Assembly (NCBI GenBank): GCA_017469115.1
Contig: JAFUGY010000075.1
Location: forward strand, 1 to 55,723
Length of the DNA: 55,723 nucleotides
Origin: Oscillospiraceae bacterium
GTDB taxonomy: Bacteria; Bacillota; Clostridia; Oscillospirales; Oscillospiraceae
Direction of reading: 5' to 3'
Part shown: piece by piece, positions 1 through 55,723 of the stretch
Layout: each line of letters begins with the position of its first letter
How positions within the stretch are numbered: the first letter of the stretch is position 1
Translations under genes and position numbers: made by a program
The notes under the pieces: model-generated
Told to the model about the DNA's origin: nothing
The model's database searches: none
The model's input: the letters and a program-made list of their open reading frames with translations, nothing else

Positions 1-253
1 GTCCGGGGCAGTCAACGTGAGCGTAATGTCTTGCATCGGTCTCATACTCAACGTGTGCGGTGTTGATGGTGATACCACGTTCTCTCTCTTCAGGAGCCTT
101 GTCGATGGAAGAGTAATCGGTGTACTCTGCCTGGCCCTTCATTGCCAGGAACTTGGTGATAGCAGCGGTAAGGGTGGTCTTGCCATGGTCGATGTGGCCG
201 ATAGTGCCAATGTTCACGTGGGGCTTGGATCTGTTGTACATCTGCTTTGCCAT
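1..253 (-). CDS. tuf: Elongation factor Tu, N-terminal part (runs off the window)
   Basis: GTPase that delivers aminoacyl-tRNA to the ribosome in the cytoplasm. Only the first 84 codons are present. They hold the P-loop region [17 protein letters not shown], the switch I region with [16 protein letters not shown], and the start of the G3 motif (DCPG) at the edge. The ATG is preceded by GGAGG at a good distance. It is the last visible gene of the str operon, about 46 bases after fusA, as is usual in Bacillota. Confidence 0.97.
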
Positions 254-299
254 TTGAAAATTCCTCCATGTAAGAAATTTAATTAATAATTTAAGGGGA

Positions 300-2393
300 T
301 TATTTGAATTTGCCGAAATCAAAGCCAGATTTGTTCGTCAGTGCAGCCTGCAAATTCTTCGGCAGCTCGACAAAGTGGCTTGGCTCCATAACATAAGTCG
401 CCCTTCCCTGCGTTTTGCTGCGCAGGTCAGTGGCATAACCGAACATTGTGGAAAGTGGAACACTTGCTTCAATAGTAGTTGTTCCATTTCGAATGTCGGT
501 GCCGGAAATTTGACCTCTTCTTCCGTTGATATCACCCATAACGTCACCCATGAAATCTTCAGGGCAGGTAACAACAACCTTCATAATGGGTTCAAGCAAC
601 GTGGGCTCAGCCTTCTGAGAGGCTTCTTTAAAGGCCATGCTTCCACAGATTTTAAAGGCAAGCTCTGAAGAGTCAACCTCGTGGAAAGAACCGTCAAGCA
701 GGGTCGCTTTTACATCAACAACCTGATATCCGGCAAGAACACCCGAGAGCATTGCTCCCTGAATTCCCTGGTCTACACACGGGATAAACTCTTTGGGAAT
801 CGCACCGCCTGTAACCTTATTGATGAACTCGTAGCCTTTGCCGGACTCATTGGGCTCAATCATCAGTTTCACGTGTGCGAACTGACCTTTTCCACCTGTC
901 TGGCGGACATATCTTGTGTCAACGGTAGCTGCTTTTTTGATGGTCTCCTTGTAAGAAACCTGCGGTTTGCCGACATTTGCTTCTACGCGGAATTCACGCA
1001 AAAGCCTGTCCACAATAATCTCCAGATGAAGCTCACCCATGCCGGCAATGATCGTCTGACCTGTCTCGGTATCGGTGTACGTCTTAAAAGTGGGATCTTC
1101 TTCCGCAAGCTTCTGAAGAGCCAGAGCCATTTTTTCCTGTCCGGCTTTCGTTTTCGGCTCAATCGCCACGCGAATGACCGGTTCGGGAAATTCCATTGAC
1201 TCAAGAACAATCTGGTGCTTATCATCACAGAGGGTATCCCCCGTCGTCGTATTCTTTAATCCGACGGCTGCAGCAATGTCACCTGAGTAAACATGCTCTA
1301 TATCCTCTCTATGATTGGCGTGCATTTGCAGAATGCGCCCGATTCGCTCCCGCTGACCTTTGACGGAGTTCATAACGGTAGAGCCCGTCTCAAATTCTCA
1401 GGAATAGACACGGAAGAATGTGAGCCTTCCTACATAGGGATCCGTCATGATTTTAAACGCGAGGGCTGAAAACGGAGCTGAATCATCTGCTTCTCGATGT
1501 TCGGTATCCCCCGTTTTGGGGTTTACACCTTCAATGGCAGGAACATCCAGCGGCGAAGGCATAAAATCGACAATCGCATCCAGCAGACGCTGCACGCCCT
1601 TATTCTTGTACGAAGTGCCGCACGTCACCGGAACCATTTTTACTTCAACGGTTGCCTTTCTGATAGCGGCTTTGATTTTTTCAGCAGGAACAGGTTCTCC
1701 GTCGAGATATAATTCCATAATCTCGTCATCAAAATCTGAAACTGCTTCCAAAAGATTCTGACGATACATGTCTGCAAGCTCACGCATATCTTCCGGAATC
1801 GGCTCAATGCGCATGTCTTTTCCAAGATCGTCATAATAAATGATCGAGTCCATATTCACGAGGTCGATAATTCCCTGAAAGGAATCTTCAGACCCAATCG
1901 GAAGCTGGATCGGAACTGCGTTGCACTTCAGCCTGTCATGAATCATATCAAGAACATGATAGAAATCAGCGCCCATGATGTCCATCTTATTGACGTAGAT
2001 CATACGCGGCACGTGATAATGGTCAGCCTGTCTCCAGACTGTCTCAGACTGAGGCTCAACACCACCTTTTGCGCAAAGAACCGTTACGCATCCATCAAGC
2101 ACTCTGAGTGAGCGTTCGACTTCTGCAGTAAAATCAACATGGCCCGGCGTATCAATAATATTGATGCGGGTATCCCGCCAGAAACAGGTTGTTGCAGCAG
2201 AGGTGATCGTAATTCCTCTCTCCTGCTCCTGCTCCATCCAGTCCATGGTGGCAGTGCCTTCATGTGTCTCACCGAGCTTATAGTTAATCCCGGTGTAGAA
2301 CAGAATGCGCTCTGTCGTGGTCGTTTTTCCGGCATCGATGTGAGCCATGATCCCGATGTTTCTGGTTTTTTCAAGCGAATATTTTCTCGGCAT
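300..2393 (-). CDS. fusA: Elongation factor G, interrupted by one in-frame TGA
   Basis: Translocation GTPase of the ribosome. The frame is open over 697 codons, normal for EF-G, except for a TGA at codon 332 (plus-strand 1398-1400). The N-terminal part has the P-loop [23 protein letters not shown] and NKMD. The C-terminal part carries domains II-V. The TGA replaces the conserved glycine of the RVYSG motif at the start of domain II, and the sequence resumes in the same frame ([15 protein letters not shown]), so one base change from GGA explains it. Because EF-G is essential and TGA is used as a normal stop elsewhere here, an error in the read or assembly, or a second fusA copy, is most likely. 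A genuine nonsense mutation or recoding cannot be excluded. Confidence 0.93.
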
Positions 2394-2416
2394 TTAAATG
2401 TAAGCTCCTGCTGGGA

Positions 2417-2887
2417 TTACCATCTGAAGTGTGCGAAAGCCTTGTTGGCTTCTGCATTCTTGTGCATGTCTTCACGCTTTTTCACTGCGGAACCGGTGTT
2501 GTTGCATGCATCCATAATTTCGCCTGCGAGGCGCTCTTTCATGGTTTTTTCGCCACGCTTGCGGGAATAATCCACAAGCCAGCGAAGTGCCAGCGTCTGA
2601 CGACGAGCAGGACGAACTTCGATAGGAACCTGATAGGTTGCACCACCGACTCGGCGAGCTTTGACTTCCAGACTCGGCATAATATTGTTCATTGCTTCTG
2701 TGAAAGCATCGAGAGGTTCCTTACCGGTCTTATCCTTGATGATGTCAAAAGCGTCATAAACGACTTTCTGAGCAACACCCTTTTTGCCGTCGAGCATAAC
2801 GCCGTTGATCAGTTTTGTAACCAGAACGCTGTTATACATAGGATCAGGCAGGATTTCTCTTTTAGGAACGTTTCCTCTTCTGGGCAC
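2417..2887 (-). CDS. rpsG: 30S ribosomal protein S7
   Basis: Primary 16S rRNA-binding protein of the small-subunit head. The product is 156 residues, the family's normal length, beginning [16 protein letters not shown] and containing [14 protein letters not shown]. It sits between rpsL and fusA in the str operon; fusA starts 23 bases downstream. The 121-base gap before it is rich in inverted repeats (separate entry) and could be a regulatory site for S7. Confidence 0.98.
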
Positions 2888-2916
2888 TTAAGCTTCCCTC
2901 CTTCATTAAAAAATGG

Positions 2917-2984
2917 GATCATAGGTACTCAAACGCACGTAGGCGTTTGTTGCGCCCTGAGGTCTATGATCAGAACCTTAGGGC
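2917..2984 (-). promoter_or_regulatory. Structured rpsL-rpsG intercistronic region
   Basis: Three nested or competing inverted repeats lie between rpsL and rpsG: GATCATAG (2917-2924) with CTATGATC (2964-2971), AAACGC (2931-2936) with GCGTTT (2943-2948), and GCCCTGAGGT (2954-2963) with ACCTTAGGGC (2975-2984). In E. coli the equivalent gap binds S7 and represses translation. Whether this one does is inference. Confidence 0.4.
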
Positions 2985-3008
2985 AAATGTGTTTGCCTGT
3001 GGTTGGAA

Positions 3009-3434
3009 TTACTTTTTCTTTGCAGCTTTCGGCCTCTTTGCACCGTACTTGGAACGGCCCTGCATACGGCCCTGAACACCCTGTGCATCAAGCGTACCAC
3101 GGATAATGTGGTAACGGACACCAGGCAGGTCCTTAACACGTCCGCCACGAATCATAACTACAGAGTGTTCCTGCAGATTATGACCGATACCGGGGATGTA
3201 AGCTGTCACTTCATAACCATTGGTCAGGCGGACACGGGCGATTTTACGCAGAGCAGAGTTCGGCTTCTTCGGCGTAGAGGTACGCACTGCTGTGCATACA
3301 CCGCGCTTCTGAGGCGAGCTGAGATCCGTCACCTTATTTTTCAACGTATTTAAACCCTTCTGCATTGCAGGGGACGTGCTTTTATAAGTGACTTTTTCTC
3401 TGCCTTTTCTCACCAGCTGGTTAAAAGTCGGCAT
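3009..3434 (-). CDS. rpsL: 30S ribosomal protein S12
   Basis: Decoding-centre protein of the 30S subunit. It is 141 residues long with [14 protein letters not shown] at the start, the streptomycin-site region [11 protein letters not shown], and the basic tail. The ATG at 3434 is chosen over an upstream in-frame ATG because it follows an AAAGGAGGAAAAC ribosome site and matches the family start; the upstream extension of 27 residues is leader sequence. First gene of the str operon. Confidence 0.98.
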
Positions 3435-3501
3435 TGTTTTCCTCCTTTCCTCAAAGATCAATGATAAAAAAGCCAGAAATTCCGACTTCTTTATGGAAAT
3501 T

Positions 3502-3532
3502 GCCCGCATGGGCATAAAAATCCCATGCGAGC
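3502..3532 (-). promoter_or_regulatory. Hairpin in the str operon leader
   Basis: GCTCGCATGGG and GCCCGCATGGG-type arms (3522-3532 and 3502-3512) form an 11-base stem with a 9-base AT loop about 70 bases before rpsL. It lies just downstream of the promoter, so it would be in the 5' end of the transcript. It has no U-run, so it is not a simple terminator. Confidence 0.5.
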
Positions 3533-3536
3533 AGAT

Positions 3537-3565
3537 ATTTTAGCATAATGTACAAATTTAGTCAA
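3537..3565 (-). promoter_or_regulatory. Promoter of the str operon
   Basis: On the minus strand TTGACT (3560-3565) is followed after exactly 17 bases by TAAAAT (3537-3542), a near-consensus sigma-A promoter. It lies about 100 bases before the rpsL start in an AT-rich gap, and no other strong candidate was seen. Confidence 0.8.
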
Positions 3566-3722
3566 GAATTTTTGTGAAAAACAGAGAAATTATTTTTCCC
3601 TTTCTGTATCTTTTTCTTTTCAAAAACGAAAAAGATGTTTTTCGCGACATTAAGATTATCTGGATGAACAAAAGTGTATCAATCTATTGGTTTTTGAAAT
3701 CCACTATATATTAACTATTATA

Positions 3723-5750
3723 TTATAAAATGCGTACGTTATCTCTTTGTTCCTGAGCCATGCGAAATTCACGGGATTCCAGCGCTTCCTGATTCACTTC
3801 TTCTGCGGGGTGGAAGGTCGGGACCGTCTGCTGAAGGGCATGGTAAACGGTTTGGGCATCGAGCGTATCACAGGCTTTGTGGAGCAGGGCAAGCTTTTCT
3901 TCCAGTTGAGAGGCCGGAAGGGGGAGATCATGCTCGACAAAAATCATGTCATTCTGGGTTTTTTCCAGTTTTTCGAAATCGATGAGAAGCTCTTCATAGA
4001 GCTTTTCACCGGGACGAAGGCCGATTTCGATAATGTCGATATCGCGATACGGCTCGAGGCCGGAAAGGCGAATCATATTTTCGGCCATGGTGAGAATGCT
4101 CATGGGCTTGCCCATGTCAAGGGCAAAAAGCTCGCCGTTTTCCGACAGGGCACCGCAGGTCAGGACAAGCTGCGTTGCTTCTGGGATCGTCATGAAATAG
4201 CGGATGATGCGCTTGTCGGTAACCGTGACAGGGCCGCCGTTGGCAATCTGCTTTTTAAAAAGCGGCACAACAGAGCCATTGGAGGCGAGGACGTTGCCGA
4301 ATCTGGTGGCGCAGAACTTCGTGTCGGTATGGCGGGAGGCGGCCTCCATGACCATCATTTCACACATCCGCTTTGTTGCGCCCATCACGTTGGTGGGATT
4401 GACGGCTTTATCAGTGGAGACCATCAAAAACTTGGAGACATGATACTGAATTGCGAGATCGATGACGTTGCGCGTGCCAAAGATGTTATTTTCCACCGCT
4501 TCGACCACATTGTGCTCCATGAGAGGAACATGTTTATGGGCTGCCGCATGAAGGACGACATCCGGCTGATAGGTGCGGAAAACAGATTCCAGCTTCCGTC
4601 TGTCGGTGATGGAACAGATTTCCACCTCGAAGGGGAGCATGCCTCTGCCGTAGGTCATAATCAGTTCCTGCTGCAAATCGTAGGCGCTGTTTTCATAGAC
4701 ATCGAGGACGACCAGTTTTTTGGGAGACATCTTGGCAATTTGCCTGCAAAGCTCACTGCCGATGGAACCGCCGCCGCCCGTAACCAGAATTGTTTTGCCG
4801 GCATAAAAAGCACGGACATCATCATTCATAAACTCTTTGGCGTCGCGGAAGAGGAGCTCTTCTACCCGAAACTCCCGCAGGGTTCTCTTGCCGAATTCAC
4901 TGGTCTGGGAGAGAGGATAGTCATAAATCAGGATTTTGCAGCCGGTTTTTCTGTAACGCTCATATAGCTCATTCTTTTGCTCGGCATGCATACGGGGAAG
5001 AGCAAAGACAATCTCCTCGACCTGCATGGCTTTGAGCTTTTCCGCAATAGTGTCATCTTCTCCGATGACAGGAATGCCGTAAATTTCACGGTCGGCTTTG
5101 CGCATGTCATTATCCACAAAGCAGACAGGGGCGTAAGCGGAATTCTGATTGGTGAGCAGTTCCTTGACCAGCATAGCGCCGATTCGGCCCGCTCCAACCA
5201 CGGCAAGCTTTTTTCGCTGGGAATAAGGGATCTCTTTTTTCTTGTTCTCGAGGACGATTTCTGTGGCTTCATCGGAATAATAACCCGTCATAAAATGCAC
5301 GACGCGGCGAATACCGGGAAGCGTCCATATACTGCGGCTGCCGTATTCAAACACATACTGATATAAAAGACGGGAGGAAACCGCTTCGAGCAGATTGAAG
5401 GTGATGATGCAGACGGCGCGGATGAACGTGACACGAAGGGGGCCTTCCGGCAGCAAAAGCTGAATGCCGTAATAGACTGCGCCGGCACAGACATCCGCCA
5501 AAATCAGACGGATGTACATCCTGCTGCCGCCATAGCGAAGAATCTGCTTATAGACACCCGCTGCAATGCGAGCTACAGACACACAAACCAGGCAAAGCAC
5601 AAACTGCATGCCGATAATGAGCATGCGGGGGCGCACTTCGACACTCGGTGCAAGATAAAGGAAAATAAACACCGAGATGATCAGCATCGGAATATCGTAT
5701 AGGACCGCTGTATAATGTCGTAAATGCTGCTGTGACTTTGTTTTAGACAT
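3723..5750 (-). CDS. Membrane-anchored nucleotide-sugar 4,6-dehydratase/epimerase (FlaA1/CapD type)
   Basis: Probable UDP-N-acetylhexosamine-modifying enzyme for surface polysaccharide. The N-terminal roughly 150 residues hold about four membrane segments. A first Rossmann domain follows (VVGAGRIGAMLVKELL), then an SDR domain with VTGGGGSIGSELCRQI, AAAHKHVPLME, and STDKAVNPTNVMGATK carrying the active-site region. The 675-residue length is usual for full-length CapD-like proteins. The ATG at 5750 is preferred over 5771 because GGAAG precedes it and the promoter would leave only about 10 bases before the upstream ATG. It appears to be a single-gene unit; no glycosyltransferases are nearby, so the polymer is unknown. 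Confidence 0.88.
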   Translation of the reverse strand: MSKTKSQQHLRHYTAVLYDIPMLIISVFIFLYLAPSVEVRPRMLIIGMQFVLCLVCVSVARIAAGVYKQILRYGGSRMYIRLILADVCAGAVYYGIQLLLPEGPLRVTFIRAVCIITFNLLEAVSSRLLYQYVFEYGSRSIWTLPGIRRVVHFMTGYYSDEATEIVLENKKKEIPYSQRKKLAVVGAGRIGAMLVKELLTNQNSAYAPVCFVDNDMRKADREIYGIPVIGEDDTIAEKLKAMQVEEIVFALPRMHAEQKNELYERYRKTGCKILIYDYPLSQTSEFGKRTLREFRVEELLFRDAKEFMNDDVRAFYAGKTILVTGGGGSIGSELCRQIAKMSPKKLVVLDVYENSAYDLQQELIMTYGRGMLPFEVEICSITDRRKLESVFRTYQPDVVLHAAAHKHVPLMEHNVVEAVENNIFGTRNVIDLAIQYHVSKFLMVSTDKAVNPTNVMGATKRMCEMMVMEAASRHTDTKFCATRFGNVLASNGSVVPLFKKQIANGGPVTVTDKRIIRYFMTIPEATQLVLTCGALSENGELFALDMGKPMSILTMAENMIRLSGLEPYRDIDIIEIGLRPGEKLYEELLIDFEKLEKTQNDMIFVEHDLPLPASQLEEKLALLHKACDTLDAQTVYHALQQTVPTFHPAEEVNQEALESREFRMAQEQRDNVRIL

Positions 5751-5788
5751 ACTGCTTCCTTTTCTTTTCATAATGAAATAGTTTGATT

Positions 5789-5817
5789 ATTTTATCATGC
5801 ATCGAAATGCTTTTCAA
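5789..5817 (-). promoter_or_regulatory. Promoter of the CapD-like gene
   Basis: Minus strand TTGAAA (5812-5817), 17-base spacer, TAAAAT (5789-5794). The predicted transcript start is about 30 bases before the ATG at 5750, supporting that start over 5771. Confidence 0.75.
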
Positions 5818-6012
5818 CTGTTTCAGCCGTAAAACAACCAAGAATTTAAAAAACGCTGCTGAAAACGATCACAAGATTTTCAGGTGAGAATTGTAAAACA
5901 TGGATTGATTCTAATACCGGTCAGATTCGTGGTTCATCCGGATTGATTTTAGTCTATTTTTGGTTTTATCCTGATATTTTTACATTTTATTTACAAATTC
6001 CGAAAAAATTTA

Positions 6013-6041
6013 TTTCATTTTCCTTTTACTTGTGATATACT
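6013..6041 (+). promoter_or_regulatory. Promoter of the motor-pair operon
   Basis: TTTCAT (6013-6018), 17 bases, TATACT (6036-6041) preceded by TGA, giving an extended -10. The -35 is weak, which the extended -10 may offset. It lies about 35 bases before the TTG start at 6077. Confidence 0.55.
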
Positions 6042-6076
6042 ACATCTGAAAATCTAAACTTAAGAAGGTGTTCTAT

Positions 6077-6970
6077 TTGGCCAGTTTAAGCAATATGCCT
6101 CTCGTCGGTGTAATCGTGATCATAGTCATTATGATTCTTTTCGGGCTTTCGCTCTTTATTCTTTTCGGGGTGTACGCTCGTTATAAACATCTCACCTATC
6201 AGATTTCCGGCACGGTCAATCAGGATAACCGTTTTCTGCGTTACACCGTGAACCAGTTTGCGGAGTCCTATAAGCGATACGGGAAAGAAACCAACACTCC
6301 CGCAATCATCGAAGAAGCAGTGGGATCAAAACTGGGCGGTGCATTGCTTTGTGAGCGATTTTTGAGCAATGCCGTTTCCCTTTTTGTTACGCTCGGCCTG
6401 TTCGGTACCTTCCTCGGATTGAGCCTTTCCGTCGGTTCTCTGTCAAAGCTGATTGCTGACAGCAGTGCAGATGAGTGGCTTTCCATCCTGAACAGTGTGG
6501 GAAGCGGGCTGATGTCGGCACTGAGCGGTATGGGCGTTGCGTTCTATACCTCTCTGGTGGGTGTCGGATGCTCCATTATTCTGACAATTCTGCGCGCTAT
6601 TTTTTCTCCCTCGGCTGCAAGGGAATTGATGGAATCGCGTATGGAGCTGTGGCTTGACCAGTCCGTTGCGCCGACACTCCCGACACTCGCTGCAGAAGAC
6701 GATATAGATGCTTTGCATCAGGTGATCGACAGCCTGAATGAGGCTTCCGATACCATGCAGCGCAGTTTGGCCGAAACAACAACAAGCCTACGTTCTTCTC
6801 TTGTCGGTTTTAATAAGACGGTACAGGGATTTAACGACGGTGTACACGATTTTTCCGAATTCCATTACGCTTTGCAGGGAACTGTAGAACGGCTTGATGT
6901 TTCGATCCGTGATTTCGGCAGTGCTGTGCGTGGGATCACCTCAAAACTTGAGAGGAGTGACCGTTCATGA
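6077..6970 (+). CDS. MotA/TolQ/ExbB-type ion-channel subunit (ZorA-like), non-flagellar
   Basis: Likely stator subunit of a proton- or sodium-driven motor in the cell membrane. A first membrane helix occupies about residues 8-31. Two more lie in the central region (FVTLGLFGTFLGLSLSVGSL and a long GLMSALSGMGVAFYTSL stretch), as in MotA/ExbB. The C-terminal 100 residues are predicted helical. TTG at 6077 is chosen because the ribosome site AAGAAGGTG itself covers the possible GTG at 6068. The stop overlaps the next gene by 4 bases (ATGA), so the two are translationally coupled. No flagellar genes are present; the nearest known pairs are MotAB, TolQR/ExbBD and the ZorAB part of Zorya. Confidence 0.8.
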   Translation: MASLSNMPLVGVIVIIVIMILFGLSLFILFGVYARYKHLTYQISGTVNQDNRFLRYTVNQFAESYKRYGKETNTPAIIEEAVGSKLGGALLCERFLSNAVSLFVTLGLFGTFLGLSLSVGSLSKLIADSSADEWLSILNSVGSGLMSALSGMGVAFYTSLVGVGCSIILTILRAIFSPSAARELMESRMELWLDQSVAPTLPTLAAEDDIDALHQVIDSLNEASDTMQRSLAETTTSLRSSLVGFNKTVQGFNDGVHDFSEFHYALQGTVERLDVSIRDFGSAVRGITSKLERSDRS

Positions 6971-7989
6971 GGAGACGCACCAAGGTGAGCACGGAAGCTG
7001 CCAGCGGGAAAACCGACAACGAGCAGAACTTCTGGCCATCCTATGCGGATATGATGTCCTCCTTTGCGCTTATTCTGTTTTTCCTGATGCTGCTTGCCTA
7101 TCTCTCGAATATTCAAACCGGCAACAATCTTCGGAATACAGAAGAACGTTTATCTGACACCTTATCCAGATTGACGATTGCGCAATCAGAGGTTGATGAG
7201 GCTAATGCAGAGTTGCAGGATACCCAAAACCAACTCACTGATAAGGAAAATGAACTCAACGAAAAAGAGGCCATCCTCGCAACGGTTCAGATCCGCCTGG
7301 ATGAGAAAAATGCAGAGCTTGAAAACACACAGTTTGTACTGGCTCAGCAACAGGCTACGATTAATTCTCAAGCTCAATATGTTGCAGAAGCTCAGGTAGA
7401 ACTGGAGCGGATGCACGGACAGATGGAAATGATCGTCGGTGTACGCCGGGAGGTTCTTGATCAGATCAAAGCCAGCATTGATTCTGTCAGCGGTGATTCG
7501 TCCCGTGCTTCTGTGGGCGAGAACGGAAGCATCATTCTGAACGATGCCGTGTTTTTTGACACAAACAAATCCGATCTCAAACCTGAAGCGTTGGGTGTAT
7601 TGAATCAGCTTGTGGTGGTATTTTCCAAATTCCTGTCCGATCCGGAAAATGCAAAATATATTGACAGCATTATTATCTCCGGTCATACCGACTCTGACGG
7701 ATCTGACGAGATGAACAGAACCCTGTCCACCGAGAGAGCCAACTCGGTGCTGAATTACATGCTGACAGAAACCGTTCTCACTCCTTACAGCGACTACTTC
7801 TGTGCAGCAGGCTACGGAGAATCCCGCCCGATTGCTTCGAATGAGACAAAGGAAGGCAAGGCCATGAACCGGCGAATTGAGATTTCCATCACGCTGAAGG
7901 ACGACACCGTCATGGATATCGTGAATGATTATCTCCAGATTGACGTTCCAGCTGCCGAGACAGTCCTTCCGGAAGTTTTGATCGGATAA
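6967..7989 (+). CDS. MotB/OmpA-domain partner of the motor (ZorB-like)
   Basis: Likely peptidoglycan-binding stator partner of the preceding gene. Residues about 22-46 (FWPSYADMMSSFALILFFLM) form one membrane helix with an aspartate near its cytoplasmic side, the position of the ion-carrying aspartate in MotB. A roughly 110-residue coiled coil with repeated ELN/ELEN/LTDKENEL-type heptads follows. An OmpA-like domain occupies about 175-320 (FFDTNKSDLKPEA, ISGHTDSDGS, LSTERANSV, GYGESRPIASN). The long coiled coil sets it apart from flagellar MotB. The 340-residue product ends just before the flavin reductase gene. Confidence 0.85.
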   Translation: MRRRTKVSTEAASGKTDNEQNFWPSYADMMSSFALILFFLMLLAYLSNIQTGNNLRNTEERLSDTLSRLTIAQSEVDEANAELQDTQNQLTDKENELNEKEAILATVQIRLDEKNAELENTQFVLAQQQATINSQAQYVAEAQVELERMHGQMEMIVGVRREVLDQIKASIDSVSGDSSRASVGENGSIILNDAVFFDTNKSDLKPEALGVLNQLVVVFSKFLSDPENAKYIDSIIISGHTDSDGSDEMNRTLSTERANSVLNYMLTETVLTPYSDYFCAAGYGESRPIASNETKEGKAMNRRIEISITLKDDTVMDIVNDYLQIDVPAAETVLPEVLIG

Positions 7990-7991
7990 AA

Positions 7992-8588
7992 ATGAGTGAA
8001 AGCATCAGAAAAGCCCTGTTGGTGGACTGCTGCATACGGAAAAAAGAATCACGAACGGCGCAATTGCTGCAGGCTTTTGCCGACGCCCTTCCGAAGGACG
8101 TGGTGAAAGAGGTTCTCGTTTTGGATGAGGAAAATCTCTCCTGTCTGACGGGTGCCTATTTTGAACAGCGACAGTGCCTGCTGGAAGAAGGGCAGCTTGA
8201 TCATCCCCGTTTCCGGTATGCTCATCAGTTTGCAGAAGCTGATCTCGTCTGCATAGCGGCTCCCTTTTGGGATTTGAGTTTTCCTGCCCTTTTGAAAGTG
8301 TATATCGAGCAGATCAGCGTCGACGGGATTACCTTTCAAAGCGCGCACGGAGGGTTAGAGGGTATCTGCCGGGGAACGGATCTTGTTTTTCTGACGACAC
8401 GAGGCGGTATTTATACCGATGACCCGATGGAAATGGGCAGCCGCTACCTGGATGCGCTGCACCGATTTTTCGGATTTGGACGATATCACTGCATTGCCGC
8501 TGACGGAATGGATATGAGCAGGGTCGACGGTTCTGCCGTATTGCAGGAATCCACCCGGAAAGCACAAGCCCTTGCCTCCTCGCTGTAA
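7992..8588 (+). CDS. Flavodoxin-fold NAD(P)H oxidoreductase (azoreductase-like)
   Basis: A 198-residue cytoplasmic protein of the FMN-dependent NAD(P)H quinone/azo reductase fold. It has the N-terminal beta strand KALLVDCCIRKKESRTAQLL in place of the usual phosphate-binding loop and the characteristic APFWDLSFPALLKVYIEQI. A TTRGG loop sits near residue 133. It starts two bases after the motor pair and ends at a terminator, so it is probably co-transcribed, though a shared function is not evident. The true substrate is unknown. Confidence 0.82.
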   Translation: MSESIRKALLVDCCIRKKESRTAQLLQAFADALPKDVVKEVLVLDEENLSCLTGAYFEQRQCLLEEGQLDHPRFRYAHQFAEADLVCIAAPFWDLSFPALLKVYIEQISVDGITFQSAHGGLEGICRGTDLVFLTTRGGIYTDDPMEMGSRYLDALHRFFGFGRYHCIAADGMDMSRVDGSAVLQESTRKAQALASSL

Positions 8589-8614
8589 CAACGGGATATC
8601 ACAATATAAAAAAG

Positions 8615-8651
8615 CAGCTCGAAGTTCGTAACGGAACCCGAGCTGTTTTTT
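8615..8651. terminator. Bidirectional terminator between convergent operons
   Basis: CAGCTCG (8615-8621) pairs with CGAGCTG (8639-8645). Extra pairing GTTC/GAAC lies inside; there is an A-run on the left and a T-run on the right, so it can serve both the flavin reductase (plus) and nucleoside hydrolase (minus) transcripts. Confidence 0.8.
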
Positions 8652-8670
8652 ATGCTGTAACGGCACTCTT

Positions 8671-9606
8671 TTACCCAAGACTGACGATCTGTTTTTTCAA
8701 AATGCGGATAAAGGCATCGGCATCTACCTTCAACATCACAAGCGCATTTTTGAATGGGAACTGCTTGTCAGAATACAGATCGGTTACCGTTTTCCCATTG
8801 GTGACGCTGCCTCTGGTCTCTACGACGACGCCTGCCTCTTCTCCTTCAAACAGCTCCGGATGGACAAGATGCATCACCGGGCAGGAATCGTGCATGGAGA
8901 CACCGTTCAAACCATAGCGCTTCACACTTTGAAGTGCACATTGGAGGCAGGCATGGGTAAAGGATCCGGCTTTGCCGCCGGATAACCGAAGTTCTTCCAG
9001 ATCCGTGGCTGTCAGCATTTCCTGCAGGGTCACATCAAGGCCAAACATCACAAGCTTTACACCGCTGTGAAAGACAATTTCAGCCGCTTGCGGATCGACA
9101 AAGATGTTAAACTCCGCAGCAGGCGTAATATTACCAGCCCCTGCCGAGCCTCCCATGATGCACAGAGAATGAAGCAATTGCGGAAGATCGGGATATTTGA
9201 GAAACGCTGTTGCCACATTGGTGAGAGGCCCTGTCGCCACAAGGCGTAGCTCCTGAGGGAACCTGGAGGCACAGGCATACAGGGCATCCCATGCTTTTTC
9301 CTGCAGGAATACTGCATTTTCCGGAATCGGGAGTTCAACATTCCCAAGGCCGTTTTCTCCGTGAAACGCCGTTGAAATCAACAGTTCTTTGAGCAGCGGC
9401 TTTTCTGCCCCGCGATAAACAGGATAGGCCGTTCCCATCAGGCCATTGAGCCCGTGGGTGTTATGAAATGCATGATCCTGGGTGGTATTGCCGCAAACGG
9501 TAGAAATCCCGAGGAGATCAAGCTCCGCCAGAGAATGTGCCAGCATAATGGCAACAGCATCATCTGTGCCGGTATCGCAATCCATCCATACAGGTATTTT
9601 TTTCAT
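8671..9606 (-). CDS. Nucleoside hydrolase (IUNH family), second copy
   Basis: Cleaves the N-glycosidic bond of nucleosides to base plus ribose in the cytoplasm. The calcium-binding motif is DCDTGTDDAVAI at residues 9-20. The family's GGSAGAGNITPAAEFN and a C-terminal MHDSCPVMHL with the active-site histidine follow. It is 311 residues, normal for the family. Its ATG overlaps the stop of the upstream hydrolase (ATGA), and it is the last gene of the nucleoside import operon. Its preferred base cannot be read from sequence. Confidence 0.93.
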   Translation of the reverse strand: MKKIPVWMDCDTGTDDAVAIMLAHSLAELDLLGISTVCGNTTQDHAFHNTHGLNGLMGTAYPVYRGAEKPLLKELLISTAFHGENGLGNVELPIPENAVFLQEKAWDALYACASRFPQELRLVATGPLTNVATAFLKYPDLPQLLHSLCIMGGSAGAGNITPAAEFNIFVDPQAAEIVFHSGVKLVMFGLDVTLQEMLTATDLEELRLSGGKAGSFTHACLQCALQSVKRYGLNGVSMHDSCPVMHLVHPELFEGEEAGVVVETRGSVTNGKTVTDLYSDKQFPFKNALVMLKVDADAFIRILKKQIVSLG

Positions 9607-10553
9607 GGCATCTTCTCCCCATAGACAGCAATCGTCTCGACAAGCAAATCAGCAAACGCTTTTCGGTCAACATCCAGGATGCAGGAAGCATTCGGAACAT
9701 GCCCGCTGAGACCGTACCAGTCCGGAACGGTGGCACCTTTACAATAATCTCCGCATGTTTCAATCTGGACATAATAATCACGAATGGTAAAGATTTCCGG
9801 ATGAATCAGCGCCATAACCGCACAAGGGTCATGCATCGGTGCGCCGGCATAACCGATGGAGCGGTGAAAGCGATAGAAGAATTCCAGCCACTGCCAGACA
9901 ATATCGCTCACAGGATTGTGCTGTGCCCGAATTCTTTCAAAATCTTCAGGCAGAATCAGGGCTTTTTCGGTGACATCCAGCCCTGCCATCAGAATCGGAA
10001 CACCGGATTCAAACACAATTTTAGCAGCATCCGGATCCACCAGAATGTTGAACTCTGCCGCAGGCGTCCAGTTCCCCAGCGCGAGCCCACCTCCCATCAT
10101 GCTGATGCGTTCGATGCGGTCTTTCAATTCCGGATGCGCAAGAAGGAACGCCGCTGTATTCGTCATCGGCCCGGTGGAAACAATCGTCACTTTGTCCTCG
10201 GAATTGCGTATCACCCGAGCCATCAACTCAACAGCTCCTTCCGGCTGTGCATCAAAGGCGGGTTCCGGAAGAGCCGGGCCGTCAAGCCCTGACTCCCCAT
10301 GCACAGAGGGAGCGTTCATCGGCTCTGTCAGCAGCGGCTTGCGGCATCCTTTTGCCACAGGTACATGCAGGCCGATCAATGTGCATACTCTCAGGGCATT
10401 ATAAGTCGTCTTCTCGATGGTCTGATTGCCGGCAGCTGTGGTAACCGCCAGAATATGAAACCTGCCGCTTGCATGGGCAAGCACCCAGGCTATGGCATCA
10501 TCGTGCCCCGGATCGCCATCCAGTATAATCGGAATTTTTTTCCTGTTCGGCAT
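9603..10553 (-). CDS. Nucleoside hydrolase (IUNH family), first copy
   Basis: Paralogue of the gene downstream, 316 residues. It has DGDPGHDDAIAWVLAH near the N-terminus, MGGGLALGNWTPAAEFNI in the middle and APMHDPCAVMAL near residue 240. Two paralogues in tandem suggest split purine/pyrimidine or inosine/guanosine preferences, as for RihA/B/C; this is inference. It is separated from the permease gene by an attenuator-like hairpin. Confidence 0.93.
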   Translation of the reverse strand: MPNRKKIPIILDGDPGHDDAIAWVLAHASGRFHILAVTTAAGNQTIEKTTYNALRVCTLIGLHVPVAKGCRKPLLTEPMNAPSVHGESGLDGPALPEPAFDAQPEGAVELMARVIRNSEDKVTIVSTGPMTNTAAFLLAHPELKDRIERISMMGGGLALGNWTPAAEFNILVDPDAAKIVFESGVPILMAGLDVTEKALILPEDFERIRAQHNPVSDIVWQWLEFFYRFHRSIGYAGAPMHDPCAVMALIHPEIFTIRDYYVQIETCGDYCKGATVPDWYGLSGHVPNASCILDVDRKAFADLLVETIAVYGEKMP

Positions 10554-10567
10554 CTTTTCTCCTCCTG

Positions 10568-10601
10568 AAAAGCCTGTCGGTGTTACACGCGGCAGGCTTT
10601 T
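10568..10601 (-). terminator. Attenuator-like hairpin between permease and hydrolase genes
   Basis: AAAAGCCTGTCG (10568-10579) and CGGCAGGCTTTT (10590-10601) form a 12-pair stem with one wobble. On the minus strand it is followed by a short T-run directly before the ribosome site of the first hydrolase. It probably reduces read-through into the hydrolase genes. Confidence 0.6.
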
Positions 10602-10607
10602 GATTCT

Positions 10608-11582
10608 TTACTTTGCTTCACTTTTGGCCAGCGCTGCAGCAGAATGTTGTCTCTTGATTTTATTATTTCTGACAATGGCAAAAATCACAAGGCCGATAAT
10701 CGTAACGGCATACGGAATCGGGGAAGCGAGATTCGAATCAAGCCCGATTGCGGAGAACTTGATGCCGAGGGCCTGAGCGAAACCAAACACCAGGGCTGAG
10801 AGCATACCACCGAGGCATTCACCCCCGCCCATTGCCTGCGCTGCGAGCGCAATGAAGCCTCGCCCCGAAACCATGTCCAAAGACCAGCCCTGCGCATACG
10901 CCATGGACATGAATGCTCCGCCGAACCCGCTCATCAATCCGGAAAACGCCATCGCTGTATACTTGATGCGAAGCACGGAGACTCCGACGGAAGAAGCGGC
11001 ATTCGGATTTTCTCCCACTGCACGGATGTTGAGCCCGAGAGGTGTTTTATAAAGCATAACCGAGGTGAGCAGGCAGAACAGGAACGCCAGATAGGTCAGC
11101 AGGTTATGCCCGGAAAATACCGCACCGAGAAAAGGGATTTGATGGAGCAGCGGGATGGAAATATCCGGGATACAGAGCGATTTGGTGATCAACCCTGTTG
11201 TAGAGGCCATGGCTTTCCCTTGCGTGAGATTGGTAATGACCTTGCAGAGGAAAAGCGTTCCGCCCGAGCCCATCATGTTGACGGCAACACCAACCAGAAT
11301 AATATCTGTTTTCAATTTGAAGGCGAAAAAGCCCATGATCAGTGACATCAGCACACCGGTCGCAAGAGCTGCCAGCAGGCCAAAATACCATGTTTTGGTA
11401 TAATAGCTGACCAAAGATCCGGCCAGTGCGGAAAACATCATTAAACCTTCCAGCCCGATGTTGGAAAAGCCGGCTTTTTCGACTACAATCGCTGCAAGTG
11501 TGGCAAAGAGGATCGGCGCGGAAATACGGATAATCGAATAGAAGAATTCGGGAGTAGCAAGTATCTTCAAAAAGTTCAGCAT
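10608..11582 (-). CDS. Nucleoside ABC transporter permease 2 (BMP/Pnr type)
   Basis: Membrane permease of a nucleoside importer, 324 residues. It has about eight to ten hydrophobic segments and the family features FSNIGLEGLMMFSALAGSL near residue 40 and GRGFIALAAQAMGGGECLGG near 240. It follows the other permease by three bases. Known relatives are PnrD and NupQ-type permeases of the branched BPD_transp_2 family. Guanosine or general nucleoside uptake is inferred from the hydrolase neighbours. Confidence 0.9.
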   Translation of the reverse strand: MLNFLKILATPEFFYSIIRISAPILFATLAAIVVEKAGFSNIGLEGLMMFSALAGSLVSYYTKTWYFGLLAALATGVLMSLIMGFFAFKLKTDIILVGVAVNMMGSGGTLFLCKVITNLTQGKAMASTTGLITKSLCIPDISIPLLHQIPFLGAVFSGHNLLTYLAFLFCLLTSVMLYKTPLGLNIRAVGENPNAASSVGVSVLRIKYTAMAFSGLMSGFGGAFMSMAYAQGWSLDMVSGRGFIALAAQAMGGGECLGGMLSALVFGFAQALGIKFSAIGLDSNLASPIPYAVTIIGLVIFAIVRNNKIKRQHSAAALAKSEAK

Positions 11583-11585
11583 GAT

Positions 11586-12740
11586 TCAACCCTCCTTCTG
11601 CAGATTCGCCCGGGCAATCTCTTCTTTTGCCGACTTGACAACCAGCTTCTGCCTGTACTTCGACAGGAACTGCTCTGCGGCAAAGAACAGGAAGATCACT
11701 CCCTGAATGATGTCAATCAGCTGAGCCGGCACTTTTGCATAGGTTGCCATCAGATCACAGCCTTTGGAAAGATACGCCATAAAGAACGCGGCAAAGGGAA
11801 CCATGTACGGATTATTCCCGGCTAAAATGGCAATCGTGAGCCCCGTCCAGCCATAGCCCGGCAAGGCGCTCCAGGAGAAACTGGTATAGCGGCCGAGCAT
11901 TTCAATGCCGCCACCGGCACCTGCAAGAAAGCCGCCCACCACCTGGGCGAGCACAATCACCGCTCCTACCTTCATGCCGGAATATTTTGCAAAATCCTGA
12001 TTGATGCCGATCATGCGAATTGTATAGCCCCAGCGGGATCGATACATGAAAAGACCGCAGAGGATCACAGCCAGGATTGCTATCACAAAGCCCCATGTCA
12101 GTTTTGCGCCGCTGAAAACAGTGTTATTGACAATCGGGGGAATGTTCGCCGTCTCCTGAAAAGCATAGGACATAATCTGCCCTCTGGACTTATCGGCCAG
12201 ATAGGTATTCATTAAAAATTTAATGACATACATGATAATATAGTTGAGCATCAGCGAGCACACCATTTCACTGACGTTCAGCTTTGTTTTCAGCAAAGCG
12301 GGGAGGAGCATGATCAGGGCAACCGCAGCCCCTCCGACAAGCACCGCGACAACGGCATGCACCCCGGCAGGCATCGGGAGATAGATGGCTGTCATCGCGG
12401 AAGCAAATGCGCCAAGCATGATGCCGCCTTCAGCGCCGAGATTGAACTGGTTTGCCGAGAACATCACGCAGACGGAAAGGCCGGTGAAAATCGTCGGAAT
12501 CATGGCGGCGAGAATGTCCGCCAGTCGTTTTGCCTCAAAGGAAGTGCCTTTTTTCTGGCTCATGCGGAACAGCGGCCCGACGAGCATCTGTTTGAGTGCC
12601 TCCCCTGTTGCCTGAAGCTTTTCCTGAAAAGTATCCCCGCCGGCACTGATGAGAATCAGCAAAGTGGCAACCAGGAGAGCTATGCAGATGGCAACAAGGC
12701 TTCGAATCATCGTAAATTTAAGCTGGCGTCTTTTCGTCAT
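11586..12740 (-). CDS. Nucleoside ABC transporter permease 1 (BMP/Pnr type)
   Basis: First permease subunit, 384 residues, membrane protein of the BPD_transp_2 family. An N-terminal helix occupies about residues 13-32. The MFSANQFNLGAEGGIMLGAF motif follows, then further helices including GFLAGAGGGIEMLGRY and LPGYGWTGLTIAILAGNNP. Its start lies inside the 3' end of the ATPase gene (23-base overlap), showing translational coupling. It forms a heterodimer with the next permease in known systems. Confidence 0.9.
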   Translation of the reverse strand: MTKRRQLKFTMIRSLVAICIALLVATLLILISAGGDTFQEKLQATGEALKQMLVGPLFRMSQKKGTSFEAKRLADILAAMIPTIFTGLSVCVMFSANQFNLGAEGGIMLGAFASAMTAIYLPMPAGVHAVVAVLVGGAAVALIMLLPALLKTKLNVSEMVCSLMLNYIIMYVIKFLMNTYLADKSRGQIMSYAFQETANIPPIVNNTVFSGAKLTWGFVIAILAVILCGLFMYRSRWGYTIRMIGINQDFAKYSGMKVGAVIVLAQVVGGFLAGAGGGIEMLGRYTSFSWSALPGYGWTGLTIAILAGNNPYMVPFAAFFMAYLSKGCDLMATYAKVPAQLIDIIQGVIFLFFAAEQFLSKYRQKLVVKSAKEEIARANLQKEG

Positions 12741-14313
12741 GACATACCCTCCTTACTTCCTCTTTGCTCTGCTCTTTCAGGCCAAGCATGTATTCGCCCA
12801 TCATCTCATCCGTCAGGCCTGCTGTGTCTTCAAAGTAGGCTGCAATACGCCCGTTGTGCATGACGATCAGGCTGTCGGAAAGCTCCATCACTTCATTCAG
12901 ATCCGCCGAGACGAGCAAAACGGCAATCCCGGATCGGGAAAGCTCCACCAGTTTCTTTCGGATGAATTCCGTCGCGCCGACGTCAATTCCGCGAGTCGGC
13001 TGGTCAGCCAGGATGAGAACCGGATTGCTGGAAAACTCACGCGCCACAACGACTTTCTGGATGTTGCCGCCGGACAGCATTCCGACGTGCTGCCGACGTG
13101 ATTTGCAGAGGACGGTGTACTCCCGGATCAGGCGATCGGCCTCGTCATGAATGGCTTTCATGTTGAAAAGCGGGCCTTTGTTAAAGCGTTTGTCGGCGCT
13201 GCGGTCGGAAATCACATTTTCTTCAATGGATGCTCCGGCAGCAATGCCGTAAATCATGCGATCCTCCGGGACAAGCGAAACCCCGAGTTCCCGGATTTTC
13301 TGCTGGGGAAGGCCGAGAATGCTGACGTTGTTGACCGTTGCCGTGCCGGAGTTCGGTGTGTTGAAGTTGAAGAGCATATCGACCAGTTCTTTCTGGCCGT
13401 TTCCTTCCACACCGGCGATGCCGAGGATCTCACCTCTGCGCACATCAAAGGAGATCTTGTCGAGCATTTTTTTGTTCCACTCATTGACGTATTCCAGATC
13501 ACGCACCCGCAGAACTGTTTCGCCGGGATTTGCCTTATCCTTCTGAACGCTGAGCACCACATCACGGCCGACCATCAGACGGGAAATTTCTTCCTTGGTG
13601 ACGTCTTTCGTGTTATAAACGCCCATGCTTCTGCCTCTTCGCATAATGGTCAGGCGATCGGTGATTTCCATGATCTCATTGAGCTTATGCGAGATAAACA
13701 CAATGGTATAGCCCTGTTTTTTCAGATTTTTCAGCTCCACGAACAGCTCCGCCGTCTCCTGAGAGGTCAGAACAGCCGTCGGTTCATCCATGATCAGGAT
13801 TTTCGCCCCGCGAACCAGAGCTTTGAGGATTTCCACCTTCTGCTTCATGCCGACGGGGATATCCATGACCTTGGCCTCCGGCTCCACATGCAGATTGAAC
13901 CTTTCGGAGTATTCTTTTGTAATTTCAATTGCCTTTGCCTTGTCGATAAAAAGGCCGGACTTCTGCGGAACCATCCCGAGCACCATATTTTCCGCCACGG
14001 ACAGGCTCGGCACGAGCATGAAATGCTGGTGCACCATGCCGATCCCGTGGGAAATGGCAACGGAGGGAGACGTCAAATGAAGCACTTCTCCGTTCACGAC
14101 GATCTCTCCGCTTGTCGGCTGTTCCAGGCCGAAAAGCATTTTCATCAGGGTGCTCTTCCCCGCTCCGTTTTCTCCCATCAGCGCATGGATTTCTCCGCGG
14201 TGAAGGTTAAAATCAACTTCCTGGTTTGCTGCTACACCGTTGGAATAAACTTTCGTGATCTTTTTCATCTGAACGACGTATTCATCCCTTGCAGCAGAAT
14301 TGCCGTCTGGCAT
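12718..14313 (-). CDS. Nucleoside ABC transporter ATPase, two nucleotide-binding domains
   Basis: Energises nucleoside import. The 531-residue protein has two fused ABC domains like NupO/RbsA. Domain 1 has GENGAGKSTLMKMLFG, a degenerate signature (PVGMKQKVEIL) and LIMDEPTAVLT. Domain 2 has GVEGNGQKELVDML, LSGGNIQKVVVARE and LILADQPTRGIDVG. ATG at 14313 is used rather than 14319 because the GGAGG ribosome site abuts the latter. Domain 2's Walker A is non-canonical (EGNGQKE in place of GKS/T), as is common in this subfamily. Confidence 0.93.
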   Translation of the reverse strand: MPDGNSAARDEYVVQMKKITKVYSNGVAANQEVDFNLHRGEIHALMGENGAGKSTLMKMLFGLEQPTSGEIVVNGEVLHLTSPSVAISHGIGMVHQHFMLVPSLSVAENMVLGMVPQKSGLFIDKAKAIEITKEYSERFNLHVEPEAKVMDIPVGMKQKVEILKALVRGAKILIMDEPTAVLTSQETAELFVELKNLKKQGYTIVFISHKLNEIMEITDRLTIMRRGRSMGVYNTKDVTKEEISRLMVGRDVVLSVQKDKANPGETVLRVRDLEYVNEWNKKMLDKISFDVRRGEILGIAGVEGNGQKELVDMLFNFNTPNSGTATVNNVSILGLPQQKIRELGVSLVPEDRMIYGIAAGASIEENVISDRSADKRFNKGPLFNMKAIHDEADRLIREYTVLCKSRRQHVGMLSGGNIQKVVVAREFSSNPVLILADQPTRGIDVGATEFIRKKLVELSRSGIAVLLVSADLNEVMELSDSLIVMHNGRIAAYFEDTAGLTDEMMGEYMLGLKEQSKEEVRRVCHDEKTPA

Positions 14314-14421
14314 GGCCATCCCTCCTCAAGAATCAACTGTGAAAAGCTCTGCAGCTTCAGAAAACTTCGCTTTCGCCGCGCAGCTTTCTGAAAACGCAGA
14401 ACAAAAAGCCGGTTGAATAAA

Positions 14422-14451
14422 CAGGAGGGAGCTCCGAGGAGCTCCCTCCTG
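14422..14451 (-). terminator. 14-base perfect inverted repeat after the binding-protein gene
   Basis: CAGGAGGGAGCTCC (14422-14435) and its exact complement (14438-14451) face each other across 2 bases, inside the operon between bmpA and the ATPase gene. It lacks a long T-run. Such hairpins usually stabilise the binding-protein message and lower expression of the downstream transporter genes. Confidence 0.65.
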
Positions 14452-14491
14452 AGATTGTACCAAATCTTCAGTTGGCAGACGATAAAAGATT

Positions 14492-15586
14492 TTACGGGCG
14501 AACTGCTTCACGCAGAGCAACAGCGTCAACCGCGTTTGCACCGATTGCCGTGTCCACAACCACAGTGCCGGAGAGGACGGCTTCCTGCGCTTCGGCTACA
14601 GCAGCTTTCGTTTCGGCAGATGCATACTTGTCAAAGTTCTTGTCGGTAACAATGCCGACGCCGCCTTCTGCAAGACCGAGGGAAACTTCAGTGCCCCAGT
14701 ACTCATTGCCGGCATCGAGCTCATCAAACACCCAGATGAGGGAGTTGCCGATGTTCTTCAGGCCGGAGGTCAGGGTAAGGGCTGCGAGGTCCGGGCTGAG
14801 GGTAAGCTCCTGGTCGGAGTCAACACCGATGAACCAGGCTTTGCCGGTTTCAAGTGCAGCTTCGGCAGCACCGTTGCCTGCATTGCCTGCAACGCCCCAG
14901 ATAATGTCACACTTGTTGTCGTTGATCATGGAGAGGCCGTACTCTTTGGCAATGGCGGTATCCACATAGTCATTGGTGTAACGGGTGTCAATCTTGATGT
15001 CGGGATTGACGGACTGGGCGCCCTCAATGAAGCCTGTCAGAAAGTCATTGATAACAGGGGAATCCACGCCGCCGACGAATCCGACAATAGCATCTTCATT
15101 GATGTTGTTGAGAGAGGTATCCACCGTCATGCAGGCGGCATATACACCCACGAGATAACCCATGTCATTCTGCTTGTAGGTGAGGTTGAGGACGTTGTCA
15201 TTCTCGCCGACATAGGTATTGTCATCAAAAATGACGTACTTCTGATCGGGATAGGCAGTGGCAACTTCTTTCAGATAATCCGGCATCTGATAGGTGCCGC
15301 AGATGATCACGTCATATTCTTCGGACTCGGACACATCATAAAGGGTGGACAGCCAGGTCGGCTGGTCTTCATCCGTGCCGCCCATTTCGATGGTGACGTA
15401 ATCAATCCGGCCGGCTTCGGCAAGAGCTGCAAGGCCTGCTTCGGCAGAGTCAAAGAAGGACTTGTCACCCAGGTTGCCGTTGACAAGATAGGCGACGCTG
15501 TAGACATGTTCTTCCGCAGAAGCGGAGAATGCCGACAGTGCAAAGACCATGGACAGGACCAGAACCAATGCAAGGATTTTCTTCAT
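14492..15586 (-). CDS. Nucleoside-binding protein of the BMP/PnrA family
   Basis: Extracellular substrate-binding component, 364 residues. A signal peptide of about 24 residues ends FSASA-EE. The mature part has the BMP fold signature NGNLGDKSFFDSAEAGL and VGFVGGVDSPVINDFLTGF. Oddly there is no lipobox cysteine, although Gram-positive homologues (PnrA, BmpA) are lipoproteins, so how it stays at the membrane is unclear. It is the first gene of the operon behind a strong promoter. Purine nucleosides are the likely ligand, judged from the adjacent hydrolases and adenosine deaminase. Confidence 0.9.
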   Translation of the reverse strand: MKKILALVLVLSMVFALSAFSASAEEHVYSVAYLVNGNLGDKSFFDSAEAGLAALAEAGRIDYVTIEMGGTDEDQPTWLSTLYDVSESEEYDVIICGTYQMPDYLKEVATAYPDQKYVIFDDNTYVGENDNVLNLTYKQNDMGYLVGVYAACMTVDTSLNNINEDAIVGFVGGVDSPVINDFLTGFIEGAQSVNPDIKIDTRYTNDYVDTAIAKEYGLSMINDNKCDIIWGVAGNAGNGAAEAALETGKAWFIGVDSDQELTLSPDLAALTLTSGLKNIGNSLIWVFDELDAGNEYWGTEVSLGLAEGGVGIVTDKNFDKYASAETKAAVAEAQEAVLSGTVVVDTAIGANAVDAVALREAVRP

Positions 15587-15643
15587 TTTGTTTCCTCCAA
15601 TATCATATTTTTGTCAGGCCTGACAGCCTGATATGTCTTGTTC

Positions 15644-15672
15644 ATCATACAATAGAATTCCACAAAAGTCAA
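15644..15672 (-). promoter_or_regulatory. Promoter of the nucleoside import operon
   Basis: Minus strand TTGACT (15667-15672), 17 bases ending TG, TATGAT (15644-15649). The leader is about 50 bases, too short for a purine riboswitch. Confidence 0.8.
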
Positions 15673-15694
15673 TCAAGTACACCGAAAAAAACTG

Positions 15695-15723
15695 TTGAAA
15701 AGTAACAGAGAATCGCTTATGAT
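15695..15723 (+). promoter_or_regulatory. Promoter of the add-surE operon
   Basis: TTGAAA (15695-15700), 17 bases, TATGAT (15718-15723), about 30 bases before the adenosine deaminase start and 22 bases from the opposite-facing promoter's -35. A shared regulator could control both directions, but no clear operator palindrome was seen. Confidence 0.8.
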
Positions 15724-15752
15724 AAAGTATCCTGTCCGGAAGGAGAACAATC

Positions 15753-16793
15753 ATGTCCAAACACAACTACCTCTTCCCCAAAGTGGAACTGCACCTTCAT
15801 CTGGATGGCTCCATCCCGCCGGAAACCATGTGGGCACTGGCGGAGAAAGAGCACCTTGCCATGCCGGCCCCTACCTTGGATGCCTTCAAAACGTGGCTGA
15901 AAGTCACATCCGACTGCGGCAGTGTCAACGAGTATCTGGAACGTTTTGAACTCCCTCTTCAGCTGCTTCAGACGAAGGAAAATCTCTCCCGTGTGACGGA
16001 AGACCTGATTTCGGTGCTTTCCGATGCGGGCTACGGTTATGCGGAGATCCGCTTTGCGCCTCAGCTTCATCTGCGTCGTGGCCTTACACAGCGCGATGCC
16101 GTGGAAGCAGTCCTCGCTGGGCAAAAGGCCGGAGCGGAGAAGCATCCGAATGTCAAAACGGGCATTCTGCTGTGTGCGATGTGCATCGGCCCGGAAACTT
16201 TGAATATGGCAGAAAATCTCGAAACCGTGCGTCTGACAAAGGAATATCTCGGAAAGGGCGTTGTGGGATGCGATCTCGCCGGTGCCGAGGGCATTGTGCC
16301 GCTGAAGAATTTCCATCCGGTCTTTGACCTTGCAAGAGAGCTTGGGGTTCCCTTCACCTGCCATGCGGGAGATTCTCAGGGGCCGGACACCGTGCTGGAC
16401 GCGCTCAACTTCGGCACAAAACGCATCGGGCACGGGCATCATCTCTATGATGCGCCTGAACTGTGGCAGCGGGTCAGAGAAGATCAGGTAACGCTGGAAA
16501 TCTGCCCGACCAGCAACATCCAATGCAAAACGCAACCTTCCTACACGGAGCATCCGGCAAAGAAGCTGTTTGATGCGGGTATCCGCATCACCATCAGCAC
16601 AGACAACATGGTGCTCGCCGCCGTCACACTGGAGGATGAATATGACCACTGCGTCAGGGAAATGGGATTTACCCGGGAAGATCTGGTCACCATGAATCTC
16701 TATGCAGCAAAAGCCTCCTTCCTGCCGGAGGATGACAAAGCTGAGCTGATCGACCGGCTGAAGCATTTCCGGAAAGAGGAGAAAGCTGTTTAA
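15753..16793 (+). CDS. add: Adenosine deaminase
   Basis: Converts adenosine to inosine in the cytoplasm. The zinc ligands are visible: HLHLDG near residue 14, CHAGDS near 205 and the catalytic HGHHLYD near 229. STDNMV near 286 carries the paired aspartate. At 346 residues it has normal family length. GGAAGGAG precedes the ATG. It diverges from the nucleoside importer and is followed without a gap by surE, so imported adenosine can be channelled to inosine for the hydrolases. Confidence 0.95.
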   Translation: MSKHNYLFPKVELHLHLDGSIPPETMWALAEKEHLAMPAPTLDAFKTWLKVTSDCGSVNEYLERFELPLQLLQTKENLSRVTEDLISVLSDAGYGYAEIRFAPQLHLRRGLTQRDAVEAVLAGQKAGAEKHPNVKTGILLCAMCIGPETLNMAENLETVRLTKEYLGKGVVGCDLAGAEGIVPLKNFHPVFDLARELGVPFTCHAGDSQGPDTVLDALNFGTKRIGHGHHLYDAPELWQRVREDQVTLEICPTSNIQCKTQPSYTEHPAKKLFDAGIRITISTDNMVLAAVTLEDEYDHCVREMGFTREDLVTMNLYAAKASFLPEDDKAELIDRLKHFRKEEKAV

Positions 16794-17525
16794 ATGAAAA
16801 AAGCACCTATCATTCTGGTGACAAATGACGACGGAATCGAAGCCCCCGGCATCCATCGCCTTGCGGAAATGGCCAGGGGGTTCGGACGCGTTTATGTGGT
16901 TGCCCCGGTGAGTCAGTGCAGCGCCATGTCACAGCGGCTGACGCTGAAAACCGAGATGGAAATCCGGGAGAGGCACGACTTCGCGGCAGATGGGATCAAA
17001 GCATGGTCTCTCGCCGGTACGCCTGCGGATTGCGTAAAAACAGCCCTGCGAATCCTCCCGGAAAAACCGGATCTTGTCTTTTCGGGAATCAATGACGGAT
17101 TCAACACAGGGCTGGATATCGCCTACTCCGGCACATGCGGTGCCTGCTTTGAGGCTCTTTTCAATCATATTCCGGCCATTGCCTTCTCCTGCGAAACCTG
17201 CAGAGACTATGCGGTAACGGACCGGTACATGGCTGAGCTGACGGAGAAGCTGCTGGGACAGACAATCGAAAGAAACGCTTTCTGGAATCTCAACTTTCCT
17301 TCCTGCGACCCTGCAGCGCTGAAGGGAATTCTTTACGGCGTTCGTCCTGCCGATCTGCAGCTCTATTCCGACCATATGCCGCAAAAGCATTATCCGGACG
17401 GAAGATGGACGATCTCGGAATCCGGCATTCCGGTTGGCCCGGATGCCGCCCCAGAGGGGACGGACGTACATGCCGTGCGCAACGGATACATCTCGGTGGG
17501 CAAGGTCCGCACCGGATTGTTTTAA
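16794..17525 (+). CDS. surE: 5'/3'-nucleotidase SurE
   Basis: Metal-dependent nucleoside monophosphate phosphatase, 243 residues. It has the N-terminal VTNDDGIEAPGI metal site, APVSQCSAMSQRLT (the usual SG replaced by SA), and VFSGINDGFNTGLDIAYSGT with the catalytic region. The ATG follows the add stop directly (TAAATG). It could dephosphorylate nucleotides to feed salvage and complete the purine function of this locus; SurE is often linked to stationary-phase survival genes instead. Confidence 0.93.
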   Translation: MKKAPIILVTNDDGIEAPGIHRLAEMARGFGRVYVVAPVSQCSAMSQRLTLKTEMEIRERHDFAADGIKAWSLAGTPADCVKTALRILPEKPDLVFSGINDGFNTGLDIAYSGTCGACFEALFNHIPAIAFSCETCRDYAVTDRYMAELTEKLLGQTIERNAFWNLNFPSCDPAALKGILYGVRPADLQLYSDHMPQKHYPDGRWTISESGIPVGPDAAPEGTDVHAVRNGYISVGKVRTGLF

Positions 17526-17573
17526 AGCCCGGGTTGGTTTCCCTTCTCCAAGGAGAATTCCATCTCAGGCTTT
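17524..17573. terminator. Weak terminator-like hairpin between surE and vanW
   Basis: AAAGCC (17524-17529) and GGCTTT (17568-17573) enclose TTCTCC/GGAGAA (17544-17549, 17552-17557). It lies between convergent genes; the pairing is broken, so confidence is low. Confidence 0.35.
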
Positions 17574-18842
17574 TCAGCCGCGGTAGTAATACGTGTCAAG
17601 CGCATAACCGGCGGAGTACGTCGGGTTCACAATTTTGTCTTCTACCAGCGTCCCGGCGGAATCATAGACTTTACGGTGGGTCAGCGTATGGAGGCCTTTT
17701 CCGGTTTCGTCCTCAAACTCCGACTCCTCATGGGTAAATTTGATTTTATACCCTTCCCGATCCGGATAGGCCGGAGGGATGACGCGGTCATAGTCATAAA
17801 TGTCAATATAGGAGTTGTCAAATTCGATGGGCATATAGTCGTCATCTTCCAGTGTGCCCCAGATTTCGACCGTGACAGTGCGGAGCGGGCGGCCGTTCTC
17901 CCGCACGGTTTCTTCACAATACGAGACGATTTTCACCGGATAACTTTTGCTGTTGATGACTTTCAGATCGATGCTTCTCCCACCGCCCTCCGGGATGGTG
18001 ACGGTGGCATCCGTTCCGAGTTGGATATAATTCGGCGGATAGATGTGGCTGGTATGGGATTTGATCTCCAGAAAAGCGAACAGAGAAGCGGCATACACAC
18101 CCGTGGAAACCTGGCAGACGCCCCCGCCGATTTCTTCTTTAATATTGTCATACCCGGCATAGGCAGGAGCAGGCAGAAAGCCTGCTTCTTCTGTTCTGGG
18201 GCCGACAACCGTATTGAAGGAAAATTCCTCCCCCGGGAAGAGTACATATCCGTCAATTTTGGCCGATGCCAGATGCAGATTGATGCACCGGCTCTCACCG
18301 GAATTGTTATATTTGGTGGTGACGGCACCGAGCAGATCGCGGTAAAGCAGGGATTCCAGCATGGCGGAAATGACCTGCGGCTGTACGGTCTGCAACGGGA
18401 TATGCACTTCCCCTTCCGGCGATTGCTCCCAGAGACGTTGAGCGCCTTCCGGGTCAAAAGTTCGCCCGGACTTTTCCGGGAGAATGGTATGGGATCCGTC
18501 CGTTGAGAAAGAGGCATCCACGGCCTCATAACAAAGCTCCTCAAAGAGGGCAGAAAAGTCTGGCTGCAGACTGTTTTCCTCCGGAAGAAGGCGTTTTTCC
18601 AGAATCAGGGAAAGGCCATCCGCGGAAAGAGAATACTGTCCGTCCCATCCCGGGAGGAGCACCCGGTCTGCTTCCGGCTCAGCCGCCGCTTCAGGCAGTT
18701 CGGGCACGGCAGCAGATGACTGCGCTTCCTTCCCGATCTCCCCGCCGGACGCCCGGAAGGCGAACCACACCAGCCCCGCCCCCGCTGCCATCAGTAGCAG
18801 AGCGAGGACAACTGCTATCCTTTTACTCCCGTGATGCTTCAA
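17574..18842 (-). CDS. VanW-family membrane-anchored cell-surface protein
   Basis: A 422-residue protein of unknown molecular role. It has an N-terminal membrane helix (RIAVVLALLLMAAGAGLVWF), a variable region to about 180, then a VanW domain with FPGEEFSFNTVVG, IGGGVCQVSTGVYAASLFA and IQLGTDATVTIPEGGG. The tail ends with DTYYYRG, shared with the larger paralogue at 30430. The TTG at 18842 is chosen: GGAGAGGT lies six bases before it, and the promoter -10 overlaps the longer ATG at 18875, which therefore cannot start a leadered message. VanW proteins are named from vancomycin clusters but their function is unknown; a wall role is likely. Confidence 0.82.
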   Translation of the reverse strand: MKHHGSKRIAVVLALLLMAAGAGLVWFAFRASGGEIGKEAQSSAAVPELPEAAAEPEADRVLLPGWDGQYSLSADGLSLILEKRLLPEENSLQPDFSALFEELCYEAVDASFSTDGSHTILPEKSGRTFDPEGAQRLWEQSPEGEVHIPLQTVQPQVISAMLESLLYRDLLGAVTTKYNNSGESRCINLHLASAKIDGYVLFPGEEFSFNTVVGPRTEEAGFLPAPAYAGYDNIKEEIGGGVCQVSTGVYAASLFAFLEIKSHTSHIYPPNYIQLGTDATVTIPEGGGRSIDLKVINSKSYPVKIVSYCEETVRENGRPLRTVTVEIWGTLEDDDYMPIEFDNSYIDIYDYDRVIPPAYPDREGYKIKFTHEESEFEDETGKGLHTLTHRKVYDSAGTLVEDKIVNPTYSAGYALDTYYYRG

Positions 18843-18873
18843 TGCCGTACCTCTCCGAAAAAAATCTTTTTTC

Positions 18874-18901
18874 ATGATATCAGATTCGCACCCAATGTCA
18901 A
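18874..18901 (-). promoter_or_regulatory. Promoter of the vanW gene
   Basis: Minus strand TTGACA (18896-18901), 16 bases, TATCAT (18874-18879). The -10 box overlaps the longest possible ATG (18873-18875), which argues for the TTG start about 25 bases into the transcript. Confidence 0.75.
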
Positions 18902-18914
18902 GATGTGATCCGTA

Positions 18915-18943
18915 TTGTAACCGTCAAGAAAAAATGGTATACT
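18915..18943 (+). promoter_or_regulatory. Promoter of pepF
   Basis: TTGTAA (18915-18920), 17 bases, TATACT (18938-18943), about 35 bases before the pepF ATG. Confidence 0.78.
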
Positions 18944-18977
18944 TGCGTCATCATATTGAAATTACGGAGGTTACATT

Positions 18978-20777
18978 ATGTCAGAACAGAAAATCCCGGT
19001 ACGTTCCGAGGTTCCGGTGGAAGACACCTGGAAGCTTGAAGATATTTTCCCCACCGATGAGGCGTGGAAGGCAGAATATGAGGCCTTGCAGACCATGCCG
19101 GCGCAGATTGCCGCTTTTGCCGGGCATCTGGGCGAGAGCGCGGAAAAGCTGCTGCAGTATTACCGCCTGAGCGATGAGCTGACGGTTCGACTCTCCAAGC
19201 TGATGGGCTATGCCTCGCAGAAGCTGGACCAGGACACCGCCAACGGCTTTTATCTTGATATGCGGGGCAAGGCCATGAGCGTATACGTGGCGATTTCGGG
19301 GGCAGGCGCGTTTGCGACGCCGGAGATCATCGCCATCCCCGACGAGACGATGGAACGGTTTTTCACCGAGGAAGCGGCGCTGGAGACCTATCGCAGGCCC
19401 ATCACGGCTGTGCGGCAGCTGAAAGCCCACGTGCTCTCCGGCGCGGAGGAAGCGCTGCTGGCAGCCGCCGGGGAGATTGCCCGCTCACCGGAGGAGATCG
19501 GCAGCATGCTGCGCAATGCGGATCTGCGCTTCCCCGATGTATCCGACGGTAATGGGACGATGCATCCGCTGACAGCCGGCACCTTTGTGCCTTTGCTGGA
19601 GAGCGCCGACCGGGTGCTACGGGAAAACGCTTTTCGTGCCTATTATACCCGCCTCGGCGAGGTGAAAAACACAGTAGCCGCAACGCTGGACGCCCAGTTC
19701 CGGCAGCTGAAGTTTTTTGCCGACGCAAGGCACTACGGCAGCACGCTGGAGGCATCGCTGGATGCCAACGAAGTGAAAACCGAAATCTACACCAACCTCA
19801 TCGAGGCCGTACACGGGAATCTGGACAAGATGTACCGCTATGTGGCGCTGCGCAAAAAACTGTTGGGTGTGGACGAGCTGCACATGTATGACGTGTATAC
19901 TCCCGTTGTGGAGGATGCAGCAGTGAAGATCCCCTTTGAGGAGGCCAAGTGCACCGTGTTGGAAGCTTTGGCCGTGCTGGGAGAGGACTATACCGACCTG
20001 CTGAAAGAATGTTTTGCCAACCGCTGGATCGACGTTTATGAAAACCAGGGCAAGCGGAGCGGAGCCTATTCCTCGGGCAACAGCTATCCGCACCCCTATG
20101 TGCTTTTAAACCAGAAGGACACGCTGGACAGCATGTTCACCCTCGCCCATGAGATGGGGCATGCCCTGCACAGCTATCACAGCACAAAATACCAGCCGAC
20201 GTGCACGGCAGATTACGTGATCTTCGTGGCGGAGGTTGCCTCTACCTGCAACGAAGTGCTGCTGATGCGGCATCTGTTGGGAAAGACGGAAGACAAGAAA
20301 GAGCGCGCTTATCTGATCAACCACTTCCTCGATCAGTTTAAGGGCACCGTTTATCGCCAGACGATGTTTGCCGAATTCGAGCTGGAGATGGGCAAAACCG
20401 TGGAAAACGGAGAAACGCTGACGGCGGATCTGCTGTGCGAGAAGTACCTGGGGCTCAACAAGCTCTACTTCGGCCCGGATATGGTTTCGGACGAGGAAAT
20501 TGCACTGGAATGGGCAAGAATCCCCCACTTTTTCTACAATTACTATGTGTTCCAGTACGCCACAGGATTCTCGGCGGCAGTGGCCATTGCCAACCGGATT
20601 CTCACGGAAGGCGCACCGGCCGTTGCAGATTACAAGCGCTTCCTCTCCGGCGGGAGCAGCACGGACCCGGTGTCGCTTCTGAAGATTGCAGGCGTGGACA
20701 TGAGCAGCCCCGCGCCGGTGAACTCGGCGCTGGAGCTGTTTGGCGAGCTGATAGAGGAACTGGAAGAGATTGTGTGA
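18978..20777 (+). CDS. pepF: Oligoendopeptidase F
   Basis: Cytoplasmic zinc metallopeptidase of family M3B that cuts oligopeptides. The 599 residues match the family. The N-terminal 200 residues are the PepF helical domain. The active site LAHEMGHALHSYH lies at about 387-399, with the third zinc ligand in the downstream ASTCNEVLLMRHLL helix. GGAGGTT precedes the ATG. It is a single-gene unit ending at a bidirectional terminator. A few more GC-rich codons than its neighbours are visible (many CTG, GCG). Confidence 0.95.
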   Translation: MSEQKIPVRSEVPVEDTWKLEDIFPTDEAWKAEYEALQTMPAQIAAFAGHLGESAEKLLQYYRLSDELTVRLSKLMGYASQKLDQDTANGFYLDMRGKAMSVYVAISGAGAFATPEIIAIPDETMERFFTEEAALETYRRPITAVRQLKAHVLSGAEEALLAAAGEIARSPEEIGSMLRNADLRFPDVSDGNGTMHPLTAGTFVPLLESADRVLRENAFRAYYTRLGEVKNTVAATLDAQFRQLKFFADARHYGSTLEASLDANEVKTEIYTNLIEAVHGNLDKMYRYVALRKKLLGVDELHMYDVYTPVVEDAAVKIPFEEAKCTVLEALAVLGEDYTDLLKECFANRWIDVYENQGKRSGAYSSGNSYPHPYVLLNQKDTLDSMFTLAHEMGHALHSYHSTKYQPTCTADYVIFVAEVASTCNEVLLMRHLLGKTEDKKERAYLINHFLDQFKGTVYRQTMFAEFELEMGKTVENGETLTADLLCEKYLGLNKLYFGPDMVSDEEIALEWARIPHFFYNYYVFQYATGFSAAVAIANRILTEGAPAVADYKRFLSGGSSTDPVSLLKIAGVDMSSPAPVNSALELFGELIEELEEIV

Positions 20778-20887
20778 ATTACTTTTCACCTCGTGAGAAG
20801 TACCCTGCAGGCTGCTCGCGGAGACAACGCTGTACCTCGATTTCGGTGCTCGGGCGCGAGATATAATCAGGAAGGCTTAAAAGAAAA

Positions 20888-20922
20888 AATCTCCGCGCTG
20901 GTGATGAACCAGAGCGGAGATT
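20888..20922. terminator. Bidirectional terminator between pepF and the rubrerythrin operon
   Basis: AATCTCCGC (20888-20896) and GCGGAGATT (20914-20922) with inner CTGG/CCAG; A-run on the left, T-rich on the right. Confidence 0.8.
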
Positions 20923-20926
20923 CTCT

Positions 20927-21280
20927 TTACGTGTTATAGCCGATTTTGACGGATGGGGCATTTTTGGCAATGGCAGCGAGAGCGGCGTCGGTCAGCTTTT
21001 CGTTTTCACTCATGACGTTGGCAAATTCTTTGCCGTCGTGCACGAAAACAAGCCGATAATAATAAAACGTGGCTTTGTCGCAGCAGAGCTTTCCGTCCAC
21101 TTCGTGGACGCGGATAAATGCCCGGTCGAGATAGCTGTAAGGGATAAACTTCGTGCCGAAGCCGCTGGGGAAGAACACACCGAGCTTGCCGACGCGGGTT
21201 TTCTCAAACGTTTCGGCGCTTTCATAGTCGGCAGTAACTTCCGGGGCTTCCATCTTTCCTTCGGGAGAAGAAAACTTCAT
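20927..21280 (-). CDS. Unknown 117-residue protein paired with rubrerythrin
   Basis: I do not recognise a named family. The protein is mostly beta strands followed by a C-terminal helix (LTDAALAAIAKNA). Segments such as LGVFFPSGFGTKFIPYSYLDRAFIRV and YYRLVFVHDG look like a bacterial PH-like barrel, an inference from pattern only. No signal peptide, membrane helix or metal-binding cysteine cluster is visible. It starts 12 bases after the rubrerythrin stop and so is co-transcribed, suggesting a role in peroxide stress. Confidence 0.7.
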   Translation of the reverse strand: MKFSSPEGKMEAPEVTADYESAETFEKTRVGKLGVFFPSGFGTKFIPYSYLDRAFIRVHEVDGKLCCDKATFYYYRLVFVHDGKEFANVMSENEKLTDAALAAIAKNAPSVKIGYNT

Positions 21281-21291
21281 CGGGGAGGCCC

Positions 21292-21834
21292 TCAGTAGTT
21301 CTCGGCGTTGACTTCAAAGTAAGCCTGGGGATGGGCGCAGACGGGGCAGATCTCCGGAGCCTGGGTTCCGACGACGATGTGCCCGCAGTTGCGGCACTCC
21401 CACACCTTGACTTCGCTCTTTTCAAACACCTGCTGCATCTCCACATTCTTCAGCAGGGCACGGTACCGCTCCTCATGGTGCTTTTCAATGGCTGCTACAC
21501 CGCGGAACTTTGCCGCCAGCTCGGGGAAGCCTTCTTCTTCCGCCGTTTTGGCAAAGCCTTCGTACATATCTGTCCACTCATAGTTTTCCCCGTCAGCTGC
21601 GGCGGCAAGATTTTCTGCCGTGCTGCCGATGCCGTTGAGCTCCTTGAACCAGAGCTTGGCATGCTCTTTCTCATTTTCGGCGGTCTTCAGGAAGAGGGCG
21701 GAAATCTGCTCGAACCCTTCCTTCTTGGCTTTGGAAGCAAAATAGGTATATTTATTCCTTGCCTGAGACTCTCCTGCAAAAGCAGCTTCCAGATTTTTCT
21801 CAGTCTGTGTGCCGGCATACGGATTTGTTTTCAT
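21292..21834 (-). CDS. Rubrerythrin
   Basis: Non-haem diiron peroxidase that reduces hydrogen peroxide in anaerobes. The 180-residue protein has the diiron four-helix domain ([34 protein letters not shown]) and a C-terminal rubredoxin-like domain with CRNCG and CPVC iron ligands. The ATG at 21834 follows GGAGGTATCC; the upstream in-frame ATG at 21855 lies at the ribosome site and is rejected. It is first in a two-gene operon behind its own promoter. Confidence 0.95.
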
Positions 21835-21865
21835 AAAAGGATACCTCCATCTCAAAGATGAGCAT

Positions 21866-21894
21866 ATTTTATCATTCTTTTGATGGTTTGTCTA
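21866..21894 (-). promoter_or_regulatory. Promoter of the rubrerythrin operon
   Basis: Minus strand TAGACA (21889-21894), 17 bases, TAAAAT (21866-21871). No obvious PerR palindrome was identified by eye. Confidence 0.7.
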
Positions 21895-21914
21895 TCACTT
21901 CGAAAAGATTTTCC

Positions 21915-21943
21915 TTGCATAAAAGAGGAAGGTGGGTTATCAT
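21915..21943 (+). promoter_or_regulatory. Promoter of the acidic protein-CYTH operon
   Basis: TTGCAT (21915-21920), 17 bases, TATCAT (21938-21943), about 34 bases before the ATG at 21977. This placing excludes the longer ORF start at 21932. Confidence 0.72.
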
Positions 21944-21976
21944 GCTTGTATCTCTGACGAAACAAGGAGTTTAAAG

Positions 21977-22567
21977 ATGGAATTCAAAGGTCAACGGGCG
22001 GTCTACATCACGGAAGATGTGAGCCCCTTTTATGCAAAAGCCGCCAAAATGATTTTCAATGACCTCGGCATTGATTTTGACAAGGCTGTGATTGACTATG
22101 CAGATGATGAATGCATCTCCCTCAACATCGACGGGGAGGAGAAGACGCTCTATTACGAACAGACGGACGATGGCTTTGCCTACGAGCTGGTGGATACGGA
22201 TGAATACGATGATCTGACGACGAAATATGCCGGTTATGACGACGAAGAGGACGATTCGGATGATGACTTTGACCCTTATTCCCTGACGGATGACGACATG
22301 GAGGGGAACTTCAACAATCCGTATTTTCAGATTGCTTTCAGTGTGGTGCTGACTGCCCTTGATATTGACCCCAATCAGCATGAAATAGAGCTGCTGTATT
22401 ACGACGAGGAAGACATCGGCCTCGTTATTGACGACCGGGATGCGGAAATCCACATTGATCTGGATTCCGAGAGGCCCTTTGTGCTGGAATGGATGGATGA
22501 AGAGGAAGAAGACGATTCTTCTCCCGATAACATCATCTCCTTTTCCGACTATTCTTCCCGCGAGTAA
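21977..22567 (+). CDS. Acidic unknown protein, 196 residues
   Basis: Not recognised. About a quarter or more of the residues are Asp or Glu. Two similar halves can be seen: each has an xxFxxAxxxxLxxLxID helix-strand unit (KMIFNDLGIDFDKAVIDYADDECISLNIDG and a second one at AFSVVLTALDIDPNQHEIELLYYDEEDIGLVIDD), linked by a DDEEDDSDDDFD stretch, suggesting an internal duplication. AAGGAG lies eight bases before the ATG. It is followed three bases later by the CYTH gene, so the pair is one operon. No signal peptide. Confidence 0.75.
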   Translation: MEFKGQRAVYITEDVSPFYAKAAKMIFNDLGIDFDKAVIDYADDECISLNIDGEEKTLYYEQTDDGFAYELVDTDEYDDLTTKYAGYDDEEDDSDDDFDPYSLTDDDMEGNFNNPYFQIAFSVVLTALDIDPNQHEIELLYYDEEDIGLVIDDRDAEIHIDLDSERPFVLEWMDEEEEDDSSPDNIISFSDYSSRE

Positions 22568-22570
22568 ACG

Positions 22571-23056
22571 ATGGAAATTGAACGGAAGTGGCTGGTGGAG
22601 CCCGGGGCAATCCCCTATGATCTCAGCACGCTCACTGCTCTGGAGATTGAGCAGGCCTATGTGTCGTTTTCACCGGTGGTGCGTATCCGCAAAATCAACC
22701 GGGGAGAAAAGCACATTCTCACGGTGAAAAAGCTCACGACCTACGGCGGGCTCGCTGCAGGAGAATCGGAGCACGAAATTGATGGGGAACTCTATGCCTT
22801 TCTTCTGAAGCAGGCAAGCGGAAATGTGATTGCCAAGACGCGGTATCTGCATCCCCTGCCTTCCGGCCTGACGGAGGAGATTGATGTGTTTTCCGGGCAG
22901 CTGAAAGGGCTGGCCTATCTGGAAATTGAATTTCCTGACGTGGAGCAAGCGAAACAGTATCCTTCTCCCGATTGGGTGAAAGCGGATGTAACCTATGACA
23001 GGCGATATAAAAACAGCGCGCTTGCACTGGAAGGAATCCCCGAAGGGGCTTTTTAA
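22571..23056 (+). CDS. CYTH-domain protein (triphosphate tunnel metalloenzyme family)
   Basis: A 161-residue CYTH domain beginning MEIERKWLV, the EIERKW signature that lines the triphosphate tunnel. The further charged strands RIRKINRGEKHILTVKK, EHEIDGELYAFL and LAYLEIEFPD fit the eight-strand barrel. Known activities include tripolyphosphatase and thiamine triphosphatase; the substrate here is unknown. Partnered with an acidic protein of unknown function upstream. Confidence 0.85.
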   Translation: MEIERKWLVEPGAIPYDLSTLTALEIEQAYVSFSPVVRIRKINRGEKHILTVKKLTTYGGLAAGESEHEIDGELYAFLLKQASGNVIAKTRYLHPLPSGLTEEIDVFSGQLKGLAYLEIEFPDVEQAKQYPSPDWVKADVTYDRRYKNSALALEGIPEGAF

Positions 23057-23086
23057 TGACTATTTTTATTATTTTGGAGGAACCAT

Positions 23087-24319
23087 ATGCATTTCACAAG
23101 AAAAGTAACGGAAGATCTGACATGGGTCGGCGCTGACGACCGCCGCCTTGCCTGTTTTGAAGGTGTTTACGGGGTGCCGGAAGGCGTCTCCTACAACTCC
23201 TATCTGCTGCAGGACGAGAAAACCGTGCTGTTCGATACCGTCGACAAGGCCGTTTATCAGACGTTTTTTGAAAACGTCAAATACGCCCTCAACGGCAGAG
23301 ACCTCGACTATCTGGTGATCCATCACATTGAGCCGGACCACGCCTATACCATTGAAGCACTGCTGACGAGGTATCCGAACGTCACCATCATCTGCAACGC
23401 CAAGATCCAGACGATGCTCAACCAGTTCTTCGACCTGGATCTGACCGGAAAGCTCCAAATCGTCAAAGAGGGCGACACGTTTACCTCCGGCAAGCACAGC
23501 TTCACCTTTGTGATGGCTCCGATGGTGCACTGGCCGGAAGTGATGATGACCTATGATCTTACCGACAAGCTGCTCTTCACAGCAGATGCATTCGGCACTT
23601 TTGGCGCGCTCAACGGCCGCCTGTTTGCCGACGAAGGGGACTTCTTCGGTGAGGAGCTGGATGAAGCCCGCCGTTACTACACCAACATCGTCGGAAAGTA
23701 CGGCGCACAGGTGCAGGCCGTGCTCAAGAAAGCTGCCAAGCTGGAGCTCAACACCGTCTGCCCGCTGCACGGGCCTGTATGGAGAGCGCACTTCGGTGAT
23801 TTCCTGGAGAAGTATCTGCTGTGGAGCTCCTACACGCCGGAAGAAAAAAGCGTTTGCCTGGCATATGCCTCTGTCTACGGCCATACGGAAAATGCAGCCA
23901 ATATTCTCGCCGGCAAGCTGGTGGAGCGTGGCGTGCGGATGCGCATGTTTGATACGTCGGTGACTCCGGCAAGCTATATCGTTTCCAACGCTTTCCGGTG
24001 CAGCCACCTTGTGCTTGCCTCCACCACCTACAACGCAGGCATCTTTGTGACGATGGAAAACCTGATCCACGATCTCGTCAATCACAATCTGTGCAACCGC
24101 AAGGTTGCCCTGATGGAAAACGGATCCTGGGCTCCCACCAGCGGCAAGCTGATGCGCGAAGCTCTCAGCACATTGAAGGGCACCGAGTTTATCAACGACA
24201 CCGTGACGCTGAAGTCTGCCCTGAAGGAAAATCAGCTTGAAGCACTGGATGCTCTCGCCGATGCGATTGCCGCCGACATCTGCCCGCAGGATTGCGCTGA
24301 TGCGGAAGCAGCACAGTAA
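23087..24319 (+). CDS. A-type flavodiiron protein (FprA-like)
   Basis: Reduces oxygen to water and/or nitric oxide in anaerobes. The 410-residue protein has a beta-lactamase-like diiron domain (HHIEPDHAYTIEAL at about 82-95 and a later MVHWPEVMMTYD strand) and a C-terminal flavodoxin domain from about 255 (ASVYGHTENAANILAGKL). The sequence HIEPDH matches the HxExDH iron motif. A strong GGAGG precedes the ATG. With rubrerythrin nearby it forms an oxidative-stress neighbourhood; electron donor unknown. Confidence 0.92.
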   Translation: MHFTRKVTEDLTWVGADDRRLACFEGVYGVPEGVSYNSYLLQDEKTVLFDTVDKAVYQTFFENVKYALNGRDLDYLVIHHIEPDHAYTIEALLTRYPNVTIICNAKIQTMLNQFFDLDLTGKLQIVKEGDTFTSGKHSFTFVMAPMVHWPEVMMTYDLTDKLLFTADAFGTFGALNGRLFADEGDFFGEELDEARRYYTNIVGKYGAQVQAVLKKAAKLELNTVCPLHGPVWRAHFGDFLEKYLLWSSYTPEEKSVCLAYASVYGHTENAANILAGKLVERGVRMRMFDTSVTPASYIVSNAFRCSHLVLASTTYNAGIFVTMENLIHDLVNHNLCNRKVALMENGSWAPTSGKLMREALSTLKGTEFINDTVTLKSALKENQLEALDALADAIAADICPQDCADAEAAQ

Positions 24320-24350
24320 CGGGCAGCAGGAAAAAACACAAACACAGAAA

Positions 24351-24387
24351 CAGGGACCCGATGCTTTTCCCAAGCATCGGGTCCCTG
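24351..24387 (-). terminator. Terminator of the surface-protein gene
   Basis: A 16-base perfect inverted repeat, CAGGGACCCGATGCTT and its complement (24351-24366, 24372-24387), five-base loop. On the minus strand it is followed by a T-rich run; it also lies after the flavodiiron gene and may act for both. Confidence 0.75.
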
Positions 24388-24439
24388 CTGCGTGGAGGTA
24401 TATTGTAATAAAGGAGAACCTTGATCTGAAAGAACCCTA

Positions 24440-25474
24440 TCAGGTGTTCTTAAAATCATCCGGATTGTAGAACTCGTCCCCGTCTCCGGTACTATTGTTC
24501 TGCTCACCGCCGAGTACCTGCTCAAATTTGCCGAGAGAGATTTTTCCTCTCATGTAAAGAGCCATAACAGCAATCGCACCGATAATCACAGCTGCCGCAG
24601 CTGCCGCCAGAATGTAAGCGCCGGTGTAGCTGCGTGCCCCTGTACCGGTGGAGGTGTTGATGATGCCCGATCCCGTCTGCCCTGTGAGAGAGGTATAGGG
24701 TGTGGAAGAGACATCCGATCCGTCCCCATTGGTTCTCTGGCCGGAGGTCGGCATCACGATAGCACCTGTCCCGTTGGAGCTGCCGCCGGAGGTCACGGTG
24801 CCTGTCGGAGATCCGGACGTACCGTTGCCGGAGGAGGGCAGCACAGCCGTCGGCGTGGGTTCCGGTGTGGGCGTCGGGGTAGGCGCGGGCGTCGGCGTAG
24901 GAGTGGGTGCAGGCGTCGGCGTGGGCTCAATGGGAACCTTCACTTCGGCCTCGCCCGTGATGGTTCTGCCAAAGTTGTTGGAGAACACCGCGTAGAACTT
25001 CCAGCCGTTGATGGCATCCGTCAGATTATTGATATAGAGCTGCTCGGAATGCGTGCCCGTAAAGGTGACGCCTTTAATCCGATCTCCGATGCTGTCCACT
25101 GCCACATGCTCTCCCGACACAGGGTCGATGGCCATCCACGAAACCGTGTCATACGGAAAAGCGCGCGCAATAAAGGAGGTATTCTCTCCTGTTTTCTTCT
25201 CTTCACTGCCCGGATGCTTGGTAATTTCCGGTGCAATGCTCGTCTGCGCCGTGGGAGGGACAAAAGCTCCGCCGCCGGTCGTTACCGTGTCAAGCGGGCC
25301 GCCGATCAAGGTAGCAGAACCACCATTTGTGAAGATTCCTCCTCCGTAGCTGTTGCCCGGGATCGTCGTTGCCGGTGTCCCGTCCAAAAAAATATTCTCA
25401 GCAAATGCCGTGATGCCGAGGCAGACAGCAAAGGCCAAAACGAGGAATATCGAAAAAATCTGTTTCATTTTCAT
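24440..25474 (-). CDS. Secreted surface protein with Pro-Thr linker and C-terminal membrane helix
   Basis: A 344-residue cell-surface protein of unknown role. A signal peptide (IFSIFLVLAFAVCLGITAFA) ends near residue 25. A Gly-rich segment follows, then an Ig-like beta domain at about 85-185 (PEITKHPGSEEKKTGENTSFIA...WKFYAVFSNNFGRTITGEAEVKV), a TPTPAP repeat region at 186-215, a Ser/Gly/Thr-rich linker, and one membrane helix (YILAAAAAAVIIGAIAVMAL) with a short cytoplasmic tail. No LPXTG motif was seen, so membrane anchoring is likely. Function not recognised. Confidence 0.8.
   Translation of the reverse strand: MKMKQIFSIFLVLAFAVCLGITAFAENIFLDGTPATTIPGNSYGGGIFTNGGSATLIGGPLDTVTTGGGAFVPPTAQTSIAPEITKHPGSEEKKTGENTSFIARAFPYDTVSWMAIDPVSGEHVAVDSIGDRIKGVTFTGTHSEQLYINNLTDAINGWKFYAVFSNNFGRTITGEAEVKVPIEPTPTPAPTPTPTPAPTPTPTPEPTPTAVLPSSGNGTSGSPTGTVTSGGSSNGTGAIVMPTSGQRTNGDGSDVSSTPYTSLTGQTGSGIINTSTGTGARSYTGAYILAAAAAAVIIGAIAVMALYMRGKISLGKFEQVLGGEQNNSTGDGDEFYNPDDFKNT
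24848..24930 (-). repeat. Pro-Thr codon repeat in the surface-protein gene
   Basis: Tandem repeat of a short unit encoding PTPTPAPT/EPTP, roughly 80 bases. It is a flexible linker prone to length change by replication slippage; it is not a CRISPR. Confidence 0.8.
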
Positions 25475-25556
25475 AACCTGATCCTCCGATCTGGATAGAT
25501 AGTATTATGTTAACACATTTTTTATGAGAGTACAAGAGGTTTTTCAGGAAAATTCA

Positions 25557-25584
25557 AAAAAAGCAGGAGGATTCCTGCTTTTTT
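25557..25584 (-). terminator. Terminator of the CobW-HAD operon
   Basis: AAAAAAGCAGGA (25557-25568) and TCCTGCTTTTTT (25573-25584) with a four-base loop. It is immediately after the HAD gene and symmetric. Confidence 0.9.
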
Positions 25585-25585
25585 C

Positions 25586-26242
25586 TTAATCATCTGCCAC
25601 GAAGGCCGCCAGCTCCTCCACGGTTTTGAAATAATACCGGCAGTTGCTGCGCATGAAGGCTTCGATTTCCGTGATATCATTCGCCCAGCCGACGGCAGCA
25701 AAATCCACTCCGGCATTCCTTGCCATGTCATAACCCGGCTTCAGATCGTCAATCATCAGCAGATCCTTCGGTTTCAGGTCGAGATCTTTCATGATTTTCT
25801 CAAGAGGCCAGATGTTTGGCTTGCGGTGCTCAGGCGGTTCCTCCCAGCCGAATACCAGATCCGGCTCCGGCAGGCCGTTGGCTTTGTAATCGCGCAGAAT
25901 GTTCTGTTTCATTGAGTGCGAAACCACGCAGATCGCTCCGCCCTCAGCCTTCTGCCGGTGCATCAGCTCGGCGATGCCCGGGTAGGCAACGGGAATATGG
26001 TCTTTCACATAATTCAGCCAGAACTGTGTTTCCACCTCAAGGTCGTGCGCATTCATGCCGTATTCTTCCACGCACATCTCAATAAAACCGGGCTCAAAAT
26101 TCTTGAGAAAATAGTCCTCCAAAGAACAGGTTCTGCCGGGAAAATATTCCTGCAGGAACTTGACAAACGCCGGATGATGGATGGTGGCGGTGCTGTTTAC
26201 GGTTGTGTCGTCATGGTCAAAGACCAGGCATTGATAGCGCAT
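25586..26242 (-). CDS. HAD-superfamily hydrolase
   Basis: A 218-residue phosphatase-like protein. The nucleophile motif FDHDDTTVNS (residues 8-17) has DxDDT in place of the usual DxDxT/V. Motif II is in CVVSHS near 108. The Lys is near 136 (HRKPNIWPL), and LMIDDLKPGYDMARNAG provides the last acidic pair. Substrate unknown; the cap is inserted after motif I (subclass I). It lies 12 bases after the CobW-DUF1980-like gene and probably shares its operon. Confidence 0.85.
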   Translation of the reverse strand: MRYQCLVFDHDDTTVNSTATIHHPAFVKFLQEYFPGRTCSLEDYFLKNFEPGFIEMCVEEYGMNAHDLEVETQFWLNYVKDHIPVAYPGIAELMHRQKAEGGAICVVSHSMKQNILRDYKANGLPEPDLVFGWEEPPEHRKPNIWPLEKIMKDLDLKPKDLLMIDDLKPGYDMARNAGVDFAAVGWANDITEIEAFMRSNCRYYFKTVEELAAFVADD

Positions 26243-26254
26243 AAAGGTCTCCCG

Positions 26255-27211
26255 TCAATAGAAGGTTGCCACTTCGGGGTCAGGCGCAAGGCAGGCTTCG
26301 TGCGTCACATAAGTCAGCACCGGCCCGCGCCGCATATATGCCTTGTGGAAACGGAAATTGATTTTAGCCGTGAGATTGATCCAGCTGTCATCCACGATTT
26401 CCGACACCGGGTTTTTCAACTGGCAAACCAGAGCGGCATACTGGATGTCGGCCGCACAGCAGGTCATCACATGGCGGCCGATGACAATGCAGCCCTTCGG
26501 GATTCTCTCCCGCTTCAAGGCGAGCCCTTTGAAACGCACGGTTTTATTCTCGTACTTCTCCGGCTCTTCCGACATATCGCGATACCAGAGGGCATAGTCC
26601 TCATCCCCGATCTCCACAACGGGCGCATTCAAATCAAAGGGCAGCGGATCTTCGATATCATCGTAGACGACGTTGCCTTTCGGATCCTCATAGGCGATAT
26701 CCGCCCTCCTGGAAGCGCCGCGTACGATTTTGTGGAACTCCATTTTATCCATGGTCGGAAGGAAACGGTTGAACACCACAAGCTCAGCGCTCTTCATCTT
26801 GTCATAGGTGAGCTGCCGCATATTGGCGTTATAGGTGAGGAAAGTGCCTGCATCCGCAAACATAAATTCCTGATAGACCGCCCATTCCTCCGGCATTGCG
26901 TTGTAAAGATCATCCAGCATCCACATGCCGTTATACTCCACAACAGCGCGATCGGCATTCACGGCATCAGCCCAGTCCGCGAGGTTTTCTTTTGTGAGCT
27001 GGTCTTTATCCTCCACAACATGGATGAAAACAGTTCTGTCGGCAAACTGGTCGGGAGCGTACTCCTCTTCTCCCTCTTCACAGACGAGCAGGAGCGTCCT
27101 CTCTCCGTTGCAGAAGCGCTTGTCCTCCAGGGTTTCCTGGATGAAGCGGGTTTTGCCCGCTTCCAGGAAGCCTGTAAACAGATAAACCGGAAAATCTCTC
27201 TTTTCAGCCAA
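26255..27211 (-). CDS. CobW-type GTPase fused to a DUF1980/TIGR03943-like domain
   Basis: A 318-residue cytoplasmic protein. The N-terminal part has the P-loop GFLEAGKT (14-21) but no GCICC metal motif. The C-terminal half from about 180 contains PVVEIGDEDYALWYRDM and GRHVMTCCAADIQYAALVC, which resemble the C-terminal domain of YcgQ-type (DUF1980) proteins, often zinc-regulated with the YcgR permease. The resemblance rests on my memory of the family. It overlaps the upstream CobW gene by 8 bases. A role in metal handling is likely. The match is odd because in other genomes the DUF1980 domain sits with a permease, not a GTPase. Confidence 0.7.
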   Translation of the reverse strand: MAEKRDFPVYLFTGFLEAGKTRFIQETLEDKRFCNGERTLLLVCEEGEEEYAPDQFADRTVFIHVVEDKDQLTKENLADWADAVNADRAVVEYNGMWMLDDLYNAMPEEWAVYQEFMFADAGTFLTYNANMRQLTYDKMKSAELVVFNRFLPTMDKMEFHKIVRGASRRADIAYEDPKGNVVYDDIEDPLPFDLNAPVVEIGDEDYALWYRDMSEEPEKYENKTVRFKGLALKRERIPKGCIVIGRHVMTCCAADIQYAALVCQLKNPVSEIVDDSWINLTAKINFRFHKAYMRRGPVLTYVTHEACLAPDPEVATFY

Positions 27212-28409
27212 TGTTGAACAGCTCCTTCAGCGCATCTTCCTTCAGCTTCGAGCCGATCACACAGAATCTGCCCGTCACGGCAGGCTCGCCGCCGCGGATG
27301 TTTTTCTCTTCCGGAACATAGTCAAAGTAGATCCAGTTTCCGTCTTTTCCGTCCACAAATCCCTTTGCTCTCAGCACAATGCCGAACTTCTCTTCGTCAT
27401 GAAGGGCGTCAAGGATCGCGGAAACGTCTTCCGCCGTATATTTACGCGGTGTCTCCATGCCGAAGGAGTCAAAAATCTCATCCGCAAGGTGGTGGTGATG
27501 ATGGTGATCATGGTCATGGTGATGTTGGTGATGGTCGTGCTCGTCTTCGTCATCGTCGTCATGATCGTGATGATGGTGATGATGCTCGTGCTCCTCTTCG
27601 TCATCCTCGTCATCATGATCGTGGTGATGGTGATGCTCATGCTCCTCTTCATCATCGTCGTCATCATCGTGGTGATGGTGGTGATGCTCGTGCTCCTCTT
27701 CGTCCTCCTCATCATGGTCATGGTGATGATGGTGGCATTCGCACTCTTCATCGTCATCGTCATCATAGTCGTGATGATCATGGTGATGCTCGTCGGCAAG
27801 CTCTGCCATGGCACGCTTCAACCCGTTTTCTTCCATCGCAGCCTTGATCTGCTCCCCGGAAACAGCATCCCACGGGGTAGTGATGAGCCCACAGGTTGCA
27901 TTCAGAGTGCGCAGCAGCTCAATGGCAGCAACGGTTTTTGCCTCGTCAACGGTCTGCGTTCTGCTGAGAACAACAAGGTCTGCATTCTGAACCTGATCGT
28001 TGAAGAATTCTCCAAAGTTTCGCATATACATCTTGCACTTGCCGGCATCCACCACCGTGACTTTTGAACCGATTTCGATGTCTTCCACGGCTTCCACGGC
28101 TTTGGCAACGTCCGAGAGTTTTCCCACGCCGGACGGCTCGATAATAATGCGGTCGGGAGCGTACTCTTTGACGACCTGCTCCAGGGCCTTTCGGAAGTCC
28201 CCCACCAAGGTGCAGCAAATGCAGCCGGAATTCATCTCTGTAATTTCAATCCCGGCATCTTTGAGGAATGCGCCGTCGATTGCAATATCGCCGAACTCAT
28301 TCTCAATCAGCACAAGCTTCTCGCCCTTGTAGGCTTCTGCAATCAGCTTGCGGATCAGTGTCGTTTTCCCTGCTCCCAGGAAACCACTAAAAATATCAGT
28401 TTTTGTCAT
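27204..28409 (-). CDS. CobW/COG0523 GTPase with a long His/Asp/Glu-rich metal-binding region
   Basis: Metal-chaperone GTPase, 401 residues. It has the P-loop GFLGAGKTTL (9-18), the metal motif GCICC near residue 62, and the CobW C-terminal domain from about 310. Residues about 207-303 are almost entirely His, Asp and Glu, with four or five imperfect tandem units of EEEHEHHHHHHDHDD type, suited to storing or sensing zinc, nickel or cobalt. Neighbour on the same strand is a second CobW protein. No cobalamin or urease genes are near; zinc is the likeliest metal, a family-based inference. Confidence 0.9.
   Translation of the reverse strand: MTKTDIFSGFLGAGKTTLIRKLIAEAYKGEKLVLIENEFGDIAIDGAFLKDAGIEITEMNSGCICCTLVGDFRKALEQVVKEYAPDRIIIEPSGVGKLSDVAKAVEAVEDIEIGSKVTVVDAGKCKMYMRNFGEFFNDQVQNADLVVLSRTQTVDEAKTVAAIELLRTLNATCGLITTPWDAVSGEQIKAAMEENGLKRAMAELADEHHHDHHDYDDDDDEECECHHHHHDHDEEDEEEHEHHHHHHDDDDDDEEEHEHHHHHDHDDEDDEEEHEHHHHHHDHDDDDEDEHDHHQHHHDHDHHHHHHLADEIFDSFGMETPRKYTAEDVSAILDALHDEEKFGIVLRAKGFVDGKDGNWIYFDYVPEEKNIRGGEPAVTGRFCVIGSKLKEDALKELFNIG
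27490..27795 (-). repeat. His/Asp/Glu codon-repeat tract
   Basis: About 300 bases almost entirely of CAT/CAC, GAT/GAC and GAA/GAG codons forming imperfect repeats within the CobW gene. The tract creates long open frames on the other strand with no protein-like features. Confidence 0.85.
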
Positions 28410-28459
28410 TGTTTCTTCTATTTTCCTGCACTTTCTAATTAAAATTGTTCAAATCTGTT

Positions 28460-30406
28460 TTAGCAGAGCTGTGCACCGGCCGGTACGGAATCATCCAAGA
28501 TCATAAGATGCAGCTCTTCTTTCCCGTTGACTTCTTTCACCGCTGACAGCAGCATTCCGTTGGATTCCAGCCCCATCATCTTGCGCGGCGGCAGATTGAG
28601 AATCGCCACCACCGTCTTTCCGACGAGCTGTTCCGGCTCGTAGAATTTGTGGATACCCGAGAGAATCTGACGAGGTTTGCCGCTGCCGTCATCCAGGGAG
28701 AACTTCAACAGCTTTTCCGACTTTTTCACGGCCTCGCAGGTGAGCACCTTGCAGACGCGCATATCACACTTTGCGAACTCGTCTATCGTCACATCAGGAA
28801 GAACAGGCTTGGCAGGGGGCTGGGAAGCCGCGCGGTGCATCTCCTCCAGCTCAGCAATAGCCTTTTCTACATCAAGCCGCGGGAAGAGCGTCTCTCCCTT
28901 GTGCACGGCTACAGTTGCGGGGAGAATCCCGTAATGCTCGGCATTGTCCCAGGTTCTGTCTTCCGGGTGGGCACCGATCTGGGCAAATGCCTTCTCACAG
29001 CTTTCCGGGATGAAGGGCACAAGCAGCGTCAGAGCCACACGCAGCGCCTCCAGCAAATTGTACATCACGGTTGCAAGGCGTGCCTTTTTTGCCTCGTCCT
29101 TTGCCAGCACCCAGGGTGCCGTCTCATCAATATATTTGTTTGCTCTCTGGATGAGTTTGAAGACTTCTTCCAACGCAAAGTGCGGATGGAAGGCATCCAT
29201 ATGCCCCTCATAGGCTTTTCTGGTTGAAGTGATCATCGCAATCAGTTCTTCATCCATCTGTTCCGGCTCGCGCTCCGTGGGGAGAACACCGCCGAAGTAC
29301 TTTTCTACCATTGCCGTCGTGCGCGACACCAGATTGCCCAGATCGTTGGCAAGATCCATATTGATGGTGTTGATCAGCAATTCATTGGAAAAGTTTCCGT
29401 CAGAACCGAAGGGGAAGGTCCTCATCAGGAAGAACCGGAGCGCATCCACGCCGAATTTCTCTGACAGCACATACGGATCCACCACATTGCCTTTGGACTT
29501 GCTCATCTTTCCGCCATCGATGACCAGCCAGCCATGGCCGTAAACTTTCTTCGGAAGCGGCAGGCCGAGGCTCATGAGAATTGCCGGCCAGATAATGGAG
29601 TGAAAACGGACGATCTCTTTGCCCACTACATGCACATCGGCAGGCCAGTACTTCTCAAAGTCATCATATTTGTCATTGAGGTAGCCGAGAGCCGTGATGT
29701 AGTTGGTCAATGCATCGACCCACACATACACCACATGGCCTTCATCAAAGTCCACCGGGATCCCCCACTTGAAACTGGTTCTGGAAACGCAAAGGTCTTC
29801 CAGGCCCGGTTTGATGAAGTTGTTGATCATTTCGTTGACGCGGGAAGCGGGCTCCAGAAACGTCCCCGTCTCAAGGAGGTCCTGCACCGGTTTGGCATAC
29901 TTGGAAAGACGGAAGAAATAAGCTTCTTCCTCGGCATAATGCACTTCACGACCACAGTCGGGGCACTTGCCGTCGACAAGTTGGCTCTCCGTCCAGAAGC
30001 TCTCACACGGCGTGCAGTACATCCCTTTATAGGCACCTTTGTAGATATCTCCCTTTTCATACATCTTGCGGAAGATCTTCTGCACAGACTCTACATGATA
30101 ATCATCCGTTGTGCGGATAAAGCGGTCATTGGAGATATTCATCAGCTTCCATAGATCCAGAATCCCTTTCGGGCCGGTGACAATATTGTCCACAAACTGC
30201 TGGGGCGTGACACCGGCAGCCTTTGCCTTTTCTTCGATTTTCTGGCCGTGCTCATCCGTCCCGGTGAGGAACATCACGTCATATCCGCAAAGGCGCTTGT
30301 AGCGGGCAATCACGTCGGTAGCGACCGTGCAGTAGGCATGCCCGATGTGCAGTTTGTCAGAGGGGTAATAGATCGGGGTCGTGATGTAAAATGTCTTTTT
30401 TTCCAT
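28460..30406 (-). CDS. metG: Methionyl-tRNA synthetase with C-terminal tRNA-binding domain
   Basis: Charges tRNA-Met. The 648 residues include IYYPSDKLHIGHAY (HIGH-type motif), the zinc-knuckle pairs CTPC and CPDC at about 126-147, KMSKSKGN near 298, and a C-terminal EMAP-II/tRNA-binding domain from about 540 (FAKCDMRVCKVLTCEAV). It is 50 bases before the CobW gene and 23 bases after the VanW gene. It is the short class typical of Bacillota. Confidence 0.96.
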   Translation of the reverse strand: MEKKTFYITTPIYYPSDKLHIGHAYCTVATDVIARYKRLCGYDVMFLTGTDEHGQKIEEKAKAAGVTPQQFVDNIVTGPKGILDLWKLMNISNDRFIRTTDDYHVESVQKIFRKMYEKGDIYKGAYKGMYCTPCESFWTESQLVDGKCPDCGREVHYAEEEAYFFRLSKYAKPVQDLLETGTFLEPASRVNEMINNFIKPGLEDLCVSRTSFKWGIPVDFDEGHVVYVWVDALTNYITALGYLNDKYDDFEKYWPADVHVVGKEIVRFHSIIWPAILMSLGLPLPKKVYGHGWLVIDGGKMSKSKGNVVDPYVLSEKFGVDALRFFLMRTFPFGSDGNFSNELLINTINMDLANDLGNLVSRTTAMVEKYFGGVLPTEREPEQMDEELIAMITSTRKAYEGHMDAFHPHFALEEVFKLIQRANKYIDETAPWVLAKDEAKKARLATVMYNLLEALRVALTLLVPFIPESCEKAFAQIGAHPEDRTWDNAEHYGILPATVAVHKGETLFPRLDVEKAIAELEEMHRAASQPPAKPVLPDVTIDEFAKCDMRVCKVLTCEAVKKSEKLLKFSLDDGSGKPRQILSGIHKFYEPEQLVGKTVVAILNLPPRKMMGLESNGMLLSAVKEVNGKEELHLMILDDSVPAGAQLC

Positions 30407-30429
30407 GGATAGCTCTCTCCTTCACAACA

Positions 30430-32760
30430 TTAATTATGGTAATAATAGGTGTCCATTGCATAGCCGGTGGAAATCGTCGGGTTAAGGATTTCATCAAGCA
30501 CCTTTTCTCCCGCGCTGTTGTAAACCTCACGATGCGTAATCGTACGGCGTCCGGGTCCCATGGCATCCTCAAAGGAAAACCGCTCGGTTTCAAACTTGAT
30601 TTTATAACCTTCCCGGTTGGGATAAGCCGGTTCAATCACCCTGTCATATACAAGATCCCAGGTATAGGAAGCCGTATTGTCAAATTCTATGGGCATATAA
30701 TCATTTTCTTCCAGCGTACCCCAGATTTCAACCGTGAGAGATTTCATCTCTTCTGTCTCTTCCGTGTAAGCTACAATCTTGATAGGGTAATTTTTGTTGT
30801 TCCGGAACTTCATGTCCATCACATTACCGCCCTCTTCCGGGATCGTCACCGTGGCGTCAGTGCCGAGCTGAATGTAGTTCACCGGATAGACGTGGGCTGT
30901 GCGCTCAACGGTCTCCAGAAAAGCAAAGATAGAGGCACAGTAAAGAGTGGAAGAAACCTGACACGCACCTCCGCCGATTTCATCCTTCACACTGTCCTCT
31001 CCAACGCCGACATATGCCGGAGCTGGGAGGAATCCTGCCTCTTCCGTGCGTTTCCCTACCACTTCATTGTAGGATAACATATCCCCCGGATAGAGAATAT
31101 GTTCATTGATTTTGGAAGCACAGAGCCGGACATTGGAGCTTCTGTTCTCGCCGGAATTGGTATATCTTGTAGTCATCGCGCCCAGGAGATCGTGATAGAG
31201 CGTTGCCTCCAGAGAAGCAGCTGTAACAGCCGGAACCGTCACCTGAATCGGCACAACAATCGTCTCTGCAACGCCGGCAGAGAGCCAGGCAGCTTTTGCA
31301 GCTTCTGTGTCGAACCAGCACCCTATGGTTTCCGGATAAATGGTGAATCTGCCGTCATCCGAAAACCGGGCTTCCACCGGCTCCACCGCGAGTTCCTGAT
31401 AGATTGAATCGAAATCCGGCATCACAGGCTCCGTCATCAGCGATTCAAACTGCAACTGTTTTTGCCCGTTTTCCAGGGCGGAAACCATTCGATTGTACAG
31501 ATCCCGCTCATTCAGCCTTGCACTGCCCTGGCCTTTTGTCACAACGATTTTCTCTCCCTGCAGATCCACCGTATACGGCGCATCTCCGAGAGCTTCATTG
31601 AATCCTGTTGTAACCTCCGTAGCCTTTTGAGCAACATAGGCTGTGTTGATACCGTCGGTTTTGCTGTTCACAAAGCCGCTCATGGCGAGATTTTCCAGAT
31701 AATGGATGAGATTATCGAAAATATTCGCGCTTTTGCCGAAACTGAAAGCAGCATCTGCCGCTTCTTCCGCGGTCATGACGGCACCTGCCTCGACAGGGTC
31801 AACCTCCACGCGCACATCTCCGTAAGTCGTGACAACCAGCGGTGTTGTAAGGCTCTCCTGCCAGCCGGCGGCATTCAACGTATCAATCGTCTCCTGTCGG
31901 GTCATCCCGCCGACCTGAATTCCATTTACCGAGAGCTTCGGGAAGTTTTTCGGGCTCCGGGTAATTCTGAGCGCTGTAGAAACCGTTGCGCTCGCTGCCA
32001 TCAGCATCAGGATCAGGAAAACGATCAACCCGATTCTCCCCTGCCTTCTCTGTTGGTAGGTTCTCTTTCGGTGTTCTCTTTTCTCCTGCTCTCTGGATGC
32101 CCGCTTGGCATCTCTGGCGTTCAGCTCTGCCCTGCGCCTTGCTTCTTTAGAAGCCTGAGCAGCTTCTTTTTCCCGTTCCCGGCTGCGTCGGTCAGCTTTT
32201 TTCCGCTCTTCCCGCTCGCGTCTGGTGTCCTCCAATGCGGCTTCCTTTTCACGGAGCCTCCGCCGCTGTTCTTCAGCCTGCTCGCGTTCCGCTTCCCGGC
32301 GGGCTTTCTCGGCTTCCCGTTTGGCCTGTTCTGCCTCCCGTCTGGCCTGCTCTTTCCGAAGGCGTTCCTCCTCGCGTTTCTGTCTGGCAGAAGCCAGTGC
32401 AGCTTCACGCTCTTCCCGTGCCTTTTCCCTTGCGCGTGCTTTCACCGCGTCGGGATATTTTTCCGGGTCATAATTCCGTTTGATCGGCTCGGTTTTTTCC
32501 GGCTCAGGCTCCGGCCAGAAAAACGCAAAATCATCCTCGCTCTCCGGCGGAAAGGGATCCTCCTGATTCTCTGCGGAGTCCTCAACGTCTTCCGTTTCGT
32601 CGAAACCGTCGATTTCTTCCTCTTCCGGCACATCAGGGGGAAGGGCTTCTTCCCCGATGTCGTTTGGGATCGCCTTTTCGCCTTCCGCATCTTCTTGTTC
32701 CGGATGAAATTCGGTGTTTACACCGAACTCCTTTAAAATGTCGTCAAAATTAAAATCCAT
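30430..32760 (-). CDS. Large VanW-family protein with charged coiled coil and PG-binding-like domain
   Basis: A 776-residue predicted membrane protein of unknown role. Residues 1-90 are acidic; 95-240 form a highly charged Arg/Glu/Lys coiled coil with repeats like AEQAKREAEKARREAEREQ. A membrane helix (GLIVFLILMLMAASATVSTAL) follows at about 243-263. Two degenerate domains of the type found N-terminal to VanW in peptidoglycan-associated proteins lie at 290-560, and the VanW domain at 575-776 (IGGGACQVSSTLYCASIFAF, IQLGTDATVTIPEEGG) ends DTYYYHN. The C-terminal 200 residues are clearly paralogous to the 17574 gene. The N-terminal part is likely cytoplasmic, the VanW domain outside. Confidence 0.85.
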   Translation of the reverse strand: MDFNFDDILKEFGVNTEFHPEQEDAEGEKAIPNDIGEEALPPDVPEEEEIDGFDETEDVEDSAENQEDPFPPESEDDFAFFWPEPEPEKTEPIKRNYDPEKYPDAVKARAREKAREEREAALASARQKREEERLRKEQARREAEQAKREAEKARREAEREQAEEQRRRLREKEAALEDTRREREERKKADRRSREREKEAAQASKEARRRAELNARDAKRASREQEKREHRKRTYQQRRQGRIGLIVFLILMLMAASATVSTALRITRSPKNFPKLSVNGIQVGGMTRQETIDTLNAAGWQESLTTPLVVTTYGDVRVEVDPVEAGAVMTAEEAADAAFSFGKSANIFDNLIHYLENLAMSGFVNSKTDGINTAYVAQKATEVTTGFNEALGDAPYTVDLQGEKIVVTKGQGSARLNERDLYNRMVSALENGQKQLQFESLMTEPVMPDFDSIYQELAVEPVEARFSDDGRFTIYPETIGCWFDTEAAKAAWLSAGVAETIVVPIQVTVPAVTAASLEATLYHDLLGAMTTRYTNSGENRSSNVRLCASKINEHILYPGDMLSYNEVVGKRTEEAGFLPAPAYVGVGEDSVKDEIGGGACQVSSTLYCASIFAFLETVERTAHVYPVNYIQLGTDATVTIPEEGGNVMDMKFRNNKNYPIKIVAYTEETEEMKSLTVEIWGTLEENDYMPIEFDNTASYTWDLVYDRVIEPAYPNREGYKIKFETERFSFEDAMGPGRRTITHREVYNSAGEKVLDEILNPTISTGYAMDTYYYHN

Positions 32761-32779
32761 TCAGCAGAAATCCTTCCGT

Positions 32780-34048
32780 TCATGTTGTCTGGGTCGTCTG
32801 CCTGTAAAGTTCTTTAAAAAGCTCTTCCTCACTGGGTGGCATTTCCGTTCTTTCCTCGGCATCAAACAATTCGCTCAGCCAGGGCGTATTTTCAATACGG
32901 CCGCTGGCTTGTACCTCCAGCAGAATATTGATCAGCTGGTTGGAGATCAGGTACCCCGGCACTGTGAAGTGCCAGCGTTCTCCGTTCGGCACTGCCCAGC
33001 CTTTCTCCTGAAAAATCTTCAGCGTTTTCTCGATTGGCCGCCAGTCAGACTGACAGAGCGTTCTGTAATCATGTTCCGATATTCCTCTGGCTGTCCGCAT
33101 CCCGAGCATCAGATATTCTGCCGCCCGCTCCATTGCATCGAGGTTGTTGTACTCGTCCACAAGGCTTGTGCCTCGCTGCACACCGGTGATATATTCCTTC
33201 AGTCCTTTGATGTAGCTGAAGCGCAGATGCCCGATACATGAATGCGCCCCTGGGCCGAAACCCATATAGTCATCCAGCTCCCAATATTTCAGATTGTGGC
33301 GTGAGAGAAAGCCCGGCGCGCAGAAATTGGAGATTTCATATTGATGATATCCGTAACGGTTCAGCATCTGGGCTGCGTAAGAATACATATCCGCCTGTTC
33401 ATCATCGTCAGGCAGCACGGGAGAATTGTTGTATTCCCTGTACATGGGCGTGCCCGGCTCCAGCTTCAGCCCGTATACGGAGATATGCTCCGTGTGCAGA
33501 CCGATTGCTTTTGCAAGCGTCTCTGCCCAGTCCTGTCTGGTCTGGGTCGGCAGACCGTACATCAGGTCGATGCTGATGTTGTCAAAGCCAATTTCTCTCG
33601 CATCTTCAATAACTCTTCTGGCCTGATCAAAAGTATGGCGTCTGCCGATCATACGAAGAAGATTGTCATCCGTTGCCTGCAGACCGATGGAAAGTCGGTT
33701 TACTCCTTCCGCCTTCATCAGCTTCAGAGCTCGCCAACTGACGCTGTCGGGATTGCACTCCACCGTGATCTCCGCATCCATGCGCACGTTGCCGTTTCTC
33801 TTCAGCAAATCCAGCACTTCCACAATGCGATCCGCTCCGTAATAACTTGGCGTCCCGCCGCCGAAATAGACGGAATCCACTTCATAATTTCGGATAGACT
33901 CTGCCGACTCTTCCAGATGGGCAAGCAGCGCCTCCTGATACTCCGGCATCAGGTAATCACATCCTGCGAGGGAATAGAAATCACAGTAACCGCATTTGCT
34001 TGCGCAGAATGGAATATGGATATAAATCCCTAACAGCCTTCTTGCCAT
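32780..34048 (-). CDS. hemW: HemW-like radical SAM protein
   Basis: A 422-residue protein with N-terminal IYIHIPFCASKCGYCDFYS, the CxxxCxxC motif binding the [4Fe-4S]-SAM cluster, followed by VYFGGGTPSYYGAD and the C-terminal HemN-like domain. HemW is thought to be a haem chaperone; older annotations call it coproporphyrinogen oxidase. The gene starts 4 bases after the htpG stop and ends 20 bases before the VanW gene. It carries the HemW features, not those of the longer HemN, though distinguishing is by memory. Confidence 0.88.
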   Translation of the reverse strand: MARRLLGIYIHIPFCASKCGYCDFYSLAGCDYLMPEYQEALLAHLEESAESIRNYEVDSVYFGGGTPSYYGADRIVEVLDLLKRNGNVRMDAEITVECNPDSVSWRALKLMKAEGVNRLSIGLQATDDNLLRMIGRRHTFDQARRVIEDAREIGFDNISIDLMYGLPTQTRQDWAETLAKAIGLHTEHISVYGLKLEPGTPMYREYNNSPVLPDDDEQADMYSYAAQMLNRYGYHQYEISNFCAPGFLSRHNLKYWELDDYMGFGPGAHSCIGHLRFSYIKGLKEYITGVQRGTSLVDEYNNLDAMERAAEYLMLGMRTARGISEHDYRTLCQSDWRPIEKTLKIFQEKGWAVPNGERWHFTVPGYLISNQLINILLEVQASGRIENTPWLSELFDAEERTEMPPSEEELFKELYRQTTQTT

Positions 34049-34051
34049 TTT

Positions 34052-35965
34052 TTAAAACAACCCCGAGACCTGTCTCGTAAATTCTGCAGGATCTTCAACC
34101 TCTACCCCTGCCATCAGCTTTGCCAGGGTATTGAGAATTTTGGTCAGTTCCGCAGCTTTGTCTTTTTCGCCGCTGTTGAACGCTGCCTGCAATGCTTTTA
34201 CGGCGTTATTCTCCGGATTCAGCTCCAGCACTCGCGTCGCTTTCATGCTGCGCATTTCTTCACTGGGCCCGCGGCTGAAATACTTCTCCATCTCCAGCGT
34301 TATGCCTCCGTCGGTGGTCAAGGCGCAAGGCTGGGAGGCAAGCTTTCCGGAGAGCCGCACTTTGGAAACTTCGTCTCCGAGCGCTTCCTTCACGAAATCA
34401 AGGAACTCCTTGCTCTCGGTGTTGCGCTCTTCTACAGCTTTCTTCTCTTCTTCGGTTTCAAAACCGAGATCATCCGTCACAACATTACAGAACTTCTTGC
34501 CGTCCTGCTCGTTCAACGTCTCAATCACCATCTCATCCAGCGCGCTGGTGAGATAAACAAGCTCATATCCTCTTGAGCGTACCTCTTCACACTGCGGCAG
34601 ACTCATGGCATGCTTGACATTGTCAGCCGTTGCGTAATAGATAACCTTCTGGCTCTCGGGCATGTTATCCACATACTCTTTGAGTGTAATCTGTCTGTCT
34701 TCCGATGTATAGAACAGCAAAAGATCCCGCAGGAAGTCCTTCTTCATACCGTATTCATCACAAACACCGCACTTCAGGCTTACACCGAAGTTTTTAAAGA
34801 ATTCCTCATACTTCGGGCGGTCGTCCTTCATGAGCTTCTCCAGCTCACCCTTCACCCGTTTTTCCAGGTTCTGGCCGATGATCTTGAGCTGTCTGTCATG
34901 CTGCAGAATCTCACGGGAGATGTTGAGAGAAAGATCCGGGGAATCAACAATGCCTTTTACAAAATCAAAATAATCATGAACCAGCTTGTCGCACTTTTCC
35001 ATGATCATCACGCCGTTGCTGTAAAGAGTAATGCCTTCTTTATCATCACGGAACATATACATGCTGTCGGATTCTCCGGGCACAAACAGCATCGCCTTGT
35101 AGGAAACCTGCCCTTCCGCGTTGATGCGGGCCATGGCGCAGGGATCCTTGGAAGCGTGATACTTCTCCTTATAAAAACTGATGCATTCCTCATCTGTCAC
35201 TTCACTCTTGCTTCTCTGCCAGATGGGGATCATGCTGTTGATCGTCTCGTTTTCCGTGACCATCTTAAAATCATACTTCGGGGTGCCGTCTTCATTTTTC
35301 TCGCCGGTCTCGAAGCGTTCCTGATGCTCGATATCCATCTTGATGGGCCAGCGTACATAATCAGAGTACTTTTTGATCAGAGACTTGACCTTCCATACTT
35401 CGAGAAAAGTGCTGTAGTTCTCCTCGTCGGCATCCGGCTTGATGTGCATCACGACATCCGTGCCTGCTGCCTCACGCTCTGCTTCGCTCACTGTGTAACC
35501 GTCAGCGCCTTTGCTTTCCCATTTGGTTGCTTTTTCTTCTCCGTACTTTCTGGTAATCACGGTCACCTGATCGGACACCATAAAGGCAGAGTAAAATCCC
35601 ACACCGAACTGCCCGATAATGGACAGATCTTCCTCTTTCGCATCTCCGAGTTCGCTCTTAAAGGCATAAGAACCGCTCTTGGCAATGACGCCGAGATTGT
35701 TTTCCGCCTCATCCTGTGTCATGCCGATGCCGTTATCACTCACTGTGATGGTGCGGGCTTCCTTATCGATTACTACATCAATTTTAAAATCATCCCTGTT
35801 CAGACCGACCTGATCATCCGTCAGTGCCTGATAGCAGAGCTTGTCGATTGCGTCAGAAGCATTGGATATGATCTCACGAAGGAAAATTTCTTTATTGGTA
35901 TAAATGGAATTGATCATGAGGTCAAGCAGCCGCTTGCTCTCCGCTTTGAACTGTTTCTTCGCCAT
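34052..35965 (-). CDS. htpG: Molecular chaperone HtpG (bacterial Hsp90)
   Basis: Cytoplasmic ATP-dependent chaperone, 637 residues, normal length. The GHKL ATP site shows in EIISNASDAIDKL and SDNGIGMTQDE plus GQFGVGFYSAFMVSD. The middle domain has DSPDLSLNISREILQHDR (conserved arginine). The C-terminal dimerisation region is present and ends VSGLF. GGAGG lies before the ATG. First gene in a run reaching hemW, vanW and metG, driven by a consensus promoter. Confidence 0.96.
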   Translation of the reverse strand: MAKKQFKAESKRLLDLMINSIYTNKEIFLREIISNASDAIDKLCYQALTDDQVGLNRDDFKIDVVIDKEARTITVSDNGIGMTQDEAENNLGVIAKSGSYAFKSELGDAKEEDLSIIGQFGVGFYSAFMVSDQVTVITRKYGEEKATKWESKGADGYTVSEAEREAAGTDVVMHIKPDADEENYSTFLEVWKVKSLIKKYSDYVRWPIKMDIEHQERFETGEKNEDGTPKYDFKMVTENETINSMIPIWQRSKSEVTDEECISFYKEKYHASKDPCAMARINAEGQVSYKAMLFVPGESDSMYMFRDDKEGITLYSNGVMIMEKCDKLVHDYFDFVKGIVDSPDLSLNISREILQHDRQLKIIGQNLEKRVKGELEKLMKDDRPKYEEFFKNFGVSLKCGVCDEYGMKKDFLRDLLLFYTSEDRQITLKEYVDNMPESQKVIYYATADNVKHAMSLPQCEEVRSRGYELVYLTSALDEMVIETLNEQDGKKFCNVVTDDLGFETEEEKKAVEERNTESKEFLDFVKEALGDEVSKVRLSGKLASQPCALTTDGGITLEMEKYFSRGPSEEMRSMKATRVLELNPENNAVKALQAAFNSGEKDKAAELTKILNTLAKLMAGVEVEDPAEFTRQVSGLF

Positions 35966-35995
35966 GGTAATTATGTACAGCCTCCTTATTTGATC

Positions 35996-36011
35996 GCCGG
36001 GAAAACCCGGC
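35996..36011 (-). promoter_or_regulatory. Small hairpin in the htpG leader
   Basis: GCCGGG-AAAA-CCCGGC, a perfect six-pair stem with a four-base loop, lies some 15 bases upstream of the htpG ribosome site, inside the leader defined by the promoter. A temperature or translation role is possible but unproven. No CIRCE element was seen. Confidence 0.5.
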
Positions 36012-36050
36012 AGGGTTTATTTTTTGCCGGTCTCTTGGCCGTATCGATAT

Positions 36051-36079
36051 ATTATAGCTGTCTGAAGTTTAAAATTCAA
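36051..36079 (-). promoter_or_regulatory. Promoter of htpG
   Basis: Minus strand TTGAAT (36074-36079), 17 bases, TATAAT (36051-36056), a perfect -10. Confidence 0.82.
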
Positions 36080-36133
36080 CACAAAATCTCGGTTTTACAA
36101 TTTTTTTACACTTTCTAATTTACTTTTTATTCA

Positions 36134-36161
36134 TTGATTCCTGATTTCTGGGTGCTATAAT
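36134..36161 (+). promoter_or_regulatory. Promoter of the SH3/CAP lipoprotein gene
   Basis: TTGATT (36134-36139), 16 bases ending TGC, TATAAT (36156-36161); extended -10. About 60 bases before the ATG. Confidence 0.8.
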
Positions 36162-36221
36162 AGAATGAAATGATTATCTGATAGATTTCTATCATCTGTT
36201 CTTGGTAAGGGTTGTGCTGAT

Positions 36222-37196
36222 ATGAAATTTCCTTTCAAGCTTCCGCTTCTTTTTTTGATCATCACTGCGCTTCTCCTCTCCGGTTGCGGCCGCCGTTCGA
36301 TCAATCCGGCTGCCAAAGCCTGGCTGTATGAAGACGTTCCGTCTGCTTCTTCCTCGCCTGCCGCCACGGATGTTCACGCCGGAGAAGCGGCAGCAACACC
36401 GTCACCCGTTGTGTGGACGCCTGCGCCGACTGCATCCCCTACCCCGGTTCCGACACCTGTCCCCACCCCTGATCCAACACCTGTCCCCACTGCATCTCCA
36501 ACGCCCACTCCCTTTGTGGCAGAAATTCTGACCACATCCAATCTTCCCGGCTGGGTAAACGGGAACGAAGTCAACTTCCGGGAACTCCCCGGCATGGGCG
36601 GAAAAATCATTACGTCGTACAACCGCGGGAAAGCACTCACCATTCTCGGCAGTGAGAACGGTTGGAGCAAAGTCCTCATCGATGGCGTGATCGGTTATAT
36701 CAAAACTGAATACGTGTCCGATGTTCCGGTTCAGGAAACATACGGAGAATTATCTGTTTTCACTGATACCACTTCCATTGCAGGCGCTGTCGGGGGCAAT
36801 AGCATCTCTTCCATTCAATCGATGATTATGCGCCTCACCAACGAGCAGCGAGCAGCTTACGGGCTCCCCGCCCTCTCTTATGATTACGGCTTACAGGCAA
36901 CAGCTGACACCCGTGCCTCAGAACAGACCATCAGTTTCTCTCACACTCGTCCGAACGGGACTGACTGGAGCACCGCTTATCCCGCCAATGCCTATTATTT
37001 TTCCGGTGAAAACCTCGCCTCTTGTGACGGCATCTTGACCGATGAGAGCTTTGCCTCCTCCTGTATCAAGTGGTGGATGGAATCGGAAGGTCACCGCGCC
37101 AACATTCTCAACCCCAATTATACTGTTATCGCAGTAGGCGTTGCTATTACGGCAAACGGCATGTATGCCGTGCAGGAATTCGCCACTCCCTATTGA
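36222..37196 (+). CDS. SH3-domain and CAP-domain lipoprotein
   Basis: A 324-residue exported protein. A lipoprotein signal (LLFLIITALLLSGCGRR) gives cysteine lipidation near residue 23. A Pro-Thr linker at about 65-100 (PVPTPVPTPDPTPVP) precedes an SH3b-like domain at about 110-175 (NGNEVNFRELPGMGGKIITS, GWSKVLIDG). The C-terminal CAP/SCP domain spans about 200-324 (LTNEQRAAYGLPALS, FSHTRPNG, GENLASC, SEGHRANILNPNY). Likely binds wall or a ligand outside the cell; CAP activity in bacteria is not defined. Confidence 0.88.
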   Translation: MKFPFKLPLLFLIITALLLSGCGRRSINPAAKAWLYEDVPSASSSPAATDVHAGEAAATPSPVVWTPAPTASPTPVPTPVPTPDPTPVPTASPTPTPFVAEILTTSNLPGWVNGNEVNFRELPGMGGKIITSYNRGKALTILGSENGWSKVLIDGVIGYIKTEYVSDVPVQETYGELSVFTDTTSIAGAVGGNSISSIQSMIMRLTNEQRAAYGLPALSYDYGLQATADTRASEQTISFSHTRPNGTDWSTAYPANAYYFSGENLASCDGILTDESFASSCIKWWMESEGHRANILNPNYTVIAVGVAITANGMYAVQEFATPY

Positions 37197-37249
37197 GGTT
37201 ACCGAATATAGAATAAAACAATCCTTGAATCCTTTGGAGGCATCCCAAC

Positions 37250-37756
37250 ATGAAAGAAAAGAAGAAAAAAACATTTCTCGAAGAACTGCCGGAGTACATT
37301 GTGATCATGGCTGTCACCGCGCTTGTTTGCACCTGTGTGATCTGCTTCAACAAGATCCCCAGTTCAAGCATGGAACCCACCTTGCATGTCGGAGCACTTA
37401 CGGTGAGCTGGCGTCTTCCGTTTCTGGTCGGGGATCCTACCCCGGAGCACGGCAATATTGTCATCTTCAAAAGCCCCGATGAAGACAACAAACTGCTGAT
37501 CAAGCGCGTGATCGGCCTCCCCGGGGATGAAATCCGCTTCCAGGACGGTGATGTCTATCGCAATGGGGAGAAGCTCGATGAACCGTACGCAAACGGCAAG
37601 AGCTATGCACCGCTGGAAAGCTACACTGTGCCCGACGGCTGTATGTTTGTGATGGGAGATAACCGCTCCAACTCCAAAGATTCCCGCTATATGACCACCA
37701 CTTTTATTCCCCTCGAGAATATCCAGTCAAGATTTCTTTTTGCCATTCAACGGTAA
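37250..37756 (+). CDS. lepB: Signal peptidase I
   Basis: Membrane serine protease that removes signal peptides, 168 residues, the short Gram-positive size. There is one N-terminal membrane helix (YIVIMAVTALVCTCVICF). The catalytic serine is in PSSSMEPTL near residue 41, the lysine in LIKRVIGLPGDE near 84, and the box E motif is MGDNRSNSKDSR. GGAGG precedes the ATG. It ends before a terminator. Confidence 0.94.
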   Translation: MKEKKKKTFLEELPEYIVIMAVTALVCTCVICFNKIPSSSMEPTLHVGALTVSWRLPFLVGDPTPEHGNIVIFKSPDEDNKLLIKRVIGLPGDEIRFQDGDVYRNGEKLDEPYANGKSYAPLESYTVPDGCMFVMGDNRSNSKDSRYMTTTFIPLENIQSRFLFAIQR

Positions 37757-37770
37757 CGATTCTGAAAATG

Positions 37771-37798
37771 ACGGTTCCCTCATCGGGGAACCGTTTTA
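37771..37798 (+). terminator. Terminator after lepB
   Basis: ACGGTTCCC (37771-37779) and GGGAACCGT (37786-37794) followed by TTTTACC. Confidence 0.8.
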
Positions 37799-37851
37799 CC
37801 TGTGAGTACGAACCGCTCATCCGTATTATTTTTCCCAAGGAGTCTCTTTTT

Positions 37852-39996
37852 ATGAACATCAATCTGCAAATCGCCGAAGAACTCAATCTCAACCCCACCT
37901 ATGTTGACAATGTCGTCCGCCTTATTGATGAAGGGAATACCATTCCCTTTATCGCGCGTTACCGCAAAGAACTGCACGGTGCCATGGATGACACCACACT
38001 CCGTTCCCTCAATGAACGGCTGGAGTACCTTCGTAATCTGGATGAACGTCGCCAGTCGATTCTCAATTCCATCACCGAACAGGGCAAGCTGACGGATGAA
38101 CTTGCTGCCGCGATTGACGAGGCGAAAACCCTTGCGGCATTGGAAGACCTTTATCGCCCTTACAAGCAGAAACGCCGTACCCGCGCTACCGTTGCAAAAG
38201 AAAAGGGGTTGGAACCCCTTGCCACGTTGTTGTTTGCCCAGAGCGCTGACTGCCCTGTTCCGGAGGATGCCGCTCAAGATTATGTAAACGAAGAGAAAGG
38301 TGTTGCTTCTGTGGAAGAGGCACTCCAGGGTGCTTCGGACATCATTGCCGAAATCATCTCTGATGACGCTGATATCCGTGCCTCTTTGCGTGATTTTATT
38401 ACTGCTTCTGCCTCTCTCCGTTCTCTTGCCGCTACGGAAGAAGATTCCGTATACAGTCAGTATTACGATTTTTCCGAGAAGGCAAACAAAATCCCCGGGC
38501 ATCGCGTGCTTGCAATCAACCGCGGCGAAAAAGAAGGTTTTTTGAAAGTTTCCGTAGAGCTCGACCGGGACGCCGCCCTTCAGCGTCTGCGCCGCAAAGT
38601 CATTCGCCCGGGCAGCCGCGCCATGCAGTTTGTCCGTGCCGCTGCTGATGATGCGTATGACCGGCTAATCTTCCCTTCGATGGAACGGGAATGCCGTTCT
38701 TCTCTCACGGCTATGGCCTGCGACGGTGCCATCAAAATGTTTGCCCAGAACCTGAAGCCGCTTCTTATGCAGCCGCCTGTCAAAGGCAAAGTCACCATGG
38801 GGCTGGATCCCGGTTACCGCAACGGCTGCAAAGTGGCCGTGATCGACGGCACTGGCAAAGTGTTGGATACCACTGTTGTTTATCCCACTTTCAGTGAAGC
38901 AAAAAAAGAAGAGGCCATCACCAAACTGACAGCCCTCATCCATAAACATCATGTCGCACATCTGGCAATCGGTAACGGCACAGCCTCCCGTGAAACAGAA
39001 CAGATGGCTGCCGAAATGCTCCGCCGTATTGGCGGAGGTCAGGCCTATGCGATTGTCAATGAGGCAGGCGCCTCCGTCTATTCCGCCTCTCCGCTTGCAG
39101 CAGAAGAATTCCCGGATTATGACGTAAATCTCCGCTCCGCTGTCTCTATTGCCAGACGCCTGCAGGATCCCCTGGCGGAACTCGTCAAAATCGAACCGAT
39201 GGCAATCGGCGTCGGCCAGTATCAGCATGACATGCCGGAAAAGCAGCTTGCCGAAACACTTGACGGAGTGGTGGAAGACTGCGTCAATGCCGTTGGAGTC
39301 GACATCAACACCGCCTCCATGAGCCTTTTGCAGAGGGTTTCCGGCCTCACCAAAACAACTGCATCCAATATTGTGAAATATCGTGAGGAAAACGGTGCCT
39401 TTACCGACCGTACCCAGATCAAAAAAGTGCCGAAGCTTGGCCCGAAAGCCTTTGAGCAATGTGCGGGCTTTCTGCGTGTGCCGGAATCCAATCAGATTCT
39501 CGACAACACCGCCGTCCATCCGGAGAGCTATAAAGCCGCCAAACAGATGCTTGAACTCTGCGGCTATACCCTCTCGGATGTGAAAAAAGGCGGTCTCAAA
39601 GACCTGAGGGCAAAGTTTGAAGCCGCAGGTCCTCAGGTTATCGCCGATCAGTGCGGGACGGGCGTTCCAACCCTTACCGATATCATCTCAGAGCTTCTCA
39701 AACCCGGCCGGGATCCTCGCGAAGACCTTCCTCCCGTTGTCTTTCGGCAGGACGTTCTCGACATCAAGGATCTCCGGGAGGGCATGGAGCTCACCGGTAC
39801 GGTTCGCAATGTGATTGACTTCGGCGCATTCGTCGACATCGGCGTCCACCAGGATGGGCTGGTGCATATTTCCCAGATCAGCAACAATTACATCCGTCAC
39901 CCGAGTGAAGTTCTCAGTGTCGGCGATATCGTCAAGGTGAAAGTCCTCGGCGTCGATGAAAAGAAAGGCCGCATCAGCCTCACCATGAAGCTGTGA
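37852..39996 (+). CDS. tex: Transcription accessory/RNA-binding protein Tex
   Basis: A 714-residue nucleic-acid-binding protein of the Tex family. It has the N-terminal helical domain, a YqgF/RNase H-like domain near 320-450 (VTMGLDPGYRNGCKVAVIDG), helix-hairpin-helix repeats near 490-560, and an S1 domain at 640-714 (GTVRNVIDFGAFVDIGVHQDG). The start at 37852 follows AAGGAG; the longer ORF begins inside the lepB terminator and is rejected. The last 17 bases overlap the convergent GH13 gene. Confidence 0.95.
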   Translation: MNINLQIAEELNLNPTYVDNVVRLIDEGNTIPFIARYRKELHGAMDDTTLRSLNERLEYLRNLDERRQSILNSITEQGKLTDELAAAIDEAKTLAALEDLYRPYKQKRRTRATVAKEKGLEPLATLLFAQSADCPVPEDAAQDYVNEEKGVASVEEALQGASDIIAEIISDDADIRASLRDFITASASLRSLAATEEDSVYSQYYDFSEKANKIPGHRVLAINRGEKEGFLKVSVELDRDAALQRLRRKVIRPGSRAMQFVRAAADDAYDRLIFPSMERECRSSLTAMACDGAIKMFAQNLKPLLMQPPVKGKVTMGLDPGYRNGCKVAVIDGTGKVLDTTVVYPTFSEAKKEEAITKLTALIHKHHVAHLAIGNGTASRETEQMAAEMLRRIGGGQAYAIVNEAGASVYSASPLAAEEFPDYDVNLRSAVSIARRLQDPLAELVKIEPMAIGVGQYQHDMPEKQLAETLDGVVEDCVNAVGVDINTASMSLLQRVSGLTKTTASNIVKYREENGAFTDRTQIKKVPKLGPKAFEQCAGFLRVPESNQILDNTAVHPESYKAAKQMLELCGYTLSDVKKGGLKDLRAKFEAAGPQVIADQCGTGVPTLTDIISELLKPGRDPREDLPPVVFRQDVLDIKDLREGMELTGTVRNVIDFGAFVDIGVHQDGLVHISQISNNYIRHPSEVLSVGDIVKVKVLGVDEKKGRISLTMKL

Positions 39997-41269
39997 TGAT
40001 AATCGGCTCTCCGGCCGTAAGGAGTTTCCCGTCCCGAATGGTGATGGTTTCTCCGTCAATCAGATTATCATAATTTCCGTTTTTGATTTTTATGTTTACT
40101 GTATTACGTTTACCATTCAAGCTGAATACTCCGAGTTTCTTTACTTTACCGTCATCCCGATAGAGGATGGCGGTATTGTTTTGGTCATCTGCTTCTGCCG
40201 TAAAATAATCCCGGCAGGAAAGATGCTCCTTTTTGATTTCGGCAAGTTTGGAGAGAAATGCACTTTGATCGTGCGCCTCGTCACGCAGAAAAACATCCTT
40301 TTCAAACAGGCTCGGGAGATGGCTGTTCTGAAATTCCTGCCCGGCATAGAGAAGCGTAGAGCCTTTGAGGAAGTAGAGCATAGCCGTGAAGTTCCGCAGG
40401 ACTTTCTCATCCTTTATGAACGAGGCGATTCTCGGCTGGTCATGATTTTCAAGGCAGCGCATTTTAATATAATTATCGGGATAAGCGGCTTCCTGCAGAT
40501 TCATGCCCTCAAGCCACAGAGAAAGCGGCGCCTCGCCTTTCAGATAGCGATCGAACACATCACGAATGTCATAGTCATATTCCATGTCGAAAGCCTGAAA
40601 CATTTCGCTGTCAGTGCCGGCATATTGTCCCAAAATGCGGTTATAGAGATTGAAGCTGCCGTGCACGGTTTCCGCCAGCCAGATGCAGTCGGGGTTCACC
40701 TCAGCAACAGATTCCCGTGCCCGCTTCCAGAATTCCACCGGGACGAGGGATGCCACATCGCAGCGAAAGCCGTCAACAATGCCTGCCCACATTCTGAGAG
40801 ATTTGATCTGATAGTCCCAGAGATCAGGATTGCGATAGTCAAGATCAATCACATCCGTCCAGTCGGCAGTCTTGTTCCCGAAACTTCCGTCAGGCTTCCG
40901 GTAATAGAACTCGGGATGTTCAGTAACCAGAATTGCGTCCGGTGAGGTGTGGTTGTAGACCACATCGATCATGCATTTCATCCCCTTTTCGTGGATGGCC
41001 TGCACCAGAGTCTTGAAGTCTTCCATCGTGCCGTAGCATGGGTTGACGGAGCGATAATCACGGTTGGCATAGGGGCAGCCAAGGCTGCCTTTCTTGTTTT
41101 TTTCTCCAATCGGATGAATCGGCATAAACCAGATGATATCGGTTCCGAGCGCTTTTATTCTGTCCAGATCCGGGAGGATGGATTGAAAAGTCCCTTCTTC
41201 TGTATGATTGCGGATATAAATGCTGTAAATCACTACATTGCGGAGTGAAAGATCGGTATTGGCTGCCAT
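39980..41269 (-). CDS. Glycoside hydrolase family 13 (alpha-amylase-like), cytoplasmic
   Basis: A 429-residue GH13 enzyme without signal peptide. The conserved regions are IDVVYNHTS (region I), GFRCDVASLVP (nucleophile D), WLAETVH (acid/base E) and CLENHDQPR (third D). A short C-terminal beta domain follows. AAGGAGAATGTTTATG favours the second ATG at 41269 over 41275. The substrate, probably a maltodextrin or other alpha-glucoside, is not determinable. The gene ends in a 17-base overlap with tex on the opposite strand. Confidence 0.9.
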   Translation of the reverse strand: MAANTDLSLRNVVIYSIYIRNHTEEGTFQSILPDLDRIKALGTDIIWFMPIHPIGEKNKKGSLGCPYANRDYRSVNPCYGTMEDFKTLVQAIHEKGMKCMIDVVYNHTSPDAILVTEHPEFYYRKPDGSFGNKTADWTDVIDLDYRNPDLWDYQIKSLRMWAGIVDGFRCDVASLVPVEFWKRARESVAEVNPDCIWLAETVHGSFNLYNRILGQYAGTDSEMFQAFDMEYDYDIRDVFDRYLKGEAPLSLWLEGMNLQEAAYPDNYIKMRCLENHDQPRIASFIKDEKVLRNFTAMLYFLKGSTLLYAGQEFQNSHLPSLFEKDVFLRDEAHDQSAFLSKLAEIKKEHLSCRDYFTAEADDQNNTAILYRDDGKVKKLGVFSLNGKRNTVNIKIKNGNYDNLIDGETITIRDGKLLTAGEPIIITASW

Positions 41270-41292
41270 AAACATTCTCCTTATTTTGTTTT

Positions 41293-41320
41293 AAAAGCTC
41301 CTGCCTATTTGGCAGGAGCT
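41293..41320 (-). terminator. Terminator after the dehydratase cassette
   Basis: AGCTCCTGCC (41296-41305) and GGCAGGAGCT (41311-41320); on the minus strand it is followed by TTTTAAAAC. It nearly repeats the hairpin at 44552-44583 (22 of 24 bases). Confidence 0.85.
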
Positions 41321-41325
41321 GAGGA

Positions 41326-41505
41326 TCACAGATGTTGGTCTCTCTTAACTTTGTCGTAGAAATGGAACAGGATGGGCTCCATTTTGGCGGTAAGCTTCAT
41401 ATCCAGATTGAAGAAATATGCTGCAAAGGTCACCACGAAGAGACAACAAACAGTAGCAATCAGCTTCAGGAACACAATGCAAAGGGTTTTTCCAACAGAT
41501 TTCAT
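41326..41505 (-). CDS. Small single-helix membrane protein, last gene of the dehydratase cassette
   Basis: A 59-residue protein not in longer ORF lists. It starts MKSVGKTLCIVF, has one long hydrophobic helix (LIATVCCLFVVTFAAYFF, residues about 15-32) and a short charged C-terminus (ILFHFYDKVKRDQHL). GAGGAG lies seven bases before the ATG, which begins 12 bases after the previous stop; the terminator follows six bases after the TGA. Placement strongly suggests translation in the cassette. Two adjacent cysteines lie in the helix. I recognise no family; membrane tethering of the dehydratase-like complex is a guess. Confidence 0.75.
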   Translation of the reverse strand: MKSVGKTLCIVFLKLIATVCCLFVVTFAAYFFNLDMKLTAKMEPILFHFYDKVKRDQHL

Positions 41506-41517
41506 GTTTTTCTCCTC

Positions 41518-43092
41518 TCACCACGACTCGGCATCATTCAGCTCTTCAAGAGACGGATCGACAGGTTCTTCCTGCATGACAGTGCGCATATAGCTGTTGA
41601 TCTGATCACGAACACCCTGCCGGGAAATGACACGTGGGTCAAACAGATCGTGACTGACCCATACCAAATGGATCCCCTTTTCTCTCGCACGCTCTTCAAA
41701 GAGGCCGTGCATGCCATCCAGCGCCTTGCAGCTCATATGCTCCCAGAGAATAACCATGTCAGCATTGAATTCCTCCACGATTTCCCAGAGCTCGTCCAAA
41801 AGGACTTTATAGCCGCCGTGAGTGCGGTTGCGCATAATCATGTTCTCAGTGAGCCAAGCTATGTCGTAAATGGCCTGCTCGCGGTTTTCCGGTGTGTCTG
41901 TATCGGCAATCATTTTGGTGGATACCATGGAGAGCATATCCGTCAGTGGGACAATACCCCAGCAGTTAAGCAGCCAGACCAGAAAATCCATATAATAATG
42001 GGACTGTACCCCCCAGACAATTGCCCGGTGGCGATACTCATTGGAGGCCATTTTCTTTTTCTGATAAGCTCTCTCCGCGAGAGCAGTAATCTTCCGATCG
42101 GCATCCTGAAAGGCGGCTACTCTGCCACTGATGGCCATATAGTTTGTCTCGGTATAGAGAGCAAGGTTGGACCCAAAGACTTGAGGATACTGGGTTTTGT
42201 TCATATCCAACCATTCCATCCGGCATTTGGTGGCATAGTTAACGCGTTTGGCACATTCAAAATAATGAGTCCAATCCCACTTTTCACCGGTATGTTCCTC
42301 GATGAAGGCAATGGCATTGCGGATTTCCTGTGCAGCATATTCCTGTACGTCAGGCTCCTGATGGCGCAAAGGCGTGGCAAGCTGGAAAATAGGGATCCCA
42401 TCTTCCAATTCCAGACGCTTGAAAATAACGCTGTTGCCCATGAGGGAACCATCACACGTAGTGTTGCACTGGACGGCGCATTTGCCGAGGACGGGCGCAT
42501 CGTCATCGATGGAGACACCGGCCTCAGCTTCCGGCATGGGACAGACATCGCCAGCCAGGCCGTATTCCTGGGCAATATCGATGTAGTGAAGAGCGGCACG
42601 CTGATTCAGCAAAACCGGAATATAAGTGGAAGCAATTTCTCGGCTGAGGGGAACAAGGGTTGGAAAGCCCATCATGAGAGACTGCATCTCATTTTCATCG
42701 ACAAGAACCACTTTATCGGAAAAATCCTTGTCGTTGTCGATGCGCCTGTCACCTCGGAAAAGTTTATCCAACAGCTTGGCAACATCTTCGATAATGAGAT
42801 CCTGCTCGACATGGCAGATCCGCAGATGCTCGCCTCGAAGCCCTTGCGTATGTCGGTCAACCATCATGGGGACAGCCAAATAGTTCGCCATCCAGCGATA
42901 GCGGAACAAGGCTTTGATATTACGTGGTTTGGAAAGCACCACGCGAAAAATGGTCACCCAGTTGTGCAGCCAACGGGAATAGTCATAAAGAGTGTCGGGC
43001 ACACCGCGCCATTCACGACGTCTTCTGACACGCCCATCGGTATATAAACTGCCGAGATGATCGGCTCCGATACGTTTCTCCGGATTTTTCAT
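41518..43092 (-). CDS. 2-hydroxyacyl-CoA dehydratase-family protein, large subunit
   Basis: A 524-residue member of the HgdA/HgdB/BcrB-BcrC superfamily that binds a [4Fe-4S] cluster. Candidate cluster cysteines occur in GDVCPMPEAEAG (about 183), LGKCAVQCNTTCDG (about 204-214) and WEHMSCKALDG (about 463). The ATG overlaps the stop of the partner subunit (ATGA). Known members dehydrate 2-hydroxyacyl-CoA or reduce benzoyl-CoA after activation by an ATP-driven HgdC-type protein, which is not in this window. It is longer than most family members and its substrate is unknown. Closest neighbours are fatty-acid genes. Confidence 0.82.
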   Translation of the reverse strand: MKNPEKRIGADHLGSLYTDGRVRRRREWRGVPDTLYDYSRWLHNWVTIFRVVLSKPRNIKALFRYRWMANYLAVPMMVDRHTQGLRGEHLRICHVEQDLIIEDVAKLLDKLFRGDRRIDNDKDFSDKVVLVDENEMQSLMMGFPTLVPLSREIASTYIPVLLNQRAALHYIDIAQEYGLAGDVCPMPEAEAGVSIDDDAPVLGKCAVQCNTTCDGSLMGNSVIFKRLELEDGIPIFQLATPLRHQEPDVQEYAAQEIRNAIAFIEEHTGEKWDWTHYFECAKRVNYATKCRMEWLDMNKTQYPQVFGSNLALYTETNYMAISGRVAAFQDADRKITALAERAYQKKKMASNEYRHRAIVWGVQSHYYMDFLVWLLNCWGIVPLTDMLSMVSTKMIADTDTPENREQAIYDIAWLTENMIMRNRTHGGYKVLLDELWEIVEEFNADMVILWEHMSCKALDGMHGLFEERAREKGIHLVWVSHDLFDPRVISRQGVRDQINSYMRTVMQEEPVDPSLEELNDAESW

Positions 43093-44285
43093 TTGTCCCC
43101 TCCGTGAATCTTTTTAATTTCGATGCTTTCAATAAAGGCCTGAATGCGTGTGCGCAGCTGTCCGGTTCCGGACGTGCTGTAAGGCCTGTCGATCGAGAGG
43201 ACAGGATATCCATACTCATCATGCATGACATGGGAGCCCACCATGCGTTCGTAAGCCCAGGGATCGCAGAATTTGATCTGCTCATAGATTATCCCGTCAG
43301 CCCCGTATTCCTTGGCAAGCTGATCGACATAAGAACGCCGGCCAAGAATCTTCTGTTGATTCATATAACGAGGGCATTGCCCACGCATCATATACTGGCG
43401 GCAAATCTGAATAAGAGCATCTTCGTCCTCAGTAAGAACAATCTCATCCCGACCGGGGAAGGAACCGTAGCAATAACGGTCGGCACAGACGAAAGCGCCG
43501 GTGCTTTCCACCAGTTTTACAAAGTCGGGGTCATCAATTTCGGATCCGACCAGGAGTACACGGGCACGGAAATTGTTGATGGGGTCGGGCTGGCGGGTTT
43601 TTAGCTCTTCCAGCGTCTCCTCGAGCTTATCCACAAGGAGATACTTGGGAGCGGCATAGGTTGCAAGCGTAATGACAGAATACTCATAGCCGGTCAGCGT
43701 TGGCTTTTCCCCTTTACGGAAGTCTCCAATCGCCCTGACGAGACGGCAGATACGGTTGTGCTCCTGGACAGCGCGGCGTATGGAGGCATCAGACACATCG
43801 ATACCGAATTTATCCTGCAGAGGCTTAAGAATATGATTTTTGCACTGGAGAACATAAAGATTCAAGCCGTTATCGTCAGCCTTCATGGGGATTTCCATAT
43901 GCTCATAGAAGAAATTTGGTTTGCCTTCATCCATGGTGTGCAGAAGCTCCATATTCTCAGCTACGCGATTGATCATACTGCATCCATCTGGTGTGATGAG
44001 ACAGTCCGCAAAATTATATCCGCCCTCAATGGCTCTTTCAAGGAGAGCTCGACTATATTCGCAGAGGAAACTGGTAAGGTAGTAGGTTGCCATTTCCATA
44101 GAGCTTGTACGAGGTGCACGAAGACGGGAGGAGAACAGTCCTTCGAGATTCAAAAGCGGCTCAGGAGTATTCTCACAAATATAGGCAACACATTTTTTCC
44201 CGTCATTTCTCGCCTGCTGGACCAAGTCATTATTGGCATCCTGCAGGAGGTCTTCAAAATATTGTAAATACTTCAGATCTTTCAT
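43089..44285 (-). CDS. 2-hydroxyacyl-CoA dehydratase-family protein, small subunit
   Basis: A 398-residue homologue of HgdB/BcrC-type subunits. Conserved features are LITPDGCSMINR (about 97-108), GQCPRYMNQQKILGR near 307 and YEQIKFCDPWAYERM near 335, whose cysteines could bind a [4Fe-4S] cluster. A C-terminal LSIDRPYSTSGTGQLRTRIQAFIE resembles the family's closing helix. It is first in the cassette with the larger subunit (ATGA overlap) and a small membrane protein. No promoter box is clear in the 305-base gap ahead. Function is family-level only. Confidence 0.82.
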   Translation of the reverse strand: MKDLKYLQYFEDLLQDANNDLVQQARNDGKKCVAYICENTPEPLLNLEGLFSSRLRAPRTSSMEMATYYLTSFLCEYSRALLERAIEGGYNFADCLITPDGCSMINRVAENMELLHTMDEGKPNFFYEHMEIPMKADDNGLNLYVLQCKNHILKPLQDKFGIDVSDASIRRAVQEHNRICRLVRAIGDFRKGEKPTLTGYEYSVITLATYAAPKYLLVDKLEETLEELKTRQPDPINNFRARVLLVGSEIDDPDFVKLVESTGAFVCADRYCYGSFPGRDEIVLTEDEDALIQICRQYMMRGQCPRYMNQQKILGRRSYVDQLAKEYGADGIIYEQIKFCDPWAYERMVGSHVMHDEYGYPVLSIDRPYSTSGTGQLRTRIQAFIESIEIKKIHGGDK

Positions 44286-44590
44286 GTGTTTCAGGTCATC
44301 CTTCTGTTTTCAAAACGGTTCAACATGCTACAATTTGCTTAATATTCATCTCATTCCCTTACTACAGCCAGGTTTCAGGTCTGCAACAGTAGGGGCATAT
44401 TTTTCCATACTGGATAGTGGGATAAGCACCTCTCTAAGTATTTGTCGCCTCCTTTACGATTTTCTTTTTTCAATTCTGGCATGAAACTGACGTCTAAAAT
44501 GACCAGATTCTCTTGAATCACTATGACAAAATCAAAGAGACTTTTATATTTAAAAGCTCAGCTCCCGCCTTTTTGGCAGGAGCTCAGCCA
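44286..44590. other. Gap between hypA and the dehydratase cassette
   Basis: Contains the hypA terminator at its right end (44552-44583). Elsewhere on the minus strand is a strong AAAGGAGG ribosome-like site (near 44448) with no good start codon behind it, and a weak 20-codon frame starting MEKYAPTV at 44408. No convincing promoter boxes and no RNA gene were found. The dehydratase genes must be read from a promoter here or by read-through. Confidence 0.6.
44552..44583 (-). terminator. Terminator after hypA
   Basis: GCTCCCGCC (44561-44569) and GGCAGGAGC (44575-44583), one wobble, followed on the minus strand by a T-run (44552-44555). Nearly the same hairpin sits after the dehydratase cassette. 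Confidence 0.85.
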
Positions 44591-44932
44591 TTAATATCCC
44601 TCGATTTCAGTAATCGTCATGTCCCGGCCGGAAACCGGGTTGAGCTTCAGGCTGTTGCAGACAGGACATACCAGTTTTTCAAGATCTGCCTCGAAGGATG
44701 CCCCGCAATCCAGACACTGAGCGACTCCCGGTACGGAACGGATCAGCAGTTTTGTTTCGGCAAAGGGCGTGCCGTCAATCACAGCTTCCCAGCAATCTGC
44801 CATAAAATTGGGCATCACACCGCTCAGCATTCCGATATCCAACGAAACGGAATTCACACCCTCCAACTCATTGTCTTCGGCAATCTGCTTCACCTTTTTC
44901 AGCAGAGCATCACACAATCCAAGCTCATGCAT
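44591..44932 (-). CDS. hypA: HypA nickel metallochaperone-like protein
   Basis: A 113-residue protein with the nickel-binding N-terminus MHELGLCDALL and a zinc domain with CLDCG and CPVC (about 74-95), the full HypA pattern. HypA inserts nickel into [NiFe]-hydrogenase and sometimes urease, working with HypB. No hydrogenase or other hyp gene lies here. Its start overlaps the stop of the 893-residue flavoprotein gene (TAATG), so it is the last gene of the PAI operon; why that operon needs it is unexplained. Confidence 0.85.
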   Translation of the reverse strand: MHELGLCDALLKKVKQIAEDNELEGVNSVSLDIGMLSGVMPNFMADCWEAVIDGTPFAETKLLIRSVPGVAQCLDCGASFEADLEKLVCPVCNSLKLNPVSGRDMTITEIEGY

Positions 44933-47613
44933 TACTTTGCAACCACATTCTTGACAACTTTCGGAACTTTCTTCACAATGTCAACCGCTGCATGAATGGG
45001 AAGTGTCTCAAAGGTTCTTGCGTGCCAATCCCGGACCTTACGGAGATGAATGGCATCGAACTTGCAGCGGGTTGTGCAGATACCACAGCCAACACAGAGA
45101 TATTCATCCACTTTGGTTGCACCGCACCCGAGGCATCTGGCGCATTCCTTTTTCACCTGTTCTTCGGTAAACGTCACACGTGCATCCGAGAAGGTCTTTG
45201 CTTTTTCCTTATTGTAGCCGTGAACCTGACGGTGGTCTTTATCAAAGCTGGCAACATCAAGCTGTACATGTTCCTTATCCAGTGCACGATATACACGGCG
45301 ATCACGGCCCATGGTAAGCGTCTGCCCCTGATGGACATAGCGGTGAAGTGAAATAGCAGCTTCTTTTCCGGCAGCGATGGCATTGATGGCAAAGCTCGGG
45401 CCGGTATAAGCATCGCCACCGACGAAGATGTCGGGCTCAGCAGTCTGATACGTCAGGGAATCTGCTTCGGCTGTTCCTTTTTTCGTCACGGTCAGGGAGC
45501 CGACATCCAGCGTGCCCCAATCAACTCTCTGGCCAATGGCTCCGATGACACTGTCGACCTTAATGGTGGCAAACTTTCCGGTGCCGACAGGCTTCCGTCG
45601 GCCTTTTTCATCGGGCTCACCAAGCTCCATAATCTCCATACGAAGCCCGGAAACCTTTCCGTTTTCTCCTTGGATCTCAACAGGATTGCTGAGGAATCGG
45701 AACTGGACGCCCTCTTCCATTGCTTCATGAACTTCTTCCGGATCGGCGGGCATTTCTTCCTGAGAACGACGATAAATAATGTAAGTTTCCTTTGCGCCAA
45801 GCCTTACAGCTGTACGGCAGACATCCATTGCCACATTGCCCGCACCGATGACTGCACAGCGCTTGCCGACAAAGGGTTTTTTGCCGAGGTTTACTTCCCG
45901 CAGGAAGTCAACACCGCCGTAAACACCTTCCAGTTCTTCTCCAGCGATTCCGATGGGCGCAGATTTCTGAGCCCCTATGGCCAGATAGAATCCTTTATAA
46001 CCCTCTTCGCGAAGCTGTTGAATGGTAACATCTTTTCCGACTTCTACACCGCATTTAAAGGTAACACCCATAGCGCGGATAATATCGATTTCAGCATTGA
46101 GGACATCTTTTTCCAGCCGGAAGTTCGGAATGCCAAGCGTCAGCATGCCGCCGGGAACAGGGTTACGGTCGAAAACGGTCACGGGATAGCCGCGCTTAGC
46201 AAGATAATAGGCACAGCTCAGGCCGGCAGGACCGGAGCCGATGATGGCAATTTTCTCCGTGAAGGGCTTTCCGGTCTGATTGAGCATGGGAGGAATTCTG
46301 CGTGTTTCCTGATTTAGGTCATGATCGGCAATAAAGCGCTTTACTTCATCGATGGCAACCGCTTCGTCCACCGAGCCGCGAGTGCATTCTGCTTCGCACT
46401 TCTTGTTGCAGATTCGCCCACAGACAGCCGGGAGAGGATTCTCTTCGCGAATGAGATCCAATGCATCTTCATACCGCCCCTGAGCTGCAAGCTTCAAATA
46501 GCCCTGAACCGGAATATGGGCCGGGCAGGCAACCTTGCAGGGAGCTGTACCCGTCGGCACAACGTCCTCGCGGTTTTCACGGTAATTGGGGTTCCATGCC
46601 TTTTTGGTAGCGATGTGATCCGCTAACTTGACATAGTTCGGCAGTGAAGTATCTGCTGTGGTGCAGAGTTTTTGTCCGAGTTTAAGCGCATTTGCAGGGC
46701 AAACCTCAACACACTGAGCACAAGCAACACACTTTGCTTCATCCACCTCTGCCACATAATTGGACCGGATAGCATCGCGTGCGCCGAACATCAATCCGAC
46801 ACGCAAACCAAAGCAGGCGCAGGCACAGCAATTGCAGATGGCTGCGCTATCTCCTGCTTCTTCTATATTCGGGATGTCATGCATCAAACCATTGGCTTCT
46901 GCACGTTGGATGATTTCCAGTGCTTCTTCCCTGGTAATGGCACGGGCTCGGCCGGTACGAATATAATGCTCTGCGCCTTTGCCCATCTGGATACACATCT
47001 CATCTGCGAGATGGCCGCACCCGTCGTTGATGCTGGTGCGCGAGGCTCGGCAGGAACAGGGCGAGACACTGAAGGTGTCATACTTGTTGAGGTAATAGCT
47101 GAGTTTTTCAAAGTCGTTGGCGGCGGGATTATCTTTGATCGCGCTCTCTACCGGGACAACACGCATCAGCCCATAGCCGCTCGGAAGCAGAGGAGACATG
47201 GTCTGCATCCGAATGCGGGTGTACTCCTCAAAGGCACGCCCAACCTCAGGATGCGTTTTCAGAAGCTCCTGATTGTTGACCAGCATTTCCATGATGCCGG
47301 GTGCAAAAATCTGCATGAAATAGCGATTTTCTTTGGTAGCAGGATCAATCGTCCAGCGGAAAACTCCGATCCAGGCAAGATGCTGGGCGAGGCGATCCAC
47401 CTCTTCCGGGCTTTTCCCGGTTTTCTGAGCGAGGTAAGCTGTTGTGCGTTCTTTCCGAAGCCCGGCAGCAATGGCTACGTCGGCCTCATCGTCGCTAACA
47501 ATGCTTGCAAGGCTGTAATATTCCGGTGCGTTTTCATCAATTTTATTGACTACGCCGGTAAGCCCACCGACGATGTGGCACAGCTTAACGATTTTCGGTC
47601 TTAATTCTGCCAT
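44932..47613 (-). CDS. Multi-cluster Fe-S/FAD/NAD(P) electron-transfer protein
   Basis: An 893-residue cytoplasmic protein. Residues 1-130 look like a winged-helix fold. Cys-rich segments lie at 185-200 (SPCSCRASR) and 260-267 (CNCCACAC). A ferredoxin motif CVACAQCVEVCP is at 295-306. A GltD-type N-terminal Fe-S domain spans 355-415 (CKVACPAHIP, CGRICNKKCEAEC). FAD and NAD(P) sites are at 457-475 (IIGSGPAGLSCAYYLAKRG) and 588-605 (VIGAGNVAMDVCRTAVRLGA). A C-terminal ferredoxin pair is CARCLGCG and CVGCGICTTRC. The GltD-like core suggests NAD(P)H oxidation feeding ferredoxin-type acceptors. Partners are the flanking flavoproteins. Confidence 0.82.
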   Translation of the reverse strand: MAELRPKIVKLCHIVGGLTGVVNKIDENAPEYYSLASIVSDDEADVAIAAGLRKERTTAYLAQKTGKSPEEVDRLAQHLAWIGVFRWTIDPATKENRYFMQIFAPGIMEMLVNNQELLKTHPEVGRAFEEYTRIRMQTMSPLLPSGYGLMRVVPVESAIKDNPAANDFEKLSYYLNKYDTFSVSPCSCRASRTSINDGCGHLADEMCIQMGKGAEHYIRTGRARAITREEALEIIQRAEANGLMHDIPNIEEAGDSAAICNCCACACFGLRVGLMFGARDAIRSNYVAEVDEAKCVACAQCVEVCPANALKLGQKLCTTADTSLPNYVKLADHIATKKAWNPNYRENREDVVPTGTAPCKVACPAHIPVQGYLKLAAQGRYEDALDLIREENPLPAVCGRICNKKCEAECTRGSVDEAVAIDEVKRFIADHDLNQETRRIPPMLNQTGKPFTEKIAIIGSGPAGLSCAYYLAKRGYPVTVFDRNPVPGGMLTLGIPNFRLEKDVLNAEIDIIRAMGVTFKCGVEVGKDVTIQQLREEGYKGFYLAIGAQKSAPIGIAGEELEGVYGGVDFLREVNLGKKPFVGKRCAVIGAGNVAMDVCRTAVRLGAKETYIIYRRSQEEMPADPEEVHEAMEEGVQFRFLSNPVEIQGENGKVSGLRMEIMELGEPDEKGRRKPVGTGKFATIKVDSVIGAIGQRVDWGTLDVGSLTVTKKGTAEADSLTYQTAEPDIFVGGDAYTGPSFAINAIAAGKEAAISLHRYVHQGQTLTMGRDRRVYRALDKEHVQLDVASFDKDHRQVHGYNKEKAKTFSDARVTFTEEQVKKECARCLGCGATKVDEYLCVGCGICTTRCKFDAIHLRKVRDWHARTFETLPIHAAVDIVKKVPKVVKNVVAK

Positions 47614-47653
47614 AGATCTTTCTCCATCTCCATAGTCATAATATATATTTTCC

Positions 47654-48844
47654 TTACATGATGGGGATTTTTACCTTGACATCACTGAGCGGCCAGGCCG
47701 AGCAGAGATGATACCAGCCCATTTCGCGATCCATACGACGGCGGTTTTCTTCATCCGGCAGGGTATACACTGCTCCGGAGAGGACGTGAGCACGGCAAAG
47801 TCCGCACTCGCCGTTGCGGCAATGGGTATTGAGCAGAATACCAGCCCGTTCGATGGCAACTGCGATGGATTCATTGGCCTTTGCAGGAATGACATCTTCC
47901 TGAACACCGCGTACCACAGTGATGTTAAATGTTTTGCCGATGGCTTCCTGCGGGTAGCCGGGGACCTTCGTCACATCAGCGGGGTTGTTGACCACATCGT
48001 GACGGAATCTGCGCTGTTCCACGCCGAGCTCTTTCAATGCCTTATCGACAAAGAGATACATGGCACGGGGGCCACAGAACATGTAGGTGCAATCGGGCGT
48101 TGAATACTTCTGAATAATCTCTTTGGAGATAAAGCCTTTCTCTCCCTGCCAATCCGGATCATCGGAGAGGACATGGACGATTTTGACATCCTTGCAGGCT
48201 TTTTCCATAGCGGCAAGCTCTTCCTTCAGGACGATATCGTCTGACTTGACGGAACCATAGAGCACCGTGAGCTTGCAGCCCTGCATTTTGCCGTTGGCAA
48301 CCTCTTTTGCCATGCTCATAAACGGCGTGATGCCGGAACCGCCTGCCAGCGCAACAATTTCCCTGGAATCGCGGAGCGGTTCCCAATAGAAGGTGCCGAA
48401 GGGAAGAGCGCCTGTCAGCACATCGCCTTCATGGACGTTTTCGAACATATAGTCCGGCACGAGATAAGGCACATTGCGCCGGATGGTCACTTCAAAGAAG
48501 GGATGGTCTGTCCGCGCTTCATAAGGAGCGGAAGAGATGGAATAAGGCCGACTGAGGGTACTCTCCCCGATTTTGAAGCGGAAATTGACATACTGCCCGC
48601 ACTGGAACACCGGGATATGCCCGTCGGTGCTCTCGAAGCGGAAGGTTTTACTGGTGGGAGAGGCATCCTTTACGGAGACACATTTAAACTGCATCTCATA
48701 AGGATGCAGGGCATCTGCCAGATTGCGGATGGGATCATCCGGCTTTGGCAGCGGGGAGGCGTTGGCATAGCTGTCCCTTCTGAGTTTGGTGACGCGGGAC
48801 GCACCTCCTGCGTCTTTGAGGAGACCGTGAACAGAAATGCTCAT
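47654..48844 (-). CDS. Ferredoxin reductase with C-terminal 2Fe-2S domain
   Basis: A 396-residue electron carrier. After a 50-residue extension, the FAD-binding barrel has RPYSISSAP (about 97-105). The NAD(P) domain has AGGSGITPFMSMAKE (about 164-178) and MFCGPRAMYLF. The C-terminal plant-type ferredoxin domain shows CRNGECGLCRAHVLSG (345-360) and a fourth Cys in HLCSAWPL. Module order FAD-NAD-2Fe2S resembles Hcr and phthalate dioxygenase reductase. The gene overlaps the upstream flavoprotein by 4 bases (ATGA). It probably passes electrons from NAD(P)H to an operon partner. Confidence 0.9.
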   Translation of the reverse strand: MSISVHGLLKDAGGASRVTKLRRDSYANASPLPKPDDPIRNLADALHPYEMQFKCVSVKDASPTSKTFRFESTDGHIPVFQCGQYVNFRFKIGESTLSRPYSISSAPYEARTDHPFFEVTIRRNVPYLVPDYMFENVHEGDVLTGALPFGTFYWEPLRDSREIVALAGGSGITPFMSMAKEVANGKMQGCKLTVLYGSVKSDDIVLKEELAAMEKACKDVKIVHVLSDDPDWQGEKGFISKEIIQKYSTPDCTYMFCGPRAMYLFVDKALKELGVEQRRFRHDVVNNPADVTKVPGYPQEAIGKTFNITVVRGVQEDVIPAKANESIAVAIERAGILLNTHCRNGECGLCRAHVLSGAVYTLPDEENRRRMDREMGWYHLCSAWPLSDVKVKIPIM

Positions 48845-50391
48845 TTTCTTCCCTCCTTCTGTTTTTTCTCAAGATCTTCGCGAACGGCTTTTGCTGCCGC
48901 ACGGCCGTTGGTAATCTGCGGGCCCATGCCGTCGCCCGACATGCCGTGGGCACCGGCAAATTCCAGACCTTCGATAAAGTGGTCTTCCTCCTTCATGCCG
49001 AGGCGGGCAACGGCATGGTCAGCCATGGCGTGGGAGTACCCGTAAATCTGGCCTTTCCAGGCGCCCACATAGTGGGAAACGGAAACCGGGGTGGAGATTT
49101 CGATCTCTTCAATGTTTTTGCGGAAATCCACATGGCCGACTTCGCGGATGTAGGTTTCCATCATCTCATCGGCCAGGCGGCGTTTGAGATCGTAATAATC
49201 CTCTTCCTTCACAGAAAGCCAAGGCTCAATCGGCACGAGAACCGTGATGGAAAGCTGGGTGTAGCCTTCGGGGGTGCAACTCGGGTTGGCATAATTGAGG
49301 CAGATGGTGGTGATATAGTTATACGGCTCGGTGAGGTTGGAATAGTTCTGCCAGATTTTGTTGGTGTCCATCGTCTCGCCGGAGAAGGTGGAGTAGTTGG
49401 AGACACCGTTTTCTTCCGGCGTGCCTTTGAGGATCATCATCACGGAAACCGGCGCAACCGCAAGCTTGCGGCCGTTCACCATCTTGATGGCGCCGGCAGG
49501 AACTTCGCTGAGGGGCTCAATCATCTGGGTGTAGACCTTGTTTGGATACGGGCCGGAAATCACATAGTCACAGGAAATCTCATCCCCGCGCCGGGTGCGT
49601 ACGCCCGTAACCTTGCCGTTTTTCACGAGGATTTTCTCCACTTCCTGGTTGAACTCATACTGGGCGCCGTTTTCTTCACACTTTGCCTGCAGCTTCATGC
49701 TCATCTCGTGAGAGAAACCTCTGCAGACGTAGGAGCCCGTGAAATAGTCCGCCATCAGGAAGGCATAAATCGTGAAGGGCAGATCATCCATCCGGTTGCC
49801 GACGTAAATCCAGTAGGGTGTCAGCATCTCCACGACCTTTTGGGGGAAGTTGTAGGTATTCATAACTTCGGTAGCGCTGTAGCCGATGGTTTTGACGAAA
49901 TCGGGATGCTTCAGAAGCATCTGCACCTTGCTCATGGGATTAACGGAGAGATAGTTCATACTGTCGTATACACGGCGGCAGAGCTTCATGAAATCCAGCA
50001 CCTTCTCATACATGCCGGGCACCTGCGCATCAATCTCTTTGGCCATGGTCTCATAACCGTCATGCAGGGTAATGTCGATGCCGGAATTGGGCAGAACCGC
50101 ACGGTAGCACTCCGGCACGGGCAGCCAGTCGATATCAACGCCCATGTCATCGAAGAACTGGCCGACTTTCAGCCGGGCTCCCGGCTTTCCGATTGACATC
50201 ATCTCATGCAGTGTGGCTTCGATTTCAAAGCCGTCACGCATATAGTCGGTTGCGAGACCGCCTGGCATGTTGTGCTTTTCAAGAATCAGAATATCCTTGA
50301 TGCCCCATGCCTGGAGCTGCAGGCAGGCCGACATACCGGCCAATGCGCCGCCGATGATGACCACCTGATAATGGTCTTTGTAAAAACTCAT
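48841..50391 (-). CDS. Phytoene desaturase/retinol saturase-like flavoprotein
   Basis: A 516-residue FAD protein with an N-terminal dinucleotide fold (VVIIGGALAGMSACLQLQAWG, of which GGALAG replaces the usual GxGxxG), EKHNMPGGLATDY and a C-terminal GAHGMSGDGMGPQITNGRAAA that closes the FAD site. The family contains desaturases, isomerases and RetSat, which reduces a double bond. The ATG at 50391 follows AGGAAA; an in-frame ATG 54 bases earlier lies in the intergenic part and is rejected. Gene order after the PAI homologue suggests action on the same acyl chain, possibly reduction of a conjugated bond. Confidence 0.8.
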   Translation of the reverse strand: MSFYKDHYQVVIIGGALAGMSACLQLQAWGIKDILILEKHNMPGGLATDYMRDGFEIEATLHEMMSIGKPGARLKVGQFFDDMGVDIDWLPVPECYRAVLPNSGIDITLHDGYETMAKEIDAQVPGMYEKVLDFMKLCRRVYDSMNYLSVNPMSKVQMLLKHPDFVKTIGYSATEVMNTYNFPQKVVEMLTPYWIYVGNRMDDLPFTIYAFLMADYFTGSYVCRGFSHEMSMKLQAKCEENGAQYEFNQEVEKILVKNGKVTGVRTRRGDEISCDYVISGPYPNKVYTQMIEPLSEVPAGAIKMVNGRKLAVAPVSVMMILKGTPEENGVSNYSTFSGETMDTNKIWQNYSNLTEPYNYITTICLNYANPSCTPEGYTQLSITVLVPIEPWLSVKEEDYYDLKRRLADEMMETYIREVGHVDFRKNIEEIEISTPVSVSHYVGAWKGQIYGYSHAMADHAVARLGMKEEDHFIEGLEFAGAHGMSGDGMGPQITNGRAAAKAVREDLEKKQKEGRK

Positions 50392-50470
50392 CCGAATCGT
50401 TTTCCTTTCTAAACAAGTTCCAAGGGGCTGTGCGCTGAAAAGCACACAGTCCCTTCGATTTTTTCAAAGA

Positions 50471-51856
50471 TTAAAAGAATCTCTCAACCAGCTCGCGGGA
50501 GTATTCAGCTGTTTCGTCCATATCGCCGAAGGACATGATCTCACCGGCATAGAAGGTGTCATACTTATCCTGCATGGCTTCGACTTTGTCATACCAGCCG
50601 GAGGCATAATCTTCTGTATAGACATGGGGGAAGTAATAGACAGACCAGGCGTTCTCCACCGTCTCGGCGGGGTTGTGCATCGTCTTGAGGTCATCCAGAA
50701 CCATCTTGTTGCACTCTTCATAAGAGATTTCTTTCATATTCTTATGAGTACGCAGGGCGTAGGTGGTGATCATCTGATCGATGTCTTCCTTCCAACGGCG
50801 GTAGTAGACCATCAGATGGCCGAGGCGTTCCTTCACCATGTTGTCAAAGACATAGTAGGAGATCTCCGGGTGATTCTCCGGCTTCGTCGTAACTGCCTGC
50901 ACAGTATATCTCTCATAATCGATCTTGGAGAAGAGGGCTTTTTCATCCTCACGGGCGTCGGCATAGTCAATAAAGCCGTTGGTCTCGCCACGGTTGCCGT
51001 CGCCGCAATAGAGAGGAGCAGTGACGATCAGCTTGTCAAACTCTTCCACTTCCCCGTTGACGGTGATGAAGACCTTCCCGTCTTTCCGCTCGACCTTGGT
51101 GATGTTGCTGTTGAGTTTTGCGGAATGCTTCAGCTTGGCATCGAGGCACTCCCAGATGTACTGCGTGCCGTTCTTCCACGTCCAGAGGTTGACGTTGACG
51201 AAGTTCATGGTGGTCTGGAAATCGAGATACTTCAGAACGTAAGCTGCAGGGATTTCATCAAAATAGCCGTAACCGAAGGAGGTGTAGGGTCCGATCCAGA
51301 TGTCCTGAATGAGCTCGCAGCCGTTTTTCTCACAGAAGGTTTTGAACGGGAGGGCAAGATCTTTCAGATTGGGGTTGGGGAACTGTACTCTCTCGCGGCC
51401 GGGGGTAACAGCATAACCGTCGCATCTGCCTTCGGCAACGCCGCGGTGACCGTTGACATCATAGCCTCTGTACTTGGTTTCCAGAATTTCACCGAACTTT
51501 TTCACCTGGCTCTTCATTTTGAGCAGGCGGGGAATCTTGGCGATGTTCTTTTTGGGCTCAAAGGGCTCAATCACATCACCGGCGCTGTTTTTGTAGTTCC
51601 GGTTGAGTTTCGGGCCGTCGTGGGTGATGCCGCAGAACTCTTCGACATCGTGCACGGCATAGTAAGAAGGAACGCCCATAATGGCACCCATCTCGTATCT
51701 CTTTCCTTTATAGGTGGGTGACCAGCATTTGCCGCCGACACGGTCGGACTTTTCATAGATCACATAGTTCTCATAACCCTTTTTTTCGAGATACATGCCG
51801 GCGGAAAGCCCGGCAGGGCCGCCGCCGATGATTGCCACACGTACATTCTTGTCCAT
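50471..51856 (-). CDS. Polyunsaturated fatty acid isomerase (PAI) homologue, FAD-dependent
   Basis: A 461-residue flavoprotein. I recall Cutibacterium acnes PAI, which turns linoleate to trans-10,cis-12 conjugated linoleate using FAD; this protein shares GGKCWSPTYKGKRYEMG and GAIMGVPSY near residues 45-70, ETKYRGYDVNGH, FGYGYFDEIPAAYVLKYLD, HLMVYYRRW, YFPHVYTEDYASGWY and the C-terminal FYAGEIMSFGDMDE. The N-terminal fold is IIGGGPAGLSAGMYLEKKG. Length agrees with PAI (about 425) plus roughly 35 residues. GGAGG lies nine bases before the ATG. It is first in the operon and diverges from the acyl-ACP genes. Confidence 0.85.
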   Translation of the reverse strand: MDKNVRVAIIGGGPAGLSAGMYLEKKGYENYVIYEKSDRVGGKCWSPTYKGKRYEMGAIMGVPSYYAVHDVEEFCGITHDGPKLNRNYKNSAGDVIEPFEPKKNIAKIPRLLKMKSQVKKFGEILETKYRGYDVNGHRGVAEGRCDGYAVTPGRERVQFPNPNLKDLALPFKTFCEKNGCELIQDIWIGPYTSFGYGYFDEIPAAYVLKYLDFQTTMNFVNVNLWTWKNGTQYIWECLDAKLKHSAKLNSNITKVERKDGKVFITVNGEVEEFDKLIVTAPLYCGDGNRGETNGFIDYADAREDEKALFSKIDYERYTVQAVTTKPENHPEISYYVFDNMVKERLGHLMVYYRRWKEDIDQMITTYALRTHKNMKEISYEECNKMVLDDLKTMHNPAETVENAWSVYYFPHVYTEDYASGWYDKVEAMQDKYDTFYAGEIMSFGDMDETAEYSRELVERFF

Positions 51857-52026
51857 TTTTCTTAATCCTCCGAGATAAAAATTCTTATTCTGATTTTTAT
51901 ATGGAATAAAAGCTCAGACTGTGGTATATTATAACTGATTCAAGGAAAAAAAGCTACAGGTATCTTTTCTTTTATCCCTTAAAATTATATATTTTATATC
52001 GTTATTTCAAAAAGGAGTGCTTTGCT
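51857..52026. promoter_or_regulatory. Divergent promoter region, PAI operon and acyl-ACP operon
   Basis: 170 AT-rich bases between divergent starts. A TATAAT (51928-51933, minus) is the best -10 for the PAI operon but its -35 is poor. Plus-strand boxes are ambiguous. Weak promoter consensus fits a regulated, activator-dependent region; no operator was identified. Confidence 0.45.
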
Positions 52027-53370
52027 ATGCGTTTTACCGGGTTCGAAGAATTGCTTTCGCACTATGCCGGCATTTCTCCGGAAGCTCCGGCTCTTTTCTA
52101 TGACGACGGTGAGATAAAAACCTGCTCTTTCTCCGCTCTTTATGAGACGGTCCAAGAACGCGCCGATGAATTTCGCGCCTCCGGCAACCGCTGCATCGGC
52201 ATTCTCTCTGACGGGAGCTTTGATTGTGTTGTGACCATTCTGGCGGCGAATATTGCCGGGCTGCAGGTTGTGATGCTCGATGCCAATGCCCCTCTTGCTT
52301 CGCTGAAAGGGTGCATCCCCTATGCGGATATTGATTGTCTCTGGGGTGATGAGGAACTTTGCGAAGAGCTCAGCCCCTTCCTTACCCACGGACCGGCAGG
52401 AGACTATACCGACAGAATCCTCTTTTTCACCTCGGGAACGACTTCGAGTTCGAAGGCGGTTACGCTGACCGGGAAAAGCCTGATGAGCTCTGCCTGGAAC
52501 GGATCGCAGAAGCTGCCGCTCAAGCCGGAGGATACGCTGTTGTGTATGCTGCCGCTGGGGCACGTTTTCGGGTTTGTCTGCGGCCTTTTGTGGGGGTTGA
52601 GCTGCGGGGCTTCCGTTGCGCTCGGGCGCGGTGCCAGGCATTATATGGATGACTGTCTCTGCTTTCGGCCGACGGTGCTTTCCGCCGTGCCTTCGCTTTT
52701 GGCCTTTCTGCTGGGGCACGACTGTTTGAACAGCTCCCTGCGGCTGATCCTCGTAGGCGCGGGAGACTGCCCGAGCAGGCTTCTGGATGCGGTAAGAGCG
52801 AAGGGCATTCAGGTAAGCTTCGGCTACGGCCTGACGGAGACCAGCTCCGGCGTCGCCATCAGCACAAAAGGCGACCCTTATGCCATGGAAATCTGCCCGG
52901 ATGACGAAATGATCATTGCGGAAGACGGCGAAATTCTGATCAAGGCGCCGACCTGCCTCATGCAGGGATATTACAAAATGCCGGAAGCAACGGCCGAAAC
53001 CGTGAAAGACGGCGTGCTGTATACCGGTGATCTCGGCCGGATCGATGCCGACGGGCTTTTGCACATCACGGGACGGAAAAAGGATATCCTCGTCCTGCAG
53101 GACGGCACCAAAATCTTCCTCCCGGAATATGAGGAGAAGCTTGCCGCTGCGTTGGGCACGGGAGAACTTGCCGTGTTGCTGAAAAACAACCGGCCCGTGC
53201 TGGTCGTCAGCACCGGAGAGATGAGCGAAGAGGAAATCCGCCGGAAGATCCGCCCGGTAACGGATGAGTATCCTCGCGGGCAACAGATCACGGAAATTCT
53301 TTTGCGGTCTGCTCCCCTCCCCCGCACGGCGACCGGCAAAATACAGCGATATAAAATCAATCTTCATTGA
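52027..53370 (+). CDS. Adenylate-forming acyl ligase (acyl-ACP/acyl-CoA synthetase-like)
   Basis: A 447-residue AMP-binding enzyme that would activate a carboxylic acid as acyl-AMP. The P-loop FFTSGTTSSSKAV lies near residue 137. The motif YGLTETSSG is near 270, YTGDLGRID near 337, and LPRTATGKIQRY holds the C-terminal lysine. It is somewhat short for FadD (about 560), so a compact ligase loading the carrier protein encoded next. AAGGAG lies nine bases before the ATG. The carrier gene starts 22 bases after its stop. Confidence 0.85.
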   Translation: MRFTGFEELLSHYAGISPEAPALFYDDGEIKTCSFSALYETVQERADEFRASGNRCIGILSDGSFDCVVTILAANIAGLQVVMLDANAPLASLKGCIPYADIDCLWGDEELCEELSPFLTHGPAGDYTDRILFFTSGTTSSSKAVTLTGKSLMSSAWNGSQKLPLKPEDTLLCMLPLGHVFGFVCGLLWGLSCGASVALGRGARHYMDDCLCFRPTVLSAVPSLLAFLLGHDCLNSSLRLILVGAGDCPSRLLDAVRAKGIQVSFGYGLTETSSGVAISTKGDPYAMEICPDDEMIIAEDGEILIKAPTCLMQGYYKMPEATAETVKDGVLYTGDLGRIDADGLLHITGRKKDILVLQDGTKIFLPEYEEKLAAALGTGELAVLLKNNRPVLVVSTGEMSEEEIRRKIRPVTDEYPRGQQITEILLRSAPLPRTATGKIQRYKINLH

Positions 53371-53392
53371 GGAACATACGGAGGATCCAGAC

Positions 53393-53650
53393 ATGACAAG
53401 AGAAGAAGTAAGCGCAAAAATTAAAAAGATTATTTTTGACAGCGTCCCCGACCGGGTGCCGGAAGTGATTGAAGAGGACACGGTAATCAACAATGACATG
53501 GCCATTGATTCCATGGGCTTTATCCTTGTGATCTGCCGCTGTGAAGCGGAACTCGGGGTGAAAATTCCCGAGCGGAAATGGCAGAAGCTCAGCACCTTCG
53601 GCGAAGTGGTGGACGAGTTTATGCTCCAGCTGGCCAAAGCGGGAAAATGA
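53393..53650 (+). CDS. Acyl carrier protein
   Basis: An 85-residue acidic helical carrier. The phosphopantetheine attachment site is in DMAIDSMGFI, serine near residue 40, with the classic D-S-M/L motif. GGAGG precedes the ATG. It overlaps the thioesterase gene (ATGA). It is a pathway-specific carrier, not the house-keeping AcpP, since no fab genes are near. It likely holds the fatty acyl chain on which the neighbouring enzymes act. Confidence 0.9.
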   Translation: MTREEVSAKIKKIIFDSVPDRVPEVIEEDTVINNDMAIDSMGFILVICRCEAELGVKIPERKWQKLSTFGEVVDEFMLQLAKAGK

Positions 53651-54369
53651 GCGTCTTCCGTAGATCCGTTAAAATACGGGACTGTGACGTTTCGTTTAAC
53701 CGGAAGCTGAGACCGTCCTGCCTGTTTTCGATGCTGCAGGAGGCATCGATCGATCACACGGAGGAACTCGGAGCCGGACGGGACAAAACCCTCGACCGGG
53801 GCTTTTTGTGGGTAATTGCCCGCCAGCGGGTGGAAATCCGACGACTGCCGGAATACGATGAGCATCTCACGCTGGAATCGTGGCCGGGGGAAATGATGCA
53901 TGTGTTTTTCCCCCGCTATTACAGAATGCTGGACGCCTCCGGTGCCGCCCTGCTCTCGGCCAGCGCACTGTGGATGCTGATCGATGCGGAAAAGCGGACC
54001 TTCATCTTTCCGCAACAGGAGGGGATCTTCGTCCCCGGAGAAACGACGGGAAATGAAATTTCTCTCCCGTCCGGCATCAGAGCGATGCCTGCGGAAGAGA
54101 AACGGAAGTTCGCGGTACCGTACAGCCATACCGATATCAACGGGCACATGAACAACATCCGGTATATCGACGAATGTGAAAACATGATCCCGCAGACGGC
54201 TGCAGAAAAGGATCTGAAAGAGATCGCTGTGGAATATGCCCATGAGATCCGCCTCGGAGAGGAGATGGAGATCTCTCTCGGCCGTGGGAGCGACGGGCAG
54301 TACTTTTTCTCCGGTGACGGAGAGATGCACTACTTTTCGATGCACTTGCAATACAGCGACCGGGAATGA
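53647..54369 (+). CDS. Acyl-ACP thioesterase (FatA/TE family)
   Basis: A 240-residue double hot-dog thioesterase. The first half contains FSMLQEASIDHTEELGAG and RGFLWVIARQRVEIRRLP. The second half has SHTDINGHMNNIRYIDECE, holding the catalytic Asn/His region, and FAVPYSH. It releases free fatty acid from acyl-ACP. The ATG at 53647 overlaps the ACP stop; the longer ORF start at 53578 is inside acp and is rejected. Stop is followed by a terminator at 54440. Confidence 0.9.
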   Translation: MSVFRRSVKIRDCDVSFNRKLRPSCLFSMLQEASIDHTEELGAGRDKTLDRGFLWVIARQRVEIRRLPEYDEHLTLESWPGEMMHVFFPRYYRMLDASGAALLSASALWMLIDAEKRTFIFPQQEGIFVPGETTGNEISLPSGIRAMPAEEKRKFAVPYSHTDINGHMNNIRYIDECENMIPQTAAEKDLKEIAVEYAHEIRLGEEMEISLGRGSDGQYFFSGDGEMHYFSMHLQYSDRE

Positions 54370-54439
54370 GTTCCCCTTGGTCCATCGCCTAATCCATATA
54401 CATAACATCATTAACATAATATCTTCCATTCTAAAAAAT

Positions 54440-54476
54440 ATTCCTCCCGTCAGCAGAATCGGGAGGAATGCTTTTT
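54440..54476 (+). terminator. Terminator of the acyl-ACP operon
   Basis: ATTCCTCCCG (54440-54449) and CGGGAGGAAT (54460-54469) with GCTTTTTAT after it. Confidence 0.88.
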
Positions 54477-54597
54477 ATCTTGCAAAACGGAAGCTGCAAA
54501 TCCGACCTCTATGAAAAGCGCGGCGCACTGCACCAAATTCGTGGCAACATCCTATTCTCCGCGCAACTTGCTGTGCACAACCTGCGACGGTACGTCT

Positions 54598-54981
54598 TCA
54601 TTCGTATTTTGCCCGCAGCTTTTCCAAAAACCTGTCGTTGGAGATGATGCAGCGTTTGTGAATGCCCTCTCCGATTTTTTCTTTGGCAGACCAGGCTGCG
54701 ACGGAAAACGTCAGCACCCGTTTGTCAACGGCTATCAATTTGCTGTCGACCCATACCTTTTCGCCCATCGGCGTCGCCGCGAGATGGTCGACCTCCAGGC
54801 GGATGCCCACGGTACCCTGCCCCTCCTCCAGGAAAGGCTCTACGGACTCTTTGCAGGCCTTTTCCATCAGAGCAATCATACTCGGGGTTGAGAACACATC
54901 CAGCAATCCGCTGCCGACGGACGAGGCAACATTGCTTTGATCCACCATCACTTCTGCATAACCTTTGATCCCGATTTCCAT
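54598..54981 (-). CDS. Hot-dog thioesterase (FlK-like)
   Basis: A 127-residue single hot-dog protein. The N-terminal GIKGYAEVMVDQSNVASSVGSG, then STPSMIALMEKACKESVE, the EGQGTVGIRLEVDHLAATPMGEKV strand and DRFLEKLRAKYE resemble fluoroacetyl-CoA thioesterase FlK-type proteins. The ATG at 54981 follows AGGAGG and lies 18 bases after the predicted transcript start, so the longer ORF is rejected. Related proteins hydrolyse acyl-CoA esters; substrate unknown. Monocistronic and convergent to the acyl-ACP operon. Confidence 0.85.
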   Translation of the reverse strand: MEIGIKGYAEVMVDQSNVASSVGSGLLDVFSTPSMIALMEKACKESVEPFLEEGQGTVGIRLEVDHLAATPMGEKVWVDSKLIAVDKRVLTFSVAAWSAKEKIGEGIHKRCIISNDRFLEKLRAKYE

Positions 54982-55287
54982 AAACCAATCCTCCTGTTTT
55001 TCCAGAGTATAAAACAAAAAGTCCGGGATGGCAAGATGAACTTCATCAATTCTTATAAGCAATCTTAACCAATTCTTGCATGCAAACCATAGACTCTATA
55101 AAAGACTGAATTGCTCCAAACTTTGTTTTTACATTATATGTTATTGTTTGAACATTTTGAAAGACTGCTCAACAACATATTCTTCACAATAATTTTTGTT
55201 TCATTCATCCGGGCGTATGCCCGGTAATAATTAAACCAAAACTCTGCGGTTAAACAGGCGGGAGTGGGAGGAGGCCGTGTTAAAAAC
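54982..55287. other. AT-rich gap with one promoter and a GC hairpin
   Basis: Holds the FlK promoter (55006-55034), a perfect CCGGGC/GCCCGG hairpin (55209-55224, four-base loop) and the palindrome beginning at 55280. No convincing coding frame was found. Confidence 0.65.
55006..55034 (-). promoter_or_regulatory. Promoter of the FlK-like thioesterase gene
   Basis: Minus strand TTGCCA (55029-55034), 17 bases, TATACT (55006-55011), about 25 bases before the ATG. Confidence 0.8.
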
Positions 55288-55305
55288 TCAGTCCTGAGTT
55301 TTTAA
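55280..55305 (-). terminator. Perfect 12-base palindrome containing the stop codon of the edge gene
   Basis: TTAAAAACTCAG (55280-55291), two bases, CTGAGTTTTTAA (55294-55305). On the minus strand the stem ends in a T-run and probably terminates the transcript of the gene at the window edge, whose TGA lies inside it. Confidence 0.6.
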
Positions 55306-55723
55306 TGAGGAGGACCCGCCCCGCCGTTCTATTTGCAGAAATGATGTACAACGCTTTCCACCTGTCGTTTTTTCACTACTCTTTTTCTTCATCCGACAGA
55401 AGCGTCTGCCAGATAACGGAATCTTTTGAATGAACTCCATCAGTTGATCCCCATATCCTGCCATGAGGAGCAGCATCGTCGCAAGCTCCGGATCTTCTCC
55501 CTGCATGGCACGCCGCACCATCTTCAGCATGGTTACAGAATACAGATCCGGCAGAAGATGATAGTCTTCTTTCAATGCTTTATATTCTTCCTTTTCACTC
55601 ATCGGCTGATTCAGAAGAATCTCTGCCAGCATTTCAGGGCTTTTCGTTTGAAAAAGCTTCTCTGCAACAACCGGCCAGGGGAGCTCCTGATAAGTCTCTC
55701 CATCGCGGATACACTTAATCACA
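55288..55723 (-). CDS. Unknown protein, 5' part outside the window
   Basis: A 144-codon open frame running off the right edge; I do not recognise it. The visible part is mostly helical (MLAEILLNQPMSEKEEYKAL, PELATMLLLMAGYGDQLMEFI). After about residue 100 the sequence turns basic and low in hydrophobics (RRFCRMKKKSSEKTTGGKRC), which may be a frameshifted or degraded tail, or natural. It could belong to a nuclease/transposase family (Rpn-like) but I cannot support that. Confidence 0.4.
   Translation of the reverse strand, partial: VIKCIRDGETYQELPWPVVAEKLFQTKSPEMLAEILLNQPMSEKEEYKALKEDYHLLPDLYSVTMLKMVRRAMQGEDPELATMLLLMAGYGDQLMEFIQKIPLSGRRFCRMKKKSSEKTTGGKRCTSFLQIERRGGSSSLKTQD

Follow-up and report, generated by a model that had tools for sequence, protein, structure and literature searches.

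The polyunsaturated fatty acid isomerase (PAI) of Cutibacterium acnes is a proven fatty acid isomerase, converting linoleate to trans-10,cis-12-CLA. Members of the retinol saturase/CrtI/carotenoid isomerase family are FAD-dependent and act on conjugated polyenes. The rumen is a habitat in which biohydrogenation of polyunsaturates is known; the process, whose trans-10 branch has been associated with milk fat depression, removes dietary polyunsaturates.

According to the available text of the studies cited here, the product that predominates in C. acnes culture is trans-10,cis-12-CLA (PMC7339423), and PAI homologues have already been reported in rumen MAGs (PMC10019597). In Lactobacillus plantarum, CLA-HY/DH/DC/ER saturate linoleate via hydroxy and oxo acids (PMC13365329). 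IsrA, a putative isoprene (conjugated-diene) reductase belonging to clade 9, is encoded in an Acetobacterium wieringae operon together with HypA/HypB chaperones (PMC10134865).

The locus described here lies in the window, which is the whole stretch of DNA analysed (55,723 nt; Oscillospiraceae bacterium contig JAFUGY010000075.1, GCA_017469115.1), with the system at 41,326..54,369 (Table 1). One operon carries PAI, a RetSat-like flavoprotein, a 2Fe-2S reductase, an Fe-S oxidoreductase, and HypA, in this order, and the opposite strand carries ligase, ACP, and thioesterase. All genes named in the original prediction are intact ORFs at the predicted place, each in the named family (Pfam/NCBIfam). 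The prediction also regarded the system as undescribed: a description of this gene set was sought in the literature searched and none was found; homologues of PAI itself are already on record in the available text on rumen MAGs (PMC10019597). The system resembles that of L. plantarum in that several enzymes would saturate linoleic acid by way of conjugated intermediates, whereas the hydroxy/oxo-acid route and other enzymes belong to L. plantarum, as far as the available description goes (PMC13365329).

Table 1. Features of the system in the window, with coordinates in nucleotides of the whole stretch.
Feature	Coordinates	Strand	Length	Remarks
PAI-type polyunsaturated fatty acid isomerase	50471..51856	-	461 aa	FAD flavoprotein; match to 2b9w
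RetSat/CrtI-like flavoprotein	48841..50391	-	~516 aa	longest ORF starts 50445
FAD/NAD(P) + plant-type 2Fe-2S reductase	47654..48844	-	396 aa	FAD_binding_6, NAD_binding_1, Fer2
IsrA-type Fe-S flavoprotein	44932..47613	-	893 aa	Fer4_20 + Pyr_redox_2 + Fer4
HypA metallochaperone	44591..44932	-	113 aa	PF01155 E 1.8e-29
HGD-D family subunit b	43089..44285	-	398 aa	PF06050 E 2e-83
HGD-D family subunit a	41518..43092	-	524 aa	PF06050 E 2e-36
Conserved 59-aa protein	41326..41505	-	59 aa	single membrane span by eye; 3' of HGD pair
Divergent intergenic region	51857..52026	.	170 bp	separates two operons
AMP-forming acyl ligase	52027..53370	+	447 aa	PF00501
Acyl carrier protein	53393..53650	+	85 aa	PF00550; DSM phosphopantetheine site
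Acyl-ACP thioesterase	53647..54369	+	240 aa	PF01643 E 1.8e-21 + PF20791

PAI and the six-gene core

The sole strong full-length PDB match of the window PAI is 2b9w, the C. acnes enzyme (E 9.1e-135, 453 bits); residues 2-461 align to 4-423, and 222 of the 420 aligned residues are identical (53%). R88, F168, and F193 of 2b9w, which we take to be key substrate-channel residues, are kept in 85 of 85 distinct homologues aligned, the window protein among them. The likeness to C. acnes PAI is therefore one of full-length homology, sequence identity, and retained substrate residues; the window PAI differs in being about 40 residues longer through insertions (461 aa versus a 424-aa chain) and in heading a gene system with reductases, C. 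acnes PAI having been compared as a protein alone. The genome G549, from another family, has the same gene array as the window, and its PAI is 64% identical to that of C. acnes.

Six genes, encoding PAI, the RetSat-like protein, the 2Fe-2S reductase, the ligase, ACP, and the thioesterase, form a core that was followed through related loci (the best 80 of 302 relatives). As the search patterns were derived from the protein of the window itself, these conservation figures apply to its closest relatives. Motif counts include distinct sequences only; L087, L088, L102, and L103 repeat L018, L015, L025, and L055, respectively, and L001 repeats the window. The original prediction named a lack of co-conservation as telling against it, and when checked this fails clearly for the six core genes: of 55 close relatives whose flanks are long enough on either side, 51 have all six in divergent arrangement, a recurrence beyond chance; the 25 of 80 loci with short flanks are omitted from this count. 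In L081, all six are present with the second operon turned round (co-directional), and in L031, L049, and L063 the core is incomplete, which counts against a biohydrogenation role.

Among 300 genomes of the family, all 15 with a window-type PAI (the window's own included) also have the ligase and the RetSat-like protein, the latter with an identity of 56% or more; the ligase occurs in 16 genomes and a RetSat-like protein above this limit in 21 (hypergeometric p for co-occurrence with PAI, calculated without kinship correction, 2e-24 for the ligase and 7e-21 for the RetSat-like protein). Both operons are kept in G109 and G264, where they are unlinked and lie on different contigs. Record titles of the 80 related loci contain a ruminant's name in 32 cases and an RUG/RUI code, presumably denoting ruminant origin, in 37 more.

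Recent transfer was considered as a source of the high identity of PAI and is not favoured. Identity to the window at four-fold sites (53 loci) is 0.50 for PAI, 0.49 for the RetSat-like gene, 0.49 for ACP, 0.42 for the 2Fe-2S reductase, 0.40 for the ligase, and 0.37 for the thioesterase, against 0.37-0.39 expected from codon usage, and PAI is therefore considered to be strongly constrained; some later transfer of the PAI-RetSat part may have occurred. This comparison left out the duplicates L087, L088, L102, L103, and L001, and also L086, which is no duplicate. Mobile carriage of PAI was also rejected, since plasmid matches comprise only two records, at 25-29% identity.

Two candidate diene reductases

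The RetSat-like protein resembles CrtI and carotenoid isomerases (crtI_fam, 112.8 bits; carot_isom, 96.8 bits), with both scores under the curated cut-offs; because crtI_fam requires 238.1 bits, the name is limited to 'RetSat-like'. CrtI-family enzymes of solved structure are only distantly similar to it, the best match in the PDB scoring 41.5 bits. It shares FAD-dependent family membership with the retinol saturase/CrtI/carotenoid isomerase family and differs from it in these low NCBIfam scores and in its pairing with a 2Fe-2S reductase of its own. All 72 PAI loci that extend 1700 bases or more downstream contain the RetSat-like gene. The 2Fe-2S reductase gene overlaps it in the window and follows it in 61 of the 62 PAI loci that are long enough; in PAI-less loci the two genes are neighbours in 13 of 13 cases examined, and in one more, L129, they are followed by an IsrA-type gene. 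About 38 PAI-less RetSat-like genes were found in total, of which these 13 and one more (G003) were examined in context. A CX4CX2C...C motif is found in all 76 distinct 2Fe-2S reductases. The reductase would serve as electron donor to the RetSat-like protein, which, judged from its sequence, is a candidate reductase of the conjugated chain; it could instead be an isomerase, and this counts against biohydrogenation.

The second candidate is the Fe-S flavoprotein, which consists of an N-terminal domain without assigned family, 4Fe-4S sites, and a GltD-type FAD/NAD(P) domain. In the N-terminus, C186xC188, C207, C260xC262, and C267 are invariant in 24 of 24 aligned proteins, and the six-Cys pattern recurs in 42 of 43 distinct IsrA-type N-termini. 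Pfam matches of usable score to this domain are confined to its ferredoxin part, as are the best 60 of the 128 matches to PDB profiles. A. wieringae IsrA is described, in the available text, as a protein of about 900 aa whose N-terminal 270 residues have no family assigned; it has six Cys, among them two CxC motifs, as well as PF14691 and PF07992, two further 4Fe-4S sites, and HypA/HypB neighbours (PMC10134865). The window protein has this layout (893 aa, PF14691 and PF07992 in the described order, and two further 4Fe-4S sites). The presence of an Fe-S protein and HypA stands as predicted, and the generic 'multi-Fe-S' label is corrected to an IsrA-type architecture with metallochaperone. The likeness is to IsrA as published, and the window gene, unlike the isr operon as far as it is described, is linked to a fatty acid isomerase (PMC10134865). 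The IsrA-type protein is accordingly named a candidate, by its architecture, for a conjugated-diene reductase; that IsrA is itself a putative enzyme counts against the biohydrogenation reading.

IsrA-type genes are found in 17 of 17 PAI genomes and in 3 of 43 sampled PAI-less genomes (Fisher 3e-12; the 43 were not kinship-matched), and also in the PAI-less genomes G041, G208, and G298 outside this sample. The proposal that the chain is conjugated and then reduced thereby gains independent support, because the Fe-S protein and HypA match the architecture of a putative diene reductase, as given in the available description (PMC10134865), and track PAI in the sampled genomes.

HypA starts with MHE, has two CxxC motifs, and is encoded next to the IsrA-type gene in the window. 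HypA or HypB lies within three genes of 30 of the 44 distinct IsrA-type genes in the loci, and HypB is present in 17 of 17 PAI genomes. HypA would mature the IsrA-type protein. The alternative role as NiFe hydrogenase maturase is unlikely for 12 of the 17 PAI genomes because these have no match to PF00374 (NiFe hydrogenase large subunit), as in A. wieringae according to the text available (PMC10134865). It is possible in the window's own genus, to which all five genomes with a match belong, the window's own included; the match spans positions 1-69 only.

PAI and its partners might act on another unsaturated gut compound, such as a plant terpenoid or carotenoid, rather than on fatty acids. Carotenoid enzymes are the closest to the RetSat-like family, the RetSat-2Fe-2S pairs without PAI imply that substrates may vary, and IsrA is proposed, in the available text, to reduce a hydrocarbon (PMC10134865). 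We nevertheless consider this very unlikely, given the 53% identity of PAI to a proven fatty acid isomerase, the unchanged presumed substrate-site residues in all 85 distinct homologues, and the bridging PAI of G549 at 64%; ACP, acyl-ACP thioesterase, and acyl ligase also indicate fatty acyl chains.

Acyl-handling genes and proposed biohydrogenation

The second operon encodes proteins with the motifs of their families: TSG[TS]T occurs in 67 of 68 distinct ligase relatives, DS[MLQ] in 70 of 70 distinct ACP relatives, and D.N.H.N in the window thioesterase and 59 of 64 distinct relatives. The thioesterase ATG at 53647, a start picked by eye, overlaps the ACP stop. From its ACP neighbour, the ligase is probably an acyl-ACP ligase, and ACP would serve as the handle for the chain. 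The divergent region is AT-rich with TATAAT-like (-10-like) words; a shared operator or common palindrome was sought in 72 ligase-PAI intergenic regions and none was found.

A dedicated ligase and ACP would also fit channelling to a lipid, and isomerases and desaturases are found among CrtI-family relatives. The system might accordingly build an unusual lipid, with PAI producing a conjugated or shifted fatty acid, the final geometry of this product set by the RetSat-like protein, and ligase-ACP delivering it to a membrane lipid, hydrogenation not being the point. This is rather improbable: the thioesterase, which is the last gene of the operon in 65 of the 70 loci long enough to show it, fits release, and the NAD(P)H-linked 2Fe-2S reductase and the diene-reductase-type protein fit reduction. 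Outside the core, moreover, the neighbours shared by more than seven loci, to which annotation was limited, are IsrA-type, HypA, HypB, and, scattered, ABC-ATPase-like genes.

We favour anaerobic biohydrogenation of polyunsaturated fatty acids, to which we assign a probability of roughly 0.7. The sequence itself shows which genes are present and conserved, to which family each protein belongs, and which cofactor motifs it has; the steps that follow are deduced from these. Acting on a free polyunsaturated acid (linoleic or linolenic in the gut), PAI would shift one double bond to yield a conjugated diene, which by homology would be trans-10,cis-12-CLA. The diene would then be reduced to a monoene via one or both of two electron-transfer units, in which electrons may pass from NAD(P)H through the FAD/2Fe-2S reductase to the RetSat-like flavoprotein, or from NAD(P)H to the IsrA-type Fe-S flavoprotein matured by HypA/HypB. 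Ligase, ACP, and thioesterase may constitute a cycle of loading, holding, and release, in which activation on the dedicated ACP would prepare the chain for reduction or uptake and the thioesterase would free it. PAI itself would act on free acids, for which the role proposed here for ligase, ACP, and thioesterase is tentative; this counts against biohydrogenation. The cell would gain by detoxifying fatty acids that act on membranes and by disposing of electrons.

A broader proposal is put forward tentatively, and we hold it to be possible rather than probable: the genes would encode a full pathway that hydrogenates unactivated double bonds of fatty acids under anaerobic conditions, in which PAI conjugates them and a nickel/Fe-S, HypAB-matured IsrA-type enzyme and the RetSat/2Fe-2S reductase hydrogenate them on the dedicated ACP, such that uncultured gut Clostridia use polyunsaturated fat as electron acceptor. 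The system would also be the basis of the trans-10 pathway in the rumen, with its link to milk fat depression. The conserved set, mostly from uncultured gut Clostridia, joins a known isomerase to two candidate diene reductases and so offers testable genes; it also provides marker genes for metagenomes and suggests a natural function for some members of the widespread IsrA family. The set could reveal genes behind chemistry relevant to milk fat, whose microbes remain uncertain.

HGD pair and extent of the system

The biohydrogenation reading is supported in its co-conservation and its conjugate-then-reduce logic, and not in the part given to the HGD pair. The two dehydratase-family proteins are present beside the operon in the window as predicted, but such a pair lies near PAI, within the flanks, in only 4 of 80 related loci; as the family is also multi-copy (some genomes have six copies or more), the pair was rejected as a core member and is a looser neighbour. 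In L104-L107 and L111 it occurs in a separate IsrA/HypAB-linked module.

This rarity also fits a reading in which the system ends with the six-gene core, the block of IsrA-type, HypA, and HGD genes being an unrelated neighbour. Of the 55 loci tested for it, only 19 have an IsrA-type gene directly behind the core; several genomes have more than one copy of such a gene, some genomes without PAI have it too, and the partial NiFe hydrogenase match in the window's own genus is a possible client of HypA. Against this stand the distribution of IsrA-type genes (17 of 17 PAI genomes versus 3 of 43 sampled without PAI) and a second PAI clade (L084, L085), which has PAI-IsrA-HypA-HypB without the other four core-type partners. 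We regard separation of the core from this block as unlikely, though deserving serious consideration, and retain the IsrA-type protein in the biohydrogenation reading.

Both HGD proteins belong to the 2-hydroxyacyl-CoA dehydratase/double-cubane reductase family (PF06050); they differ from 2-hydroxyacyl-CoA dehydratases in scoring below every NCBIfam equivalog cut-off and in having no adjoining activator. No gene for an ATP-dependent activator is found beside the pair in the window, and one, named by eye, follows a paralogue in L113. Five cysteines of subunit a are invariant in 15 of 15 relatives, and ten of subunit b in 16 of 16. The 59-aa membrane protein matched no Pfam family; the first coordinate of the system, 41326, is the end of its ORF. 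Counting the window, 12 of 16 loci have a similar ORF after the gene for subunit a.

A divergent gene array headed by a PAI isomerase

The polyunsaturated fatty acid isomerase (PAI) of the window matches the Cutibacterium acnes PAI (PDB 2b9w) over its full length (E 9.1e-135), with 222 of 420 aligned residues identical. In its operon, the RetSat-like and 2Fe-2S reductase genes overlap, as do the Fe-S gene and the HypA gene.

Features of the PAI region in the window
Feature	Position	Strand	Remarks
PAI	51856-50471	minus	first gene of the minus-strand set
RetSat-like flavoprotein, 2Fe-2S reductase, 893-aa Fe-S flavoprotein, HypA		minus	after PAI, closely packed
Two HGD-D family proteins		minus	past HypA
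59-aa ORF	41326-41505	minus	after the HGD-D proteins; one membrane span by eye
Ligase, ACP, acyl-ACP thioesterase	thioesterase ATG, 53647	plus	divergent from PAI operon; ATG overlaps ACP stop codon
FlK-like thioesterase	54598-55062	minus	PF22636, E 4.6e-37; adjoins acyl-ACP thioesterase; locus L003 has one too

Relatives of this locus were obtained by scanning genome contigs, and the best 80 of 302 (77.9–95.9% identity) were used. The record titles of these 80 name a ruminant in 32 cases, carry an RUG or RUI code, which we take to denote rumen genomes, in 37 more, and give no host in 11; the taxa named are Oscillospiraceae/Ruminococcaceae and Clostridia/Clostridiales, with some Lachnospiraceae, Coriobacteriaceae or Mogibacterium. 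The RetSat-like gene is present in 72/72 loci with at least 1700 bases rightward, the 2Fe-2S reductase in 61/62 with at least 3400 bases rightward, and ligase, ACP and thioesterase in 65/70 with at least 2800 bases leftward. All six of these core genes, PAI included, form the same divergent array in 51 of the 55 loci with enough flank on both sides. The four exceptions are L031 and L049, which lack the ligase operon, L063, which lacks both the 2Fe-2S reductase and the ligase operon, and L081, in which the core is complete and the ligase operon is co-directional instead of divergent. The gene set is real and strongly co-conserved. In four loci (L020, L038, L072, L077), identity to the window diverges between the RetSat-like protein and the ligase (L077, for example, has 56 and 65%, respectively), a pattern that would suit an exchange of the two operons among lineages.

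Co-occurrence across genomes

In a set of 300 genomes from the same family as the window, which includes the window's own, 17 carry PAI (E<=1e-30), 15 of the window type (at least 78% identity) and two of a second type (53–54%). Of these 300, 21 encode a RetSat-like protein with 56% identity or more and 16 encode the ligase (E<=1e-60), each including 15/15 with window-type PAI; the sixteenth ligase genome, G276, has the gene on a 4711-base contig. Hypergeometric p values for co-occurrence with window-type PAI, kinship ignored, are 2e-24 (ligase) and 7e-21 (RetSat-like). In genomes G109 and G264, both operons are present on separate contigs (mapped as PAI-RetSat-2Fe-2S plus ligase-ACP-thioesterase in G109, and as ligase-ACP-thioesterase in G264).

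PAI is rare in the class and phylum samples (E<=1e-60; 1/390 and 0/298 besides the window's genome). The single class genome, G549, whose family has PAI in 1/13 genomes, carries the same six genes in the same array. Its PAI shares 64% identity with the C. acnes PAI and 57% with that of the window, which ties the array to the characterised enzyme. The operons of the second PAI type (about 50% identity) contain neither RetSat nor ligase (L084, PAI-IsrA-HypA-HypB; L085, HypB-PAI-HypB-IsrA-HypA), and perhaps represent a minimal isomerase–reductase operon.

Putative reductases and the proposed pathway

From about 38 PAI-less RetSat-like genes, 13 loci were fetched (L089–L101; 67–74% and 30–34% identity to the window RetSat), and the 2Fe-2S reductase adjoins the RetSat-like gene in 13/13, at high and low identity, so the two form a general unit. 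PAI-negative G003 has the order RetSat-2Fe-2S-IsrA (L129). Several pairs in L089–L101 and L129 lie near a GntR regulator, and an IsrA-type gene follows in L094 and L129. One such regulator, from a cluster spanning seven loci, was scanned and is GntR/FCD; the TetR regulator of G549 has FasR as its best NCBIfam match (weak, 39 bits). Both are weakly compatible with fatty-acid control.

Acetobacterium wieringae has a putative isoprene reductase, IsrA, whose published features are a length of ~900 aa, ~270 N-terminal residues that match no known domain, two CxC motifs among six Cys, the families PF14691 and PF07992, a further two 4Fe-4S sites and hypA/hypB neighbours (PMC10134865); the 893-aa protein of the window shows these described features. 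Cys 186, 188, 207, 260, 262 and 267 are invariant in 24/24 aligned IsrA-type proteins, and the six-Cys pattern recurs in 42/43 distinct N-termini. IsrA-type genes (E<=1e-170) occur in 17/17 PAI genomes against 3/43 PAI-negative genomes, the latter taken in handle order and not matched for kinship (Fisher 3e-12); they also occur in PAI-negative G041, G208 and G298, outside that sample. HypB is found in 17/17 PAI genomes, and NiFe hydrogenase (PF00374) in 5/17, all of the window's genus and matching only over the first 69 positions; A. wieringae is likewise described as having hyp genes without this hydrogenase (PMC10134865). The window's genome has two more IsrA-type genes (G000:C85:30923-33460 and G000:C95:4560-7064), and the C95 match contains TGA.

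Direct observation covers the genes, motifs and conservation; every reaction is inferred. Most likely, PAI would conjugate a free polyunsaturated acid. Reduction of the resulting diene would fall to the 2Fe-2S/RetSat unit or to the IsrA-type unit, or to the two in succession, with ligase, ACP and thioesterase serving to load the chain and to release it. For IsrA, the proposed reduction target is unfunctionalised conjugated C=C bonds, in a paper whose text contains neither 'linole' nor 'isomerase' (PMC10134865). The gene set is readable as a biohydrogenation system linked to this recently proposed diene reductase class; the predicted biohydrogenation, first suggested for the region, gains from that link and from strong co-conservation. 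One source describes the bacteria behind the trans-10 pathway as not unambiguously identified (PMC7339423). The literature searched, which covered few subscription papers, yielded no description of this gene set, a weak negative.

The HGD pair as a neighbouring module

The two HGD-D proteins, originally noted as dehydratase-family members next to the PAI operon, lie near PAI in only 4/80 loci (best 80 of 302 relatives), and some genomes encode six or more members of their family; the pair is treated as a neighbouring module. Subunit b (at least 70% identity) occurs in 9/300 family genomes, six of them with PAI. In L104–L107 and L111, orthologues of the pair have IsrA-type genes as neighbours together with HypA or HypB; in L108, L109, L110 and L112 they lack such neighbours. 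A small ORF follows the pair in 12/16 loci. After subunit a in the window, L104–L112, L117 and L119, this ORF, for which no Pfam family was found, encodes a protein of 50–66 aa whose conserved core contains FNLD and in which a single hydrophobic span can be seen by eye.
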